Shown: positions 1-64,000 of the stretch, in pieces
Layout: each line of letters begins with the position of its first letter
Position numbering within the stretch: position 1 is the first letter of the stretch
Position numbers and translations under genes: made by a program
Notes under the pieces: model-generated
What the model saw: the letters and a program-made list of their open reading frames with translations, nothing else
The model's database searches: none
What the model was told of the DNA's origin: nothing
Assembly: GCF_000182745.2 (NCBI RefSeq)
Contig: NC_016027.1
Span: 933,001 to 997,000, forward strand
Origin: Komagataeibacter medellinensis NBRC 3288
GTDB taxonomy: Bacteria > Pseudomonadota > Alphaproteobacteria > Acetobacterales > Acetobacteraceae
Direction of reading: 5' to 3'
Length of the DNA: 64,000 nt

Positions 1-1
1 T

Positions 2-871
2 GCGATCGACTACGTGCAGATCACGGCGGCCGAGACCGTGGGCGTGGAAAACCGTGGCCCCTATTACGACCGCTCCGGCGCCCTGCGCGACATGATCCAG
101 AACCACCTGCTGCAGGTGCTCTGCCTTGTAGCGATGGACCCGCCCGTCTCGCTGGGAGCCGACAGCGTGCGGAACGAAAAGCTCAAGGTGTTGCACGCCC
201 TCAAGCCGATCGAGGCGGATGACGTGGCCATCTATACCGCACGCGGGCAGTACATGCGCGGCACCATTGGCGGGCGCGCGGTGAACGGCTACCTCGAAGA
301 CCTGGGCGAAGGGATGACCAGCGAGACGGAAACCTTCGTGGCGCTAAAGGCCGAAATCCTGACATGGCGGTGGGGCACGGTGCCGTTCTACCTGCGCTCA
401 GGTAAGCGCATGGCCGAGAAATCAAGCGAGATCGTGATCCAGTTCCGAGGTGCGCCGTGGTCGATCTTCGCCAACCGGCCCGACGCCAACCGCCTGATCA
501 TCCGCATCCAGCCCGATGAGGGGATGATGCTCTCGGTTTCGACCAAGGACCCTACGCCCACCGACAGTCTGGCCCTGCGCAAGGCGGACATCAACATCGA
601 GTTCGAGAAGGCGTTCAACATCCGCTATCCCGATGCCTATGAGCGGCTGCTGCTCGATGTGGTGCGTGGCGACCCGATCCTGTTCATCCGCCGCGACGAG
701 GTGGCCGCCGCCTGGCGCTGGATCGACCCGATCCTGCAGGGCTGGAAGGAAAACAAGGCCCCGCTGGAGCCATATGCCTCCGGCACATGGGGGCCGGAGG
801 GGGCGCGCAACCTGCTCTCCCAGTCCGGCCACCTGTGGCATGAGGACATGAAGCAGCAGCCACCCACATGA
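2..871 (+). CDS. zwf: Glucose-6-phosphate 1-dehydrogenase, C-terminal part (5' end outside window)
   Basis: This enzyme oxidises glucose-6-phosphate to 6-phosphogluconolactone with NAD(P)+, the entry step of the oxidative pentose phosphate pathway in the cytosol. The frame is open from base 2, so the N-terminal Rossmann half lies outside the window. About 289 of a usual ~490-510 residues remain, covering the C-terminal domain. The block GPYYDRSGALRDMIQNH near the start and later PFYLRSGKRM are typical of the family. A GTG at 14 lies inside the domain and is not the true start. The stop overlaps the next start as ATGA. Identification is firm; only the missing 5' end is unknown. Confidence 0.95.
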   Translation, partial: AIDYVQITAAETVGVENRGPYYDRSGALRDMIQNHLLQVLCLVAMDPPVSLGADSVRNEKLKVLHALKPIEADDVAIYTARGQYMRGTIGGRAVNGYLEDLGEGMTSETETFVALKAEILTWRWGTVPFYLRSGKRMAEKSSEIVIQFRGAPWSIFANRPDANRLIIRIQPDEGMMLSVSTKDPTPTDSLALRKADINIEFEKAFNIRYPDAYERLLLDVVRGDPILFIRRDEVAAAWRWIDPILQGWKENKAPLEPYASGTWGPEGARNLLSQSGHLWHEDMKQQPPT

Positions 872-1323
872 CCCAGGATTCCCCCACCGCCCCCCCGCGC
901 CTTTCCCGCAGACGCGGGCCGGTCACGCTGCGCCAGCGCATCGTGCGCCGGGTGCTCATGATCGTGCCCATGGCCGCCCTGGTCTTTGTGGTCGGCCGCA
1001 TGGGCTGGCTGGACCAGGCAGCGGACAAGCTGACGTTTTCGCGTACCAGCTGGTTCGACAACACTGCACTGGTCGAGCATTACCGTACCATCGTCACCCA
1101 TAACGGCATGACATCAGTATCGGGCAACTGCCTGTTGTTTGTACTCAACGGTAACGACCCGCCCGACGCAACGCACATTGATGTAATGGAAAAGCATTCC
1201 GGCACCTGCCCCGGTGACCGCAACACCCTGCCCAAGCTGTTTACACTCCAGATTGACCGGATTGACCAGAAAGCACTGACGGACTGGCAGAGTCCGGGCG
1301 TGTTCCACCCCCTGCCCCGCTAG
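868..1323 (+). CDS. Hypothetical membrane-anchored protein, 151 aa
   Basis: I do not recognise the family. The product has an arginine-rich N-terminus (about residues 10-28), one hydrophobic segment (about 29-45, VLMIVPMAALVFVVG) and a soluble remainder of about 105 residues. By the positive-inside rule the remainder should be periplasmic. Two cysteines at about residues 88 and 114 could form a disulfide. The start codon overlaps the zwf stop (ATGA), so it is probably translationally coupled to zwf. Its last ~83 bases overlap the 3' end of the convergent hydrolase gene. The coupling supports a real gene; its function is unknown. Confidence 0.7.
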   Translation: MTQDSPTAPPRLSRRRGPVTLRQRIVRRVLMIVPMAALVFVVGRMGWLDQAADKLTFSRTSWFDNTALVEHYRTIVTHNGMTSVSGNCLLFVLNGNDPPDATHIDVMEKHSGTCPGDRNTLPKLFTLQIDRIDQKALTDWQSPGVFHPLPR

Positions 1324-2281
1324 CACCACCATTCGCCCGCAGCGCCTGGCGCAGGGCTTCCGCACCGTAACGGATGGCCTCCCGCCCTGCTGGCAGCATA
1401 GAATAGAAGTTCAGGAACCCGTGCACCGCGCCACGCCATGTGCGGGTGCGGGCCGGGCTTCCGGCCTGCTGCATGGCGCTTGCGTAACCGGTGCCTTCAT
1501 CATGCAGCGGATCACACTGCGCCAGCCCGATGACCGCGGGCGCAAGCCCGGCCAGCGAAGGCGCACAGATGGGCGCAAGGCGCGGATCGGTCAGGTCGGC
1601 AGCCGTACGGACATACTGCTCGGCATACCATTCCATGAGTTTGGTCGAAAGTACGTAGCCATTGGCATAGACATGGCGCGAAGGCACGTCCCGCACGCCG
1701 TAAAGCGAGGGGTAATAGAGCAGTTGCAGGGCCAGTTCCGGCCCGCCCCGATCGCGCGCCATCTGCGCCATGACGGCGGCCAGCGTGCCGCCCGCGCTGT
1801 CGCCCGCCACCGCAATCGGCCCGCCCCAGCGATGCGCCTCGCCTGCCAGCCACTGCAGGGCGGCCCAGCAGTCATCCACCGCAACGGGAAAGCGGTGCTC
1901 GGGCGCCAGACTGTAGGCAATGGACAGCACGGCCGCCCCAGACTGCCGCGCAAGCCTGCAGCATATGCCGTGATGCGAATTCAGCCCGCAATGCACATAC
2001 CCGCCTCCATGCATGAACAGCACCACCCCATGCACCCGGCCGTAGGGCACGTACAGTCGCGCGGGCAACAGGCCGTCGCGGCCCGGCACCCGGCAGTCGA
2101 TCACACGGCGGACCTGTAGCCCGGACAGCTTCATGGGAAAACATGGGCGGTCCAGCCTGTGGCGCATATCCTCCAGCGTATGGGGAACTTGCGTACGGCG
2201 GCGCGACCCCACCCACTTCATGCCACCCAGCAACACGCGGGTCAGCAGGTTGGGGCGGCAGGCGGGGGTGGACTGGGTCAT
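1241..2281 (-). CDS. Alpha/beta hydrolase, hormone-sensitive-lipase-like esterase
   Basis: This is a carboxylesterase-type alpha/beta hydrolase of the HSL (esterase/lipase family IV) group. From the chosen start the oxyanion-hole motif HGGGY lies at about residues 91-95. The nucleophile elbow GDSAG lies at about 160-164, so the catalytic serine is near 162. A DPLHDEG segment and a GAVHGF segment near the C-terminus supply the likely Asp and His. The frame is open upstream to 2341, but ATG at 2281 has a GGAG seven bases upstream and gives a normal N-terminus. The substrate cannot be told; small acyl esters are usual for the family. The 3' end overlaps the convergent gene by 83 bp. Confidence 0.85.
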   Translation of the reverse strand: MTQSTPACRPNLLTRVLLGGMKWVGSRRRTQVPHTLEDMRHRLDRPCFPMKLSGLQVRRVIDCRVPGRDGLLPARLYVPYGRVHGVVLFMHGGGYVHCGLNSHHGICCRLARQSGAAVLSIAYSLAPEHRFPVAVDDCWAALQWLAGEAHRWGGPIAVAGDSAGGTLAAVMAQMARDRGGPELALQLLYYPSLYGVRDVPSRHVYANGYVLSTKLMEWYAEQYVRTAADLTDPRLAPICAPSLAGLAPAVIGLAQCDPLHDEGTGYASAMQQAGSPARTRTWRGAVHGFLNFYSMLPAGREAIRYGAEALRQALRANGGASGAGGGTRPDSASPSVLSGQSGQSGV

Positions 2282-2382
2282 AGGCGCACTCCGGCGGCGG
2301 AAAACAGGCAGGCGGGCGTAACGGAAACGCCCCCGTATCATTTATCGCTTGACGGCAGGGGCATGCACCGCCAGTTTCCGCA

Positions 2383-2794
2383 TGCCAGACGGTCGGACGG
2401 TCGCTGTCGGGTGGTTTGCGCCACGCGATGGAGGAAAGTCCGGGCTCCACGGAAAAACGGTGCCGGCTAACGGCCGGCGGGGGCGACCCCAGGGATAGTG
2501 CCACAGAAAACAGACCGCCCTCACGGCAATGTCCGTAGCAATACGGGCAGTGTTGAGGGCAAGGGTGAAACGGTGCGGTAAGAGCGCACCGCATGCATGG
2601 TAACATGGATGGCAGGGTAAACCCCACCGGGAGCAAGACCGAATAGGAACGACGGATGGGCCGCAAGGCGCCATCAGGGGTTTTTCGCCCCGTCGTTCGG
2701 GTTGGTCGCGCAAGGTGTGCCGCAAGGTACATCTCAGAGGAATGACCGTCTCGCCCCATGGGCGGACAGAACCCGGCTTACAGACCGTCTGGCA
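2383..2794 (+). ncRNA. rnpB: RNase P RNA (bacterial type A)
   Basis: This is the catalytic RNA that removes 5' leaders from pre-tRNAs. Conserved core segments are visible: GAGGAAAGTCCGGGCTCC (near 2430), the internal block GGGTAAACCCC, and the 3' core AGAGGAATGACCGTC followed by AGAACCCGGCTTACAGACCG. The P1 helix is a perfect 11-bp pairing of 2384-2394 (GCCAGACGGTC) with 2783-2793, which sets both ends. Six T residues (2795-2800) follow P1 directly and probably serve in termination. The gene sits between the hydrolase, which is divergent, and the mraZ promoter. Confidence 0.95.
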
Positions 2795-2991
2795 TTTTTT
2801 CCTGTTTCATTGTGCGGGGGCGTCATTGGCGCCCGCTACCCAGAGTTGTTTACAAGTATTAACAACAAAGAACAAACCATAAACACGGCACATTGCTGCC
2901 ATATTGCATGCCAGTTGGGTTCTTTACCTGCGCAGCGGACTGCCTGTGCTCAAATAACTGTAGTTTTCAGCCATCTTTCTTACATCTTTAA

Positions 2992-3023
2992 TTGACCGCC
3001 CATAAAATCCCATGTTATCCCAT
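2992..3023 (+). promoter_or_regulatory. Candidate mraZ promoter with three 10-bp-spaced MraZ boxes
   Basis: CCCAT occurs at 2999-3003, 3009-3013 and 3019-3023, an exact 10-bp period with 5-nt spacers. On the other strand these read ATGGG. This matches the TGGGN-type repeats with 5-nt spacers known to bind MraZ upstream of its own operon in other bacteria. TTGACC at 2992-2997 is a plausible -35 element overlapping the array; the -10 (TTATCC or TATCCC around 3015-3021) is weak. A fourth CCCAC at 3025 is out of register. Apart from this array, 2801-3100 shows nothing else I can name. Confidence 0.6.
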
Positions 3024-3123
3024 ACCCACGCCGGATAGAGGATGACTGCGGCCCCTGGGCAGCCTTCGCAAGTACGGAATCCACGGCTCCTGAAATTCAT
3101 GCCAAGGGAGGGCATCGCGCAGC

Positions 3124-3597
3124 GTGAGTGTATTCCTGGGCACACACCAGAACCGGCTGGATGCAAAAGGACGGGTTTCCATTCCCTCCGCATTCCGCAC
3201 GGCGTTGCGTGCCAGGGCCAAATCGGGCGAACCGCTGGCCATCCTGCGTCCGTCCCATCTGCATCCCTGCCTTGAGGCATGGCCCGCCGATGCCTTTGCC
3301 GCACTGACCCGCCCGCTGGATGAAATGGACATTTTTTCCGAAGACCATGACGACCTCGCCACTGCCCTCTATGCCGACGCCTATCCATTTGAAGCCGACA
3401 AGGAAGGCCGCATCCTGCTGCCCGAATCCCTGCGCGCCCATGCGGGCCTGACCGAGCAGGTCACCTTCATGGGGCTGGGCCGCACTTTCCAGATCTGGAA
3501 CCCGCAGGCGGCGGAAGAACGCCGCAGCGCCGCACGCGCCCGCGCACGCAGCCTGACGGCGGGCCGGGGCGCCGCCAACACGGGCACGCCGTCATGA
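3124..3597 (+). CDS. mraZ: Transcriptional regulator/cell division protein MraZ
   Basis: MraZ is the first gene of the dcw cluster and a DNA-binding autorepressor of that operon in characterised species. The 157-aa product starts at GTG ([19 protein letters not shown]) and carries two AbrB-like swapped-hairpin repeats. The first spans about residues 5-50 and the second about 80-125 ([15 protein letters not shown]). An AGGGAGGG Shine-Dalgarno lies at 3105-3112. The basic Ala/Arg-rich tail (about 125-157) may add DNA affinity. Three spaced CCCAT boxes upstream are its likely operator. The stop overlaps rsmH as ATGA. Confidence 0.95.
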
Positions 3598-4595
3598 ACG
3601 CTTCCTTCCCCCCCCACGACCCCGGGCATGTACCCGTCATGCTGGCCGAGGTAATGGACTACCTTGCCCCCCATGATGGCGGCCGTTACGTGGATGGCAC
3701 GTTTGGCGGCGGCGGCTATGCGCGCGCCATCCTGGCATCAAGCGCCTGCCAGCTCTGGGGCATTGACCGCGATCCCGCAGCCATTACGCGCGGCCGGGCA
3801 TTGGCCCCGGCTTACGTGGCGGCCGATGGCACGCAGCGCCTGCACCTGCTGCACGGCGGCTTTGCCGATATGGCCGCGCTGCTGGCGGAAGCGGGTGTTG
3901 CGCGGGTGGATGGCATCGTGCTCGACCTCGGCGTGTCATCCTACCAGATTGACGAGGCGGATCGCGGCTTCTCCTTCCGCATGGACGGGCCGCTGGACAT
4001 GCGCATGGGCGATACCGGTCCCACGGCGGCCGATGTGGTCAATACCCTGCCCGAAGATGAACTGGCAGACATCATCTACCATTATGGCGAGGAACGGCTT
4101 TCACGCCGGGTTGCGCGCGCCATCGTGGCGGCCCGCGCCGAATCGCCCCTGCTGCGGACCGGGCAACTGGCTGATGTCGTGCGCTCGGTGGTCAGGCCCG
4201 ACCGCTCGGGCATCGACCCCGCCACCCGCACGTTCCAGGGGCTGCGCATTCACGTCAATGACGAACTGGGCCAGATCCACCGCGTGCTGGAACAGGCACC
4301 GCGCCTGCTGGCACCAGGCGGACGGCTGGTTGTCGTATCGTTCCATTCTCTGGAAGACAGGCTGGTCAAGCAGGCCATGGCGCAGGCCGCGGGGCGTATG
4401 CCTGCGCCCTCCCGCCATGATCCGCGCGCCATGACGGAACGCGCCGGCCCTACAGGATTCAGGCTCCTGACCGGACGCCCGATCCGACCGGGAGAAGAAG
4501 AGACCCGCCGTAATCCACGCGCACGCAGCGCAAGACTGCGCGCGATGGAATGCATTGCCCCCCTCCCCCTTGCAGAATTGGAACCTGCCGGATGA
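3594..4595 (+). CDS. rsmH: 16S rRNA (cytosine(1402)-N(4))-methyltransferase
   Basis: RsmH (MraW) uses SAM to methylate N4 of C1402 in 16S rRNA, in the decoding centre. At 333 aa it has the normal family length. The N-terminus [13 protein letters not shown] and the SAM-binding loop [14 protein letters not shown] are visible, as are [18 protein letters not shown] and [14 protein letters not shown]. It overlaps mraZ upstream and ftsL downstream by ATGA junctions, the standard dcw order. Confidence 0.96.
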
Positions 4596-5380
4596 GTCGG
4601 TTAGTCACCCTGTTCTTTGCCGTGGTGGCAGCGGTATCTGGCCTGTTTCTTTACAACAAGAAACAGCAGACAACCGCGCTTGACCACCAGATCGCCCAGA
4701 TCGTGGAGCAAACGGAGCATACCCGTTCCCAGACAGCGATGCTGCGCGCCGAATGGGCAATGCTCAACCAGCCAGACCGGCTGGGTACGCTGGCCAGCCG
4801 TTATGACAGGGGACTGCAGCCGGTCACCCCCACCCAGTTCGTGCAGATGGCCGCACTGGCCGACCACATGCCCGCAGTCGGCAGCCAGCCCGCCCATCCG
4901 GCCCCGGCACCGCGCGCGACCATGGTGGCCACCCTTGCGGCTGACCACGTGCAGGCCACCATGCATGACGCCGCAGTGGCCCCGGTTTCCCATGCGCCCC
5001 CCCCCGCGCCCGCGCCCGTACCGGTGGCGGCCCACACGCCTGCACCCCGCCATGCCGAGCCGCAGCCCGTGGCGCATGACGCCCTGGCCCGCGCCCTGGC
5101 GCAGAATGATACGCATAATGATCCGCGCCCTGCCCCGCGCATGGCGGACCATGTCCGTGCACCCGAGCGCGTGGCGGTGGCCGAACCCCCGCACACGCCC
5201 ACCCTGCGTGACAGCATCGTATCCGGCCCGCGCGTAACCACCGCCAGCTACCACCCGCATACCACCGCCATAGCCGATGCAGCGTGGCACCCTGCGGCCG
5301 CCCCACGCCTGATGGGCAGCAGTTCGCTGGGTACGCCACATGTCACCGCCCTGCCCCCCCCGGTGCCCGTCAGTAACTGA
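4592..5380 (+). CDS. ftsL: Cell division protein FtsL with long Pro/Ala/His-rich periplasmic tail
   Basis: FtsL is a bitopic divisome protein that pairs with FtsB and activates the FtsWI synthase. Start at ATG 4592 ([20 protein letters not shown]) was chosen because it overlaps the rsmH stop (ATGA). An upstream in-frame ATG at 4550 lies inside rsmH. Residues 3-20 form the membrane helix, and 25-75 are heptad-like ([20 protein letters not shown]), then [11 protein letters not shown]. From about residue 90 to the end the product is low-complexity Pro/Ala/His. FtsL is usually ~100-150 aa, and here it is 262. The tail looks disordered. Confidence 0.88.
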
Positions 5381-5420
5381 TCCCATCCTTCGACCGGTTT
5401 CCCCCCGGCCCGGAACGTAA

Positions 5421-7442
5421 ATGAACAGCTTTTCCCATGACCAGACCCAGGGCGCGCAGGCTTCCCGGCCCGTAACGGGAAGCCTGCGCATCCAGTTGGC
5501 CGAGCAGCGCATGCATGCGCGGTTGCTGGTTCTGGCGGGCGTGTTCTGTGTCCTGTTCTCGGCCATTGGCCTCAAGCTGACAGTTGCCACCATCATCCGC
5601 CCCATGCCGCCGCAGCAGCAGCAGATCGCCCCGCAGGTTCCCCCCATCCCCAAAAGCGACCCAAAGGGGATGATCGCAGGCGATGTGGCGCTGCCGCAGG
5701 TGCACCGGGCCTCGATTATCGACCGCACGGGGCAGGTTCTGGCCATGTCGCTGCCGGTGGCGCAGGTCTATGCCAACCCGCAGGAAATGATCGACGCGGC
5801 GGATGCGGCGCATAAGCTGAAGGGCGCGCTGCCCACGCTGGACGAGGCTGAGACCCGGCGGCGGCTGTCGCTCAACAAGCAGTTCGTCTATCTGGCGCGC
5901 GACATTTCCCCGGCACAGGAACTGGCCGTCAACAACCTTGGCATCCCCGGTATCTATTTTGAACCCGGCGAGCGCCGCCGCTACCCCATGGGCCGGGTGG
6001 CGGCCCAGATCCTGGGCGGTGTGGATATTGACGATCACGGCGTGGCGGGGGTCGAGCGCTTCTTTGACAAACGCCTGGACGGGGACCGCACGCCACTGCG
6101 CCTATCGGTTGATGTGCGGGTGCAGAACGTAGTGCATGACGAACTCCAGTCCGCCATGGACACGTTCCAGGCCATTGGCGCCTGCGCCATCGTGATGGAT
6201 GTCCATACCGGCGAGATCATAACCATGGTCAGCCTGCCAGATTACGATGCCAACGACTTTGGTCGCGCAGCGCCCGATGCACGCTTCAACCGCGCCGTTA
6301 CGGGCATGTACGAACCCGGTTCGACCTTCAAGCTCCAGACCACCGCCATGGCGCTGCAGGAAGGGATAGCCCATATCTGGGACCGCTTTTCCAGCACGCC
6401 GATCAAGATCGGGCGCTTTACCATTTCGGACATGAAGAACGACCATTTCGACCCGTGGCTGACCTTGCCCGAGGTGATGGCCTATTCCTCCAACCCCGCC
6501 GCTGCCCACATCGCCCTTGATGCAGGCGCCACCCGCCAGCAGGACTGGCTGCGCCAGATGGGCTTCTTCTCACGCGTGCCTGTTGAACTGCCTGAAGCCG
6601 GGCGGCCCATCATTCCGTCCGTCGCCAACTGGGGTGTTTCCACCACCATGACCGTGGCATTCGGCCATGGCGTGGCCGAACCACCACTTTCCATCGTGCG
6701 TGGCACGGCAGCCACGGCCAATGGTGGCTACCTGCTGCGACCCACGCTGGTGGCAAGCCAGGCCGCCAGCGCCGATGCAACCGACGGCGCGCCCGATACC
6801 GCGCAGGCCATCCCGCCCGATGCGCAGCGGCTCATTTCTGCCGCCAATTCCGACATCCTGCGCAAGATCCTGCGGCTGGACGTGGTCAAGGGCACGGGCG
6901 GAAAAGCGGAATCGCCGGGCTATTACGTAGGCGGCAAGACCGGTACGGCAGAGAAGATCGGCCCGCATGGCGGCTACCTCAAGCATGTGAATGTGTCGGC
7001 CTTTACCGGTATTTTCCCCATGAATGCGCCGCACTACGCCATCTATGTCATGCTCGACAGCCCCAAGCCCACCGCCCAGACCCATGGCTGGACCACGGCG
7101 GGGTGGAACGCGGCCCCCACGGCATCGCACATGATCACGCGCATCGCCCCCATGCTGGGCCTGTTTCCCGATACGGAGCATGCGGCTGCGATCGAGGCCT
7201 CGCTGGCCATTCCCATGAAGCCCGCCGTGCCACGTGGCTACCGCGCGCTGGGGCCGGGTAACGACCCCGGTACCGCTCACCTGCATGAGCGTGAGCATGA
7301 ACATACCAGCCAAGGTGCCGGACACCCGCATCATGCCCGCCCCCATGATGCAGCGCAGGCCGCCCAGCTTGCGGGCCATACCGAACACGCGGCCAATGAC
7401 CTGCCCGGACCACCCGGCCACCATATGCGTGACAGGGGCTGA
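5421..7442 (+). CDS. ftsI: Peptidoglycan D,D-transpeptidase FtsI (PBP3)
   Basis: This is the septal transpeptidase that crosslinks new peptidoglycan as partner of FtsW. The 673-aa product has a membrane segment at about residues 35-60 and a pedestal domain. The transpeptidase domain follows with the three penicillin-binding motifs: STFK (Ser near 301), SSN (near 355) and KTGTAEK (near 504). The last ~60 residues, after the catalytic domain, are rich in His (runs such as HLHEREHEH and GHPHHARPHD), which is unusual for FtsI. It lies between ftsL and murE. Start ATG 5421 has a GGAAC-type site upstream. Confidence 0.95.
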   Translation: MNSFSHDQTQGAQASRPVTGSLRIQLAEQRMHARLLVLAGVFCVLFSAIGLKLTVATIIRPMPPQQQQIAPQVPPIPKSDPKGMIAGDVALPQVHRASIIDRTGQVLAMSLPVAQVYANPQEMIDAADAAHKLKGALPTLDEAETRRRLSLNKQFVYLARDISPAQELAVNNLGIPGIYFEPGERRRYPMGRVAAQILGGVDIDDHGVAGVERFFDKRLDGDRTPLRLSVDVRVQNVVHDELQSAMDTFQAIGACAIVMDVHTGEIITMVSLPDYDANDFGRAAPDARFNRAVTGMYEPGSTFKLQTTAMALQEGIAHIWDRFSSTPIKIGRFTISDMKNDHFDPWLTLPEVMAYSSNPAAAHIALDAGATRQQDWLRQMGFFSRVPVELPEAGRPIIPSVANWGVSTTMTVAFGHGVAEPPLSIVRGTAATANGGYLLRPTLVASQAASADATDGAPDTAQAIPPDAQRLISAANSDILRKILRLDVVKGTGGKAESPGYYVGGKTGTAEKIGPHGGYLKHVNVSAFTGIFPMNAPHYAIYVMLDSPKPTAQTHGWTTAGWNAAPTASHMITRIAPMLGLFPDTEHAAAIEASLAIPMKPAVPRGYRALGPGNDPGTAHLHEREHEHTSQGAGHPHHARPHDAAQAAQLAGHTEHAANDLPGPPGHHMRDRG

Positions 7443-7447
7443 AACCG

Positions 7448-8920
7448 ATGCTGCTGAGTGAACTCCTGCAACGCGAGGGGCTGGATGGCGCGCGGGTTAC
7501 CCATGCATCGAAAACCGACATCCACGCCATCTCCCCCGATAGCCGCCGGATCGGCCCGGGCATGATCTTTGCCGCCCTGCGCGGCACGCATGCGGACGGG
7601 CGCGCCCATATTGCCCAGGCCATGGCACAGGGTGCTGCCGCCGTGCTGGTGGAGCACGACCCTGCCTTCACCCCGCCGCCGGGTGTGACCTGCATCGTGG
7701 CGGCAGATGCGCGTGCGGCGCTGGCACACATCGCCCGCGTGCTGACACCCCGACTGCCCACGCATATCGCCGCTATAACCGGTACCAACGGCAAGACCAG
7801 CACGGCGGAATTCCTGCGCCAGATATGGACCCTGTTGGCCCTGCCTGCCGCAACCATCGGCACGCTGGGCGCACTGGCCCCCTGCCCGCTACCCGATTGC
7901 GGCCCCGTACTGACCACACCGGACAGCGTGGGGCTGATGTGCCTTCTGGGCGCCATGGCACAGGCGGGGGTGGAACATGTGGCGGTCGAGGCCTCATCAC
8001 ACGGGCTGGAGCAGCGCAGGCTGGACGGGCTGCGCCCCTATGCAGCAGGGTTCAGCAACCTGACACGCGACCATCTGGACTATCACGGCACGACCGAACA
8101 CTACCGCGCAGCCAAGTTGCGCCTGTTCGACACGATCCTGCCCGAAGGAGGCATTGCCGCCTTCAATGCGGATATGGATACGGCCACCTGCACCGCCCTG
8201 CGCATGATCGCGGCCCGGCGCGGGCTGGTCGTGCGCACGACGGGGGTGCGGGGCGAGACCCTGCGTCTTATGGACGTGCGGCCCATGCCGGCGGGGCAGA
8301 TCGTGCAGGTCATGACCCCGACGGGCCGACGGGAAATGGAAGTGCCGCTGGTCGGCCGTTTCCAGGTGGACAACATGCTGCTGGCCTGTGCCATGGCAGG
8401 CGCGGATGACAATGCACCCGAGCGTGCCGTCAGCCTGCTGCCCCGCCTGCACGGCGTGCGCGGGCGCCTGGAGCGCGTGGGTGTGCTGGATAACGGGGCG
8501 GCCGCCTATGTTGATTACGCCCATACGCCAGACGCCATCGAGCGCCTGCTGTGCTCCCTGCGGCCCCATACGCCGGGCCGACTTGTTATTGTAATGGGAG
8601 CTGGCGGCGACCGTGACCGGGGCAAGCGGCCGGTGATGGGCGAAGTCGCAACCCGTCTGGCCGACCGGGTGATCGTAACCGATGACAATCCGCGCACGGA
8701 AGTCGCCGCCGCCATTCGCGCCGCCATCATGGCAGCCGCACCGGGTGCGACCGAGATCGGTGACCGGCGGCAGGCCATTGCCACGGGCCTTGGGCTGCTG
8801 GGAGCGGGGGACGTGCTGGTGGTGGCAGGCAAGGGCCATGAGCAGGGCCAGACAATCGGCCACGACGTGCTGCCATTTGACGATGCCACGGTAATCCGTG
8901 ACCTGATGGGGACTGAATGA
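7448..8920 (+). CDS. murE: UDP-MurNAc-tripeptide synthetase (meso-diaminopimelate-adding)
   Basis: MurE is the cytosolic ATP-dependent ligase that adds the third residue of the peptidoglycan stem peptide. The 490-aa protein has the three Mur-ligase domains with P-loop GTNGKTSTAEF at about 114-124. The C-terminal DNPRTE motif is the signature for meso-DAP rather than lysine specificity. It begins five bases after ftsI and its stop overlaps murF (ATGA). Its place and sequence leave little doubt. Confidence 0.96.
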   Translation: MLLSELLQREGLDGARVTHASKTDIHAISPDSRRIGPGMIFAALRGTHADGRAHIAQAMAQGAAAVLVEHDPAFTPPPGVTCIVAADARAALAHIARVLTPRLPTHIAAITGTNGKTSTAEFLRQIWTLLALPAATIGTLGALAPCPLPDCGPVLTTPDSVGLMCLLGAMAQAGVEHVAVEASSHGLEQRRLDGLRPYAAGFSNLTRDHLDYHGTTEHYRAAKLRLFDTILPEGGIAAFNADMDTATCTALRMIAARRGLVVRTTGVRGETLRLMDVRPMPAGQIVQVMTPTGRREMEVPLVGRFQVDNMLLACAMAGADDNAPERAVSLLPRLHGVRGRLERVGVLDNGAAAYVDYAHTPDAIERLLCSLRPHTPGRLVIVMGAGGDRDRGKRPVMGEVATRLADRVIVTDDNPRTEVAAAIRAAIMAAAPGATEIGDRRQAIATGLGLLGAGDVLVVAGKGHEQGQTIGHDVLPFDDATVIRDLMGTE

Positions 8921-10308
8921 CACTGCTATGGAACCGCGCGGACCTGCTGGCCGCCACATCGGGGCGGTTCGCGGCTCCCCCCGGCGCAGATATCGCAGGC
9001 ACTGGCGTCTCGATCGACACGCGTACGCTGCAACCGGGCGATGTGTTCATCGCGCTGCGCGGCGAGAACAGCAACGGGCATGACCATGTGGCCCGCGCGC
9101 TGCAAGCCGGCGCGGCCTGCGTGGTGGCGCATGAGGACTGCGGGGCGGACCCGCGCATCCTGCGCGTGACTGATACACTGGCCGCCATGCAGGCCATGGC
9201 GCGTTACGCCCGCGCGCGCTTCGGCGGCCGCATGCTGGCCGTGACCGGCAGCGTAGGCAAGACATCGGTCAAGGACATGCTGCACGCGGCCCTTGCCGCC
9301 TGTGGCCCCACGCATTGTGCCGTGGCGTCCTACAACAACCACTGGGGCGTGCCACTTACACTGGCGCGGCTGCCTGCCGATGCCGCGTACTGCGTATGCG
9401 AGATCGGGATGAACCACGCAGGCGAGATCGCGCCGCTGGCCGCCATGGTGCGGCCAGATGTGGCGGTGGTGACAACGGTCGCCTCATCCCATCTCGGGCT
9501 CATGGGCAGTGTGGACGCCATTGCGCGCGAGAAGGCCGAGATTCTGCTGGCCCTGCCCAAAGGCGGTACTGGCATCATTCCCGATGGCGTAACCGGCCAG
9601 GTGTATTTTGAACACAATGCCGCCCGCGCGGGTGCCGCATTGTGGCGGGCAGGCATGCAGGCGGGGTGCGCCATCGTGCCCGGCGCGGTGCAGGCCACGG
9701 CAACGGGCAGCGATTTCAGCCTGAGCATGCCGAGCTGGCAGGGGCGCGCGCATGTTGGCGCACCCGGCCGGCACATGGCCGCCAACGCCATGCTAGCGCT
9801 GGGGGCGGCCTGCGCCGCGGGGGCCGACATGGCGCGCGCGGTGGCGGGCCTTGCCACCTTCCGCCCCGGTGCGGGGCGTGGCGCCATGGTACGGGTGATG
9901 CAGGACAAGGTTGCCCTGCTTGATGAAAGCTACAATGCCTCCCCCGCCTCCGTTCAGGCGGCTCTGGACCTGCTGGGACTTGTTGCCGCCGGGCGGCGCG
10001 TTGCCGTTGTGGGTGACATGCTTGAACTGGGCGCGTTTGCGGGGCATGAGCATGTCTCCCTCCTTCCTGCCGTCCGCGCAAACGCGGATATTGTCTTCTG
10101 TTGCGGCCCGAATATGAAAAAACTCTACGACAGCCTGCCTCCTTCCCTGCAGGGGGCATGGACCCCTGATTCCGCGCAGCTTGCCCCGCTGGTGCGCGCG
10201 GCCCTGCGCGCAGGGGATACCGTCATGGTCAAGGGCAGCCTTGGCAGCCGCATGCGCCATGTCGTTACCGCCTTACAGGCGGATGATGCGCGGGTGGGAC
10301 CGGCCTGA
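8917..10308 (+). CDS. murF: UDP-MurNAc-tripeptide--D-alanyl-D-alanine ligase
   Basis: MurF adds the D-Ala-D-Ala dipeptide to UDP-MurNAc-tripeptide, the last cytosolic stem-peptide step. The 463-aa product shows the ATP loop [13 protein letters not shown] (about 108-120), the [11 protein letters not shown] segment, the acidic [10 protein letters not shown] motif and [15 protein letters not shown] in the C-terminal half. It overlaps murE by four bases, and its final A is the first base of the mraY start (TGATG), indicating tight coupling. Confidence 0.96.
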
Positions 10309-11399
10309 TGCTGTATGACCTGTTCCAGCAGCATGCCACGGCCCATACCTCCGTGCTCAACCTGTTCCGCTACATCACGTTCCGCGCAGGCGCCGCATGC
10401 CTGACCGCGCTGGTAATCAGCCTATGTCTGGGCAACCCGCTGATCGCGCAGTTGCGCCGCATCCAGCGCGGTGGCCAGCCGATCCGCGCGCTGGGGCCGG
10501 AGCGGCACCTGATTGAAAAGGTGGGCACGCCAACCATGGGCGGCGTGCTGATCCTGCTCTCGCTATTTGGTTCCACCCTTTTGTGGGCGGACCTGACCAA
10601 CGGGTTTGTCTGGGCGGTGATGCTGACCACGCTGGCCTTTGGCGCGGTCGGCTTTGCCGATGATTATCTCAAGCTCTCACGCCGCAATACCGATGGCGTT
10701 TCCAAACGGATGCGGCTGGGGTGCGAGTTCGGGGCCTCGCTGATTGGCGGGATCTGGCTGGAACACATGATGCCGCCCGACCTTGCCAACCACCTCGCCT
10801 TCCCGTTCGTCAAGGACCTGCTGCTGCCGTTGGGCTACGCCTTCCCGCTGTTTGCCATGATCACCATTACCGGGTTTGGCAACGCCGTGAACTTTACCGA
10901 CGGGCTGGACGGGCTGGCCATCGTGCCGGTCATTGTGGCGGCTCTTGTGTTCGCGCTGATTTCCTATCTGGTGGGCAACCATGTATTTGCCGACTACCTG
11001 CAACTGCACGCCGTGCCCGGCACGGGGGAACTTGGGGTGTTCTGTTCCGCACTGGTGGGGGCGGGGCTTGGCTTCCTGTGGTTCAACGCGCCGCCAGCCG
11101 CCGTGTTCATGGGGGATACGGGATCACTTGCGCTGGGTGGCGCGCTGGGGGCAGTGGCCATCGCGGTCAAGCACGAACTGGTACTGTGCATCGTGGGTGG
11201 GCTGTTTGTGGTGGAGACGCTCTCGGTCATCATTCAGGTGTTCTGGTACAAGCGCACCGGGCGGCGAGTGTTCCTGATGGCGCCGCTGCACCACCATTTC
11301 GAGAAAAAAGGCTGGGCGGAATCCAAGATCGTGATCCGCTTCTGGATCGTGTCCATCGTGCTGGGGCTGTGTGGTCTGGCCACGCTGAAACTGCGGTGA
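10308..11399 (+). CDS. mraY: Phospho-N-acetylmuramoyl-pentapeptide-transferase
   Basis: MraY transfers phospho-MurNAc-pentapeptide to undecaprenyl phosphate, giving lipid I at the inner membrane. The 363-aa polytopic protein has about ten hydrophobic segments. Its hallmark motifs include [15 protein letters not shown] (double Asp), [10 protein letters not shown], the MGDTGS cytoplasmic loop and [12 protein letters not shown] near the C-terminus. It is coupled to murF (TGATG) and overlaps the murD start. Confidence 0.96.
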
Positions 11400-12796
11400 A
11401 CACGTCCTTCCCTCCCACCCTGTTCGCGGGCCACCACTACGGGGTGGTGGGCCTGGGCCGCAACGGCAATGCTGCCGTGGCCGCCCTGCTGGCCATGGGG
11501 GCCAGCGTGCAGGCATGGGATGACAGTGCCACCAGCCGTGAAGCACTACCTGTCCACCCGCGACTGAAGGTTGAACCCTTCACGACCATGATCGGGCTTG
11601 CGGGGCTGGTGCTCTCTCCGGGCATTGCGCATATCCTGCCCACCCCCCACCCGCTTGCGCGCATGGCGGTTGCGGCGGGGGTGCCCATCGTGTCGGATGC
11701 GGAACTGCTGTTCCGCGCCGTGCGGGCGGCAGGCAGCCGCGCGCGGTTTGCGGGCATTACCGGCACCAATGGCAAATCGACCACCACGGTCCTGCTGGCG
11801 CACATGCTGGCCAGTTGCGGCATACCTGTTGCAGCAGGCGGCAACCTTGGCCCGGCTGCCCTGGCGCTACCGCTCCTGCCTGATGACGGGGTGTACGTGC
11901 TGGAAATGTCGAGCTACATGCTCGAACGCCTGGACCGGCTGCATTTCGATGCTGCCTGCCTGCTTAACCTGACACCCGACCACCTTGATCGCCATGGCGA
12001 CATGGCCGGCTACACGGCGGCCAAGCTGCATGTGTTCGACCATCAGCACGCGGGTGATCTGGCGGTGCTGGGGGCAACCCTGCCCGATTACGCACGCCTG
12101 CACCGCTTCCTTGCGGCAACCCGCGTGCGCATTGCCTGCGTAAGCGGGGCGGATGTGGAACAGTGCGACTATTACTGCACCCCCCATGCGCTGTGTGACC
12201 GGAATGGCGTAATTACCGATCTGGACCACGTGACGGACCTGCCCGGCACCCATAACCGCGAGAACGCGGCCGCCGCCACTGCCATGGCGCTGCATCTGGG
12301 CATGCCACGGACAGACGTGAAAGCGGCACTGGTCTCGTTCAGCGCGCTGGACCACCGGCAGAAACTGGTGGGGCAGATTAACGGCGTGCGCTTCATCAAT
12401 GACAGTAAGGCCACCAATGCCGATGCGACGGCGCGTGCGCTGGTCTGCCACGAACGGCTGGTCTGGATTGCGGGCGGCACGGCGAAGGCGGGCGGGATAG
12501 GGGAACTGGCCCCCCTGTTCGGCCATGTGGCCCTTGCGCTGCTGATCGGGCGCGACGCGCCGGTGCTGGCGGCAACGCTGGCGCAGCACGATGTGCCCTA
12601 CCGCATTGTCGATACGCTTGAGCGCGCGGTGCCACAGGCGCTGGGGGCCGCGCGCACGCTGGGGGTGGATGTGGTCATACTCTCGCCTGCCTGCGCCAGT
12701 TTTGACCAGTTCAGCGGGTTTGAAGCTCGCGGCGCGCGTTTTGCGGCACTGGTGCATGACCTGGCCCATGGGGCAGATGGAACCATGACGGGATGA
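11396..12796 (+). CDS. murD: UDP-N-acetylmuramoyl-L-alanine--D-glutamate ligase
   Basis: MurD adds D-glutamate, the second stem-peptide residue. GTG at 11396 was taken as the start because it overlaps the mraY stop and begins just before the Rossmann-like [10 protein letters not shown] motif. The longer open frame upstream runs through mraY and is spurious. The 466-aa protein has the ATP loop [13 protein letters not shown] (about 117-129), [11 protein letters not shown], and [11 protein letters not shown] in the central and C-terminal domains. Its stop overlaps ftsW (ATGA). Confidence 0.95.
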
Positions 12797-13965
12797 GCAA
12801 CCTGTCGCGCATCAACACTTCCAATGCCGCAAAGTGGTGGCGGAGCATCGACCGGGTCACGCTGATCTGCGTGGGTATCCTGATCGGGTTCGGCTATATC
12901 CTGATGCTGGCGGCCAGCCCGGCGGTGGCGGTGCGTATCGGTGCCTCACGCGATATGTTTATCTTCAAGCAGGTCTGCTTCCTGCTCCTTGCACTGGTGA
13001 TCGTCATCGTCACGTCGCGCCTGTCATTGCGCGGGGTGCGGCTTACAGCGTGGATCGGGTTTGCGCTGGCGCTGGGGGCAACGTTCCTTACCCTTGTGCA
13101 TGGCATCGAGATCAAGGGGGCGCGGCGGTGGATCGCACTGCCCATGATGTCGGTCCAGCCATCGGAATTCCTCAAGCCATTCTTTGCCGTGATCACGGCA
13201 TGGCTACTGACGCAGCGCAGCGTGAAAACGCATTTCCCCGGCATGATCATAGCGCTGGGGCTGTTCGGAATTGTGCTGTTCCTGCTCAAGTCCCAGCCCG
13301 ATATCGGTATGCTGAGCGTGATTACCACGGTATTCTTGGCCCAGCTTTTCCTTGATGGCATGAGCCTGTTCCTGGTGGGTGCGGGCGTGGCTAGCATGGT
13401 GGCGGCGTTTGTGGGGGCTTATATGGTGTTCCCGCATGTGCGCTCGCGCGTGGAGCGCTTCCTCCACCCCGCCGTAGGTGACCATTACCAGATCGATACC
13501 GCACTGCGCGCCTTTGGCAATGGCGGCCTGCTGGGACGTGGTCCCGGCGAGGGACGGGTGAAGGACCTGCTGCCCGATGCCCATGCCGACTTCGTATTCG
13601 CCGTGGCGGGGGAAGAATTCGGCATGCTGATCTGCCTGTTCATCATTGGCGTGTTCGCCACCATCGTCATCCGCACGCTTCTACGCCTGCTGCATGAGAA
13701 AGACCCCTTCATCGCGGTGGCCACGGCGGGGCTGGTCACGGGGTTCGGGCTACAGGCATTCGTCAACATGGGTTCGACCCTGCACCTTATTCCCACCAAG
13801 GGCATGACGCTGCCTTTCATCTCCTATGGTGGTTCCTCCGCCATGTCGGTTGCGCTTACAATCGGCATGGTTCTGGCACTGACCCGCAACCGGGTGGGAG
13901 ATGACCTGCTGTTCGGTTCGGTCTCATCGCCACCTTCATCACCATCGCAGAAAGTCCCGTCATGA
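12793..13965 (+). CDS. ftsW: Septal peptidoglycan glycosyltransferase FtsW
   Basis: FtsW is the SEDS-family polymerase that extends glycan strands at the septum with FtsI. The 390-aa product has about ten membrane helices, the conserved GARRWIALPMMSVQPSEF stretch after helix 3-4, and the late loop GSTLHLIPTKGMTLPFISYGGSS. The cytosolic C-terminus ends in a Ser/Pro-rich tail. It is overlapped by murD before and murG after. Confidence 0.95.
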   Translation: MSNLSRINTSNAAKWWRSIDRVTLICVGILIGFGYILMLAASPAVAVRIGASRDMFIFKQVCFLLLALVIVIVTSRLSLRGVRLTAWIGFALALGATFLTLVHGIEIKGARRWIALPMMSVQPSEFLKPFFAVITAWLLTQRSVKTHFPGMIIALGLFGIVLFLLKSQPDIGMLSVITTVFLAQLFLDGMSLFLVGAGVASMVAAFVGAYMVFPHVRSRVERFLHPAVGDHYQIDTALRAFGNGGLLGRGPGEGRVKDLLPDAHADFVFAVAGEEFGMLICLFIIGVFATIVIRTLLRLLHEKDPFIAVATAGLVTGFGLQAFVNMGSTLHLIPTKGMTLPFISYGGSSAMSVALTIGMVLALTRNRVGDDLLFGSVSSPPSSPSQKVPS

Positions 13966-15077
13966 CCCGTCACTGCATTGCCGTTGCGGCCGGTGGTACC
14001 GGCGGCCACTTCTTTCCCGCCGAAGCGCTGGCCTGCGAACTGGTGCGCCGGGGGCATGACATCATCCTCATGACCGACCGGCGCGCGGGCACGCGCAAAA
14101 CCGGCGTCTTTGCCGGGCGCCAGCAGTTTATCCTGCCGGGTGCCGGCATTGCGGGGCGCGGCATGGTGCGCGCAACCCGGGCAGCCCTTGCACTGGCGCG
14201 TGGCACCGCACAGGCGCGCGGCATACTGGGGCGCATCCGGCCGGCCGCCATCATTGGTTTCGGAGGGTATCCGTCCGTGCCGCCGCTGCTGGCGGGCAGC
14301 CTCCTGCCAAAAGCGCAGCGCCCGCTCCTGTTCCTGCATGAAGGCAATGCGGTGCTGGGCAAGGCTAACGGCTTCCTGGCGGGAAGGATGGACGGGATCG
14401 CCACGTCCTTCCCCGTGGTGGCGGGCGTGCCTGCGGGCGTGCCCACTACCCTGACCGGCATGCCCGTACGGCGTGATATCGCAGCCCTGGGGGGGGAAGG
14501 CTATGTCCCCTCCAACGGAGTCATCAACCTGCTGGTCTGGGGCGGGTCTCTGGGGGCGCGCGTGTTCAGCGATGTCGTGCCGCCAGCGCTCGCCGCCCTG
14601 CCCCCTGCCCTGCGCGCACGCGTGCAGGTGACCCAGCAGGCACGGGCCGAGGATGTGGACCGGGTCGGTGCCGCCTACCGCACGGCTGGCATTCCCGCCA
14701 TTGTCGCCCCCTTCCTGAGCGACGTGCCCGAACTGCTGCATACCGCCCATCTGGTGATCGGTCGCGCCGGTGGCTCATCGGTGGCGGAGCTTACGGTGGC
14801 GGGCCGCCCGTCGCTGCTGGTACCGCTCCCCATTGCCGCACGCGATGAACAGGGTGCCAACGCGCAGGCGCTGGAGGATGCAGGGGCGGCTTGGATGATC
14901 CGCCAGCCGCAGTTTACCCCGCAGGCGCTGACCGAACGGCTGGTCAGCCTGCTGGCCGACCGCGACCTGCTGGCCCGCACGGCACAGGCCGCCGCGGGCC
15001 TTGGCCGCCCCGATGCCGCCGCCCGTCTGGCCGACATGATAGAAGCCCGCTTGCCTGACCGGCCCCACGCCGCTTAA
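13962..15077 (+). CDS. murG: UDP-GlcNAc:lipid I N-acetylglucosaminyltransferase
   Basis: MurG makes lipid II by adding GlcNAc to lipid I on the inner face of the membrane. At 371 aa it has a normal GT28 length. The G loop AAGGTGGHFFPAEALA is at residues 8-23, and GFGGYPSVPPLLAG and the C-terminal donor-site segments WGGSLGARVFS and GRAGGSSVAELTVAGRPSLLVPL follow. It starts with an ATGA overlap on ftsW. A 33-bp gap with a GGAGA site precedes murC. Confidence 0.95.
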   Translation: MTRHCIAVAAGGTGGHFFPAEALACELVRRGHDIILMTDRRAGTRKTGVFAGRQQFILPGAGIAGRGMVRATRAALALARGTAQARGILGRIRPAAIIGFGGYPSVPPLLAGSLLPKAQRPLLFLHEGNAVLGKANGFLAGRMDGIATSFPVVAGVPAGVPTTLTGMPVRRDIAALGGEGYVPSNGVINLLVWGGSLGARVFSDVVPPALAALPPALRARVQVTQQARAEDVDRVGAAYRTAGIPAIVAPFLSDVPELLHTAHLVIGRAGGSSVAELTVAGRPSLLVPLPIAARDEQGANAQALEDAGAAWMIRQPQFTPQALTERLVSLLADRDLLARTAQAAAGLGRPDAAARLADMIEARLPDRPHAA

Positions 15078-15110
15078 TTCCCGCCTGCGCGTATACGGAG
15101 ACCTGACCCC

Positions 15111-16559
15111 ATGAGAGCCCTGCCCCTTTCCATTGGCACCATCCACTTTGTCGGCATTGGCGGCATCGGCATGTCCGGTATTGCCGAAGTGCTGCACATG
15201 CTTGGCTACGCGGTGCAGGGTTCCGACATTGCCGAAAATGCGAATGTCACCCGCCTGCGCGCGGCGGGCATTCCCGTCACCATCGGCCATGATGCAGCCA
15301 ACCTTGGCAATGCGCAGGTGGTGGTGACATCAACCGCCGTGCAGCGCGACAACCCCGAGGTCGTGGCCGCGCGCGCGCGCCTGATCCCGGTGGTGCGGCG
15401 GGCGGAGATGCTGGCTGAACTGATGCGCCTGCGCTGGTCGGTGGCGGTTGGCGGCACGCATGGCAAGACCACCACCACCAGCCTTGTTGCCGCTGTGCTG
15501 GAAGCGGCAAAGCTGGACCCCACGGTCATCAACGGCGGCATTATCGAAGCCTATGGCACCAACACCCGCATGGGTTCAGGCGACTGGATGGTGGTGGAAG
15601 CCGATGAGAGCGATGGCTCGTTCCTGCGCCTGCCCTCCGTCATTACGGTCGTGACCAACATGGACCCCGAGCACCTGGACCACTGGGGCACGGAAGAGGC
15701 CATGCAGGCGGCGTATGACCAGTTTGTCTCCAACATCCCGTTCTACGGCTTTGCAGTACTGTGCATCGACCACCCGGCAGTCCAGCAGATGATCCCGCGC
15801 CTGTCGGATCACCGGATCATCACCTACGGCTTCTCACCACAGGCGGACGTGCGCGCGGAAAAGGTGATTACCGACAAACTGGGCGCAACCTTCGAGGTCG
15901 TGATTACCAACCGTACCCGCAACCGCTCACGCCGGGCGGGGCCGTTCCGCCTGCCCATGCTGGGCCACCACAACGTGCAGAACGCGCTGGCGGCCATTGC
16001 GGTGGGTACCGAGATGGAAATAGACGACGCCACCATCCGCTCCGCCTTTGCCGCCTTCCGTGGGGTCAAGCGCCGCTTTACCCGCACGGGCGAGACCGGG
16101 GGCATCACCATCATCGACGATTACGGCCACCACCCGGTAGAGATTGCGGCCGTGCTGAAGGCGGCGCGCCAGGCCGGTGCGGGCAATGTAATAGCGGTGA
16201 TGCAGCCGCACCGCTATTCCCGCCTCAAGAGCCTGTTCAACGAGTTCTGCACCTGCATGAACGATGCGGGCACCGTGATCATAGCCGATGTGTATGCCGC
16301 AGGCGAAAAGCCAATTGAAGGCATTGACCGCGATGCGCTGGTCGAGGGTCTGCGTGAGCGGGGCCATCGCTCCGTTGTGCCCCTGCCCGGCCCCGAGCAC
16401 CTGGCGGAGATGATCAACGCCATCGCCCGCCCAGGTGACTTTGTAGTGTGCCTGGGCGCAGGCAGCATCACCAACTGGGCGCAGGCACTGCCCGCCCAGC
16501 TTGCCGACCTGCAGGGCATTGCCCATGCTCCCGCCCAGAAGGCGGATGCCCATTCATGA
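15111..16559 (+). CDS. murC: UDP-N-acetylmuramate--L-alanine ligase
   Basis: MurC adds L-alanine, the first stem residue, to UDP-MurNAc. The 482-aa protein has the N-terminal [16 protein letters not shown] Rossmann motif, the P-loop [13 protein letters not shown] near 118-130, EADESDGSF, and [10 protein letters not shown] in the C-terminal domain. GGAGA at about 15098 serves as ribosome binding site. Its stop overlaps murB. Confidence 0.96.
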
Positions 16560-17524
16560 CCGACACCCCCGCCCCCCTGCCGCAATGGGCACAGGTTCTG
16601 GATACGGATGATTTCCGCCCCCATGGCCGCCTGACACCGCAGGCCAGGCTTGGCGCGCGCACGTGGTTCCGCGTGGGCGGGGCGGCGGAACTGCTGTTCC
16701 AGCCCGCCAGCGCCGATGACCTGGCGCAGGTGATGAAGCGCTTACCGCTGGAAGTGCCCGTCCTGCCGCTTGGGGCATGCTCCAACGTGATCGTGCGCGA
16801 TGGCGGGATTGACGGGATGGTCATCCGCATGGCGCGTGGTTTTTCCACCATTGCGCGCGATGGTGAGGGGCTGGTGGCAGGCGCTGCATGCCTTGACATG
16901 ACGGTGGCCGAACACGCGGCGGAGGCCGGGCTGTCGGGGCTGGAATTCCTTGCCGGCATTCCCGGCTCCATCGGGGGGGCGGTGGCGATGAATGCCGGGG
17001 CCTACGGGTCGGATATGGCAGCGGTGCTGGACTGGGTGGAAATAATCACGCGCGACGGGCGGCTCCTGCGCCTGCCCGCCGCATCGCTTGATTTTGGCTA
17101 CCGGCACGCAACCCTGCCCCCGCAGTCCGTTGTCGTGCGGGTTAGGCTTGCGGGGGTGGGGGCACCAGCCGCCATCATCCGCCAGCGCATTGAGGAAATA
17201 CGCGCAGCGCGTGAAGCCGCGCAACCCGTGCGTGCCCGCACCGGGGGCTCCACCTTCCGCAACCCCGACCCGGACGAATCGGGGCGCAAGGCATGGGAAC
17301 TGATTGATGCCGCGGGCTGTCGCGGCCTGCGGGTGGGAGGGGCCCAGATGAGCGAGAAACACTGCAACTTCATGCTCAATACCGGTAATGCCACCGCCGC
17401 CGACCTGGAAGGGTTGGGCGATGAGGTCCGCCGCCGGGTGCTTGGGCATACCGGGGTAAGCCTGCGCTGGGAGATCAGACGAATCGGCTGCCCGGCCCAT
17501 GTCGGTACGGGAGCCCGCGCATGA
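16556..17524 (+). CDS. murB: UDP-N-acetylenolpyruvoylglucosamine reductase
   Basis: MurB reduces the enolpyruvyl group to give UDP-MurNAc, using NADPH and FAD. ATG 16556 ([11 protein letters not shown]) was chosen because it overlaps the murC stop; the longer frame upstream lies inside murC. The 322-aa product shows the FAD-binding region [28 protein letters not shown] and [18 protein letters not shown], the substrate-site [11 protein letters not shown], and [18 protein letters not shown]. It looks like a type I MurB. It precedes ddl with an ATGA overlap. Confidence 0.95.
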
Positions 17525-18462
17525 GCCGCCGCCAGATTGCCGTGCTGATGGGTGGCATGTCCGCCGAGCGTGAGGTCAGCCTGGACAGCGGGCGCAACGT
17601 GGCCCAGGCCCTGCGTGGGCTTGGCCATGACGTGCGCTGCATCGACGCTGGGGCCGACCTGTCCGCTATCGTGCGCGACCTGCATGACCACAGGCCCGAC
17701 GCCGTGTTCAACGCCCTGCATGGCCGCTTTGGCGAGGATGGGGCGATCCAGGGCGTGCTGGACTGGATGGGCATCGCCTACACCCATTCCGGCGTGCGGG
17801 CGTCGGCTACGGCCATGGACAAGGATGCCGCGCGCACGGTATTTGCCGCCGCCGGCCTGCCGGTCGCCACTGGCATGCTGCTCACACCGGCGGAACTGGG
17901 AAAAGCCGATCCCCTGCCCGCGCCCTATGTGGTCAAGCCGGTCAATGAAGGGTCATCGGTGGGGGTGGAAATCGTGCATGCGGGCAGCAACCGCCGCATG
18001 GCCATTGCCCAAGGCTGGGCGCACGGCCCCCACGTACTGGTGGAGGAATACATTCCCGGTCGGGAACTGACCGTGGGCGTGCTCGATGACCGTGCCCTGA
18101 CGGTAACCGACATAACCCCTGCCGCCACCGGTCCCAGCTTTTACGATTACGAGGCCAAATACGCAGTCGGCGGCTCCCGCCACGAACTGCCAGCGCGAAT
18201 CCACCCCGACGCCTTTGCACAGGCGCAGGCCCTTGCGCTGGCCGCCCACCGCGCCCTGGGCTGCCGGGGGGCCAGCCGTACCGATTTCCGTTATGATGAC
18301 ACAGCCAACCCCGACGCGCCGGGGCGCCTGGTTATTCTGGAAACCAATACCCAGCCGGGCATGACCCCCACATCCCTCCTGCCTGAACAGGCGGCAAGCC
18401 TGGGCATGGACTACGCAACCCTGTGCCAGTGGATGATTGACCACGCGACCTGTCGTACATGA
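17521..18462 (+). CDS. ddl: D-alanine--D-alanine ligase
   Basis: Ddl makes the D-Ala-D-Ala dipeptide used by MurF. The 313-aa ATP-grasp protein has the N-terminal VLMGGMSAEREVSLDSG motif, HGRFGEDGAIQG, VVKPVNEGSSVGVEIV (ATP-binding lysine and loop), EEYIPGRELTVGVL and the metal-site end ETNTQPGMT. It is coupled by ATGA overlaps to murB and ftsQ. Confidence 0.95.
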   Translation: MSRRQIAVLMGGMSAEREVSLDSGRNVAQALRGLGHDVRCIDAGADLSAIVRDLHDHRPDAVFNALHGRFGEDGAIQGVLDWMGIAYTHSGVRASATAMDKDAARTVFAAAGLPVATGMLLTPAELGKADPLPAPYVVKPVNEGSSVGVEIVHAGSNRRMAIAQGWAHGPHVLVEEYIPGRELTVGVLDDRALTVTDITPAATGPSFYDYEAKYAVGGSRHELPARIHPDAFAQAQALALAAHRALGCRGASRTDFRYDDTANPDAPGRLVILETNTQPGMTPTSLLPEQAASLGMDYATLCQWMIDHATCRT

Positions 18463-19391
18463 GGCGACCAAGCGACAGCAGTGACCGGCCTTCGCGGCTT
18501 TCCATCTTCCTGCGCCGCCAGAAACGCCTGATACGCCCCCTTCTGGTGCTGGCGGTTATGGTGGCGCTGGGAGCCGGGGGGGTAACGGCACTGCGGCATG
18601 TTGGCTCTGACGCCCGGTTCGCGGCACTGCGCGGGCGCATCATCAACATGCTGCCCCTGCGCGTGACCGAGATTGACGTGACCGGCTGCGTCCTGACCAG
18701 CGAGGCCGCACTCCAGCAGGCACTGGGCGTGCGCACGGGGGACTTCATACTGGGCTTTTCCGTCACGGCCGCGCGCGAGCGGATCGACGCGCTGCCCTTT
18801 GTTGACCATTCCGTGGTGGAGCGGCACCTGCCGGGCACCATCATCATCCATCTGTTCGAGCGCCGTCCCTTTGCCGTATGGCAAAATCACGGACATTTTA
18901 TGCTGATCGACCGCGAAGGCAACCAGGTGCGCGACCAGGGCATGACCGGCAAGGATGCCGAAGCCTTCATGCAACTGCCACTGGTGGTGGGGCCGGACGC
19001 CAACACGGCGGCGGCGGCGCTGATTGATGAGCTTTCCGCCCAGCCCGAAGTGCGCGCCCACGTGGCGGCCGCGGCGCGCGTGGGGCAGCGCCGGTGGAAC
19101 CTGACATTGCGCAACGGCACCACCGTGCTCCTGCCCGAAGGGCAGGAAGTCGCCGCCCTGAAGCGGCTTGCACAACTGCAGGAAAATATCAGAATACTGG
19201 ACCGGCCAGTCATTGCCATAGACATGCGCCTGCCCGACCGCCTGATCATACGTGAATCTCCCCTTGCCCCGGGCGACAATGAGCGCGACAAGGACGACAC
19301 GCAGCCACAGGCGGCCCCCACGGGCACGCAGGCGCCTGATGTGCCATGGCTTTCTTTACCCGATACCGGCCCAAGACGGAGGCGGGCATGA
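18459..19391 (+). CDS. ftsQ: Cell division protein FtsQ
   Basis: FtsQ is a bitopic divisome scaffold that recruits FtsL/FtsB. The 310-aa product has a basic cytosolic tail, a membrane helix at about residues 28-48, and a POTRA domain at about 63-130 (LRVTEIDVTGCVLTSEAAL to FERRPFAVWQ). The FtsQ/DivIB C-terminal domain follows. The last ~40 residues are polar and Pro-rich. It lies between ddl and ftsA with ATGA overlaps on both sides. Confidence 0.93.
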   Translation: MRRPSDSSDRPSRLSIFLRRQKRLIRPLLVLAVMVALGAGGVTALRHVGSDARFAALRGRIINMLPLRVTEIDVTGCVLTSEAALQQALGVRTGDFILGFSVTAARERIDALPFVDHSVVERHLPGTIIIHLFERRPFAVWQNHGHFMLIDREGNQVRDQGMTGKDAEAFMQLPLVVGPDANTAAAALIDELSAQPEVRAHVAAAARVGQRRWNLTLRNGTTVLLPEGQEVAALKRLAQLQENIRILDRPVIAIDMRLPDRLIIRESPLAPGDNERDKDDTQPQAAPTGTQAPDVPWLSLPDTGPRRRRA

Positions 19392-20791
19392 CCTACCCAG
19401 CGCCGGGACCGCTCAAGGCGAGCCTTCCCGCAACACGCACGGCAGCCAATCCTCCCGTCCCCGCGATAAAAGGGATGGGCAACGTACCCGCACGGGTGCC
19501 GCGCGCCCGTTCGGGCACCGCCCTTGTACCGGCAGGCGAGCGGGCGCCCACGCGCAAGCTGCGGACCGGACCATTCAGCGTGCTCGATATCGGCTCGACC
19601 AAGATTGTCTGCCTGATCGGTCGGGGGGAGCCTGACAACACCATCCGTATCCTCGGCCACGGGTGGCGACGTTCGCACGGGGTACGCTCGGGCGGGATCG
19701 TGGACCTGCGCGAGGCGGAAAGTGCTATCCGCGCCGCCGTGGCGCAGGCCGAGGATATGGCGACGGAACGCCGGGATTCCATTTTCGTCAACCTGTCGTG
19801 TGGCCACCCCGAAAGCCGGCACATCAACGCGCGCTGGCCCATAGGCGGGCGCGAGATCACGAAGACCGATGTCAGCCGCATCATTGCCGAGGCCCGCGCC
19901 CGTGCCCTGACCGAAGGGCGCTCGGCCATCCATACCCTGCCGCTGGATTACGCGGTGGATGACACGCAGGAAGTGCTCGACCCGCGCGGGCACCTGTGCG
20001 ACCTGCTCTCGGCGCGGCTGCATGTGATCGACGCCAACACCACGGCGCTGCGCAACCTTGAAGCCGTACTCTCACGCGTGGAACTCAAGATCGAGGGGAT
20101 GGTCTCCTCCCCGCTTGCCTCCGGGCTTGCGGTAATGAACGAGGACGAACGCAACCTGGGTGCGACGGTGGTGGACATGGGCGGCGGCACCACATCCATC
20201 GGGGTGTTTGGCGAAGGGCGGCTGCTGCATACCGCAACAATTCCCGTAGGCGGGCTGCACATCACGCGCGATATCGCCCACGGGCTTTCCACCTCCATCG
20301 ACAATGCCGAGCGGCTCAAGACCATCCACGGCTCGGCCGAACTGCTGGCTGGCGACGACCATGACCCGATCCTTGTGCAACTGATCGGTGACAACGACCA
20401 TCATTACGTCAAAATTCCACGGGCAAAGATCGTATCGATCATTCACCCCCGCGTTGAGGAAACCCTGGAAATGGTACGTGACAGGTTGGAAATGGCCGCT
20501 GTCGGCCCCGCATCCGACGGTCGGGTCATCCTGACCGGGGGAGGATCGCTGCTGGAGGGAATCGGACCGATGGCGGCGCGCATCCTCAACCGGCAGGTCC
20601 GCCTTGGCCGCCCACGCCGAATTGTAGGTCTGCCGGAAAACCCGGCGACGTGGCCGATGTTCTCCACATCGGCGGGACTGCTGGCATGGGCCGCAGGCGC
20701 CGCCGATGAAATGGGCGAACCCGACACGCGCAACGCGCGGCCCGACAGTCTTGTGAGACGTTTTGTAGATTTCATCCGTGACAGGGTATAA
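19388..20791 (+). CDS. ftsA: Cell division protein FtsA
   Basis: FtsA is the actin-like protein that anchors FtsZ to the membrane and signals to the divisome. ATG 19388 overlaps the ftsQ stop (ATGA) and is preferred; an in-frame ATG at 19346 would lie inside ftsQ. The product is about 467 aa. A Pro/Arg-rich extension of ~55 residues precedes the first nucleotide-binding motif VLDIGSTKIVCLIG. The 1C domain, DMGGGTTSIGVF and ILTGGGSLLEG motifs are present. The C-terminus (SLVRRFVDFIRDRV) fits the amphipathic membrane-targeting helix. Confidence 0.94.
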   Translation: MTYPAPGPLKASLPATRTAANPPVPAIKGMGNVPARVPRARSGTALVPAGERAPTRKLRTGPFSVLDIGSTKIVCLIGRGEPDNTIRILGHGWRRSHGVRSGGIVDLREAESAIRAAVAQAEDMATERRDSIFVNLSCGHPESRHINARWPIGGREITKTDVSRIIAEARARALTEGRSAIHTLPLDYAVDDTQEVLDPRGHLCDLLSARLHVIDANTTALRNLEAVLSRVELKIEGMVSSPLASGLAVMNEDERNLGATVVDMGGGTTSIGVFGEGRLLHTATIPVGGLHITRDIAHGLSTSIDNAERLKTIHGSAELLAGDDHDPILVQLIGDNDHHYVKIPRAKIVSIIHPRVEETLEMVRDRLEMAAVGPASDGRVILTGGGSLLEGIGPMAARILNRQVRLGRPRRIVGLPENPATWPMFSTSAGLLAWAAGAADEMGEPDTRNARPDSLVRRFVDFIRDRV

Positions 20792-20868
20792 ACTTGTACG
20801 GAAACCATTTATTGTACTTTAGTTACTAGAATGCCCGCACGCCTACCCCAATCCATCGGGAGCCCAGC

Positions 20869-22389
20869 ATGACCCTCAACCTGACCATCCCGCAACAGAA
20901 TCATTCCGATTTCACGCCCCGCATCACTGTGATCGGGGTTGGCGGCGGTGGTACAAATGCGGTTGACAACATGATCCAGTCGCAGTTGCAGGGAGTGGAA
21001 TTCGTTGTTGCCAACACCGATGCCCAGCAGCTCTCGCACAGCAGCGCGGACCGGCGGATCCAGCTTGGCCCCCATCTGACGCAGGGCCTGGGTGCAGGTG
21101 CGAAGCCCGAGATCGGCCGCGCCGCCGCCGAGGAAGCCTGCGATGAACTCTCACGCCACCTTGACGGCGCGCACATGGTGTTCATTACCGCGGGCATGGG
21201 CGGTGGCACCGGCACGGGGGCGGCCCCTGTCATTGCCCGCATGGCGCGCGAGCGGGGCATCCTGACCGTAGGCGTAGTAACCAAGCCCTTCACGTTTGAA
21301 GGGCAGCGGCGCTCCAAGTCGGCTGATGCAGGCATTGCGGAACTGCAGCAGTTCGTTGATACGCTGATCGTCATCCCCAACCAGAACCTGTTCCGCCTGG
21401 CCAATGAACGCACGAGCTGGAAAGACGCCTTCAAGATGGCGGACAACGTGCTGTACATGGGCGTGCGTGGCGTGACCGATCTGATGATGGCGCCGGGCCT
21501 GGTCAACCTCGACTTTGCCGATATCCGCACCATCATGGCGGAAATGGGAAAGGCCATGATGGGCACGGGCGAGGCCGAGGGCGAGAACCGCGCCGTGGCT
21601 GCGGCCGAGGACGCCATTTCCAACCCGCTGCTGGAAGATACGTCCATGGCGGGCGCGCAGGGCCTGCTTATCAACATCACCGGCGGCGAGGACCTGACCC
21701 TGTTCGAGGTGGACCAGGCGGCCAACCGCATCCGCGAGGAAGTGGCGGAGGATGCCAACATCATCTTCGGTTCCGCCATCGACACCTCGCTCAACGGGCG
21801 TATCCGTGTATCCGTAGTGGCGACGGGCATCGACAACCCGCCCGAGCGTGCCACTACCCAGCCTGAAGCGGCAGCCACACAGGCGGCACCAGCCGCGCAG
21901 GCAGCACCCGCAGCACCGCCAGCAGGGGCAGCCCCCCAGCAGGCCACGACGACGGCCCCGCAGCCCACCGCACAGCCACAGCAGCCGCCCGGCGGCATGC
22001 CAGCGGGCATGGCCCAGCCACGCCCGGCACCACCGCAGGCACCCTCCCCCAACGCCGTGCCGCCGCATGTGGCGCAGCGCAGTGGCTCACCGCGTTCGCC
22101 CCTGTTCACGGAAAGCGCGAAGGCAGCCCCCGCACCTGAACCGCAGCCCGCCGCGCCGCGCAGCCTGTTCGGAATCGTAACGGGTGCGCTGCGCCGCCAC
22201 TCCACCCAGCCGCAGCAGCCCGAGGCACCGCAGCAGCAGCCCCAGACCGCGCGGGCCGAACCCACCATGCAGCAGCCGCCGCCACAGGCCCAGCCCGCGC
22301 CGCAGCAGCAGCCGCCCGCTGGCAGCCCCCCCGCACAGGATGACGGAGGGCTCGACATTCCAGCCTTCCTGCGCCGCCGCTCATCGTAA
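20869..22389 (+). CDS. ftsZ: Cell division protein FtsZ
   Basis: FtsZ is the tubulin-like GTPase that forms the Z ring. The 506-aa protein has the N-terminal [13 protein letters not shown] loop, the tubulin signature [13 protein letters not shown], and the T7 loop region NLDFADI. The globular domain ends near residue 320. A ~170-residue linker rich in Ala, Pro and Gln follows. It ends in the conserved peptide [14 protein letters not shown] that binds FtsA. A 77-bp gap follows ftsA. It contains GGGAG eight bases before the ATG and AT-rich sequence (TTGTAC near 20794) that may be a separate, weakly supported promoter. Confidence 0.97.
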
Positions 22390-22553
22390 ACAAACCCCAC
22401 GGGCCGCCCCGGCAGGCCATGGTCCTTTTGTGGCCCAATATAGGTAACAATAGGCAATAATCCTTGACTATCGCGGGCACAGGCGAGGCAGTAGCATGCA
22501 GCACATGCCAGCTATCCTGCCTCCCTCCAACCCGCCTGCCAAGGACCCCGGCA

Positions 22554-23513
22554 ATGAACGGCATGTCGCCACAGACACAGGTTTCCTTCCTGCCGCCATC
22601 CCGGCAACCGGACGGGCAGATGCAGCACACACTCCGCCAGCCAATCAGCAGTGTGGGGGTCGGGCTGCATACCGGCGCGCGCATCAACCTGCGTCTGGCT
22701 CCGGCACCGGAAAATACCGGCATTGTCTTCCGCCGTTCCGACACCACCCTGCCCCCGCTTGCAGCCCGCCATGACAATGTGGTGGACACGCGCCTGAGCA
22801 CCGTGCTCGGTCAGGAAGGGACTGCCGGACGCATCGCCACGGTGGAACACCTGATGGCCGCACTGGCCGGATGCGGCATAGATAATGCCCTCGTCGAGGT
22901 GGACGGGCCTGAAATGCCGGTGTTTGACGGGTCATCCGCCGAATTCGTTTTCCTGCTGGAATGCGCGGGCATTGTGGCACAGGCGGCACCGCGCCAGCAT
23001 GTCCATGTGAACCGCACGGTAAGGGTAGAAGAGGGTGATGCCTTTGCCGAACTCTCCCCCGCGCGGCAACCCGGCCTGGCGCTGGACATTTCCATTGATT
23101 TCGTCGCCCCCGCCATCGGCCAGCAACGCTATGCGGCCCGGATGGAAGGCAGTCTGTTCCGCCAGCACCTGAGCATGGCGCGTACCTTTGTCGAGCAGCC
23201 GGAAATTGATTACCTGCATTCCATCGGGCTTGCACGCGGCGGATCGCTGGACAACGCCATTGTTGTCAACGGCACCAGCGTGCTCAACCCCGCTGGCCTA
23301 CGTCACCCGCATGAATTCGTACGCCACAAGATGCTTGATGCGGTTGGTGACCTGTACATGGCGGGCGGCATGATCAGTGGCCAGTTCCGTGGGCACAAAT
23401 CGGGCCATACACTCAATAACCGCCTGCTGCGCAAACTGTTTGCAAGTGCCGAGAACTGGCATCGTGCGCCCCTTGGCGCCCCCGCCGCCAGCCTGCAGAC
23501 ACGCGCGGCATGA
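22554..23513 (+). CDS. lpxC: UDP-3-O-acyl-N-acetylglucosamine deacetylase
   Basis: LpxC is the zinc deacetylase that commits substrate to lipid A synthesis. ATG 22554 was chosen because AAGGA lies eight bases upstream; the frame is open to 22464. The 319-aa product has the zinc ligand region TVEHLMAALAGCGIDN, FDGSSAEFVFLL, VRHKMLDAVGDLYMAGG (His and Asp zinc ligands) and GHKSGHTLNNRLL (catalytic His). It is commonly the gene after ftsZ in proteobacteria. Confidence 0.95.
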   Translation: MNGMSPQTQVSFLPPSRQPDGQMQHTLRQPISSVGVGLHTGARINLRLAPAPENTGIVFRRSDTTLPPLAARHDNVVDTRLSTVLGQEGTAGRIATVEHLMAALAGCGIDNALVEVDGPEMPVFDGSSAEFVFLLECAGIVAQAAPRQHVHVNRTVRVEEGDAFAELSPARQPGLALDISIDFVAPAIGQQRYAARMEGSLFRQHLSMARTFVEQPEIDYLHSIGLARGGSLDNAIVVNGTSVLNPAGLRHPHEFVRHKMLDAVGDLYMAGGMISGQFRGHKSGHTLNNRLLRKLFASAENWHRAPLGAPAASLQTRAA

Positions 23514-23595
23514 CGGGGGTTGACGAAATCCGCATGCGGAGACTTCACCCGCTCCCGGCACATGATATAAAGCTCCCGTAACTGGAAGAGCTGGC

Positions 23596-24480
23596 ATGTT
23601 CGCACGCAGATCACATTATACTCCCCTGCCCCCCCGCGGCACGCGTATGCCGGCGCGCTGGCTTGCCCTTCTGCCCCTGGCTGGCATGCTGGCGGCGTGT
23701 GGCCAGAGTGCCAGCAGCATCAATGAACGTGCGCCGCGTGTAGGCTCAGCCGAGACACTGTACAACAACGGTGTCGATGCGCTACGCTCGGATCGCTACC
23801 TGCTGTCGGTCAACCAGTTCGACACATTGCAGCGCAACTACCCCTATTCCCAGTACACGGCCAATGCGCAGTTGATGGAGGGATATGCCAACTACCTGCT
23901 TAACAAATACCCCGAAGCAGTGCAGCAGCTTGACCGCTTCCTGGAACTGCACCCCACCAGCGCCGATGCCGCTTACGCCTTCTATCTGCGCGCCCTGTGC
24001 TATTACGAGCAGGTGGCCGACGTGCAGCGTGACCAGCAGGGCACGATCGAGGCCATGGACGCGCTGGAGGAAGTTATCACCCGCTTCCCCCAAAGCCCCT
24101 ATTCGCGTGATGCGCAACTGAAGATCGACCTGTGCCGCGACCATCTGGCAGGCAAGGAAATGCTGGTAGGCCGGTGGTACCAGCAGCAGAACGACTACTC
24201 CGCTGCCGCGGGCCGCTACCAGCGCGTGGTGCAGGATTTCCAGACCACCAACCACGTGCCCGAAGCGCTTGAGCGGTTGGTGGAGGTCTATCTGGACATG
24301 GGCCTGCTGGAACAGGCACGCAAGACGGGTGCCGTGCTGGCCTACAACTACCCCAGCAGCAAATGGTACACGGATGCATATGACCATCTGCGCGCGCACC
24401 ACCTGATCAAGAGCGTGGATGGCAAGGACCACAAGCAGGGACGCAACGTATTCTCGCGGGCATGGCATTCGATTTTCTGA
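23596..24480 (+). CDS. bamD: Outer membrane protein assembly factor BamD
   Basis: BamD is the essential lipoprotein of the BAM complex that inserts beta-barrel proteins. The 294-aa product has a signal peptide and a lipobox LAAC (Cys near residue 35), followed by TPR repeats (AETLYNNGVDALRSDRY, YANYLLNKYPEAVQQLDRFL, YYEQVADVQRDQQGTIEAM). ATG 23596 has a GGAAGAG site; an internal ATG at 23647 would give a shorter n-region but has a poor site. Confidence 0.92.
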   Translation: MFARRSHYTPLPPRGTRMPARWLALLPLAGMLAACGQSASSINERAPRVGSAETLYNNGVDALRSDRYLLSVNQFDTLQRNYPYSQYTANAQLMEGYANYLLNKYPEAVQQLDRFLELHPTSADAAYAFYLRALCYYEQVADVQRDQQGTIEAMDALEEVITRFPQSPYSRDAQLKIDLCRDHLAGKEMLVGRWYQQQNDYSAAAGRYQRVVQDFQTTNHVPEALERLVEVYLDMGLLEQARKTGAVLAYNYPSSKWYTDAYDHLRAHHLIKSVDGKDHKQGRNVFSRAWHSIF

Positions 24481-24519
24481 TTTGCGCCAGCGCTTTCGTG
24501 TGCTGAACAGGAACCCTTC

Positions 24520-28396
<3,877 letters not shown>

Positions 28397-28713
28397 AACA
28401 GGTTGCCCCACCCGGTTGCGGGGGCTGGCACCACCACGTTGCTGCATGGTGGCATTACGCCGCCATTACGTTTTGGTTCCGTTACGGAATGCCCGGCCAG
28501 CCGGTCCCGTCGCCACCGGGCCACAGGGCAATAACAAAAGGCAACACACTGATGCATAACATAAGTGTGGCCTTGCCTGTCTCTGTCGCGTAACGTTTAC
28601 TGACACGAGGGGTGCCATCAATTTACGGGCATCCGTGCGGGCGGGCCCGACCCGCTGGCACGCCAGACCGCCGCAACGGGGTGCGGCATGCATTATCAGG
28701 GGGATAGCATCTC
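28397..28713 (+). promoter_or_regulatory. Leader able to form hairpins upstream of BMP-type transporter genes
   Basis: This 317-base gap holds no gene I can support. Its 3' half can fold. GGGTGCC at 28610-28616 pairs with GGCATCC at 28628-28634 (one G-U). GCGGG and CCCGC near 28637-28655 form a second stem inside a longer GTGC/GCAC pairing. A third GC-rich hairpin lies before the start codon. GGGGGATAGC upstream of ATG 28714 is the likely ribosome binding site. It may be a regulatory leader for the importer. I could not match it to a known riboswitch; the TPP core CTGAGA is absent. Confidence 0.3.
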
Positions 28714-29841
28714 ATGACAGTTTCAGGGCCGCGGGGGCGGTTGCTGACAACACGCCGGGGCCTGCTGGGCATGGCCGGGGCAGCCGGGTCCGGCCTGCTG
28801 CTGCCACGCGGCGCACGGGCCGCCGCAACACCCGCATGGCGCAGGCCGCTGGCGGAAGAAGATGCGGTGATCGCCTTTGGCCATACCGGCCCGATTACCG
28901 ATGGCGGCTGGTCCATGGTACATGACCGTGGCGTGCAGGCAGTGCGGCGGACCTTCCCCAGACTGCGCACAATCTATGTGGAAAGCGTGCCCTATTCCGC
29001 CGATGCCACGCGCATCTTTCGCCAGTTCGTGGCCGAAGGCGCGCAGATGGTTTTCGCAACGTCGGAATATGGCGACTTCATAAAGGACGTATCGGACCGC
29101 GCGCCAGACGTGGCCTTCATGGAATGCGACGGCACGAACGTGACCGGCAACCTGGGCTGGTATTACGTGGCGCACTGGTACGCCAGCTACATCATCGGCA
29201 TTGTGGCCGGGTTGATGACGCGCACGGGCAAGATCGGATTCCTTGGCGCGTTTCCCATCCCTTCGGTCTATGCCTCGGCCAATGCAACGCTGCTTGGCGC
29301 ACAATCGGTCAACCCGGCTGTTACGCTACAGAGCATTACCATCAACGCCTGGTTCGACCCGCAGGCCGCAACCCAGGCCGCGACCGCGCTGGCCGATAAC
29401 GGGTGCGACATCCTGTGCGGCATCATGGATGAACCAGCCTACCTGCGCGTGGCGCTGCAGCGTGGGCTGAAGGCGGTGATGTGGAATACCGGCATGCTGG
29501 AGTTCGGGCCGGAAGCCTATATCAGCTCCGTAACGCTGGACTTCAACGATTTCTATGTCTCGCAGGTGCGTGACCTGCTGGCGGGCACATGGCAGCCGCA
29601 GGGCCGGTTCCTGACACTGGGTCACGGCGTTGACCGCGATGGCTGGGGACCAACCGTACCACCGGAAGCGGCAAGGCAGGCCGATGCCATGCGCACCCGG
29701 CTGATGGCAGGCTACAACCCGTTCCGCGGCCCGATCCATGACAATCATGGCCGCCTGCGCGTGCCGGCGGGGGCGGAATTGAGCGATGTGGAAATCTACC
29801 ATAGCGACTGGGCTGTAGCGGGAGTATCGGGCCTTGAGTAA
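28714..29841 (+). CDS. BMP-family ABC transporter substrate-binding protein
   Basis: This is the periplasmic binding protein of a BMP/PnrA-type importer, a family that mostly carries purine nucleosides. The 375-aa product starts with a twin-arginine-like signal (TTRRGLLGMAGAAG, then an Ala-rich cleavage region near residue 37). Family motifs VIAFGHTGPITDGGWSMVHDRG and IGFLGAFPIPSVYASANA are present. It is the first of four overlapping genes ending at 33422. The exact substrate (nucleoside, or another small molecule) is inferred only from the family. Confidence 0.85.
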   Translation: MTVSGPRGRLLTTRRGLLGMAGAAGSGLLLPRGARAAATPAWRRPLAEEDAVIAFGHTGPITDGGWSMVHDRGVQAVRRTFPRLRTIYVESVPYSADATRIFRQFVAEGAQMVFATSEYGDFIKDVSDRAPDVAFMECDGTNVTGNLGWYYVAHWYASYIIGIVAGLMTRTGKIGFLGAFPIPSVYASANATLLGAQSVNPAVTLQSITINAWFDPQAATQAATALADNGCDILCGIMDEPAYLRVALQRGLKAVMWNTGMLEFGPEAYISSVTLDFNDFYVSQVRDLLAGTWQPQGRFLTLGHGVDRDGWGPTVPPEAARQADAMRTRLMAGYNPFRGPIHDNHGRLRVPAGAELSDVEIYHSDWAVAGVSGLE

Positions 29842-31423
29842 GCACGCCTCCCCCGCCGGCATGCCGCCCGGCACGCCGCCGGTGCTGCAGTTGCGCGGCA
29901 TTGGTAAATTCTTCCCCGGTGTCATTGCCAACAAGGACGTGGACCTTGATGTCTGGCCCGGTGAGATCCATGCCCTGCTGGGCGAGAACGGAGCCGGCAA
30001 GTCCACGCTGATGAACGTGGTGACCGGCATCTACCAGCCCGAGGAAGGCGAGATCATCCTTGATGGCTACGGCCAGACCTTCGCCTCCCCACAGGATGCG
30101 ATCCGGGCGGGCATCGGCATGGTGCACCAGCACTTCAAGCTGGTGCAGGCCTTTACGGTAGCGGAAAACATCCACCTTGGCTGGGACGAGGCGCCGCGCA
30201 TGGCGTCCCCCGCCGTACTGGAAGCCCGCACGCGCGAGATTTCGGAGCGCTTCGGCTTTCCCGTCCGGCCCGATGCGCGCGTGTGCGACCTGTCGGCTGG
30301 CGAGCAGCAGCGTGTCGAGATCCTGCGCGTGCTGGCGCGCAGGGCACGACTGCTGATCATGGATGAACCCACCGCCGTGCTGACGCCGGAGGAGACAGGC
30401 GAACTGTTCCGCGCGCTGAGGGCGTTCCGCGCGCAGGGCAACGCAGTCATCATCATCAGCCATAAGCTTGATGAAGTGATGGAGATTTCCGACCGCGTGA
30501 GCATCCTGCGCGGCGGCCGTAAGGTGGACACATTCACAACGGCAGACTGCACCCCCTCCATGCTGGCCGCCACCATGGTGGGGCGTGACATCGTGCGCCG
30601 CAACATGCGCGTCCGCCCCGAAGGGGCTGCCCCCATCGCCGCCGATCCGGTCATGCAACTGCGCCACGTCAGCGTGCGCGACGGGCGCGGCGTGGAGACA
30701 CTGCGTGACGTAAGCCTTGACCTGCATGGCGGCGAGATCCTGGGCATTGCCGGTGTGGCGGGCAACGGCCAGCGCGAACTGACACAGGTTCTGACCGGGC
30801 TTGTCGCGCGCACGACGGGCGAGATCGTGCTTGACGGCCAGCCCGTGGTGCAGGCCGACCCGGCCCTGTTCGCCCATGCGGGCGTGGGCCATATACCCGA
30901 GGACCGGCTGCGCAGCGCGCTGGCCCCTTCCCTGTCAATCACGGCCAACATGGCGCTGCGGGAATACACACAAGCCCCCATCGACCGCCATGGCCTGTAT
31001 GATGCCAAGGCCGCGGGCGAACTGGCGCAGGGCATTGCGGAACTCGCGCAGGTCAGTATTCCCGATTTTGCCATGCCGATCCGCAACCTGTCGGGCGGCA
31101 ACCAGCAGCGCCTTGTGGCCCGGCGCGAGATCCGCATCGCCACCCGTGTGCTGGTGGCCGCCTACCCCGCGCGCGGGCTGGATATTGGTGCGATCGCCAC
31201 CATGCTGGGCTACCTGACCGACCTGCGCGACCAGGGAGTGGCGGTTGTTTTCATATCGGAAGACCTGGAGGATCTGCTCAACGTGTCCGACCGGATCGGG
31301 GTGATGTTCCACGGACGGCTGATGTCCATTCTCGATGCCAAGGATGCTGACATGGCCACCATCGGCCTGCTGATGGGCGGGCGCGAACCTGCGGACCTGC
31401 CGGGCGCGGGAGTACCGCAGTAA
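29834..31423 (+). CDS. ABC transporter ATP-binding protein with two ABC domains (nucleoside type)
   Basis: This is the energising ATPase of the importer. The 529-aa protein starts at TTG, overlapping the previous stop by eight bases, with GGGAG upstream. The first ABC half is complete: Walker A GENGAGKST, signature LSAGEQQRVEI and Walker B LLIMDEPTAVL. The second half lacks a normal Walker A (GVAGNGQREL) but keeps LSGGNQQRLV, as is usual for this dual-domain family. It shares a base with the downstream permease (TAATG). Confidence 0.9.
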   Translation: MSKHASPAGMPPGTPPVLQLRGIGKFFPGVIANKDVDLDVWPGEIHALLGENGAGKSTLMNVVTGIYQPEEGEIILDGYGQTFASPQDAIRAGIGMVHQHFKLVQAFTVAENIHLGWDEAPRMASPAVLEARTREISERFGFPVRPDARVCDLSAGEQQRVEILRVLARRARLLIMDEPTAVLTPEETGELFRALRAFRAQGNAVIIISHKLDEVMEISDRVSILRGGRKVDTFTTADCTPSMLAATMVGRDIVRRNMRVRPEGAAPIAADPVMQLRHVSVRDGRGVETLRDVSLDLHGGEILGIAGVAGNGQRELTQVLTGLVARTTGEIVLDGQPVVQADPALFAHAGVGHIPEDRLRSALAPSLSITANMALREYTQAPIDRHGLYDAKAAGELAQGIAELAQVSIPDFAMPIRNLSGGNQQRLVARREIRIATRVLVAAYPARGLDIGAIATMLGYLTDLRDQGVAVVFISEDLEDLLNVSDRIGVMFHGRLMSILDAKDADMATIGLLMGGREPADLPGAGVPQ

Positions 31424-32487
31424 TGGCCACGCATGCTTTTCAACGCCTGCCCACCGCACCGGCGGGGCGTATCCTCATGCTCAGGCTTGCGGCCATCGTG
31501 CTGTCGCTGTTCATCATTGCGGGCGTGCTCGCACTTTCCGGGCACAGTCCGTTCATGCTGGCGGAACTGATCGTGCGTTCCACCATCGGCTCGCGCTTCG
31601 GGCTGGAAGACCTGGCCCTGTTCATGTGTCCGCTGCTGCTTACGGGTGCCGCCGTATGCGTATGCGGCACGATCGGGCTGTGGAATATAGGGGCGGAAGG
31701 CCAGTTCTATGCTGGCGCCATTGCCGCTACCGGCGTGGCCCTTGGCCTGCATGGACCAGCCGCCATGGTGCTGCCGCTCATGACCATTGCCGGCATCATG
31801 GGAGGCATGGCATGGATTGCGGTGCCCACGCTGGCACGCGCCTATGCCGGGGTGAACGAGATCATCACCACGCTGCTGCTCAATTTCATCGCCTCGCTTC
31901 TTACCTATTACCTGACTACCGGGCCATGGCGGGACCGCATAAGCGGGGCGCAGGTTTCCACACAGCGGCTTTCGGTCTCCATTCCCGAAATGTGGGGTAT
32001 CGTGCACTGGGGCTTTCCCGTAGCCATCGTGATCGTGATCGGGCTGGCGCTTGTACTGTCGCGCACACGGTGGGGATATGAAATCCGCATTGGTGGTGCC
32101 AACCCCGAAGCCGCGCGTTATGCCGGAATTCCGGTGCGACTGCGCATCATTTCGGTCATGCTGCTCTCGGGCGGGCTGGCGGGGCTGGCTGGCATGTTCG
32201 AAGTCGCGGGCACAGTGCACCGGCTGCAGGGCGGCATGGCCAATAATTTCGGTTATCTGGGCATTGTGGTGGCGGTGCTGGCGCGTGGGTCGTGCCTGAG
32301 CGTGATCCCGGCGGCCCTGCTCATGGCGCTGATCCTGGATTCTGGCATTGTCATGCAAACGCAACAACTCTCGGCCTCGGTCGTGCTGGCCATTACCGGG
32401 CTGATCCTGTTCCTGATCGCCATTGGCGATGAACTGGCCCATTACCGGCCTGTCGCCCGCACCACCACAGGGGAAAAAGCCCGATGA
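31423..32487 (+). CDS. ABC transporter permease, BMP/nucleoside-type (first subunit)
   Basis: This inner-membrane permease belongs to the branched-chain/nucleoside-type permease superfamily. The 354-aa product has eight or more hydrophobic segments. The conserved cytosolic coupling region is ANPEAARYAGIPVRL, and GLWNIGAEGQFYAGAIAA and ITTLLLNFIASLL also fit the family. It overlaps the ATPase gene upstream and the second permease downstream (ATGA), so the two permeases probably form a heterodimer. Confidence 0.88.
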   Translation: MATHAFQRLPTAPAGRILMLRLAAIVLSLFIIAGVLALSGHSPFMLAELIVRSTIGSRFGLEDLALFMCPLLLTGAAVCVCGTIGLWNIGAEGQFYAGAIAATGVALGLHGPAAMVLPLMTIAGIMGGMAWIAVPTLARAYAGVNEIITTLLLNFIASLLTYYLTTGPWRDRISGAQVSTQRLSVSIPEMWGIVHWGFPVAIVIVIGLALVLSRTRWGYEIRIGGANPEAARYAGIPVRLRIISVMLLSGGLAGLAGMFEVAGTVHRLQGGMANNFGYLGIVVAVLARGSCLSVIPAALLMALILDSGIVMQTQQLSASVVLAITGLILFLIAIGDELAHYRPVARTTTGEKAR

Positions 32488-33422
32488 TCGCGTTGCTGAC
32501 AGGCATGCTGGCTACTGCCGTTCTGGCGGGTGGCGTACTGGCGCTGGCCGCCCTGGGGGAAGTGCTGGCCGAACGGGTTGGCGTAACCAACCTGGGTGTG
32601 GAAGGACTGATGGCGCTTGGTGCGGTTATGGCGGTCATTACCGTCTCCTCCGTGCCATCGCCCTGGATCGGGCTTCTGGCCGCCACCGTGGTGGGGGCGC
32701 TGGGGGGGCTGGTCTTTGCATTCGGGGCTGTGGTGATGCGCGCCAACCAGGTACTGTGCGGGCTGGCCACGACCTTTATGGGGCTGGGGCTATCCACTGC
32801 GATCGGGCACAATTACGCGGGCCAGCCGGTGGCCACGACGTTCGGCCATGTTGCCATCCCGCTGCTTTCCACCATTCCGGTGATCGGGCCGGCCTTTTTC
32901 GGGCAGAACATCCTGATCATACCGATCTATGTCCTGCTGCCGCTGGCGGTCCATGTCATCATGTTCCGTACCCGCCACGGGCTGAACATGCGTGCGGTGG
33001 GCGAAAACCCGGCAGCGGCGGATGCGGCGGGCATTCCGGTCATGACCATGCGGCTGGGCTATGTCATCCTTGGCGGAGCCCTGGCGGGCATGGCGGGGGG
33101 CTACCTGACCCTGACCTATGTACCGGTCTGGTCGGAAGGCATGGTGGCCGGTCGCGGGTGGATTGCGCTGGCGCTGGTCATCTTTGCAGGCTACCGGCCG
33201 GTTATCGTCACCCTTTCGGCCCTGCTGTTCGGGCTGGTGACGGCACTGTCCTTTGTGGGGCAGGCGCATAACTGGCCCATTGACCCCGCTTTCCTGAACA
33301 TGCTGCCCTATCTGGGCACGATGGCCTTCATCATCGTGCCGGTTGTCGTGTGGCACCGCATGCGCCGGATCATGGCGGCCCCGGCATCGCTGGGGCAGCC
33401 CTACTACAGGGATGTGCGCTGA
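32484..33422 (+). CDS. ABC transporter permease, BMP/nucleoside-type (second subunit)
   Basis: This is the partner permease of the importer. The 312-aa polytopic protein has GVTNLGVEGLMALGAV near the N-terminus and the coupling segment ENPAAADAAGIPV (about residues 174-186), parallel to the first permease. It ends the operon at a TGA; a dispersed hairpin repeat follows 27 bases later and may act as a transcript end. Confidence 0.88.
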   Translation: MIALLTGMLATAVLAGGVLALAALGEVLAERVGVTNLGVEGLMALGAVMAVITVSSVPSPWIGLLAATVVGALGGLVFAFGAVVMRANQVLCGLATTFMGLGLSTAIGHNYAGQPVATTFGHVAIPLLSTIPVIGPAFFGQNILIIPIYVLLPLAVHVIMFRTRHGLNMRAVGENPAAADAAGIPVMTMRLGYVILGGALAGMAGGYLTLTYVPVWSEGMVAGRGWIALALVIFAGYRPVIVTLSALLFGLVTALSFVGQAHNWPIDPAFLNMLPYLGTMAFIIVPVVVWHRMRRIMAAPASLGQPYYRDVR

Positions 33423-33448
33423 AAAGCCGAGAAAACGGATAGAAGATT

Positions 33449-33521
33449 GTGGTGAAGCTTTTTTCAAAAAGCTTCAGGGAATGCCACCTTGTTGAAAAAA
33501 GGCGGAACCCAGAAACTTTTA
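33449..33521 (+). repeat. Dispersed two-hairpin repeat, copy 1
   Basis: This ~73-bp element consists of a first hairpin (AAGCTTTTTTCAAAAAGCTT) and a second, imperfect one built from CCACCTTGTTGAAAAAAGGCGG. It ends in ACCCAGAAACTTTTA. The same layout with the same end sequence recurs at 45886-45958, and inverted at 54246-54321. It lies between the importer operon and a convergent gene. Function unknown; a bidirectional terminator or REP-like element is possible. Confidence 0.75.
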
Positions 33522-33542
33522 TTATTTCTTGTACACGCAACC

Positions 33543-34628
33543 TTACGGCGCGGCGGTCAGGCCATGATGCAGGATATCAGCCGAGATGTGGCGGGCGTAG
33601 CCGGCTGAATCCAGGCTATCGGGGAACTGGCCCAGCAGCTTGAGTTCATCTACATAGCGGGCGATCTGGACCTTCAGTTCATTGCCCACCGGGCTTATGC
33701 CCAGCACCTCGTGGCGCATCATCTGCAATACGGACTCCTGCGGCATGCCTGCAATCCGGCCATCAAGCAGGGTTGCGGCTTCCGCCATGTGGCCCGGCAG
33801 CCAGCGCGCCGCGTTGTACAGCGCAAGCACAAGGGCCACGGCAGCAGCAGGTGTCTGTTCCAGCAGATTGATCGATACGCCCAGGGCAAGGTTGGTGCGC
33901 CGGGCATACAGGCCGTTTATGCTGTTGACCAGTTCCACAAGCTCCAGCGCCGGATTGCCCATAAGCTGCCAGGCCAGCGGGTCGTGCAGGGCCACGGCAT
34001 CGACCGTTCCGGCCATGACCGCATCATCAATCTGGTCAGGTGGCAGGATGACCCAGTTGGGCGCGGTATCGGGGTTCAGGCCCTTGCGGCGCAAGATGAC
34101 GGAAAAGAACAGCCGGTCGGCCATATCCGCATTCAGCACGGCAATCCGGCGGCCTGCCAGATCCTCGATCTTGGCAATGCGCAGCCGTTTGCGCACCAGC
34201 AGGCGGAACGTGCCCGCCTGCAGCCCCATGACCAGTCGCACAGGCAGATCGGGATTGGCCTGATAGGCCTGCAGCCATGACAGGACAGGCGCCACTGCCG
34301 CCATGCTGCGCCCGGCCTGCAGATCGGCAATGGCGTCGCGCCCGGACATGACGCCGGGGCGCAGTTGTACGTTGAGATGGTACTGCAAAAGGAAATCCTG
34401 CCGCAACGCAATATTGTACAGGATGGAAGCCTGCGCGAATGCCCATGAGAGGGTCATGTCATGAGGTTCGCCATCCAGCAGCGCATCATCACGGCGGACA
34501 ATCCGCGCCTGCTGGCGGCTGACGACCCACTCCCCCCCCGCAAGCGCGCAGCCTGCGGCAGCCAGAAGCGGCAGGACCATGCGGCGCAGCATACGTGGGG
34601 GCCGGGTATGCGTGTTTTCATCGGCCAT
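33543..34628 (-). CDS. ABC transporter substrate-binding protein, NMT1/SsuA-like (orphan)
   Basis: This looks like a NitT/TauT-class periplasmic binding protein. The 361-aa product has a basic N-terminus, a hydrophobic segment with a possible lipobox (LAAAGC, about residues 22-27), and a binding-protein core. GRRIAVLNADMADRLFFSVILRRKGLNPD and DQIDDAVMAGTVDAVALHDPLAW match the family pattern. ATG 34628 has AAGGG upstream. No cognate permease or ATPase lies beside it, so the ligand (sulfonate, nitrate, thiamine precursor or other) cannot be told. Confidence 0.75.
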   Translation of the reverse strand: MADENTHTRPPRMLRRMVLPLLAAAGCALAGGEWVVSRQQARIVRRDDALLDGEPHDMTLSWAFAQASILYNIALRQDFLLQYHLNVQLRPGVMSGRDAIADLQAGRSMAAVAPVLSWLQAYQANPDLPVRLVMGLQAGTFRLLVRKRLRIAKIEDLAGRRIAVLNADMADRLFFSVILRRKGLNPDTAPNWVILPPDQIDDAVMAGTVDAVALHDPLAWQLMGNPALELVELVNSINGLYARRTNLALGVSINLLEQTPAAAVALVLALYNAARWLPGHMAEAATLLDGRIAGMPQESVLQMMRHEVLGISPVGNELKVQIARYVDELKLLGQFPDSLDSAGYARHISADILHHGLTAAP

Positions 34629-34720
34629 CTGGCTACCCTTTTCCCTGCGATGCGAAGGCGTTGCCGTGCGTCTGCCCGGCCTGCGGTCGCTTTTCCCCCT
34701 TTTTTAAAAAAAGTGCAAAA

Positions 34721-34738
34721 GGGGGGTTTACGCCCCCC
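34721..34738. repeat. GC hairpin of G6-TTTACG-C6 type
   Basis: GGGGGG at 34721-34726 pairs with CCCCCC at 34733-34738 around a TTTACG loop. It lies 33 bases before tRNA-Asn and is preceded by T and A runs. A second hairpin with the same GGGG..TACG-CCCC core lies at 35778-35800 on the far side of the AT-rich gap. It may be a terminator or a small dispersed palindrome. Confidence 0.45.
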
Positions 34739-34770
34739 CACGCCTATGGCTATAAGCTGCTCAACGCTGA

Positions 34771-34846
34771 TCCCGAATAGCTCAGTTGGTAGAGCAAGCG
34801 ACTGTTAATCGCTGGGTCGTAGGTTCGAGTCCTACTTCGGGAGCCA
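34771..34846 (+). tRNA. tRNA-Asn (anticodon GTT)
   Basis: The acceptor stem TCCCGAA/TTCGGGA is complete. The anticodon loop CTGTTAA has GTT at 34804-34806, the T loop GTTCGAGTC is present, and the CCA end is encoded at 34844-34846. All four arms can be drawn by eye. Confidence 0.97.
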
Positions 34847-35530
34847 CTTTTCCTTAAAAATTAGTGTCAAATCAGTAGGTTGCGAATTTCTCCAAATCTG
34901 AACCCACGATAGGCCGTGTCCTTTATGGGAATGTGCCGACACGTTCAGGGTCATCCCTCTTCCCATGAAGTGATTCCAGTCCGTCATAGAAGATTGGAAT
35001 GAACATACTGCCAATGGTCATCGTACCGGCACACCCTGCAGTTCCGGCTCCATTCATGTCTGGACCGAACAATTACTATCCATCATGTCCTGCCAGACAA
35101 TAATACAGTGTATAGAAAATTGGTGAAGCAATGATATAGGGGACTTTCAAATGGTTAGTTCACACAATACAGTTCATTATTCAGAATAAAGTATATAAAA
35201 ATTAATTTAATTTTCAATATTTACTAATTAAAATAAAAACATTTAATTAACAATTAGATGAAATTTGATTTTTATGTATCAGCCTGACACAAATGCACTG
35301 TATATATTAATAATTTTTTCTTCCAATTTCTTCCGAGTGGAAAATAGAGATCAAGCCAGTTTTGATTTTTTCTGTGCATGATAGGTCTATTTCCCGTGCT
35401 CGCTATAAATATCCATACGAGAGATCTTCCTACCGGGCCTGCAAACACTACATCGCCGGTCGGTTCTTCCTCTCCGACAGTACCATCATCGACAGAAGTG
35501 TTCTGATATACTTCGTCCAGCCCTGCCAGA

Positions 35531-35668
35531 CAGGCTGTCGGATTAGGAGCTAAAATGGATATTATTCATAAATTATGAAAACATATTTCTGTTCATTGTG
35601 TCGGAAATTCTATGATTTCCATAATTCAAGCAATGTTATTGCGTAAAAAATCCTAATCCGACAGCCTG
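35531..35668. repeat. MITE-like element with 18-bp perfect terminal inverted repeats
   Basis: CAGGCTGTCGGATTAGGA at 35531-35548 is the exact reverse complement of 35651-35668. The 102-bp interior is AT-rich, has no gene, and includes a smaller palindrome (GGAAAT, six bases, ATTTCC). Size and structure fit a miniature inverted-repeat transposable element. The GGCTGTCGGA-type end recalls IS5-group termini seen in acetic acid bacteria, which is only a resemblance. No clear target-site duplication was found. Confidence 0.55.
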
Positions 35669-35777
35669 CTAAATCTCATGGAGACTTTACGGGGGCCCAT
35701 TTCACTTCCCCCTTTTTGTCTCCACTTTAAAAGAAAAGTCTCCGTTTTTTATGTTTGGGAGTGATGGGATGACAAGA

Positions 35778-35800
35778 GTTTCGGGGGTACGCCCCGAAAC
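35778..35800. repeat. Perfect 9-bp hairpin (GTTTCGGGG stem)
   Basis: GTTTCGGGG at 35778-35786 pairs with CCCCGAAAC at 35792-35800 around GTACG. The core resembles the hairpin at 34721-34738. It lies 92 bases downstream of the stop of the minus-strand gene ending at 35892, so it could act as its terminator, although no T run follows on that strand. Confidence 0.45.
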
Positions 35801-35891
35801 CCTTGCCGGGCAACCTGAGCAGGCGCTGGCAAGACGCGCTCCACAGACATCATGCCAATCAGGCTAATCGTGTTGTCCCTGTCAGCATTTC

Positions 35892-37811
35892 TTACATACG
35901 ACTGTCCGGTCCATGGTCTTCCGTTATGATCCTGATCTTTGCCTGATGCCGGAGTTCGTAGTCACTTCGGGTCTCAAACGACAGCGCCATGGCCAAGGCC
36001 GCCACCCATCCGGCCAGCGTCCAGCCAAGAAAGACATTGACGATAAAAATGCTTCGCTTGCGCGTGGAGTCCCGGATGCAGGCAACCCCGAATGGCAGGA
36101 AATACAGACAGGTGCCAAAGACCGTGATGGCAAGGATGACCCCGCCCCCAAACAGGTTCAGGTGCGGTCGGGCCGCAGGTTTTGTAGCCGGAGATGGCGC
36201 ATCATTGCCGGCAGAATGAATATCGGGCGGCATTGCCACAGGCAGCAGGGCCTGCGCATCCGCATCCGACAGGAATCCGCTGGCCTGTGGCTGATGGGTC
36301 GTGCGCTGCCATGTGGCAATGGCCCCCCGCGTTGCTTCGCCATATACGCCATCGGCCTCGGTGCCTGCGGGCAGATAGCCCAATTCAACCAGCCTGCGCT
36401 GGAGTGCGATATGCGTATCAAGCGGGCGGCTGGATTCCTCAAGTGCCGCCCCTGTCAGTCGCTGGCGGTACTGCCGTGTCAGGCGGTCCATGGCTGCGGC
36501 ATAACATGCGACAGCCCCATCGGGCACGTCCTGATCGGCAGCACCGGGTTCTGGCAGGCCACAGCCGTGGTTTGCTGCGTTTTCATCCGCGATGACCTGC
36601 TGGCGCAGCGCCTTCCACCCGTCGCGGCCCACCTGCTGGCGCAGGGCATAGTACACTTGATCAAACAACAGTTCATGGCGGGCGGCGTCGCTATCATGGC
36701 ATAGCATGGCAGCAACACCGTTATGGTCTGGCGGTGGATCACAGGAAAAATCTGGCCCGTACTGGCCCGGCCCACTGTCCTTCCCATCCTGCGCGGTCAG
36801 GGTCAGGGGGACGGCTGCCGCCTGTTCTGGCGTGATATAGCCCTGTTTTTGCAGGAAAAATGCCAGTCCCTGCGGGAACGGCATGGGCCTGCGTTCCGCC
36901 GGAGTGCATTTCTTCTCGTCAGTCTGGCGCATGTCGCAGATAGAAATGCCGAACGTGGCATCCCTGCTGCTTTCGGCATGGGCCAGCATGTAATGCCAGC
37001 CCTGCGCGAACGCCCCAAGCTGGGCCTGTGTCGCCACATAATAGGCCAGAAAGCCATTCGGTTCCGACTGGCCACCATCCACCCATTCCTTGCGTGCCGC
37101 AGCCAGCCTGCCAGCCAGATAGGCACGATAGGCCGGGTCACGGGTTACGGTTGCAAGCTGACCGGCATGGTAACGTTGCAGGGTAATCGGGGCAAAGGAG
37201 CCAGCATAGGAAGCGAAGGTGTAAAAAAAGGACTGGTCCACCCCCTGTATTTCAACCGTGCCATCATGGGCTACGTCCACAATGGTGGGCATGCCATCGC
37301 TTTCACTCTGTTCCAGCGACGTTTCACGCCATGTCCCATCGGGCATCTGCCCGAAAATGGAGGAAAGCTCGCAGCAATGCGCCCCACCGGTATAAGCCGA
37401 TACAATCACCTGCGGCAGAGGAGAGGCTGCATCCAGTTGATAGAGCGACATTTCCATGTGCCCGTACCCGCTATTGGGCCCATAGGGCGAAAGCAGGAAG
37501 GTATGCGGGGCGGATCGCGGGTGGGACAGGTCCCGCACCACCAGTTGCGCCACAGAGCACGAGGCAGCGGCGTGCTGATCGGCAGGCTGCCACACCATGG
37601 CCATGCCACACTGGTGCGATAGCCTGACCTGGAGTGTCGCTTCAAGGCCGTGCGAAAGCGCCTTTACCTGCGAACGCTCACCCAGATTGGCATGAGCCAG
37701 CGGCGCGACCACCGGCACAGCGGCAGATGCGGGAGATGCGGCAGCCGAAAAGGCTATTGTCATAGCCAGTACAAGACCAGGACCAATACCGCTCCTGCCA
37801 GTTCCGTTCAT
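35892..37811 (-). CDS. Secreted peptidoglycan-binding protein fused to a superinfection-immunity-like membrane domain
   Basis: The 639-aa product has an N-terminal signal peptide (cleavage near ASA, about residue 30) and a long exported region of unknown fold. A Cys/Asp-rich segment (CYAAAMDRLTRQYRQRL, about 435-451) resembles LprI/DUF1311. A peptidoglycan-binding motif follows at about 465-525 (LQRRLVELGYLPAGTEADGVYG). The C-terminus has two membrane helices (about 554-579 and 587-612), and YFLPFGVACIRDSTRKRSIF plus VNVFLGWTLAGWVAAL fit the Imm_superinfect (PF14373) pattern. The domain order is unusual. The role is unknown; a wall-linked envelope protein is the cautious reading. Confidence 0.7.
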   Translation of the reverse strand: MNGTGRSGIGPGLVLAMTIAFSAAASPASAAVPVVAPLAHANLGERSQVKALSHGLEATLQVRLSHQCGMAMVWQPADQHAAASCSVAQLVVRDLSHPRSAPHTFLLSPYGPNSGYGHMEMSLYQLDAASPLPQVIVSAYTGGAHCCELSSIFGQMPDGTWRETSLEQSESDGMPTIVDVAHDGTVEIQGVDQSFFYTFASYAGSFAPITLQRYHAGQLATVTRDPAYRAYLAGRLAAARKEWVDGGQSEPNGFLAYYVATQAQLGAFAQGWHYMLAHAESSRDATFGISICDMRQTDEKKCTPAERRPMPFPQGLAFFLQKQGYITPEQAAAVPLTLTAQDGKDSGPGQYGPDFSCDPPPDHNGVAAMLCHDSDAARHELLFDQVYYALRQQVGRDGWKALRQQVIADENAANHGCGLPEPGAADQDVPDGAVACYAAAMDRLTRQYRQRLTGAALEESSRPLDTHIALQRRLVELGYLPAGTEADGVYGEATRGAIATWQRTTHQPQASGFLSDADAQALLPVAMPPDIHSAGNDAPSPATKPAARPHLNLFGGGVILAITVFGTCLYFLPFGVACIRDSTRKRSIFIVNVFLGWTLAGWVAALAMALSFETRSDYELRHQAKIRIITEDHGPDSRM

Positions 37812-37920
37812 TTTATCCCGCTCCGTATGATCACGCCCATATCAACTGCAACCTGAGCATCCGGGCTGAGAGCGCCCCACTGTAATGGACGGGCTTCCAT
37901 AAACATGCGGGCAGCCCGCG

Positions 37921-38418
37921 TTAATGAAAGTCCGCCCGGAATTTCGTGACGGCCGCCTGCGCGCAGGCTTCATCCTTTTCGCCACCCGGCGCACCGGATA
38001 CGCCAATGCCACCCAACACCACATTATCACCCACCCGGCGCAGGGCTACGCCACCGGGCACGAACAGGACTTCCGGTATGGTATTGAGTGCGCCGTTGGC
38101 GGGACCTGTCACCTTGGCGGCTATCAGGTCGCTGGTCGTATTCATATTGAATGCAAGCCCGTAGGCATAGGCCGTATAGGCTTTGCGATAGGAGACGGAC
38201 AGCGATTGCAACGGTACGCTGTCGCCCTTGATCACGGCCTGCTGATGGCCTGTCGTATCCACCACGCTGGCGGTAACTGAATAGCCTTGTGCCGCACAGG
38301 CGCGCACAGCTTCCTCCGCCAGATGCGCCGCCGTGATCCAGTCCAGCTTGGCTGTCATGATCACATGGCCCTGTGCGTGGGCCGCCGGCATCCACCCCAG
38401 CGCGCCAAGCAATGCCAT
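37921..38418 (-). CDS. GlcG/HbpS-family secreted protein
   Basis: The ~165-aa product belongs to the GlcG/HbpS (DUF336) family, small proteins often exported and in some cases heme-binding. ATG 38418 was chosen because it opens a signal peptide (MALLGALGWMPAAHAQG) with AGGA nearby; the frame runs on to 38511 without one. Family features are LAEEAVRACAAQGYSVTASVVD, the central KAYTAYAYG block and the C-terminal GGIGVSGAPGGEKDEACAQA. The gene is alone between two minus-strand genes. Confidence 0.82.
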   Translation of the reverse strand: MALLGALGWMPAAHAQGHVIMTAKLDWITAAHLAEEAVRACAAQGYSVTASVVDTTGHQQAVIKGDSVPLQSLSVSYRKAYTAYAYGLAFNMNTTSDLIAAKVTGPANGALNTIPEVLFVPGGVALRRVGDNVVLGGIGVSGAPGGEKDEACAQAAVTKFRADFH

Positions 38419-38826
38419 ATTCCTGATCGCCCTGCCCTCCTGATCCTGCTGCCGTGATGATGCGCGCGTGCACCCGCGTGCGACAACCCAAAAACACACA
38501 ACAGTACGCACCCGTATCCACGATACAGTCCGTCACGCCCCCCTGACGAGAATAGGAAAACCACACGGGCCATGACAGCATTGTGTACCCCGACAGGACA
38601 CGGAACATATCTTCTGCTGATGAAGAACGTCCGTTTCCTTCATTTTTGCATTGTCATAACGAATACAAAAAAAGAACAGAGTGGCGGCAACCATCGTGTA
38701 TGCTCAGGGCATGCTGGCGGATTTCGCGTTTGCTTCCCTCTTTCATGGTGCTGACCGTCATCTCCACGGCGCTGACCGGACCACTGTTCTGCCCGTTTGC
38801 CCCCATGCGGGCAGACCATCTTCCCC
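38419..38826. other. Gap between GlcG-like gene and MFS gene
   Basis: No gene is supported here; overlapping short frames at 38572-38840 have no ribosome binding site or family motif. A hairpin CTGCCCG (38789-38795) with CGGGCAG (38808-38814) lies just past the stop of the minus-strand MFS gene and may mark its transcript end. A promoter for the GlcG-like gene should lie near 38430-38560, but I cannot point to one. Confidence 0.4.
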
Positions 38827-40095
38827 CTAATCGGGGGTGATGTCATCCAGCCGGTCAAGGTGCCACAGGGTGGGGAACATCCGTATCCACCCGGCCGTGA
38901 TCAGCAGCGTGCCCACACCCCCCAGCAGCACCGCGCCAACGGGGCCGGCCAGGCCAGCCACCATGCCGCTCTCGAACTCACCCAACTGGTTGGATGAGCC
39001 GATGAACAGCATGTTCACTGCCGAGACACGCCCGCGCATGCTGTCGGGCGTGCGCAGTTGCACCAGCGCGCCCCGTACCACCACGCTCACTACATCCGCC
39101 GCCCCCAGTACCGCCAGCGCGATGATGGAAACCGCCATGGAGCGCGACAGGGCGAACACCACGGTCGCTACCCCGAATATCGCAACCGCCACGAACATAT
39201 GCCTGCCCGCATGACGGTTGAGCGGCTTCCAGATCAGGACAAGCGAGCACAGCACGGCCCCGATAGCGGGTGCGCCCCGCAAAAGCCCCAGCCCCAGCGG
39301 CCCGGCATGCAGGATGTCACTGGCATAGACCGGCAGCATGGCGGTGGCCCCACCAAGCAACACGGCAAACAGGTCAAGCGATATGGCGCCCAGCATGTCG
39401 GGCCGGGCACGCAGAAAGTGCATCACTTCCACAAACGTAGCCAGCGACAGCGGAACACGCGGTCGTGGCGCATGGACAAGGCGGATACGCAGGGTGCCCA
39501 TGCACGCACAGGCAAAGCCCGCGGCACAGACCAGATAGCACGTCCCCGCCCCCGCCCCGTACAGCAGGCCCCCCAGCGATGGCCCGGTCACCGCCGCTGC
39601 CTGAAATAGCGATGACGAGACAGCGGCCGCACGCGGAAAGACGTGGGCGGGCACCAGCGATGGCAGGAAGGTCTGCTGGCAGGGCATCTCGAACGCACGG
39701 GCCGCGCCAAACACCATGACCATGGTGTAGATCATCCACGGTGCGGTCCACTCCCCAAACGCCGCAACCGCCATGAACAGTGCCGAAAAGGCTTCAATGC
39801 ACTGGCATGTCATCGCGATCAGGCGACGGTTGAAATGGTCCGCCGCGTGGCCGGCAGGCAGCAGGAGCCCCGCCATAGGCAGGAACTGCGCCAGCCCCAC
39901 CAGTGCCAGCGCCGTGGTGCTATGGGTCAGCGCATAGATCTGCCACCCCACCGCCACGGCCTGCACGCAGCCCGAAAAAGACGATGCGGTACGCGCGCAC
40001 AGGAAAGCGACAAGCCCCGGATGGCGGTGCAGCGGTAACGAAGGCGCAGACAGACCAGCGTCATGCGCAGGCGATGGAGGGGGTGATGGGGGCAT
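38827..40095 (-). CDS. MFS transporter, EntS-like exporter family
   Basis: This inner-membrane major-facilitator protein of 422 aa has about twelve hydrophobic segments. It opens with FLCARTASSFSGCVQAVAVGWQIYALTHS, typical of the MFS_3 (PF05977) group that includes the enterobactin exporter EntS. DAVDVVSVVVRG-like and QLRTPDSMRGRVSAVNMLFIGSSNQLGEFESG motifs match the group. ATG 40095 has AGGGG upstream. It is divergent from csaA. The substrate is unknown; no siderophore genes lie nearby. Confidence 0.85.
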   Translation of the reverse strand: MPPSPPPSPAHDAGLSAPSLPLHRHPGLVAFLCARTASSFSGCVQAVAVGWQIYALTHSTTALALVGLAQFLPMAGLLLPAGHAADHFNRRLIAMTCQCIEAFSALFMAVAAFGEWTAPWMIYTMVMVFGAARAFEMPCQQTFLPSLVPAHVFPRAAAVSSSLFQAAAVTGPSLGGLLYGAGAGTCYLVCAAGFACACMGTLRIRLVHAPRPRVPLSLATFVEVMHFLRARPDMLGAISLDLFAVLLGGATAMLPVYASDILHAGPLGLGLLRGAPAIGAVLCSLVLIWKPLNRHAGRHMFVAVAIFGVATVVFALSRSMAVSIIALAVLGAADVVSVVVRGALVQLRTPDSMRGRVSAVNMLFIGSSNQLGEFESGMVAGLAGPVGAVLLGGVGTLLITAGWIRMFPTLWHLDRLDDITPD

Positions 40096-40203
40096 GGTCC
40101 CCTACCCTTACAGCAGCCACGCAATATCGCCTACGGGCCACACGTTTGAAAAAGTGTATTCCGCTGTTTGCAAATCCCCCCCGACACGGGCAAAAGCAGT
40201 GGG

Positions 40204-40569
40204 ATGAGAGACCCTGTAGAGCATGCCGCCGTGCCCGGCACGGAAGGGACCACACGGGACTGGCTCGATATCCGGGCCGGTACGGTGATCGACGCGCACC
40301 CCCTGCGCGAGACAACACCGCATACCTTCCGGCTGGCTATTGATTTTGGCCCCCATATCGGGGTCCGGTCCTCGGTGGTGCAGGTCAATCACCGTTATGT
40401 GCCCGCACGTCTGGTCGGTCGCCAGATCTGTGCGGTGATCAATGTCCCGCCACGCCAGGTCGGTTCCTTCCGTAGTGAAGTGCTGACACTGGGCATGCCC
40501 GACAGTAATGGCGAGGCCGTCCTTATCCGCCCCGACGGCCGCGTTCCCGATGGAGGAAGACTTTTCTGA
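40204..40569 (+). CDS. csaA: tRNA-binding chaperone-like protein CsaA
   Basis: CsaA is a small OB-fold (tRNA_bind domain) protein with reported export-chaperone and tRNA-binding activity. The 121-aa product from ATG 40204 has LDIRAGTVIDAHPL, the core IDFGPHIGVRSSVVQVNHRY, and LVGRQICAVINVPPRQVGSFRSEVLTLG. A TTG at 40168 is an alternative start with little support. Its stop and the gpt start share a base (TGATG), so the two are probably coupled. Confidence 0.9.
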   Translation: MRDPVEHAAVPGTEGTTRDWLDIRAGTVIDAHPLRETTPHTFRLAIDFGPHIGVRSSVVQVNHRYVPARLVGRQICAVINVPPRQVGSFRSEVLTLGMPDSNGEAVLIRPDGRVPDGGRLF

Positions 40570-41051
40570 TGGCTACAAGCTACGCAACCGTAACCTGGGA
40601 CCAGCTTCACCGCGATGCCCGCCAGTTGGCCAGCACGCTCATGACGCGTGGCCCCTTTAAGGGAATCGTGGCCATCACGCGCGGGGGCATGATCCCGGCT
40701 GCGATCATTGCCCGTGAACTGGACTGCCGCCTGATCGATACCATCTCCGTCGTGACCTATGACGAGGAAAAGATGGGCGAGCCAAGCGTGATCAAGAACG
40801 CCGACGCCGCAGGCGATGGCGAAGGCTTCCTGATCATTGATGACCTTGTGGATTCGGGTGTTACCGCCCAACTCGTGCGCAAGCTCATGCCCAAAGCGGT
40901 GTTCGCCTGCCTGTATGCCAAGCCCTCGGGCCGGCCGGTGACGGATATGTTCGTGGTTGAGGTACCGCAGGACACATGGGTGCTGTTTCCGTGGGATACC
41001 GCCCCCCTGTTCATTCCGCCGCTGGCCAGCAAACCCGCAGTCAAGGCCTGA
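40569..41051 (+). CDS. gpt: Xanthine-guanine phosphoribosyltransferase
   Basis: Gpt salvages guanine and xanthine to GMP and XMP using PRPP. The 160-aa product has the enterobacterial-type layout: GIVAITRGGMIPAAIIARELDC, the PRPP loop FLIIDDLVDSGVTA (about residues 87-100) and the C-terminal WVLFPWDTAP. It follows csaA by a one-base overlap. A strong terminator (41081-41133) closes the unit. Note the BMP importer at 28.7-33.4 kb, whose family also handles purines. Confidence 0.92.
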   Translation: MATSYATVTWDQLHRDARQLASTLMTRGPFKGIVAITRGGMIPAAIIARELDCRLIDTISVVTYDEEKMGEPSVIKNADAAGDGEGFLIIDDLVDSGVTAQLVRKLMPKAVFACLYAKPSGRPVTDMFVVEVPQDTWVLFPWDTAPLFIPPLASKPAVKA

Positions 41052-41080
41052 GCCTTTCCCCCTACACGACGTGTTGTTCA

Positions 41081-41133
41081 CCGCGCCCGTCCTCGCCGCT
41101 TGCTGCGGGGAGCATGGGCGCGGTATTTTTTTT
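41081..41133 (+). terminator. Rho-independent terminator after gpt
   Basis: CCGCGCCC (41081-41088) pairs with GGGCGCGG (41116-41123) around an internal smaller hairpin. TAT and a run of T to about 41133 follow. It is the clearest intrinsic terminator in the window. Confidence 0.85.
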
Positions 41134-41188
41134 GCAAGATTGTGCTTGCCAGAACAGCAGTTGCCCCATAGGTTCCCGCTCGTGGTCG

Positions 41189-41265
41189 CGGGGCGTGGCG
41201 CAGCCTGGTAGCGCGCGTGTTTTGGGTACACGAGGCCCCCGGTTCGAGTCCGGGCGCCCCGACCA
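41189..41265 (+). tRNA. tRNA-Pro (anticodon TGG)
   Basis: The acceptor CGGGGCG (41189-41195) pairs with CGCCCCG (41255-41261). The anticodon stem CGTGT/ACACG encloses TTTGGGT with TGG at 41223-41225. The T loop GTTCGAGTC and encoded CCA (41263-41265) are present. Confidence 0.97.
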
Positions 41266-41280
41266 TATCCAGGGAGACAG

Positions 41281-41592
41281 ATGAGTATGCGAGCCCGGAT
41301 TTACAGGCAATCAAAACCCGCTGGCCAGTCAGGCCAGACCATGACCCATACATGGGTGCTGGATTATGGGCAGAGCCGCCCTCGCCATGTCGATGCCCTG
41401 ATGGGCTGGACCGGCAGCGCGGATACCCAATCACAGCTTCGCCTACAGTTCCCCGATCAGGACAGCGCCGTGGCCTACGCCACGCATAACGGCATTGCCT
41501 TTGATATCGAGATCCCGGCGCCGCGCATCCGCCGCCCCAAGGCCTATGCCGACAATTTCCGGTACGACCGTATCCAGAACTGGACGCATTAA
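41281..41592 (+). CDS. NADH dehydrogenase accessory subunit, NDUFS4/ETC complex I type
   Basis: The 103-aa product matches the ETC complex I subunit region (PF04800) found in mitochondrial NDUFS4 and alphaproteobacterial homologues. ARIYRQSKPAGQSGQTMTHTWVLDY, MGWTGSADTQSQLRLQFPDQDSAVAYA and PKAYADNFRYDRIQNWTH are typical. AGGGAGA precedes ATG 41281. It lies between tRNA-Pro and tRNA-Arg and so stands apart from any nuo operon in this window. Confidence 0.88.
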   Translation: MSMRARIYRQSKPAGQSGQTMTHTWVLDYGQSRPRHVDALMGWTGSADTQSQLRLQFPDQDSAVAYATHNGIAFDIEIPAPRIRRPKAYADNFRYDRIQNWTH

Positions 41593-41618
41593 GCCCGATC
41601 TGGCACAAAAAAGGCTTC

Positions 41619-41695
41619 GCGCCCTTAGCTCAGTTGGATAGAGCAACAGCCTTCTAAGCTGTGGGTCGCTGGTTCGAATCCAGCAGGGCGCGCCA
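41619..41695 (+). tRNA. tRNA-Arg (anticodon TCT)
   Basis: The acceptor GCGCCCT (41619-41625) pairs with AGGGCGC (41685-41691). The stem ACAGC/GCTGT encloses CTTCTAA with anticodon TCT at 41653-41655. The T loop GTTCGAATC and CCA at 41693-41695 are present. Confidence 0.97.
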
Positions 41696-41707
41696 CTTTT
41701 CAATGAC

Positions 41708-42025
41708 CTAGCGCCCGAAAAGTTGGCACGGTTTGCAGATGGTTTGCAGCGCACTATGGCTCATTGCTGTATCGACCGACTCCGGTCGGTCGCGTGTTGC
41801 TGCGATCAAGACCACTGTGCCGATTTCTCGTTCCCGGTGCTGTTCCCACAACTGCATACCTGCGACAGCAACCTCGGTAAGGCGCGACAGATAAGTGTCG
41901 ATGATGCGCTGATCGCGTGACTGCTGACGGCGGTGATCCAGCGCGTCATAATGCCGACCTCGGGCAGGCACGCGATCCCCGTGTATCGCAAGATACGGCG
42001 CTGCCTGTGGTTTTTGGGGGACCAC
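41708..42025 (-). pseudogene. Possible recombinase remnant beside tRNA-Arg (uncertain)
   Basis: The 539-base gap 41696-42234 contains a minus-strand frame whose stretch RHYDALDHRRQQSRDQRII and TYLSRLTEVA loosely recalls the C-terminal tail of phage-type integrases. Such genes commonly end next to tRNA 3' ends, and this one ends 13 bases from tRNA-Arg. No catalytic Arg-His-Arg-Tyr set is visible, so the call is tentative. It could equally be a random frame. The rest of the gap, to 42234, shows nothing I can name. Confidence 0.25.
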
Positions 42026-42234
42026 TCCCTACTTTACGCTTTCACAGATTTAAAGACGCCTGACAATATTTCGCACCGGCACGACAGCCGGTCAGGCCGG
42101 TTCATATTGGCGCAGTCCCATATTCTGAGGACGCAGCATGCATGCCCGGTAAAACCCGCCAGAGAATGAATGACTGCCCGTCATCCACCAGCATGAGCGT
42201 TGATGCGTCAATCCCAGGCAGGGATACGGCATTT

Positions 42235-43026
42235 TCAGTGCAGGTGAAAGGATACGGGCAGCATGACATGCGTGCCTTCCAGCCCACCGCCTTCTGCCGT
42301 GCAGGTCACCTTGCGCGCAGCAGCAAGGGCGGTGCTGTCCAGATCATCATAACCAGTACTGCTGCGCAGGCTGGCCTGTACAACCTGCCCCTGTGCGCCC
42401 AATGTCAGTTCAACACGGGCATTGCCTTCTTCGTGCATATGTCGGGCCATGCCGGGGTAACGCCAGGCAGGCGGCGTGCAGTGAGGGGCGGCGGGCGCAT
42501 GCGTGCCGACCGGAGTTGGCACTTGTGCCACCGGAGCCTTCCCCCCGTCACGCGTGGGCTGCTTCTGTCCGCTACCCTGCGCGGGGACAGGATGAACGGC
42601 AGGAAGCCGTGACGCACGCCCCATAGACAGGCCCGGCCCTGGTGCCACCACCTGCTTTTTCAGCTCTCCATCACGAATGGCAGGCAGCGTGACGGCTGGC
42701 TGTGGCTGTGGCTGTGGCTGTGGCTGTGGCTGTGGCTGTGGCTGTGGCTGTGGCTGTGGCTGTGGCTGTGGCGTAGCCGCTTCTGGCGGGTGCGCAACCT
42801 CCGAATGATCAAAAAAGACCTGAATGCTGTTTTTTTCACCCGGCGGTTCGGGCACCGGCGCACGGGCGGGCAGCAGCCACGCGGCAACCACCCCATGGCC
42901 CAGCACGGCCAGCAGTATGGCCCATCCCGCCACCATGCGCCCCCACCTGCGGTGGCACCCCGGTGCAGGGGGGACAAGCAGCCTGCCTGCCATCCTGTCT
43001 TGCTGTTGCGTCACGGCTTCATCCAT
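42235..43026 (-). CDS. TonB energy-transducing protein with long Pro-Gln repeat
   Basis: TonB passes proton-motive energy to outer-membrane receptors. The 263-aa product has a membrane helix at about residues 31-52 and a Pro-rich spacer with about a dozen Pro-Gln dipeptides (near 85-112). The C-terminal TonB domain runs from YPGMARHMHEEGNARVELTL to VSFHL (about 185-262). ATG 43026 is the first start; internal Met 12 and 31 are alternatives. It is divergent from the copper-receptor genes, its likely client. Confidence 0.85.
   Translation of the reverse strand: MDEAVTQQQDRMAGRLLVPPAPGCHRRWGRMVAGWAILLAVLGHGVVAAWLLPARAPVPEPPGEKNSIQVFFDHSEVAHPPEAATPQPQPQPQPQPQPQPQPQPQPQPQPAVTLPAIRDGELKKQVVAPGPGLSMGRASRLPAVHPVPAQGSGQKQPTRDGGKAPVAQVPTPVGTHAPAAPHCTPPAWRYPGMARHMHEEGNARVELTLGAQGQVVQASLRSSTGYDDLDSTALAAARKVTCTAEGGGLEGTHVMLPVSFHLH
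42698..42769. repeat. Hexanucleotide tandem repeat (GGCTGT)x12 inside tonB
   Basis: Twelve perfect GGCTGT units run from 42698 to 42769, encoding Gln-Pro on the minus strand. Unit length is six, so slippage would keep the frame and only change spacer length. Confidence 0.95.
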
Positions 43027-43049
43027 TCCGGGCCAGCGTGCGGGTTATC

Positions 43050-43063
43050 TTGTCATTTGACAA
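43050..43063. promoter_or_regulatory. Palindrome in the tonB/copper-receptor divergent promoter region
   Basis: TTGTCATTTGACAA (6-2-6 perfect dyad) lies 24-37 bases upstream of the tonB start in the 108-bp region between the two divergent units. It may be an operator for both. It does not match the CueR or Fur consensus I know. Confidence 0.35.
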
Positions 43064-43134
43064 AAGGAAGCGCACCCCTGACAACACACCCCTGTTACCG
43101 CCTTATCTTGCAACCGGAAAGTACCAGTTCAATC

Positions 43135-43605
43135 ATGGGCCACGCCCGCCACCCCTTCCTGCATGACAGGCCTGTGATCCGTTGGGTCATGGTGCTGTGT
43201 GCATGCATGGGGCTGTGGGGGCAACTGCTGATTGAAAGCCGCAGCCTGCCGGGGGAACTGCCGCGCGGCACCATCATGCGGCTGACGGGAATTGATATCG
43301 CACCCGTCACACCCGCATTACCCATGGCGGCCATGCCCGCCATGGCATCCGCACACCATGCCATGCCGGGCGCAATGGCCGCCCACCTACATGTACCAAT
43401 GCCTCATACCGGGCATGACCATGGTGAAGGCTGCCCGCTCTGCCCGCTTCTGCACCTGCCTGCCCTCGCGCTGGCCATGGCGCCCTTCCTGCCTGCCCCC
43501 CCCATGGTATGGGCACAATCACGCCATGAGCCGCGCCAGCCCCGTGCTCCCCCCACTGCCCCGCTGGGGCTGCCGCCATCACGCGGGCCACCTTCCGTCT
43601 CCTGA
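43135..43605 (+). CDS. DUF2946-like protein with His/Cys metal-type motif
   Basis: The 156-aa product has an N-terminal membrane or signal segment (VIRWVMVLCACMGLWGQLL), a Met/His-rich middle (MAAMPAMASAHHAMPG), and HTGHDHGEGCPLCPLLHLPAL, the CPxC-type motif seen in DUF2946 proteins. A second hydrophobic segment follows. ATG 43135 was chosen over upstream in-frame Met because it opens the signal segment and lies outside tonB. It precedes the copper receptor gene by 70 bases, a known pairing. The His/Met content suggests copper binding (inference). Confidence 0.6.
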   Translation: MGHARHPFLHDRPVIRWVMVLCACMGLWGQLLIESRSLPGELPRGTIMRLTGIDIAPVTPALPMAAMPAMASAHHAMPGAMAAHLHVPMPHTGHDHGEGCPLCPLLHLPALALAMAPFLPAPPMVWAQSRHEPRQPRAPPTAPLGLPPSRGPPSVS

Positions 43606-43675
43606 ACCCTGCCATACGCTGCCGCATGCCCTGACCGGGGCGTGCGCGTTCCGTCTCCTGTTCAGGACATGAAAA

Positions 43676-45835
43676 GTGACTTCCATAAAGAAAACGCCCA
43701 CCCCACTAACCGTGGTGGCGGGTGGCTGGATGCTGGCTGGCAGCCTGTGCCCGCTGGCCACCCACGCCGAGACCACCGTAACGCTGCCCGGCCTCTCCAT
43801 CGAGGACACGGCGGAAGAGACTCCAATGGGTGATCGCCTGCTCTCGGCCAGCAGCCCCTCGCGCATTGACCGTACGGCCGCCAGCCTCAGCAGCCCTGAT
43901 GCGGCCAGCCTGTTTCGTAACCAGCCCGGTGTCAGCACCTATGCCGCCGGGGGCCTCGCATCCCTGCCCGTGCTCAATGGCATGGCGGATGACCGGGTCG
44001 CCACCGTGGTCGATGGCGTGCGCATTGCCTCGGGCTGTCCCAACCATATGAATCCCGCCCTGTCCTTCATCGATCCCGACAGCGTGGATACCGCCACCGC
44101 CATTGCCGGGATCACACCCGTCAGCATGGGCGGCGACAGTACCGGCGGTACGGTGGATGTGGAACGCCGCGACCCACAATTTGCAAAACACGGCAAGGTA
44201 CTGGTCACCGGCCATGTGACCGGAACCTACCGCAGCAATGGCGGCGGCTATGGCGCATCGGGCAGCCTTACTGTGGCGAATGACACGTTCAGCCTGCGCT
44301 ACAATGCCTCCTACGCGCAGGCGGGCGATTACAATGCTGGCGGTGATGGTGGCGTAGTCCGCTCAACCAGTTACCTGACCTACAATCATGCCGTGACCTT
44401 TGGCGTGCATAAGGACAATCACCTTCTTGCCCTGACCTTCGGCCAGCAGGATACCCCGCACGAAGGCTTTGCCAACCAGTACATGGACATGACCAACAAC
44501 CGCTCCACTTACGTGAACGGCAAGTACGTCGGCACGTTCGACTGGGGCGAACTGGAGGCGCGCGGCTACTGGCAGCGCGAGGACCATGCCATGGACTTCC
44601 TGCCCGACCGGCAAAAGACCACCCACATGCCCATGAACACCAATGCCCACATGGCCGGCTACAGCCTGAAGGCCACGGTCACGCTGGCGCAAGGGCAGAC
44701 CCTGCGGCTGGGCAGTTCGTTCGACCATTCCGGCCTGAACGACTGGTGGCCCCCGGTTGCAGGCAGCATGATGATGGGGCCGGACACCTATCACAGCATC
44801 AATGACGGCCATCGTGACCGGCTGGGCCATTTTGTGGAGTGGGAAGCAGCATGGACGCCGCGCGTCTCCACGCTGCTGGGCTTCCGCAATGATCTCGTCA
44901 TGATGAATACGGGGCCGGTATCAGGCTATTCCTCCACCCCGTCCATGATGAACAACGCCAACATTGCCGCCGCCAACGCGTTCAATGCCACCGACCGGGG
45001 CCGCACGGACGTGAACTTCGATGTCACGGCGCTGGTACGCTGGAAACCCCGACGCGACCTGTCGATTGAAGGCGGTTACGCGCGCAAGACCCGCTCCCCC
45101 AACCTGTATGAGCGGTATGCCTGGGGCCGGTCCGCCATGGTCAGCAGCATGATCAACTGGTTTGGCGACGGGAATGGCTACGTGGGCAACCCCGATCTGA
45201 AGCCCGAGGTCGCCAATACCGCCTCCATTACCGTTGACTGGCATGACCCCGATGGTGACAGATGGGACCTGAAGATCCAGCCCTATTATACCTATACCCA
45301 TGACTACGTGAACGCACAGCGCCTGACGGCCGCCAGAAACGGGTTCTACACGCTGGGCTTTGTCAACCATAACGCGCAGAGCTATGGCATCAACGGATCA
45401 GGCAACTACAGGCTGTGGAATACCCCCCATTTCGGCCGGGGCGAGATCGTGGCCAACATCAACTGGGTACGTGGACAGGACCTGACCAATGGCGCTGGGC
45501 TGTACCATCAGATGCCCACCAACGGCAGTGTTGCCTTACACGAGACATGGAAGAACTGGACCGGTCGGGTGGAAATGACCTTCGTGAAAGCCAAGGACAC
45601 GGTGGACTGGGTGCGCAATGAACCCCGTACCCCCGGCTACGCGCTGCTGGGGCTAGGTGGGCAATATCACTGGCGTTACGTGACACTGGATGCCAGCATC
45701 GATAATGTACTGAATCAGAAATACGAACTGCCACTGGGTGGCTGGTCACTGGCGGATGATGCCGCCACCGGCACCCTGCGCGCCCTGCCGGGCATGGGAC
45801 GATCGTTCAACGTAAGCCTGACAGCCAATTTCTAG
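43676..45835 (+). CDS. TonB-dependent copper receptor, OprC/NosA-like
   Basis: The 719-aa outer-membrane receptor starts at GTG 43676 with AGGA upstream. It has a signal peptide (to about THAET, residue 32), a plug domain (FRNQPGVSTYAAGGLASLPVLNGMADDRVATVVDG), and a 22-strand-type barrel ending in a Phe (SLTANF). SGCPNHMNPALSFI in the plug resembles the NHMNP-type copper site of OprC/NosA. A Met/His-rich loop (DYLPDRQKTTHMPMNTNAHM-like, about 300-325) adds to the case for copper. It sits with a DUF2946-like gene and a divergent tonB. Substrate is inferred from family. Confidence 0.85.
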   Translation: MTSIKKTPTPLTVVAGGWMLAGSLCPLATHAETTVTLPGLSIEDTAEETPMGDRLLSASSPSRIDRTAASLSSPDAASLFRNQPGVSTYAAGGLASLPVLNGMADDRVATVVDGVRIASGCPNHMNPALSFIDPDSVDTATAIAGITPVSMGGDSTGGTVDVERRDPQFAKHGKVLVTGHVTGTYRSNGGGYGASGSLTVANDTFSLRYNASYAQAGDYNAGGDGGVVRSTSYLTYNHAVTFGVHKDNHLLALTFGQQDTPHEGFANQYMDMTNNRSTYVNGKYVGTFDWGELEARGYWQREDHAMDFLPDRQKTTHMPMNTNAHMAGYSLKATVTLAQGQTLRLGSSFDHSGLNDWWPPVAGSMMMGPDTYHSINDGHRDRLGHFVEWEAAWTPRVSTLLGFRNDLVMMNTGPVSGYSSTPSMMNNANIAAANAFNATDRGRTDVNFDVTALVRWKPRRDLSIEGGYARKTRSPNLYERYAWGRSAMVSSMINWFGDGNGYVGNPDLKPEVANTASITVDWHDPDGDRWDLKIQPYYTYTHDYVNAQRLTAARNGFYTLGFVNHNAQSYGINGSGNYRLWNTPHFGRGEIVANINWVRGQDLTNGAGLYHQMPTNGSVALHETWKNWTGRVEMTFVKAKDTVDWVRNEPRTPGYALLGLGGQYHWRYVTLDASIDNVLNQKYELPLGGWSLADDAATGTLRALPGMGRSFNVSLTANF

Positions 45836-45848
45836 GCAACCACAAAAA

Positions 45849-45869
45849 GCGGCCCGCAGGACGGGCCGC
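45849..45869 (+). terminator. Hairpin after the copper receptor gene
   Basis: GCGGCCC (45849-45855) pairs with GGGCCGC (45863-45869) around GCAGGAC, 14 bases after the receptor stop. No T run follows directly, so it may be a weak or factor-aided terminator. Confidence 0.5.
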
Positions 45870-45885
45870 AGACCATGAAAAGATT

Positions 45886-45958
45886 TCTGGTGGAGCTTTT
45901 CCAAAAAGCTCCATAAGACGCCGCCTGTTTGAAAAAAGGCGGCACCCAGAAACTTTTA
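45886..45958 (+). repeat. Dispersed two-hairpin repeat, copy 2
   Basis: Same layout and end (CACCCAGAAACTTTTA) as copy 1. The first stem is GGAGCTTTTCCAAAAAGCTCC and the second pairs GCCGCCTG with CGGC. It lies between convergent genes, just after the receptor's hairpin. Confidence 0.8.
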
Positions 45959-45981
45959 CCCGTTTTCAGACAGCGAACAGG

Positions 45982-47355
45982 TCATGCCCCCTTTTCCGTG
46001 GAGCCAGATACGACCACGGGGGGAATATCCATATGTGACGGCCTGCGGCCCGGGGCCACGCGCCTGAACCATGCCACCACCGGACGCAGGCAGATGCACA
46101 GCATAATCAGTGCTGCGACATCAGCCGCCGCAGCTGCCCCCTTCAAGTGCCACGCCATGGTCATGCCATAGACCAGCGGCAGGTAGGTCAGGGTCACGAT
46201 GATACGCCCGCGCAACACCTGCGAAACCTGGCCGATCACCGTAAGCAGTGGCTCAAGCGGCACCACGCCAAGCCCCAATATGGCACTGCCCAGCATAAGC
46301 ATGATAAGCGAACGCCCGCCATGCCAGTGCATATGCAGCATCCATGTAAGCAGGGTGTTGCCCAGCACCATCGCCACCCCCATGAGCAGGATGGAAAACC
46401 CCCCGATCATGAGGAACAGCTTGATGACGACCCGCTTGATGCCATACCAGTCCTGCTTTTCGCGCAGGCGGATCAGTTCGGGATAGAGTGCGGGCATCAT
46501 GAGTTGGGCGGGCTTGGCGATCCCTTCGCCAATCTGGCGCGAAACCCGGTACACGGCAGCATCCGCTGGCCCAAGTATTCCGCCAACCAGCAGGGTGCCG
46601 AACTGGTTGAAGACCGATCCCAACAGGTGGTTGCAACTGGTTGAAAGCGTAAAGCGCCAGATCCCCGGTGCCTCCCCCGCACGCAGTCGCGCCAGCAGGC
46701 TGAAACCCGGCATGCCACCTGCCCGATGTACCTGTAGCCACCCCAGCATGGTACTACTGATAAACATGACAAGCTGGGTCATGCTCCAGACCAGCAGATA
46801 ATAATCCAGCCCGAAATGATAGAAAAAACCGATACCCGACCCCACCGTGCGTACCAGCGCACCCGACAGGTCCGTCAGCATAGTCAGCCAGAAGGAATTA
46901 CACAGCCTGAACACCCCGGCCGACCAGCTTGTGTTCATGAACGCGATGGTCAGCATATACAGCATCGCCGCTCCCTGGTCGGTTGCCGGCCAGCCCATAT
47001 AGGTGCCGAACAGCGCCACCCCCAGCGTGCCGAGCAGCCAGCCCACGCCACCGCTCAGGTAATCCGCCCGTATGCAGAACGCCAGCACACGCGCGAACTC
47101 GGCGCGCCTGCCATTAGTGAAGGGATCGGTCCCGTAATGCAGCAGCGGTTGCCAGGAGAGCAGATGCGTGGCGGCAGAGACCGCTGCCGCAAACGTGGTC
47201 ACCAGCATCAGCACGCCAAACTGCTGCAACCCCAGCGCACGCACGGCCCACGCCACGTAAACAAAGCTACAGATCGCATTGGTCGCGCGCCCGGCAATCA
47301 GGAAGCCGGTATTGCCGAAAATACGCTTGAGCGCATCACGTTCGTCAGTGGACAT
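45982..47355 (-). CDS. Oligosaccharide/polysaccharide flippase (Wzx-like)
   Basis: The 457-aa protein has about twelve to fourteen hydrophobic segments. It starts with FGNTGFLIAGRATNAICSFVYVAWAVRALGLQQFGVL, a pattern of polysaccharide-transport (Wzx/MATE-like) flippases that move lipid-linked sugar units across the inner membrane. It is 195 bases downstream of an O-antigen-ligase-like gene on the same strand, so a joint role in surface polysaccharide export is likely. The substrate is unknown. No strong ribosome binding site was seen. Confidence 0.8.
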   Translation of the reverse strand: MSTDERDALKRIFGNTGFLIAGRATNAICSFVYVAWAVRALGLQQFGVLMLVTTFAAAVSAATHLLSWQPLLHYGTDPFTNGRRAEFARVLAFCIRADYLSGGVGWLLGTLGVALFGTYMGWPATDQGAAMLYMLTIAFMNTSWSAGVFRLCNSFWLTMLTDLSGALVRTVGSGIGFFYHFGLDYYLLVWSMTQLVMFISSTMLGWLQVHRAGGMPGFSLLARLRAGEAPGIWRFTLSTSCNHLLGSVFNQFGTLLVGGILGPADAAVYRVSRQIGEGIAKPAQLMMPALYPELIRLREKQDWYGIKRVVIKLFLMIGGFSILLMGVAMVLGNTLLTWMLHMHWHGGRSLIMLMLGSAILGLGVVPLEPLLTVIGQVSQVLRGRIIVTLTYLPLVYGMTMAWHLKGAAAAADVAALIMLCICLRPVVAWFRRVAPGRRPSHMDIPPVVVSGSTEKGA

Positions 47356-47550
47356 GGGTAATCACACGTACAAAACCCCGTGCACAGGCCGGACCCGGAC
47401 ACGTTTCCTTGGAACAACAGGCCAAAATGATAGCGCAAGCTCCTTGCTCAAGACGGATGACGCCACATCCATGCGGTTTGTACCCGCAACTGTTACCGCA
47501 CCAGCACGCCCCATGTTGTCGGGCACCTTAATGTGCTCTGGCGGGCGGGG

Positions 47551-48819
47551 CTAGTCCCTGCCACGCATGTATTGCAACTGAGAGGCAACTGGTGATACCG
47601 CCAGCGCCCACCCCACAGCCATGAACAGCCACCCCGCCGTGGGCTGGGTCAGTAGCGAACTGGTGGACTGCACCGGCCACAGCTCCAGCGTGACCGTAAC
47701 GGCCAGCATCAGCCGCTGCGGGTCATGCGCCGCCGCCAGTCCGCGCCAGATGGGGGCCAGCAGGCATACAACCAGCACACCGAACAGCCCCATTGCGGGC
47801 AGTCCCCCCATCGTCCCGACAAGCAGGTAGAAATTATGCGGGTGCAGGTTGCACCCCGCGGCACCACCATACGCGCCTTCGGCTACCCCCAGCCACGGCA
47901 GGCCATGAAAATAGGCTGGGTCTGGGCAAGCATGGCGGAAACCGTCAAACCCCAGCCCGAACCACGGGTGGCGCGCAATCATCACACCCGCGCGGATGAA
48001 CAGCATGCCATACGGGCTATCGGCAAAGGCGTGCATGTGCGCGACAAGGTTCACGACCAGTTTGTCATAGGCTTGGGGCGACAGCACAGGCAGCAGGGCA
48101 ATCTCCCCCGCCCCCATTACCATAACCGCCAGCACGCCCGCACGCAGTCGTGGCACCACCAGCCCCACCACGCCCATGGCGGCCAGCATGTGCACAAGCG
48201 GCATGCGCTGGGCCACCAGCACCATGGTCAGCGCCAGCCCCAGCAGCATGGCCACCACCATGGGTCGCCCGCGCGCGCCCGACTGTCCCGAAAGCCTGAT
48301 GAAATGGGGGAACAGCCCCGGCAGCGCGGTCATGACCAGTGCATACCCCGCGCGTGGGGCCCATAGCGGCCCCAGCAACGCACCATCGGCCCACCGGCCA
48401 TACCCCATGAAATTGCGCCCGCACAGGTACTGCTGCCAGCACCCCGCAACCAGCCACAACGCTACCCAGCCATAGGCACGTGCAAGCTGCTGGCGCACGA
48501 TGGCCTGCGGCAGGACCCAGACCTGCAACCCTGCCACAAACACGAAATACCGCCCGAAACCCACCGCATGCATGACCCCGCGCATGCCTTCGGCCAATCC
48601 GGCGCACAACACGATATCGCCCCATAGCAACGCCGCCACCACCACCCATGCCTGCCGCAGCCAGCACCAGTGGCGGCACAGCACGCAATGGGCCATGAAC
48701 ATGATGGCCACCGCCGTCATCACGATTTCAGCGGGTGCAAGGGCATAAAGCAACAGAAGCGGCATGGGGAGCACAAGGGCGGTTGCAACCCGCAGCATCC
48801 ACCACTCAACCTGCCGCAT
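47551..48819 (-). CDS. O-antigen ligase-like membrane protein
   Basis: The ~422-aa polytopic protein has about ten hydrophobic segments. The large loop GMLFIRAGVMIARHPWFGLGFDGFRH with HPHNFYLLVGTMGGLPAMGLFGVL fits the Wzy_C (O-antigen ligase/polymerase) pattern. ATG 48819 has GGGAGAATGG upstream; the frame is open to 48879. It is upstream of the flippase on the same strand. Whether it ligates or polymerises cannot be told. Confidence 0.78.
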   Translation of the reverse strand: MRQVEWWMLRVATALVLPMPLLLLYALAPAEIVMTAVAIMFMAHCVLCRHWCWLRQAWVVVAALLWGDIVLCAGLAEGMRGVMHAVGFGRYFVFVAGLQVWVLPQAIVRQQLARAYGWVALWLVAGCWQQYLCGRNFMGYGRWADGALLGPLWAPRAGYALVMTALPGLFPHFIRLSGQSGARGRPMVVAMLLGLALTMVLVAQRMPLVHMLAAMGVVGLVVPRLRAGVLAVMVMGAGEIALLPVLSPQAYDKLVVNLVAHMHAFADSPYGMLFIRAGVMIARHPWFGLGFDGFRHACPDPAYFHGLPWLGVAEGAYGGAAGCNLHPHNFYLLVGTMGGLPAMGLFGVLVVCLLAPIWRGLAAAHDPQRLMLAVTVTLELWPVQSTSSLLTQPTAGWLFMAVGWALAVSPVASQLQYMRGRD

Positions 48820-49066
48820 CCATTCTCCCCTCCCCCGCGCGCCCGCTCCGGTCCTGCTGGCCACTGGCCTACAACGCATGGCTGCCGTCCCTCGTGCCAG
48901 CCATACGGGGCGCTTGGCAAGCCCCGGATGCTGCCATCAGGATCGTACCGCGGTGCAACCCTGGGCATGCGAATTTGCTCGGCCCCGCGCTACCGCTCCG
49001 TTTATATGAAAACATTCTTGGCCACCCAGGGAGCGGCAGGCGCCCCCACAGCAGGATGACACAGAC

Positions 49067-50221
49067 GTGCGGCAACTGGATTATAGACCGGGACTGGCAG
49101 CCCTGACCTTACTTGCGCTTGTCGGTTGTGCGGCAACGCCCTCCACCACCGTCATCCGCGGGCCGACCGTAACGGGGGCACAGCGCATCTATGCTGCCCC
49201 CGGCACGGCGAGTGACCCATGGGGGCCCTACATACAGGAAGCCGCGACCCGCTTTTCGGTCCCGGCCGCATGGATCCGCGCGGTGATGCATCAGGAATCC
49301 GGCGGCCAGCAATATCTGGACGGCCAACTCACCACATCGGGTGCCGGTGCCATGGGCCTGATGCAACTGATGCCCGAAACCTATGCCGACATGCAGGCGC
49401 GGTACGGGCTGGGCGGTGATCCCTATGACCCACATGACAACATCATGGCCGGCACGGCCTATATCCGCCTGATGTACGAGCGTTTTGGCACACCGGATTT
49501 CCTGGCTGCCTACAATGCTGGCCCCGAGCGTGTGCAGGAATGGCACCAGAATGGTAATCCTCTGCCCGCCGAGACCATACAATATGTGGCCGCCATCAGC
49601 CCCGGCCTTGGCCCTGACCTGCCGCCCGGCCTGAGCGGCGGTACTGGAGCCACCATGCTGGCCCAAGCTGATGGCGTGAGCATGAACGCGGCCTATGTCC
49701 CGCCCGTGGTTACCCCTACCCTGTCGCGCACGGCGGATGGCTGCCTGCGTAATGCCGATGCCGCCTATGACCCCGGCGCGCCATGCCTGATGGACCGCGA
49801 CACCCCCCATGAGGGCACCGGGGATGGCATGCCGCAGGCCCCGCCTGCCAATGCGGATGGCGCTATGGCACTGGATACTGTGCTGCCCGACAGGGCTGTG
49901 CCTCCTCCGCTGCCTGATACCGCGGCACAAGCCGCTGTCATCCAGACGGTGGGCTACAGCCCGCGCGTGAGTGGGGCATGGGGGGTGCAGGTCGGAGCCT
50001 TTTCCACCAATGCCGAAGCCCGGCAGGCGCTGGACATGACCCGCACCCTGATCGGTGCCCGGCAGGCGCCCCTGGCAGCCGTGGTCATGCCAGTCCCGTC
50101 GGGCACGGGTGTCCTGTATCGTGCCCGCCTGATCGGCTTTGGTGCATCGGATGCATCAGATACCTGCCAGACCCTGCACGCCCATGCCATGGCCTGCTTT
50201 ACCGTTCCGGCCCATACCTGA
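49067..50221 (+). CDS. Lytic transglycosylase (SLT) lipoprotein with SPOR domain
   Basis: The 384-aa product is probably an outer-membrane lipoprotein (lipobox LVGC near residue 21) that cleaves peptidoglycan glycan strands. GTG 49067 begins the frame. The SLT domain spans about 50-165 with catalytic Glu in MHQESGG (residue 77), AMGLMQLMP and AYNAGPERV. A Pro/Ala-rich linker leads to a C-terminal SPOR-like repeat (about 303-382, GVQVGAFSTNAEARQALD), which usually targets denuded glycan at division sites. It is divergent from the O-antigen-ligase gene. Confidence 0.85.
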   Translation: MRQLDYRPGLAALTLLALVGCAATPSTTVIRGPTVTGAQRIYAAPGTASDPWGPYIQEAATRFSVPAAWIRAVMHQESGGQQYLDGQLTTSGAGAMGLMQLMPETYADMQARYGLGGDPYDPHDNIMAGTAYIRLMYERFGTPDFLAAYNAGPERVQEWHQNGNPLPAETIQYVAAISPGLGPDLPPGLSGGTGATMLAQADGVSMNAAYVPPVVTPTLSRTADGCLRNADAAYDPGAPCLMDRDTPHEGTGDGMPQAPPANADGAMALDTVLPDRAVPPPLPDTAAQAAVIQTVGYSPRVSGAWGVQVGAFSTNAEARQALDMTRTLIGARQAPLAAVVMPVPSGTGVLYRARLIGFGASDASDTCQTLHAHAMACFTVPAHT

Positions 50222-50552
50222 CCCGATACACCGCTTCTGCAATCCACTGACCCGCATGGGTGGGCCAGTAGACAACCGGACACCCATCGCAGGATACCGC
50301 AACTTTATCGGGAAACAGGGCACAGACCCGGTCCATCGGGTATGCTCCTGTCATACCCATGACATGGGTGACCACAGTAATGCGGGTTACACCAGCATTC
50401 AGGTCCGCCATCCCTGTCGTTGCCGTGTGCATTCCCGCTATCAGAAAACGCGCCCTGCGCCTGACGCACGGGATGATGCTGCGTGTTTTTTTCGCAACCT
50501 TCCAACCGTATCCCCGCTCTTCCTGAGTTGGACACAAAAAGAAGAAACCAGC
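50222..50552. other. Gap with 15-bp perfect palindrome
   Basis: No gene is supported in this 331-base stretch. ACCCATGACATGGGT at 50355-50369 is a perfect 7-1-7 dyad that could be an operator. GC content drops toward the end, where a promoter for the small genes that follow may lie. Confidence 0.35.
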
Positions 50553-50705
50553 ATGAAAAAAACCGTACAGACTCTGGCTGTCCTGTCCCAGATGACCAAC
50601 GAGCGGCCTGCATGGAACCACCGCCGCATGGGCATGGCGGTCCGGGCGGCGGTCGCAATGGGAAGCAGATATGCCGTCGGACCGGGTAGCGATGATTATG
50701 GCTGA
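50553..50705 (+). CDS. Small basic hypothetical protein, 50 aa
   Basis: ATG at 50553 opens MKKTVQTLAVLSQMTNERPAW, a 50-aa frame ending in GPGSDDYG. It has no clear membrane segment and no match I recognise. GAAGAA upstream is only a fair ribosome binding site. It heads a stretch of small genes on the same strand, which is its main support. Confidence 0.35.
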   Translation: MKKTVQTLAVLSQMTNERPAWNHRRMGMAVRAAVAMGSRYAVGPGSDDYG

Positions 50706-50793
50706 GATATGGTGGCCCGGACGGTATGGGTGGACCGGCCAGGCACTGATGGCATAATCCGGCTTTTCTATCATGCCGGTTTTGTGATCGAAA

Positions 50794-50827
50794 AAAGGAA
50801 GGAAATGGTTTTTTCTATCCTTCCTTT
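50794..50827. terminator. 10-bp inverted repeat between small genes
   Basis: AAAGGAAGGA (50794-50803) pairs exactly with TCCTTCCTTT (50818-50827) around a T-rich 14-base loop. It lies between the 50-aa and 43-aa frames and may be a terminator or mRNA stabiliser; the absence of a clear T run makes it uncertain. Confidence 0.35.
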
Positions 50828-50894
50828 CCCCTGTCCCCGCCCCACCCATATCTGGCAGACCCGGTGGATCCTGACTGCCGGGCAGGAGGTTGTC

Positions 50895-51026
50895 ATGGTT
50901 ATGGGAACACGTTACCGCACATCTTCCGGTCTGGACCGGCCTTCAACCATCAGGGCAATGGACCTTGTCTGTATCGGCATAGTTCTTCTGACACTGGTGC
51001 TGTGGCTTTCACTCGCTTTCTGGTAA
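50895..51026 (+). CDS. Small single-helix membrane protein, 43 aa
   Basis: ATG 50895 follows an AGGAGG site at 50884-50889. The 43-aa product has a polar 25-residue head and then one membrane helix (MDLVCIGIVLLTLVLWLSL) ending in AFW. I do not recognise it. It is the first of two adjacent small membrane-protein genes, with the next 34 bases away. Confidence 0.6.
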   Translation: MVMGTRYRTSSGLDRPSTIRAMDLVCIGIVLLTLVLWLSLAFW

Positions 51027-51060
51027 AAGCTGTTTGTTCACTCCGTTAGAGGAGGATCAG

Positions 51061-51201
51061 ATGTTCATGAACACTGTAATGCAGCGTAGCCCCCATGCCG
51101 GTGCCTATCGTGAAAGCGAGCCGCAAAGCTGGAACATTATGGGTGTTGGCCTGATTGCCGCAGCCTTTGCCCTGGCAACGGCGCTTATCTTCTTTTTGTA
51201 A
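51061..51201 (+). CDS. Small single-helix membrane protein, 46 aa
   Basis: ATG 51061 follows GAGGAGG about eight bases upstream, the best ribosome binding site in the area. The product has a polar half (QRSPHAGAYRESEPQSWNIM) and a C-terminal helix (GVGLIAAAFALATALIFFL). Layout resembles small accessory subunits of membrane complexes, but no family is recognised. Confidence 0.65.
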   Translation: MFMNTVMQRSPHAGAYRESEPQSWNIMGVGLIAAAFALATALIFFL

Positions 51202-51272
51202 ACCTGCGGAAAGGCACGTTTTTCCCCACCCGCATTTGCCCCTGAGCGGTACGATGCATCATAAAGGTGTTT

Positions 51273-51455
51273 ATGCGCCCATTCCTTGCCCTGCTTGCTC
51301 TCCTCTGCCTGACCACCGCACTGGCCGCCTGCGCTGATCGTGATCCCCGCACTGATCGCAATGCACGCGCCGCCTATGACCATGGTGGCGGCCCACAGGG
51401 CGACTGGGGCAGTCTGGGCGGCGGATGGAGTGGTCCCGGCACGATGGGGTGGTAG
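51273..51455 (+). CDS. Small lipoprotein, 60 aa
   Basis: ATG 51273 has AAGG six bases upstream; GTG 51267 is an alternative start. The N-terminus is a lipoprotein signal (FLALLALLCLTTALAAC, Cys near residue 20). The mature part is ~40 residues, with Asp/Arg followed by Gly/Trp (GGPQGDWGSLGGGWSG). No family is recognised. Confidence 0.6.
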   Translation: MRPFLALLALLCLTTALAACADRDPRTDRNARAAYDHGGGPQGDWGSLGGGWSGPGTMGW

Positions 51456-51573
51456 CCAGTTGTCTGACCTGCCTGAACAATTGCTCATCTGGCTGATACA
51501 AATTGTTAGCTGGCAGACATCTCTGTGCTACTTGGCAGCAACTATAGTGCCACCCATTCAAGATGAGGGAGGC

Positions 51574-51684
51574 ATGATGAAGCAAATCGTTTTCCTGAGT
51601 CTGGCCCTCCTGGCAGTCATGCCCGTGAATTACCCCACCATAAGCACGGCTCGCCACGCACAGCATGAAGCGGTCCCTTTTTGA
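51574..51684 (+). CDS. Tiny signal-peptide-like protein, 36 aa
   Basis: ATG 51574 has GAGGGAGG just upstream. The 36-aa frame is nearly all signal-like (MKQIVFLSLALLAVMPV) followed by a short polar end. It could be a very small secreted peptide or a leader; the strong site is the main support. Confidence 0.4.
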   Translation: MMKQIVFLSLALLAVMPVNYPTISTARHAQHEAVPF

Positions 51685-51735
51685 CCAGAAATAGTGTTCC
51701 GCCCCTGCATAAAGCCGGTTCATGCTTCCAATATC

Positions 51736-51840
51736 ATGGAAAAAATCATGTCCAGGATAAGCCTCTTCCTTGCCCTATACATGCTGGAGGCCATCATTAA
51801 CCCTTCCATTGCCCAAAGCCGGACGGAACGCATTGTATAA
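51736..51840 (+). CDS. Tiny signal-peptide-like protein, 34 aa
   Basis: A frame from ATG 51736 (or 51748) gives a short signal-like segment (ISLFLALYMLEAIINPSIAQ) and eight polar residues. There is no strong ribosome binding site. Kept at low confidence because it repeats the pattern of its neighbours. 51841-52146 shows no further gene I can support. Confidence 0.25.
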   Translation: MEKIMSRISLFLALYMLEAIINPSIAQSRTERIV

Positions 51841-52146
51841 AATCACTACACATCAGCATGCGCCTGCACACATCAATACGGAAATGAGGCACACACGCGA
51901 CTATACGCCAGTCATGGACGAAAACAGCGCGACCTACCGCAATATCGATTAAAAATGCGCAGCACAGGGGTTGGGCAATGTATCTTCGCAATCTGTAACG
52001 GTGGGCGTAAGCCAGACGACACGGCGCAATTTCTATGCCAACTGCATGCTCCAGAGCGGCACCTTGCAGCAGGACAGAAAAAACTGATCCAATCCCGGAA
52101 CGCCAGCCTCGTGCTGCCGTTGTAATCACACCTGCGGGAGGCCGAC

Positions 52147-52308
52147 ATGTCACACCTGATCAGAGTATACGCGCCCTTTATACTGCTCATGCTTCTGGCC
52201 GGATGCCACGGCGCAGGGCACGACCGTCCGACCTACTGGCACGAACATGATAGCCAGTACCGCAATTCGTACCAGCACTGGAGCCGTGGCCCCCATACCG
52301 ATCACTGA
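52147..52308 (+). CDS. Small His-rich lipoprotein, 53 aa
   Basis: ATG 52147 is preceded by GGGAGG about eight bases upstream. The signal ends in the lipobox LLAGC (Cys near residue 20). The mature part is ~33 residues, rich in His, Tyr and Trp (HDRPTYWHEHDSQY, then HWSRGPHTDH). Metal binding is possible but not shown. No family recognised. It ends the run of small genes before the phage remnant. Confidence 0.6.
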   Translation: MSHLIRVYAPFILLMLLAGCHGAGHDRPTYWHEHDSQYRNSYQHWSRGPHTDH

Positions 52309-52460
52309 TGTCATATGACAACGGATAAACCGGGCCGTGTACTGCATATCACGATTTTTGTTCATACCCCCAGTGGAGAAGGAGGCATTAATGTATTGAA
52401 CTACGCAATGACTGTCAGCTTACAGGTTTTCATAAAATAAAACCTATAGTTATCCTATTT

Positions 52461-53032
52461 TTATTTCCTGAAAACCGGATGATCCGGATTGAGCCGCTTT
52501 TTTCCCAGGCGCATGGCATGCCGCATCGAAAACATGTGCGCGATGCCCCGAAACTGGCAACGTATTGCAACCAGATACGACCGGTGAGCGTGTACATTCA
52601 GGCCGCCAAACGCAACATTGGTTAGCGCCTGCCCCATGGTCCAGTCGTTATGCTCGCCCTGCGAAATGCCGTCATTCAGCGGTTCCAGCGCCGCCTATCC
52701 GGCCATGCCCTGCGTGGCCCCGGCCAAAGCGCGGGTTGCAAGTCCGCTTTCGACGTTGAACCGACCAAGAATGGATGCCGTACGGACCGCCCCCATGCCC
52801 GGCATGAAGGTCGGGGCGACGTTCAGCGGATCAAGGAACTGTGGCAGCAGGCCGCCGCCAATGCGGGCCGTCCTGCCAAGTATATCACCCGACCCGCGGG
52901 CCATGGTGGCCTGTCGCACGGCCTACGCGTGCTTCTGCTGATAAAGATCATTAGCCAGAGCATCCCACACCGGCGCACTGAACTTCAGGTCCGGCGCCTG
53001 ATAGCGGCTGTTGGCCAGATTGTTAAGCAGCA
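52461..53032 (-). pseudogene. Decayed prophage gene with two in-frame amber codons
   Basis: One minus-strand frame is continuous from ATG 53032 to TAA at 52461, except for TAG at 52923-52925 and TAG at 52695-52697. The translated pieces (SAPVWDALANDLYQQ, then GRTARIGGGLLPQFLDPLNVA and LTNVAFGGLNVH) read as one protein resembling large virion or internal proteins of some podophages, which I recall only loosely. The true 5' end may lie further upstream. 52309-52460 is AT-rich and empty. Confidence 0.45.
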
Positions 53033-53144
53033 TGGGCCTGCACCGACAAACTACCAGCCCCCTGCGTAGCACGCTGACCCACATCAACGTCTGGCGCACG
53101 CGCGAGGGCCTGCTGCCCGTCGTGCTCCAGAAGGAGAAAACATC

Positions 53145-53366
53145 GTGACCGACACCAGCATGGGCGATGAAGTCTCCCGCTCCCGATTTAACCCTGAGCC
53201 GCATGCCTGTGATCGCAAGGTGCGCAACATCCCTTTGAGAGAGCCAACGATCTCGCAATCGCTCCGTCTGCTGATCCAAACCTGGGCCATGCTGAACCCA
53301 AACGCCACCATTGAGGAACGGCAATACCGCGCAGCACTCGTGGCTACAGAAATTGCGGGGCGATAG
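53145..53366 (+). CDS. Small phage-associated hypothetical protein, 73 aa
   Basis: GTG 53145 has AAGGAG ten bases upstream and overlaps the TGA of a preceding 38-codon frame (53032-53148), a GTGA junction typical of coupled phage genes. The product ends in a helical, basic stretch (SQSLRLLIQTWAMLNPNATI, EERQYRAALVATEIAGR). No family is recognised. It lies between the amber-broken gene and the integrase remnant, so it may itself be non-functional debris. Confidence 0.4.
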   Translation: MTDTSMGDEVSRSRFNPEPHACDRKVRNIPLREPTISQSLRLLIQTWAMLNPNATIEERQYRAALVATEIAGR

Positions 53367-53429
53367 GGGCATGGACACCCTCCGTCGTGACCAGAGCGCC
53401 CTGTCCCGCCTGCTGTCAGCCTGCGTGGC

Positions 53430-54029
53430 GTGGAGCTGGATCACCAGCAACTCTGCCCTGATTTTTTGACCAAACGATCATCTGTGAACGGCGCGACCCG
53501 ATCACCCCGCCCTGTCCCGATTCGGTGGCACTGGTCAAAGCCGCCCACCATGGGCGCAATTCTTGATCTGCTGGAACAGACGGGCATGCGGGAAAACGAA
53601 GCTATCAGCCTAACGGTTGACAATGTGGACCATGAAGCTGCTCCGTACCAAGACAAGCCTGCCCCGCATGATCGCATGGGTCACACCAGACAGAGGATGC
53701 CACGGCATTACTGGAGCAGGCGCCCCGTACCGGCTTCCTGTTCCTCAACCTTGGCGGCAATCCCTACCGCAACGCAGCCTCGAATTACGGGCAGATCATG
53801 CGCCGGGTGGCCGCACGGTGTGAAGCCGTGGGCATTCCGTTTGCCCGCTTTCGCATCCACGACCTTCGCCATCCGGTGGCTCAAGGCCGGTGGGGACATC
53901 TACCGGCTGAGCCGCCATCTGGGCCACACATCGGTCAAGACGACCGAGAGCTACCTGTCCGCCCTGACGGCGGATGAACTGGACCATGTGCTGCATGTCG
54001 GCACAAAAGTCGGCACAGAAGCCCCATGA
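53430..54029 (+). pseudogene. Frameshifted tyrosine recombinase (phage integrase) remnant
   Basis: Integrase pieces are spread over frames. GAILDLLEQTGMRENEAISLTVDNVDHE, with the first catalytic Arg region, is in one frame. FLFLNLGGNPYRNAASNYG to FARFRIHDLRH, with the His-x-x-Arg box, is in a second. KAGGDIYRLSRHLGHTSVKTTESYLS, with the last His and the catalytic Tyr, is again in the first. At least two frameshifts are therefore needed, and the N-terminal domain is missing. It ends 68 bases before tRNA-Ser and marks the edge of an old integrated element. Confidence 0.8.
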
Positions 54030-54096
54030 AGGCAGCGATTTTTTGTGCGCCCCAACCCCTAGACGGCGGCGGAATACCTAGCTAAATAACCCCTAT

Positions 54097-54187
<91 letters not shown>

Positions 54188-54245
54188 TCATTCCAGAAAT
54201 TCCTATAAAAGATTGTTTGAACAACAAATCATTGATAAAAAATAA

Positions 54246-54321
54246 GAAAAGTTCTTGGGTGTCGCCTTTTTTTAAAAGGTAGCGTCTTGTGGAGCTTTTT
54301 AGAAAAATTCACCAACAACTT
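54246..54321 (-). repeat. Dispersed two-hairpin repeat, copy 3 (inverted)
   Basis: Read on the minus strand this segment has the same order as copies 1 and 2: GGTGAATTTTTCTAAAAAGC, then AGACGCTACC, then AAAAAAAGGCGACACCCAAG. It is more diverged than the others. It sits just past the stop of the pglX-like gene, in the 250-base gap after tRNA-Ser. Confidence 0.65.
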
Positions 54322-54436
54322 TTATAATTTCAGGATATTATTGAGCCTGACTTTCCAAATAGCCTATAAGGTATGGAAGTGGTTGACGTTTTCACATCAC
54401 TTCTACTGTCACCCCAATGTCCGTCGCGGAATACAC

Positions 54437-57400
54437 TCAGCCATCTGGCGCTTCCAGTCCTTTGATCGGTTTCAGCGCGCCTGCAAATAGAGGGTAGTTG
54501 CGCCTTACCCCATCATCCAGATCAATGGCGATCTTCTGCTGCGCCATCGGAACAACCACCTCCCTTACCCATCGGGTCAGTTCTTCAATCTGCCTGTCCA
54601 CCACGCCAACGGCTTTCTGTATCCGGGCACGCTTGCTGTATGTGGCAGTCGGGTTATCGACCAACCTTTCCAGCAGACCACGTTCAGCGTCCAGCCTGAT
54701 CATGAATTCGTGCACGTACCGGTCCAGCATGACCGATACGGTGTCAGGCCGGTAGCGATGCATGTAGATCAGTGCATTGAAGCTGCCTCCGGGGCTGGAA
54801 AACATCCAGTAAATCGGGCGCTTCCTGTAACGACAAACATGATAGTCGTAGAAATCCCTGATGAACCAGTTGCGCAGGTCCTTGCCCAGCGCTTTTTCAA
54901 TAAATGCAAGGTTTTCGTGAAAACCCGCCGCGCCAAAGGTCACGCGCAGGAAATCATGGGCATAGGTCACGATATCACTGGCAAACCAGTTGCGATCCAT
55001 TACGGGAATGACATTGTCGCGGTCGGGGACAAAACGGGGTTCTGGCACGCGCGCCAGGTACGCATCCATTCCTTCCCCCTGACTGGCAAGGATCAGGCCG
55101 GGCACATCAGGGCTATACCGGCCAAACATGCAGCCCACGGCATAATGGAGAAGTTCGGCCACGGTATCATACAGCAGAAGCCTCTCCCGCTCCACCATAC
55201 GTACCTTGCCACCATAGCGATAGGCCGGGTTGCAGGTCAGCGTAATGTCCTCAACCGGCACTTCGGGGGCCACTTCGCCATGCAGGCCATAGGCGTTGAT
55301 GAACAGACGGTTATTCTCCTGCTCCAGTTGCTGCATCCTGTCCGTCATACCCTGCCAGCACGAGCGCAGTCGGTCATAACTACCCTGCACCGACCCCGCT
55401 CTGTGCGCGGGCGAGAGCAGTGGTAGTATGGTAAAATCCCAGGAGGTTTCGCTGGCATCCCAATCTGATTTTCCGATTTCCACGGCAGCACGGACCGTTC
55501 GGTCAATCGCATCAACTGCCAATGTGTCAGGCAGGGGAATTGCCGCCACGTTGTTGACCTGAAAATTCAGGGTCGGGTTCATGGCCTTCAGGAAAAGCCG
55601 GGCAGTTCTTGCGCACAATGCGCCCGTATAAATTGGCAGATGCGCAGGCGCATCAGGGAACAGCGAGCAGCCTGCCATATCAAAAATAAAGCCTTGCGGC
55701 TGCTGACGTACGCCAAAATAGGAAGATGATAGGAACGACCAACTTACCGATGGGCTGAAATAGCGATTCCTTGCCCGCGGATATGCCCGCCCGGATGCGA
55801 GGATATCACGCCCCCCCGCTTCCCAGTTTACGACATGCTCCGCATTACCATACCATTTCCTGAATGCGCCGCCCTTGGCGTATGGGAACCACTTCTGTCC
55901 AGACAGAATGGCCTGTTCAGGCGATGCGGCATGAGGCAGGAAACGTTCGCGGCTGATCTCATGCCATTTCCTGACGAACCGCGCGTTTCTACCCGTCGTC
56001 ATTCCACACAGGACTGCTGCCGTATCCCCTATCAGCGGAAAGCGGGAGAAGCAGCGCCGGAAATCCTCGGACAGCCAGTATGCGATCGGACTGCCCGGGA
56101 TTTTTCTGAAATCCTCCGCCGATGCACGATACACCCAGGAGCACGCGCCGTTCTCGATAGCCATGCGCAATCGGGTTCGTTTTTCAAACTCCGAACCGCC
56201 ATCGACAAGGCGGATGAAGGTGCCTTCAAGGTTTACGCCACGGACTTTCCCGATCACGAATGCCGTGGTGGAGACTACCGCACCACCAATATTGTCAAAC
56301 GCCCGCTCTCCCAGATGGGCCATGGACAGGATCACGGAATTCGCAAATAACCTGTCCCGTAGCTTTTCATATGATGACAGGAACATCCATGACTGCATGT
56401 TGATCATGGCCATCAGTCCATGTTCGACACACAGCCCAAGTGCGCGTTCCATGAACACGGCAAACAGATCGGACCGGCTATCTGGGTAGTGCGCCTTGAC
56501 GAAAGCGCCCAGTGTTTCGTTCATCCCCTTCCCGCCCATATAAGGCGGGTTAGCCACCACAACATGATAATGCGGCGACAGGACCTGAACCATACGCAGC
56601 ACAGTCATGACACGGACCTGCAGGTCATTGCGCACCGGGTTGCCGCCACAATCCCATGCCGCCACCACCTGCTGCACCCTGCCCACGTTGCACAGTTCCG
56701 GCACGACCAGCGAGCCGAAATTCTTTGCCTGCCCGAACTGCGCCAGCGTCCCGCGCAGCGCGTCAGTAAACAGGTCGCGCCCGACCATGGTGGCAATATC
56801 GTGCATCTCGGCCGGACTGAAGGTCACGTCCTGCAAAACGACAATATCGGGTTTTACCTTCATGTGCATGAAACGCTGCCGCCCAAGCCGTGTTGCCGCC
56901 TTCATCGACAGGGCAAACATCGCCAAAGCGCCAGCACGCCCGTCAATTTCGATTCCGGTCAGGTTATGCGTCAGGATCAGCGCCGGGATGGCCGTGGCTT
57001 CATACCCCGCTTCCTCATAAATTGCATGGAGCAGGTCAAACGCATAGGTCAGCATGTGGCCCGCGCCACAGGCTGGATCACACAGGCGTATCTGCTCGGG
57101 CCGCTCAATGCGCGGGAAAGGAATCCGGGGGCCATCGGGTGCGATGTAATATGCCATCCGCGTGGCCAGTTGCGCGTGCGGGTGATTGAGCATCCACAAC
57201 CGTCCCAGCGCATTTTCTACAAGGTAGCGTACAATCCAGCGCGGCGTGAACAGTTGCGTTGCAGCGGGAATATCCTGCGCCGTGATCCTGATATTCCGTT
57301 TCAGCCCCGCAAAGACCTGGTCTTTCTTTTCCCTGATATAAAACTGATAGAGCCAGCCAATGATCTCGACATCCTGACACGCCTCTTCCGTCATGACCGC

Positions 57401-57949
57401 ACGCAGGCGGCCGAGAATGCTGTCAGGTAACAGCAGGTCATCGGGCATCAACAAATCAGTATAGTCATCTGCCCGGTTGGGGTCGTGTGCAGATGCAAAC
57501 AGATAAGGCATCAGGGCATGCCACTGCGTGCAGGCATGGATCAGTAACCGCCGATATGCCTCTGCCCGCCCGTCATGGGGGGATTGGGTGCCGTTCAGAT
57601 ATCGGGCAATGTCAGGACAGGTGGCATCCGGCAAGTGACCGGCCATGGCCTGTTCCAGAATTTCTGGCCAGATGCCACCATCAGCGGGGGATACCACACG
57701 GGGGTGGGTCAGCCCCGTTACATCCATGAAACGCAGTGCGGTAAAACGGTTGAACCACGTGCACGCCACCTGCCCGACGACCTGCCTGCGGTCTTTCGTC
57801 ACAGCGGCCTCCAGCCGGGCAATCGCGCCAGGATGGTCACGCCGGGCCGTAGCCCCTTCGGCCAGCACCCTGTCCAACCGAACAGCCACCTGGTCAATCA
57901 GCACAATGCGCGCAGCATAGGCAAATCTCTGCAGCGCACTGGTATCCAT
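54437..57949 (-). CDS. pglX: BREX-type adenine DNA methyltransferase PglX (solitary)
   Basis: This protein resembles BREX PglX/BrxX, the N6-adenine methyltransferase that marks host DNA in BREX phage defence. It is ~1170 aa, full length for the family. ATG 57949 (MDTSALQRFAYAARIVLIDQ) was chosen because family members start this way; the frame is open to 58000. Counting from 57949, QLFTPRWIVRYLVENALGRLW (near 232) precedes the SAM motif DPACGAGH at about 291-298 and the catalytic NPPYMGG at about 467-473. A long C-terminal specificity region follows. No brxA, brxB, brxC, pglZ or brxL lies within the window. It starts 84 bases after the bcsAB stop on the same strand, near a tRNA/integrase scar. 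Confidence 0.85.
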   Translation of the reverse strand: MDTSALQRFAYAARIVLIDQVAVRLDRVLAEGATARRDHPGAIARLEAAVTKDRRQVVGQVACTWFNRFTALRFMDVTGLTHPRVVSPADGGIWPEILEQAMAGHLPDATCPDIARYLNGTQSPHDGRAEAYRRLLIHACTQWHALMPYLFASAHDPNRADDYTDLLMPDDLLLPDSILGRLRAVMTEEACQDVEIIGWLYQFYIREKKDQVFAGLKRNIRITAQDIPAATQLFTPRWIVRYLVENALGRLWMLNHPHAQLATRMAYYIAPDGPRIPFPRIERPEQIRLCDPACGAGHMLTYAFDLLHAIYEEAGYEATAIPALILTHNLTGIEIDGRAGALAMFALSMKAATRLGRQRFMHMKVKPDIVVLQDVTFSPAEMHDIATMVGRDLFTDALRGTLAQFGQAKNFGSLVVPELCNVGRVQQVVAAWDCGGNPVRNDLQVRVMTVLRMVQVLSPHYHVVVANPPYMGGKGMNETLGAFVKAHYPDSRSDLFAVFMERALGLCVEHGLMAMINMQSWMFLSSYEKLRDRLFANSVILSMAHLGERAFDNIGGAVVSTTAFVIGKVRGVNLEGTFIRLVDGGSEFEKRTRLRMAIENGACSWVYRASAEDFRKIPGSPIAYWLSEDFRRCFSRFPLIGDTAAVLCGMTTGRNARFVRKWHEISRERFLPHAASPEQAILSGQKWFPYAKGGAFRKWYGNAEHVVNWEAGGRDILASGRAYPRARNRYFSPSVSWSFLSSSYFGVRQQPQGFIFDMAGCSLFPDAPAHLPIYTGALCARTARLFLKAMNPTLNFQVNNVAAIPLPDTLAVDAIDRTVRAAVEIGKSDWDASETSWDFTILPLLSPAHRAGSVQGSYDRLRSCWQGMTDRMQQLEQENNRLFINAYGLHGEVAPEVPVEDITLTCNPAYRYGGKVRMVERERLLLYDTVAELLHYAVGCMFGRYSPDVPGLILASQGEGMDAYLARVPEPRFVPDRDNVIPVMDRNWFASDIVTYAHDFLRVTFGAAGFHENLAFIEKALGKDLRNWFIRDFYDYHVCRYRKRPIYWMFSSPGGSFNALIYMHRYRPDTVSVMLDRYVHEFMIRLDAERGLLERLVDNPTATYSKRARIQKAVGVVDRQIEELTRWVREVVVPMAQQKIAIDLDDGVRRNYPLFAGALKPIKGLEAPDG

Positions 57950-58033
57950 CAGGTCATCACTTTCCCGCCCGCATCGTGCCCGGCCGGCAGGGTCTGTCAT
58001 CTGATCATGGTACGGGACCTGTGCCTGCGGGGG

Positions 58034-61000
58034 TCAGTGCTTTTCCTCCCGCGCCGTTTCCTCATCCAGCTTCTCCTGGGCCTTTACACGGCGGTGCGCA
58101 CGCGCACGCAGCCATAGCCACGCACCGGTACCCATCATGGCGGCTCCTATGACACCCAGGATGTACATCACCAACGGATGCCGCGACAGGAACCAATCCA
58201 GCCACATCCACCATGGCAGGTGCCCCACGGTATAGGTGGGTGCGGTACGATAGGTGGTAAAACGCTCGCCATTCTTGATTACAAGATCGCCCTGTATGGT
58301 GGGCAGCACCTTGGTATCATGCAGGCTGGCGACCAGTTCGTGAATGCGACCCCCATTCTCCCCCAGCAAGGCCAGTACGGAACGGTGGTTTGCATAAGGG
58401 GACTGGCTTCCGATCATCAGCGCCGCGTTATGCACCGGCGCATCCAGGTTGGCGCTTACACCATTACGCAGGCCACCACCGTCACGATCCTGAAATATGT
58501 ACCAGATCCCCTGCAGGCCCGTCTCCTGCCCAACACGGATATGTCCGTCGTCAATCTGGTAAGCCGAGCGCGAAAGCAGGGCGGCCCCCGCCCCCAATTG
58601 TCCCACTGGTGCCAGCAGGATCACGTCGCCCTCCGGCGGGGCATGGGCAATGTCTTCCGTCGTGGCAAAATGGATACCTGAGACCGGATACCATGTAACC
58701 GACCCGAAAAAACCCATGAGATCAAGATAGGCCCCGATTGTATCGGTATCGGGGGTGGGCGGCAGTACAATCGTCGTCTCCCCCAGATCCGCCATACGGG
58801 AGAATGGAAAACCGATTTCAGCAAAATAGGACAGGTTGGGCAGTTCGGTAAAATGCACCCCACGACGGAAATCCAGCACGGAATCGGAATCGATTTCCAG
58901 ATGCAGGGAACTGGGCGTGCGGCGGCACGCACCGCGGTCAACAGGCCGGGTATCGAACTGGAACTGCAACTCGTTCTGTCCGAACAGGAGCCATGGCGGG
59001 ATGGCCGTGACATGACCAACCGCGCCCGCATGCTGGGTTACCATCCGTTCGGACCAGGTGTGCCACAGGCTGTTGTTCAGCAGGGAATAGCTCTGGACAT
59101 AAGTATTGTTGACACTGACATCAAGACGCGAGGCCGCGATATCCACGACCGGGTTGCCCGGCGCTCTTACCCACAGGTCCATAAGGAATGGCAGCCTGTG
59201 CCATGTGTACAGGTCCGGTGCCAGATGAAACGGCAGGTGCAGCGTATCGGACGCGAACCCGCCCGCCTGCAGGTCCCCTGCCGTGACCAGTTCACCAAAG
59301 CGGACGGGGCGATCCGTCGGAATGAAGGAAGGCGCATCATAGGGCACGCGCGGGCGCAGGCTCACATCCTCCACCTTCATGCTGGACAGATCACCCAACG
59401 TATCGGAAGAAAAAACCAGCCTGCGGGCCGCGACTTCCACCTCGGCCGGGTTGCGACCGGTTACTACCAGGATGGTACCCCACTTGTCGTTCGGGTTCGC
59501 AATCTCGGACAAGGTGGGGCCTGATGGCTGGGTGCCGTGATCATCCAGCGCAAGCCCGGTTCCAATCTCGATCGCATTGCCCGTATCGGGAAGCGTGCGC
59601 GAAACCGGAAAGGTGAGCTGCCGCGTATCGGCCAGCCTGCCAAACCAGGAGGCCACAAGCCCCCCCGCCCTCATGATCTCGGGCACCATCGCACTGCCAG
59701 GCAGCACCACGGGCACCCGCATCGCAACCTTCAGGTTGGGATCGAAAAAGGGCGTGGGTAGCCTGCTCAGGCTCCGTACTGGTTCAATGCGGGCTGTGGT
59801 CAAGGTTATGGTGGACTGGTCAGATATCTGCGCCCACATTACATCATTATACAGGTCGTTGCAGTCGCGCCTGTATTCACCGGCAAAGCGGAAGTTGAGC
59901 TTGCTGTCTCCAGTAAAATAAAGGGGGTCGATGGTAAATTCCAGCGGTCCGAACGTGGGATGGGCCGGGTCTATGCGGATCGTGCCCACATACTGCTCGT
60001 TAAGCGTGACAGTAATGGCCGTGGCTTCAGGCAGGAGCGAGGGCGAAATCGCCCCAGCCAGACTCAGCGTGGCATGAGTGACTACGCGATTGGCCGGCAC
60101 GACCACATCCACACCCTGCAACGGAGAAAAGCCGCGCAACGTAAGCGGCCCCGGATAAGGGTTGAGGTCACGGAACGCGATGGTGCGCGTAATTTCGGTA
60201 TCGGCCACCCGGTCGGCCAGTTTCTGGTCCAGGATATCGGTGGCGGGCGGAATGTCCCCGCTATTCGTATCCCCCAGCGGGGTCAGATGCGAAACGCCGG
60301 TATGGCTGTAACCAGCGGGCATCTGCGCCCGCGCTGGAAAGACCGCCAGCATTGCCCCCACCACCAGCATGACGAGGCCAGTCCCGACCCTGCGGGGCAC
60401 GGGTGGAATGACCAGGCTTTTCTTTTCCAGCGTTTCTTCCTCGTGCACGCTTTCGCCACTTTCTTCCTGCCCCTTTGACGGGAGGCTCCACAGATAAGGC
60501 GGCGAAAACAGGCCACCTATACTTTTAATTACCTGATATATACTGTTCAATGGCCGGTCATTCTTGAAATCCGACCAGTTATTCCAGGCATCGCTGCGCC
60601 CAAATACCAGGCTGACGACCTCCCGTTCCTCTTCCATGGTATCAAGCTTCCATTGCAGGTGCAGCCATGAACCGCGCTGCTGTCCAAGAATGCGCGCGGG
60701 CACCGCCACCTCAATCCCGTCATCGGGCTTGCTGTAGCGCAGGATGATATCCACCGGGGTCTCGACCTGTTCTGGCAGGTGCAGATTGATGCCCGCACCG
60801 CCAAGCGAAATATCGGTGGTATGGGCCTGGAACACCCTGCCATCCTCAAAGCACACCTCAACGGGCAACCGGACCCGGACGCGGGGCTTGTGGCGGATCT
60901 GCCGCGTCTCGCGCCCGACAGCAATGGATGCCAGCACCACGATCAGACTTATGGCAATCCACACCGTATTGAGCGCAAAGGACTGGAACGCCAGTTTCTG

Positions 61001-62605
61001 GTGATACTGGAAAACCATGCCCCACAAACCGCGCACCAGCCCCCCGAACAGGACCAGGGCCATGATTGCATTGGGGTAGACGGCGCTGAAATCAAAATAA
61101 CCCCGCGCCAGCAATCCGCCCTTGTCGGTCACGTTGAACTTGCCCTTGTGCGGCTGGAGCAGGGTGACGATGGTGATGCGGATAAGAAACAGCGCCAGCG
61201 ATGTCTCGTAGATCTCGCTCCAGAAGGAATAGCGCCACCGCCCCTCAATGCGCGAGAGGGTCATGATGGAATGGAAGATGTGGGGCAGCGCATAGACCAT
61301 GATGGCGAAGGGCGAGGCCGCGATGATGTTCTGCCCGAAAAACAGAAACCCCAACGGCGAGACAAGAAAGGTCACGCGCGGGATGGCGAACAGGAAATGC
61401 GACATGGCCGACAGGTAGCACAGCCGCTGCTCCCAGCGCAGCCCGCGCCCCAGCAACGGGTTGTCCACCCGCATGATCTGCAACATACCACGTGCCCAGC
61501 GCACGCGCTGGCCGATATGCAGGATCAGCCGTTCGGTCGCAAGACCTGCTGCCAGCGGCTGGCACAGATAGGCAGTGCCCCAGCCCTTGCGCTGCATCTT
61601 GAGCGCGGTATGCGCATCTTCCGTAACCGTTTCGGTCGCAAAGCCGCCAACGCTGAGCAGGGCGGAGCGGCGGATGGCGGCACACGAACCGCAGAAGAAG
61701 GTTGCATCCCAGAAATCATTCCCATCCTGCACCAGGCCATAGAACATGTTGCCCTCAGGCGGTACATCGTAGCCTGCGGCCAGATTGCGCTGGAACGGAT
61801 CGGGGGAATAGAAATGGTGGGGTGTCTGCAACAAGGCCAACTTGGGATCGGCCCATAACCAGCCAATGGTCTTGATCAGAAAGGAGCGCGTGGGCACATG
61901 GTCACAGTCAAAGATGACCACGAACTCCCCCTTGGTAATCCGCATGGCATGGTTGAGGTTACCCGCCTTCGCGTGATTGTTTTCATCGCGGATGATGTAG
62001 CCGGCACCGGATTCGACCGCAAAGTCCCGGAAGGCCTTCCGTCGCCCATCATCAAGGATATAGACATTGAGCTTGTCAGCCGGCCAGTGCAGGTCCATCG
62101 CGCCGAGCACGGTTGAGCGGACCAGTTCCAGATCCTCGTTGTAGGAGGGCACATACACATCGACAACCGGCCAGTCATCGGGGTTGTCGGGCAGGCAGTG
62201 CGGCTTGCGGCCCAGCGGCCATGACATCTGGAAATAGCTCAGGCACAGGGTGGAGAGCGCATAACCTTCCGCTGCAAGCAGGGCAAGCGACATGGCGACC
62301 TGCAGCGGGCCATGGAACTCCACCGTGCGGCCCAGCCGCCATATCAGGTAGCGAAAAGAGACAAAGAGCGACAGCATCATGAGGATGCAGGTGACATGCC
62401 GCCCCGGCCTGCGGTTGAGGATGAAGAAAAGCGTGACAGTACCGATCGAGATATAGGCCTGCTCGCCCGGTGCAAGGGTAATGTTGCCCACCGACAGGCA
62501 GAGTATGGCCCCCCCGATCATCAGCAGCGCGATAAGCCAGCCCTGCCGCCGCGGCGTGGTATCAAGCGCATTCCCGCCCCACTTCAGCCACAATTCCCTG
62601 AGCAT
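58034..62605 (-). CDS. bcsAB: Cellulose synthase, fused catalytic and BcsB subunits
   Basis: This membrane GT2 enzyme polymerises UDP-glucose into beta-1,4-glucan, and the BcsB half guides the chain in the periplasm. Counting from ATG 62605, the GT2 motifs are DDG (185-187), DCDH (233-236), TED (328-330) and QRVRW (366-370). A c-di-GMP-binding PilZ domain lies at about 567-668 (RHKPR, DISLGG). A signal-like segment ending ARAQ near residue 765 starts the BcsB half, which ends in a membrane helix. The frame opens at 62671, but MLRELWLKWG gives a normal N-terminus. No bcsC, bcsD, bcsZ or bcsH is adjacent, so this is a lone copy of the acsAB type. Confidence 0.93.
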   Translation of the reverse strand: MLRELWLKWGGNALDTTPRRQGWLIALLMIGGAILCLSVGNITLAPGEQAYISIGTVTLFFILNRRPGRHVTCILMMLSLFVSFRYLIWRLGRTVEFHGPLQVAMSLALLAAEGYALSTLCLSYFQMSWPLGRKPHCLPDNPDDWPVVDVYVPSYNEDLELVRSTVLGAMDLHWPADKLNVYILDDGRRKAFRDFAVESGAGYIIRDENNHAKAGNLNHAMRITKGEFVVIFDCDHVPTRSFLIKTIGWLWADPKLALLQTPHHFYSPDPFQRNLAAGYDVPPEGNMFYGLVQDGNDFWDATFFCGSCAAIRRSALLSVGGFATETVTEDAHTALKMQRKGWGTAYLCQPLAAGLATERLILHIGQRVRWARGMLQIMRVDNPLLGRGLRWEQRLCYLSAMSHFLFAIPRVTFLVSPLGFLFFGQNIIAASPFAIMVYALPHIFHSIMTLSRIEGRWRYSFWSEIYETSLALFLIRITIVTLLQPHKGKFNVTDKGGLLARGYFDFSAVYPNAIMALVLFGGLVRGLWGMVFQYHQKLAFQSFALNTVWIAISLIVVLASIAVGRETRQIRHKPRVRVRLPVEVCFEDGRVFQAHTTDISLGGAGINLHLPEQVETPVDIILRYSKPDDGIEVAVPARILGQQRGSWLHLQWKLDTMEEEREVVSLVFGRSDAWNNWSDFKNDRPLNSIYQVIKSIGGLFSPPYLWSLPSKGQEESGESVHEEETLEKKSLVIPPVPRRVGTGLVMLVVGAMLAVFPARAQMPAGYSHTGVSHLTPLGDTNSGDIPPATDILDQKLADRVADTEITRTIAFRDLNPYPGPLTLRGFSPLQGVDVVVPANRVVTHATLSLAGAISPSLLPEATAITVTLNEQYVGTIRIDPAHPTFGPLEFTIDPLYFTGDSKLNFRFAGEYRRDCNDLYNDVMWAQISDQSTITLTTARIEPVRSLSRLPTPFFDPNLKVAMRVPVVLPGSAMVPEIMRAGGLVASWFGRLADTRQLTFPVSRTLPDTGNAIEIGTGLALDDHGTQPSGPTLSEIANPNDKWGTILVVTGRNPAEVEVAARRLVFSSDTLGDLSSMKVEDVSLRPRVPYDAPSFIPTDRPVRFGELVTAGDLQAGGFASDTLHLPFHLAPDLYTWHRLPFLMDLWVRAPGNPVVDIAASRLDVSVNNTYVQSYSLLNNSLWHTWSERMVTQHAGAVGHVTAIPPWLLFGQNELQFQFDTRPVDRGACRRTPSSLHLEIDSDSVLDFRRGVHFTELPNLSYFAEIGFPFSRMADLGETTIVLPPTPDTDTIGAYLDLMGFFGSVTWYPVSGIHFATTEDIAHAPPEGDVILLAPVGQLGAGAALLSRSAYQIDDGHIRVGQETGLQGIWYIFQDRDGGGLRNGVSANLDAPVHNAALMIGSQSPYANHRSVLALLGENGGRIHELVASLHDTKVLPTIQGDLVIKNGERFTTYRTAPTYTVGHLPWWMWLDWFLSRHPLVMYILGVIGAAMMGTGAWLWLRARAHRRVKAQEKLDEETAREEKH

Positions 62606-62985
62606 TTTTCTACAACCAGACTGACCTGAATCAAAACCCGTCAATACGTACAGGCATACAGGCAGTGACACCAGCGGCTTTGTACCGTGGGGCCTGCCGC
62701 ATGGATGGTTTTTCGTTCCCTATCATGAACGGTATGACCGAACGCCCTTTATCCCCCTTGCCTTCCTGATGGATGCCGACACTAGATGAGCGAATGCTCC
62801 AACCGCAAGGCATTATCAGGCGGGTCGATCCATTTTCAGACCGGGGCGCAAAAAGGGGTATCCACATACCCTTTATCGCCCTTTTACCACGGCGGAATAT
62901 GCAGCAGATAAGACCCCTCCCCATGTAGCGGACCGGTGTCGCAAGAGATGCAGGCTAAACCGCGCACCATGCCCAGGAAAACACA
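62606..62985. other. Region upstream of bcsAB
   Basis: About 380 bases between bcsAB and the helicase terminator hold no gene I can support. The bcsAB promoter should lie here on the minus strand. I see no convincing -35/-10 pair and no strong ribosome binding site before ATG 62605. Confidence 0.4.
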
Positions 62986-63015
62986 AAGGCACCCGAGCCA
63001 TCGCCCGGGTGCCTT
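62986..63015 (-). terminator. Terminator of the DEAD-box helicase gene
   Basis: AAGGCACCCG (62986-62995) pairs exactly with CGGGTGCCTT (63006-63015) around a 10-base loop. On the minus strand the stem is followed by TTGTGTTTTCC. It lies 50 bases past the helicase stop. Confidence 0.75.
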
Positions 63016-63065
63016 CTGTCTGTCAGATCCGGCTCGCCAGATGCGAGCAGGCATTCATGCGGAGA

Positions 63066-64000
63066 TCAGACCGCGCGACGGCCCGCACCGCCCGAGCGGC
63101 TGCCACCACCGGGGCGGCCACCCCGGCCACCGCCGGGCGGACGACCGCCACCCGCCGGGCGACCGCCACCACCGGGCCTGCCGCCACCGGGCCGACCACC
63201 GCCGCCGCCACGGCCCCGACCACCGCCACCCAGCACAGGCGGGCGCATGGTGGAGTTTTCTGCCGCTTCGGAATGATACGGGTGCTCGGACACCACAGGG
63301 ATGGCCTTGCCAATATTCTTCTCGATATCACGCAGCCAGGCGCGCTGTTCCGCATCGCACAGCGATACGGCCCAACCCTCGCGCCCCGCACGCGCGGTAC
63401 GGCCAATGCGGTGCACGTAGCTCTCGGGCACGTTGGGCAGATCGTAGTTAAACACGTGGGTCACATCATCCACGTCAATGCCACGGGCCGCGATATCAGT
63501 CGCCACCAGCACCTTTACATTACCCGAGCGAAAGCCGGACATGGCCCGCTCGCGCGCACCCTGTGACTTGTTGCCGTGAATCGCTTCAGCCGTAATGCCG
63601 TGCTCACTCAGGAAGGCAGCAACCTTGTTGGCTTCATGCTTCATCAGCGTGAACACCACGGCGCGCTCGACCTTGGGGGAGTCAACCAGCAGCTTCAGGG
63701 CTTCGCGCTTGTTGGCGGTATCGACAAACATCACTGCCTGGCGGATACGGTCCACCGTGCTGGATGGCGGTGTGACCTGCACGGTAGCCGGGTCACGCAG
63801 CAGGCCATGCGCCAGGTCGGAAATGCTCTTGGGCATGGTGGCCGAGAACAGCAGCGTCTGCCGGTCGGTCGGCAGGGCTGCCACAATTTTGCGGATATCG
63901 CGCACGAAGCCCATGTCGAGCATGCGGTCGGCTTCATCAAGCACCAGCACCTCAAGCCCGGACAGGTCGACATGCCCCTGACCCATCAGGTCCAGCAGGC
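63066..64000 (-). CDS. DEAD-box RNA helicase, C-terminal part (5' end outside window)
   Basis: This ATP-dependent RNA helicase resembles RhlE-type enzymes of ribosome and RNA metabolism. The frame is open past the window edge ([20 protein letters not shown]). Motif II is [13 protein letters not shown], motif III FSATMP, and motifs V and VI are [10 protein letters not shown] and [13 protein letters not shown]. The tail of ~60 residues is almost entirely Gly, Arg and Pro ([16 protein letters not shown]), an RGG-like RNA-binding tail. About 311 residues are visible; the Walker A motif lies outside. Confidence 0.92.

Follow-up and report, generated by a model that had tools for sequence, protein, structure and literature searches.

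The 64,000-nucleotide stretch of Komagataeibacter medellinensis NBRC 3288 that was analysed here as a whole (the window) carries on its minus strand a gene for a PglX-like methyltransferase, located directly behind the gene of a stand-alone cellulose synthase. PglX is a subunit of the BREX defence machinery, and the locus raises the question of whether this copy still belongs to a BREX system and, if it does not, in what capacity it has been kept. The features referred to below are listed here with their positions in the window.

54097..54186, plus strand: tRNA-Ser (tga)
54187..54436, no strand: AT-rich spacer (35.6% GC) separating tRNA-Ser from the pglX stop
54437..57949, minus strand: lone pglX (brxX), adenine-specific DNA methyltransferase of BREX type 1, with 1170 aa when read from the start that its homologues share
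54437..55516, minus strand: C-terminal domain (CTD), P0001 residues 829–1187; residue 1008 is Ser, aligned with E. coli D1012
55517..56080, minus strand: target-recognition domain (TRD), P0001 residues 641–828, under the strongest constraint of all domains in the lone clade
56531..56551, minus strand: NPPYMGG, catalytic motif IV, P0001 residues 484–490
57056..57079, minus strand: DPACGAGH, SAM motif I, P0001 residues 308–315
57272..57949, minus strand: N-terminal domain (NTD), P0001 residues 18–243, approximate, mapped from E. coli BrxX
58034..62671 (or from 62605), minus strand: bcsAB, stand-alone fused cellulose synthase A-B, 1545 aa

The pglX product and its locus

The original prediction described an intact PglX-like ORF, and its product is indeed, by descent, a full-length member of the BREX type 1 PglX/BrxX family. 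It matches the BREX-1 PglX model NF033452 over its full length with 1261.6 bits (cut-off 500), scores 1134 bits with the PADLOC type IIG model, and matches BrxX/PglX in the PDB by sequence. Its predicted fold matches 9ewz, 8c45, 8q56, and 8zek over 1113–1127 residues; in the predicted model, the four-domain fold consisting of the NTD, the methyltransferase domain (MTD), the TRD, and the CTD appears complete, with the N terminus aligning with BrxX from residue 1. The domain limits of E. coli BrxX were taken from PMC11842806. Type IIG/IIL enzymes, such as MmeI and DrdV, contain a related methyltransferase and target-recognition core; however, Pfam finds only methyltransferase families and no nuclease domain in the pglX product, and the scores, the fold match, and the tree described below place it inside BREX type 1 PglX rather than with the type IIG enzymes that had been named as the alternative.

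On the minus strand, bcsAB is followed by pglX, beyond which lies tRNA-Ser on the plus strand. The bcsAB stop and the homologue-shared pglX start (57949; an alternative longer start is at 58000) are separated by 84 bases on the same strand, and the G+C content of pglX is 57.2%, compared with 62.5% for the window. On the side of tRNA-Ser opposite to pglX, a degenerate integrase-like ORF of 199 aa (53430–54029, plus strand) just precedes the tRNA gene within a stretch (50.8–54.0 kb) that differs between species; the ORF and this variable stretch are probably an old integration site.

Only one of the 19 genus genomes, that of the source strain, has pglX placed beside bcsAB, and all eight orthologous bcsAB regions compared are without pglX. 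In G008, similarity resumes ~110 bases from tRNA-Ser, whereas in the source genome pglX is inserted there. In turn, the pglX genes of G006, G013, G015, G016, and G018, as well as the remnant in G005, belong to one region linked by common flanks, in which the lone gene adjoins either an aldolase gene or pnkp and a gene that we take to be hen1. Comparison of the sequences thus indicates, based on the bcsAB regions devoid of pglX, the low G+C content, the spacer, and the integrase-like ORF, that pglX was most likely inserted at the tRNA site and that its position behind bcsAB is most likely incidental. No direct or inverted repeat of at least 9 bases was found between the two ends of the pglX region, nor did a separate search find a direct repeat of at least 12 bases. 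A search of the bcsAB–pglX gap, which was without statistical power, found no terminator-like site on the pglX strand, and transcriptional read-through from bcsAB into pglX is plausible.

Nuclease-like genes are present at the other locus in some of the relatives. In two genomes, the lone pglX is immediately preceded, in the same orientation, by a PDDEXK_4-like gene that is absent from the other 17 of 19, and in G013 an HNH endonuclease gene (L104 13822-14631, plus strand) is found upstream of pglX on the opposite strand.

L105 7755-8777 and L106 12653-13699, minus strand: PDDEXK_4-like genes of G016 and G018, Pfam match below cut-off

BREX partners and the lone lineage

The absence of BREX genes, originally noted for 50 to 64 kb of the window, extends to the whole genome, in which none of the four tested partners of pglX was matched. 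PglZ, BrxC, BrxB, and BrxL each gave no match in any of the 19 genus genomes, the source genome included, and by these four proteins no BREX cluster was found elsewhere in the latter. The search for PglZ is sensitive, since PglZ was matched in all 48 genomes from other taxa that together hold 49 related pglX loci (50 of 53 related loci entered this control, with L029 left out), as well as in all three other genomes of the same family that have a strong PglX. In this respect the lone pglX differs from BREX type 1 PglX/BrxX of E. coli HS and Salmonella (PDB 9ewz, 8c45); for a working subunit of such a system, PglZ, BrxC, BrxB, BrxL, and a complete CTD metal site are all missing. No nuclease family was found in the flanking ORFs selected for scanning between 45 and 64 kb, and among these ORFs pglX has, like a solitary methyltransferase, no linked restriction partner.

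Matches to PglX were reported in 8 of the 19 genus genomes. The gene is intact in five, namely G000 (the source genome), G006, G013, G016, and G018, is broken by a single in-frame stop in G015, and is reduced to a C-terminal remnant in G005. The match in G014 was not counted as part of the lineage, being weak and local (E 1.2e-4, residues 470–548 only). The interruption, the remnant, and the failure to find pglX in 12 of 19 genomes indicate that the gene is dispensable. In a sample spanning the family, PglX matches at E 1e-30 or better occur in 8 of 397 genomes, and these comprise the five intact lone genomes and three that also have PglZ.

In a tree built from 36 of 57 ORFs and the source pglX, the six lone rows (the five intact genes and G015, entered by its 618-aa first part only) are monophyletic with support of 100/100, although the tree tool flagged an unusual residue make-up in these rows. 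The lone clade is nested among PglX of BREX-bearing genomes, with Brucella grignonensis (L005) as its nearest neighbour at modest support (92/88). The L005 cluster, the only one for which families were assigned gene by gene, consists of brxA, brxB, brxC, pglX, pglZ, and brxL. By parsimony, the partners were lost before the species with the other, common pglX locus separated, and the lone type 1 clade has so far been found only in this genus of acetic acid bacteria. Viral contigs scanned with the lone-clade alignment yielded no relative, and the 11 records with a match in the phage collection are all under 60% identity.

Constraint, target recognition, and the metal site

In the 10 pairs of the five intact lone genes, overall dN/dS is 0.22–0.30, with values of 0.09–0.20 for the TRD, 0.22–0.39 for the NTD, 0.20–0.32 for the MTD, and 0.26–0.39 for the CTD, so that the TRD has the lowest value of the four domains in every pair. 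None of these 3.4–3.5 kb genes contains a stop, whereas a neutral simulation run at about half the pairwise dS gave 11–31 stops on average, with each of the 300 runs per gene yielding 2 or more. BREX pairs with unsaturated dS have dN/dS of 0.05–0.24, and the values for the lone NTD and CTD lie above most of these. Since the values for neighbouring genes are lower (0.08–0.09 for pnkp, 0.08 for a 331-aa gene, 0.16 for PDDEXK, and 0.18 for the aldolase gene, with those for hen1 and bcsAB set aside on account of implausible frames or coordinates), pglX is under weaker constraint than these four neighbours.

The NTD/MTD-core and CTD/MTD-core branch-length ratios are 1.15 and 1.03 in the lone clade versus 1.00 and 1.02 in BREX. 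There is no clear difference between the two sets, and relaxed constraint on the NTD and CTD, the putative partner-binding domains, is thus not supported. Strong relaxation of these domains in the lone clade, considered on the basis of an NTD/MTD ratio of 1.02 versus 0.35, was rejected, as the gap nearly disappears when the second half of the MTD is left out; this half participates in target-recognition exchange in BREX. Taken together, the intact frames, the low dN/dS, and the fixed TRD point to retention of the lone pglX. The suggestion that the gene is a remnant of a defence island consequently holds for its origin, whereas its present state argues otherwise.

The specificity domain sets the lone clade apart from its BREX relatives. 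TRD identity is at least 0.6 in all 10 lone pairs (0.74–0.94) but in only 5 of 356 BREX pairs with a backbone identity of 0.55–0.90. One of five same-genus BREX pairs shares its TRD, these five being a selection from the same-genus pairs available. The TRD is common to the lone pglX genes at both loci. The TRD is thus exchanged in BREX, whereas a single TRD across the lone clade suggests fixed specificity. In an alignment of 45 BREX rows, from which seven partial or oddly fused rows, as well as G015, had been dropped, pairs with a common TRD also conserve it well, and part of the contrast between domains hence says merely that specificity is unchanged. The dN/dS values and the common TRD are together consistent with retention at fixed specificity, though pglX was not found in the greater part of the genus.

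The nearest TRD from a plasmid belongs to the PglX of a complete Acinetobacter BREX-1 system and is 64.5% like that of the source pglX, whereas the protein overall is about 39% alike.

L129 7048-10557, plus strand: Acinetobacter plasmid BREX-1 pglX, TRD 64.5% like the source TRD

Such likeness of the TRDs in otherwise divergent proteins suggests target-recognition exchange across classes, and it indicates that the specificity domain of the lone clade also circulates among BREX systems. A target motif derived by way of Acinetobacter was considered, as PglX of Acinetobacter NEB 394 is reported to recognize GTAGAT (PMC9122589), and was rejected; the NEB 394 TRD is only 42% like that of L129, and no motif is accordingly assigned to the source pglX.

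The CTD of E. coli BrxX binds a metal through D997, D999, D1012, Y1113, and a main-chain oxygen (PMC11842806). In the BREX alignment, all 44 readable rows have D997, D1012, and Y1113, and 43 of them have D999. The source pglX has Ser at the position of D1012 while retaining D997, D999, and Y1113; in G006, G013, G016, and G018, Val is found at the position of D997 and no residue is aligned with Y1113. As judged from the alignment, each of the five intact lone proteins is thus without at least one CTD metal ligand, through different changes. In motif I, GAG is present in all five lone proteins versus GSG in all 45 BREX rows (Ser to Ala). NPPY is kept in the five lone proteins and is intact in all 50 rows, with N, the first P, and Y checked.

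Possible roles of the lone PglX

The best reading of these data, to which we give an even chance, is that the lone pglX encodes a former BREX subunit that has persisted as a stand-alone N6-adenine DNA methyltransferase of fixed specificity. Its ancestral source would have been a complete alphaproteobacterial BREX-1 system, from which at least BrxB, BrxC, PglZ, and BrxL would have been lost while PglX was kept as the solitary enzyme. The lone PglX would have gained the ability to methylate alone, the simplest account of its retention, common TRD, and intact motifs. It would bind one fixed site, presumably the same across species and, by analogy with BREX, non-palindromic, and the adenine mark could then serve not in a defence machine but as an epigenetic signal specific to the lineage. 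In the source genome, the gene would have been inserted by tRNA-Ser, downstream of bcsAB, where it is probably transcribed by read-through. The original prediction had offered an epigenetic regulator of surface polysaccharide genes; of this, the broader notion of a methyltransferase acting alone survives as the best, if unproven, reading, whereas the polysaccharide role does not.

Methylation by the lone PglX is something we only infer, because E. coli BrxX alone was inactive in published work. That protein binds DNA and SAM by itself, yet methylates neither in vitro nor in vivo unless BrxB, BrxC, and BrxZ are present; the authors of that work speculate that it is restrained by its N- or C-terminal domain, and they point out that the Streptomyces PglX, which lacks those domains, is active by itself (PMC11842806). 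We can tentatively propose, with rather less confidence than for the reading above, that the lone type 1 methyltransferase escaped the complex and methylates without BrxB, BrxC, and PglZ, that the broken metal site contributes to this, and that the result is a genus-specific mark. A lone BrxX clade under selection with a broken metal site makes the idea that the NTD or CTD holds BrxX back directly testable. If the proposal is true, the clade offers naturally occurring, licensed variants of BrxX that could reveal what keeps BrxX inactive, and cellulose-producing bacteria would provide a case of a defence subunit that became a solitary epigenetic enzyme.

Dam and CcrM are solitary adenine methyltransferases, and the lone PglX is much larger than either. 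It is likewise much larger than CamA, and it differs from all three also in its BREX-specific N- and C-terminal domains and in being intact in only 5 of 19 genus genomes. Another parallel is HG5, a PglX-like m6A methyltransferase with the site CTGGAG that is persistent in Haloterrigena (PMC10609329); similarly persistent in one genus, it is, however, archaeal. No description of a lone type 1 PglX was found in the literature searched, including the available text of PMC11842806, PMC12707154, PMC12839542, PMC10609329, PMC12479173, PMC9122589, PMC6559206, and PMC10106347, and Komagataeibacter and BREX appear together in one paper of it, apparently only in passing. A large survey from 2026 anchors the canonical BREX set on BrxC, at least in its available text, and a lone PglX may for this reason fall outside its scope (PMC12839542).

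The main rival, which we consider unlikely, is that the gene is what is left of a lost BREX system, functionless and in decay, its frame being intact owing to recent loss or slow decay. The interruption in G015, the remnant in G005, and the patchy presence across the genus are in keeping with decay, as are an overall dN/dS above that of neighbouring genes and values for the NTD and CTD above most of those in BREX; the broken metal site could be a product of decay as well, and BrxX alone is inactive in E. coli (PMC11842806). However, five intact genes with zero stops where 11–31 would be expected on average, a loss of partners that is by parsimony older than the split of the locus-sharing species, and a TRD that evolves more slowly than the other domains in all 10 pairs speak against it.

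A partnership of the lone PglX with a non-BREX protein, for example a nuclease, in a restriction-modification-like or other defence module is doubtful. It would account for the PDDEXK_4-like gene upstream of pglX in G016 and G018 and for the HNH gene in G013, but the former is present in 2 of 19 genomes, not including the source genome, with a Pfam match below cut-off, and the flanking ORFs scanned in the source genome contain no nuclease. Furthermore, BREX specificity normally diversifies, whereas that of the lone clade does not.

We regard as improbable a site-specific DNA binder without catalysis, acting as a repressor or roadblock. Although E. coli BrxX alone binds its site without methylating it (PMC11842806) and the TRD is conserved in the lone clade, NPPY is kept in all five lone proteins, motif I is kept save for the change of Ser to Ala (5 of 5 lone versus 0 of 45 BREX rows), and dN/dS of the MTD stays at 0.20–0.32.

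Finally, the cellulose or surface polysaccharide link suggested by the original prediction, in the form of a dedicated regulator cotranscribed with bcsAB for that purpose, is hardly credible despite the common strand, the short gap with no terminator-like site on that strand, and the strong transcription reported for the stand-alone bcs4 operon of K. medellinensis (PMC6559206), if bcsAB is its equivalent, as the arrangement is confined to this one of the 19 genomes and the other lone pglX genes lie by aldolase or pnkp/hen1.

Elsewhere in the source genome, 8 kb of another contig (C4:1-8000, L132) are identical to an Acetobacter aceti plasmid and bear the mercury-resistance genes merA and merB.
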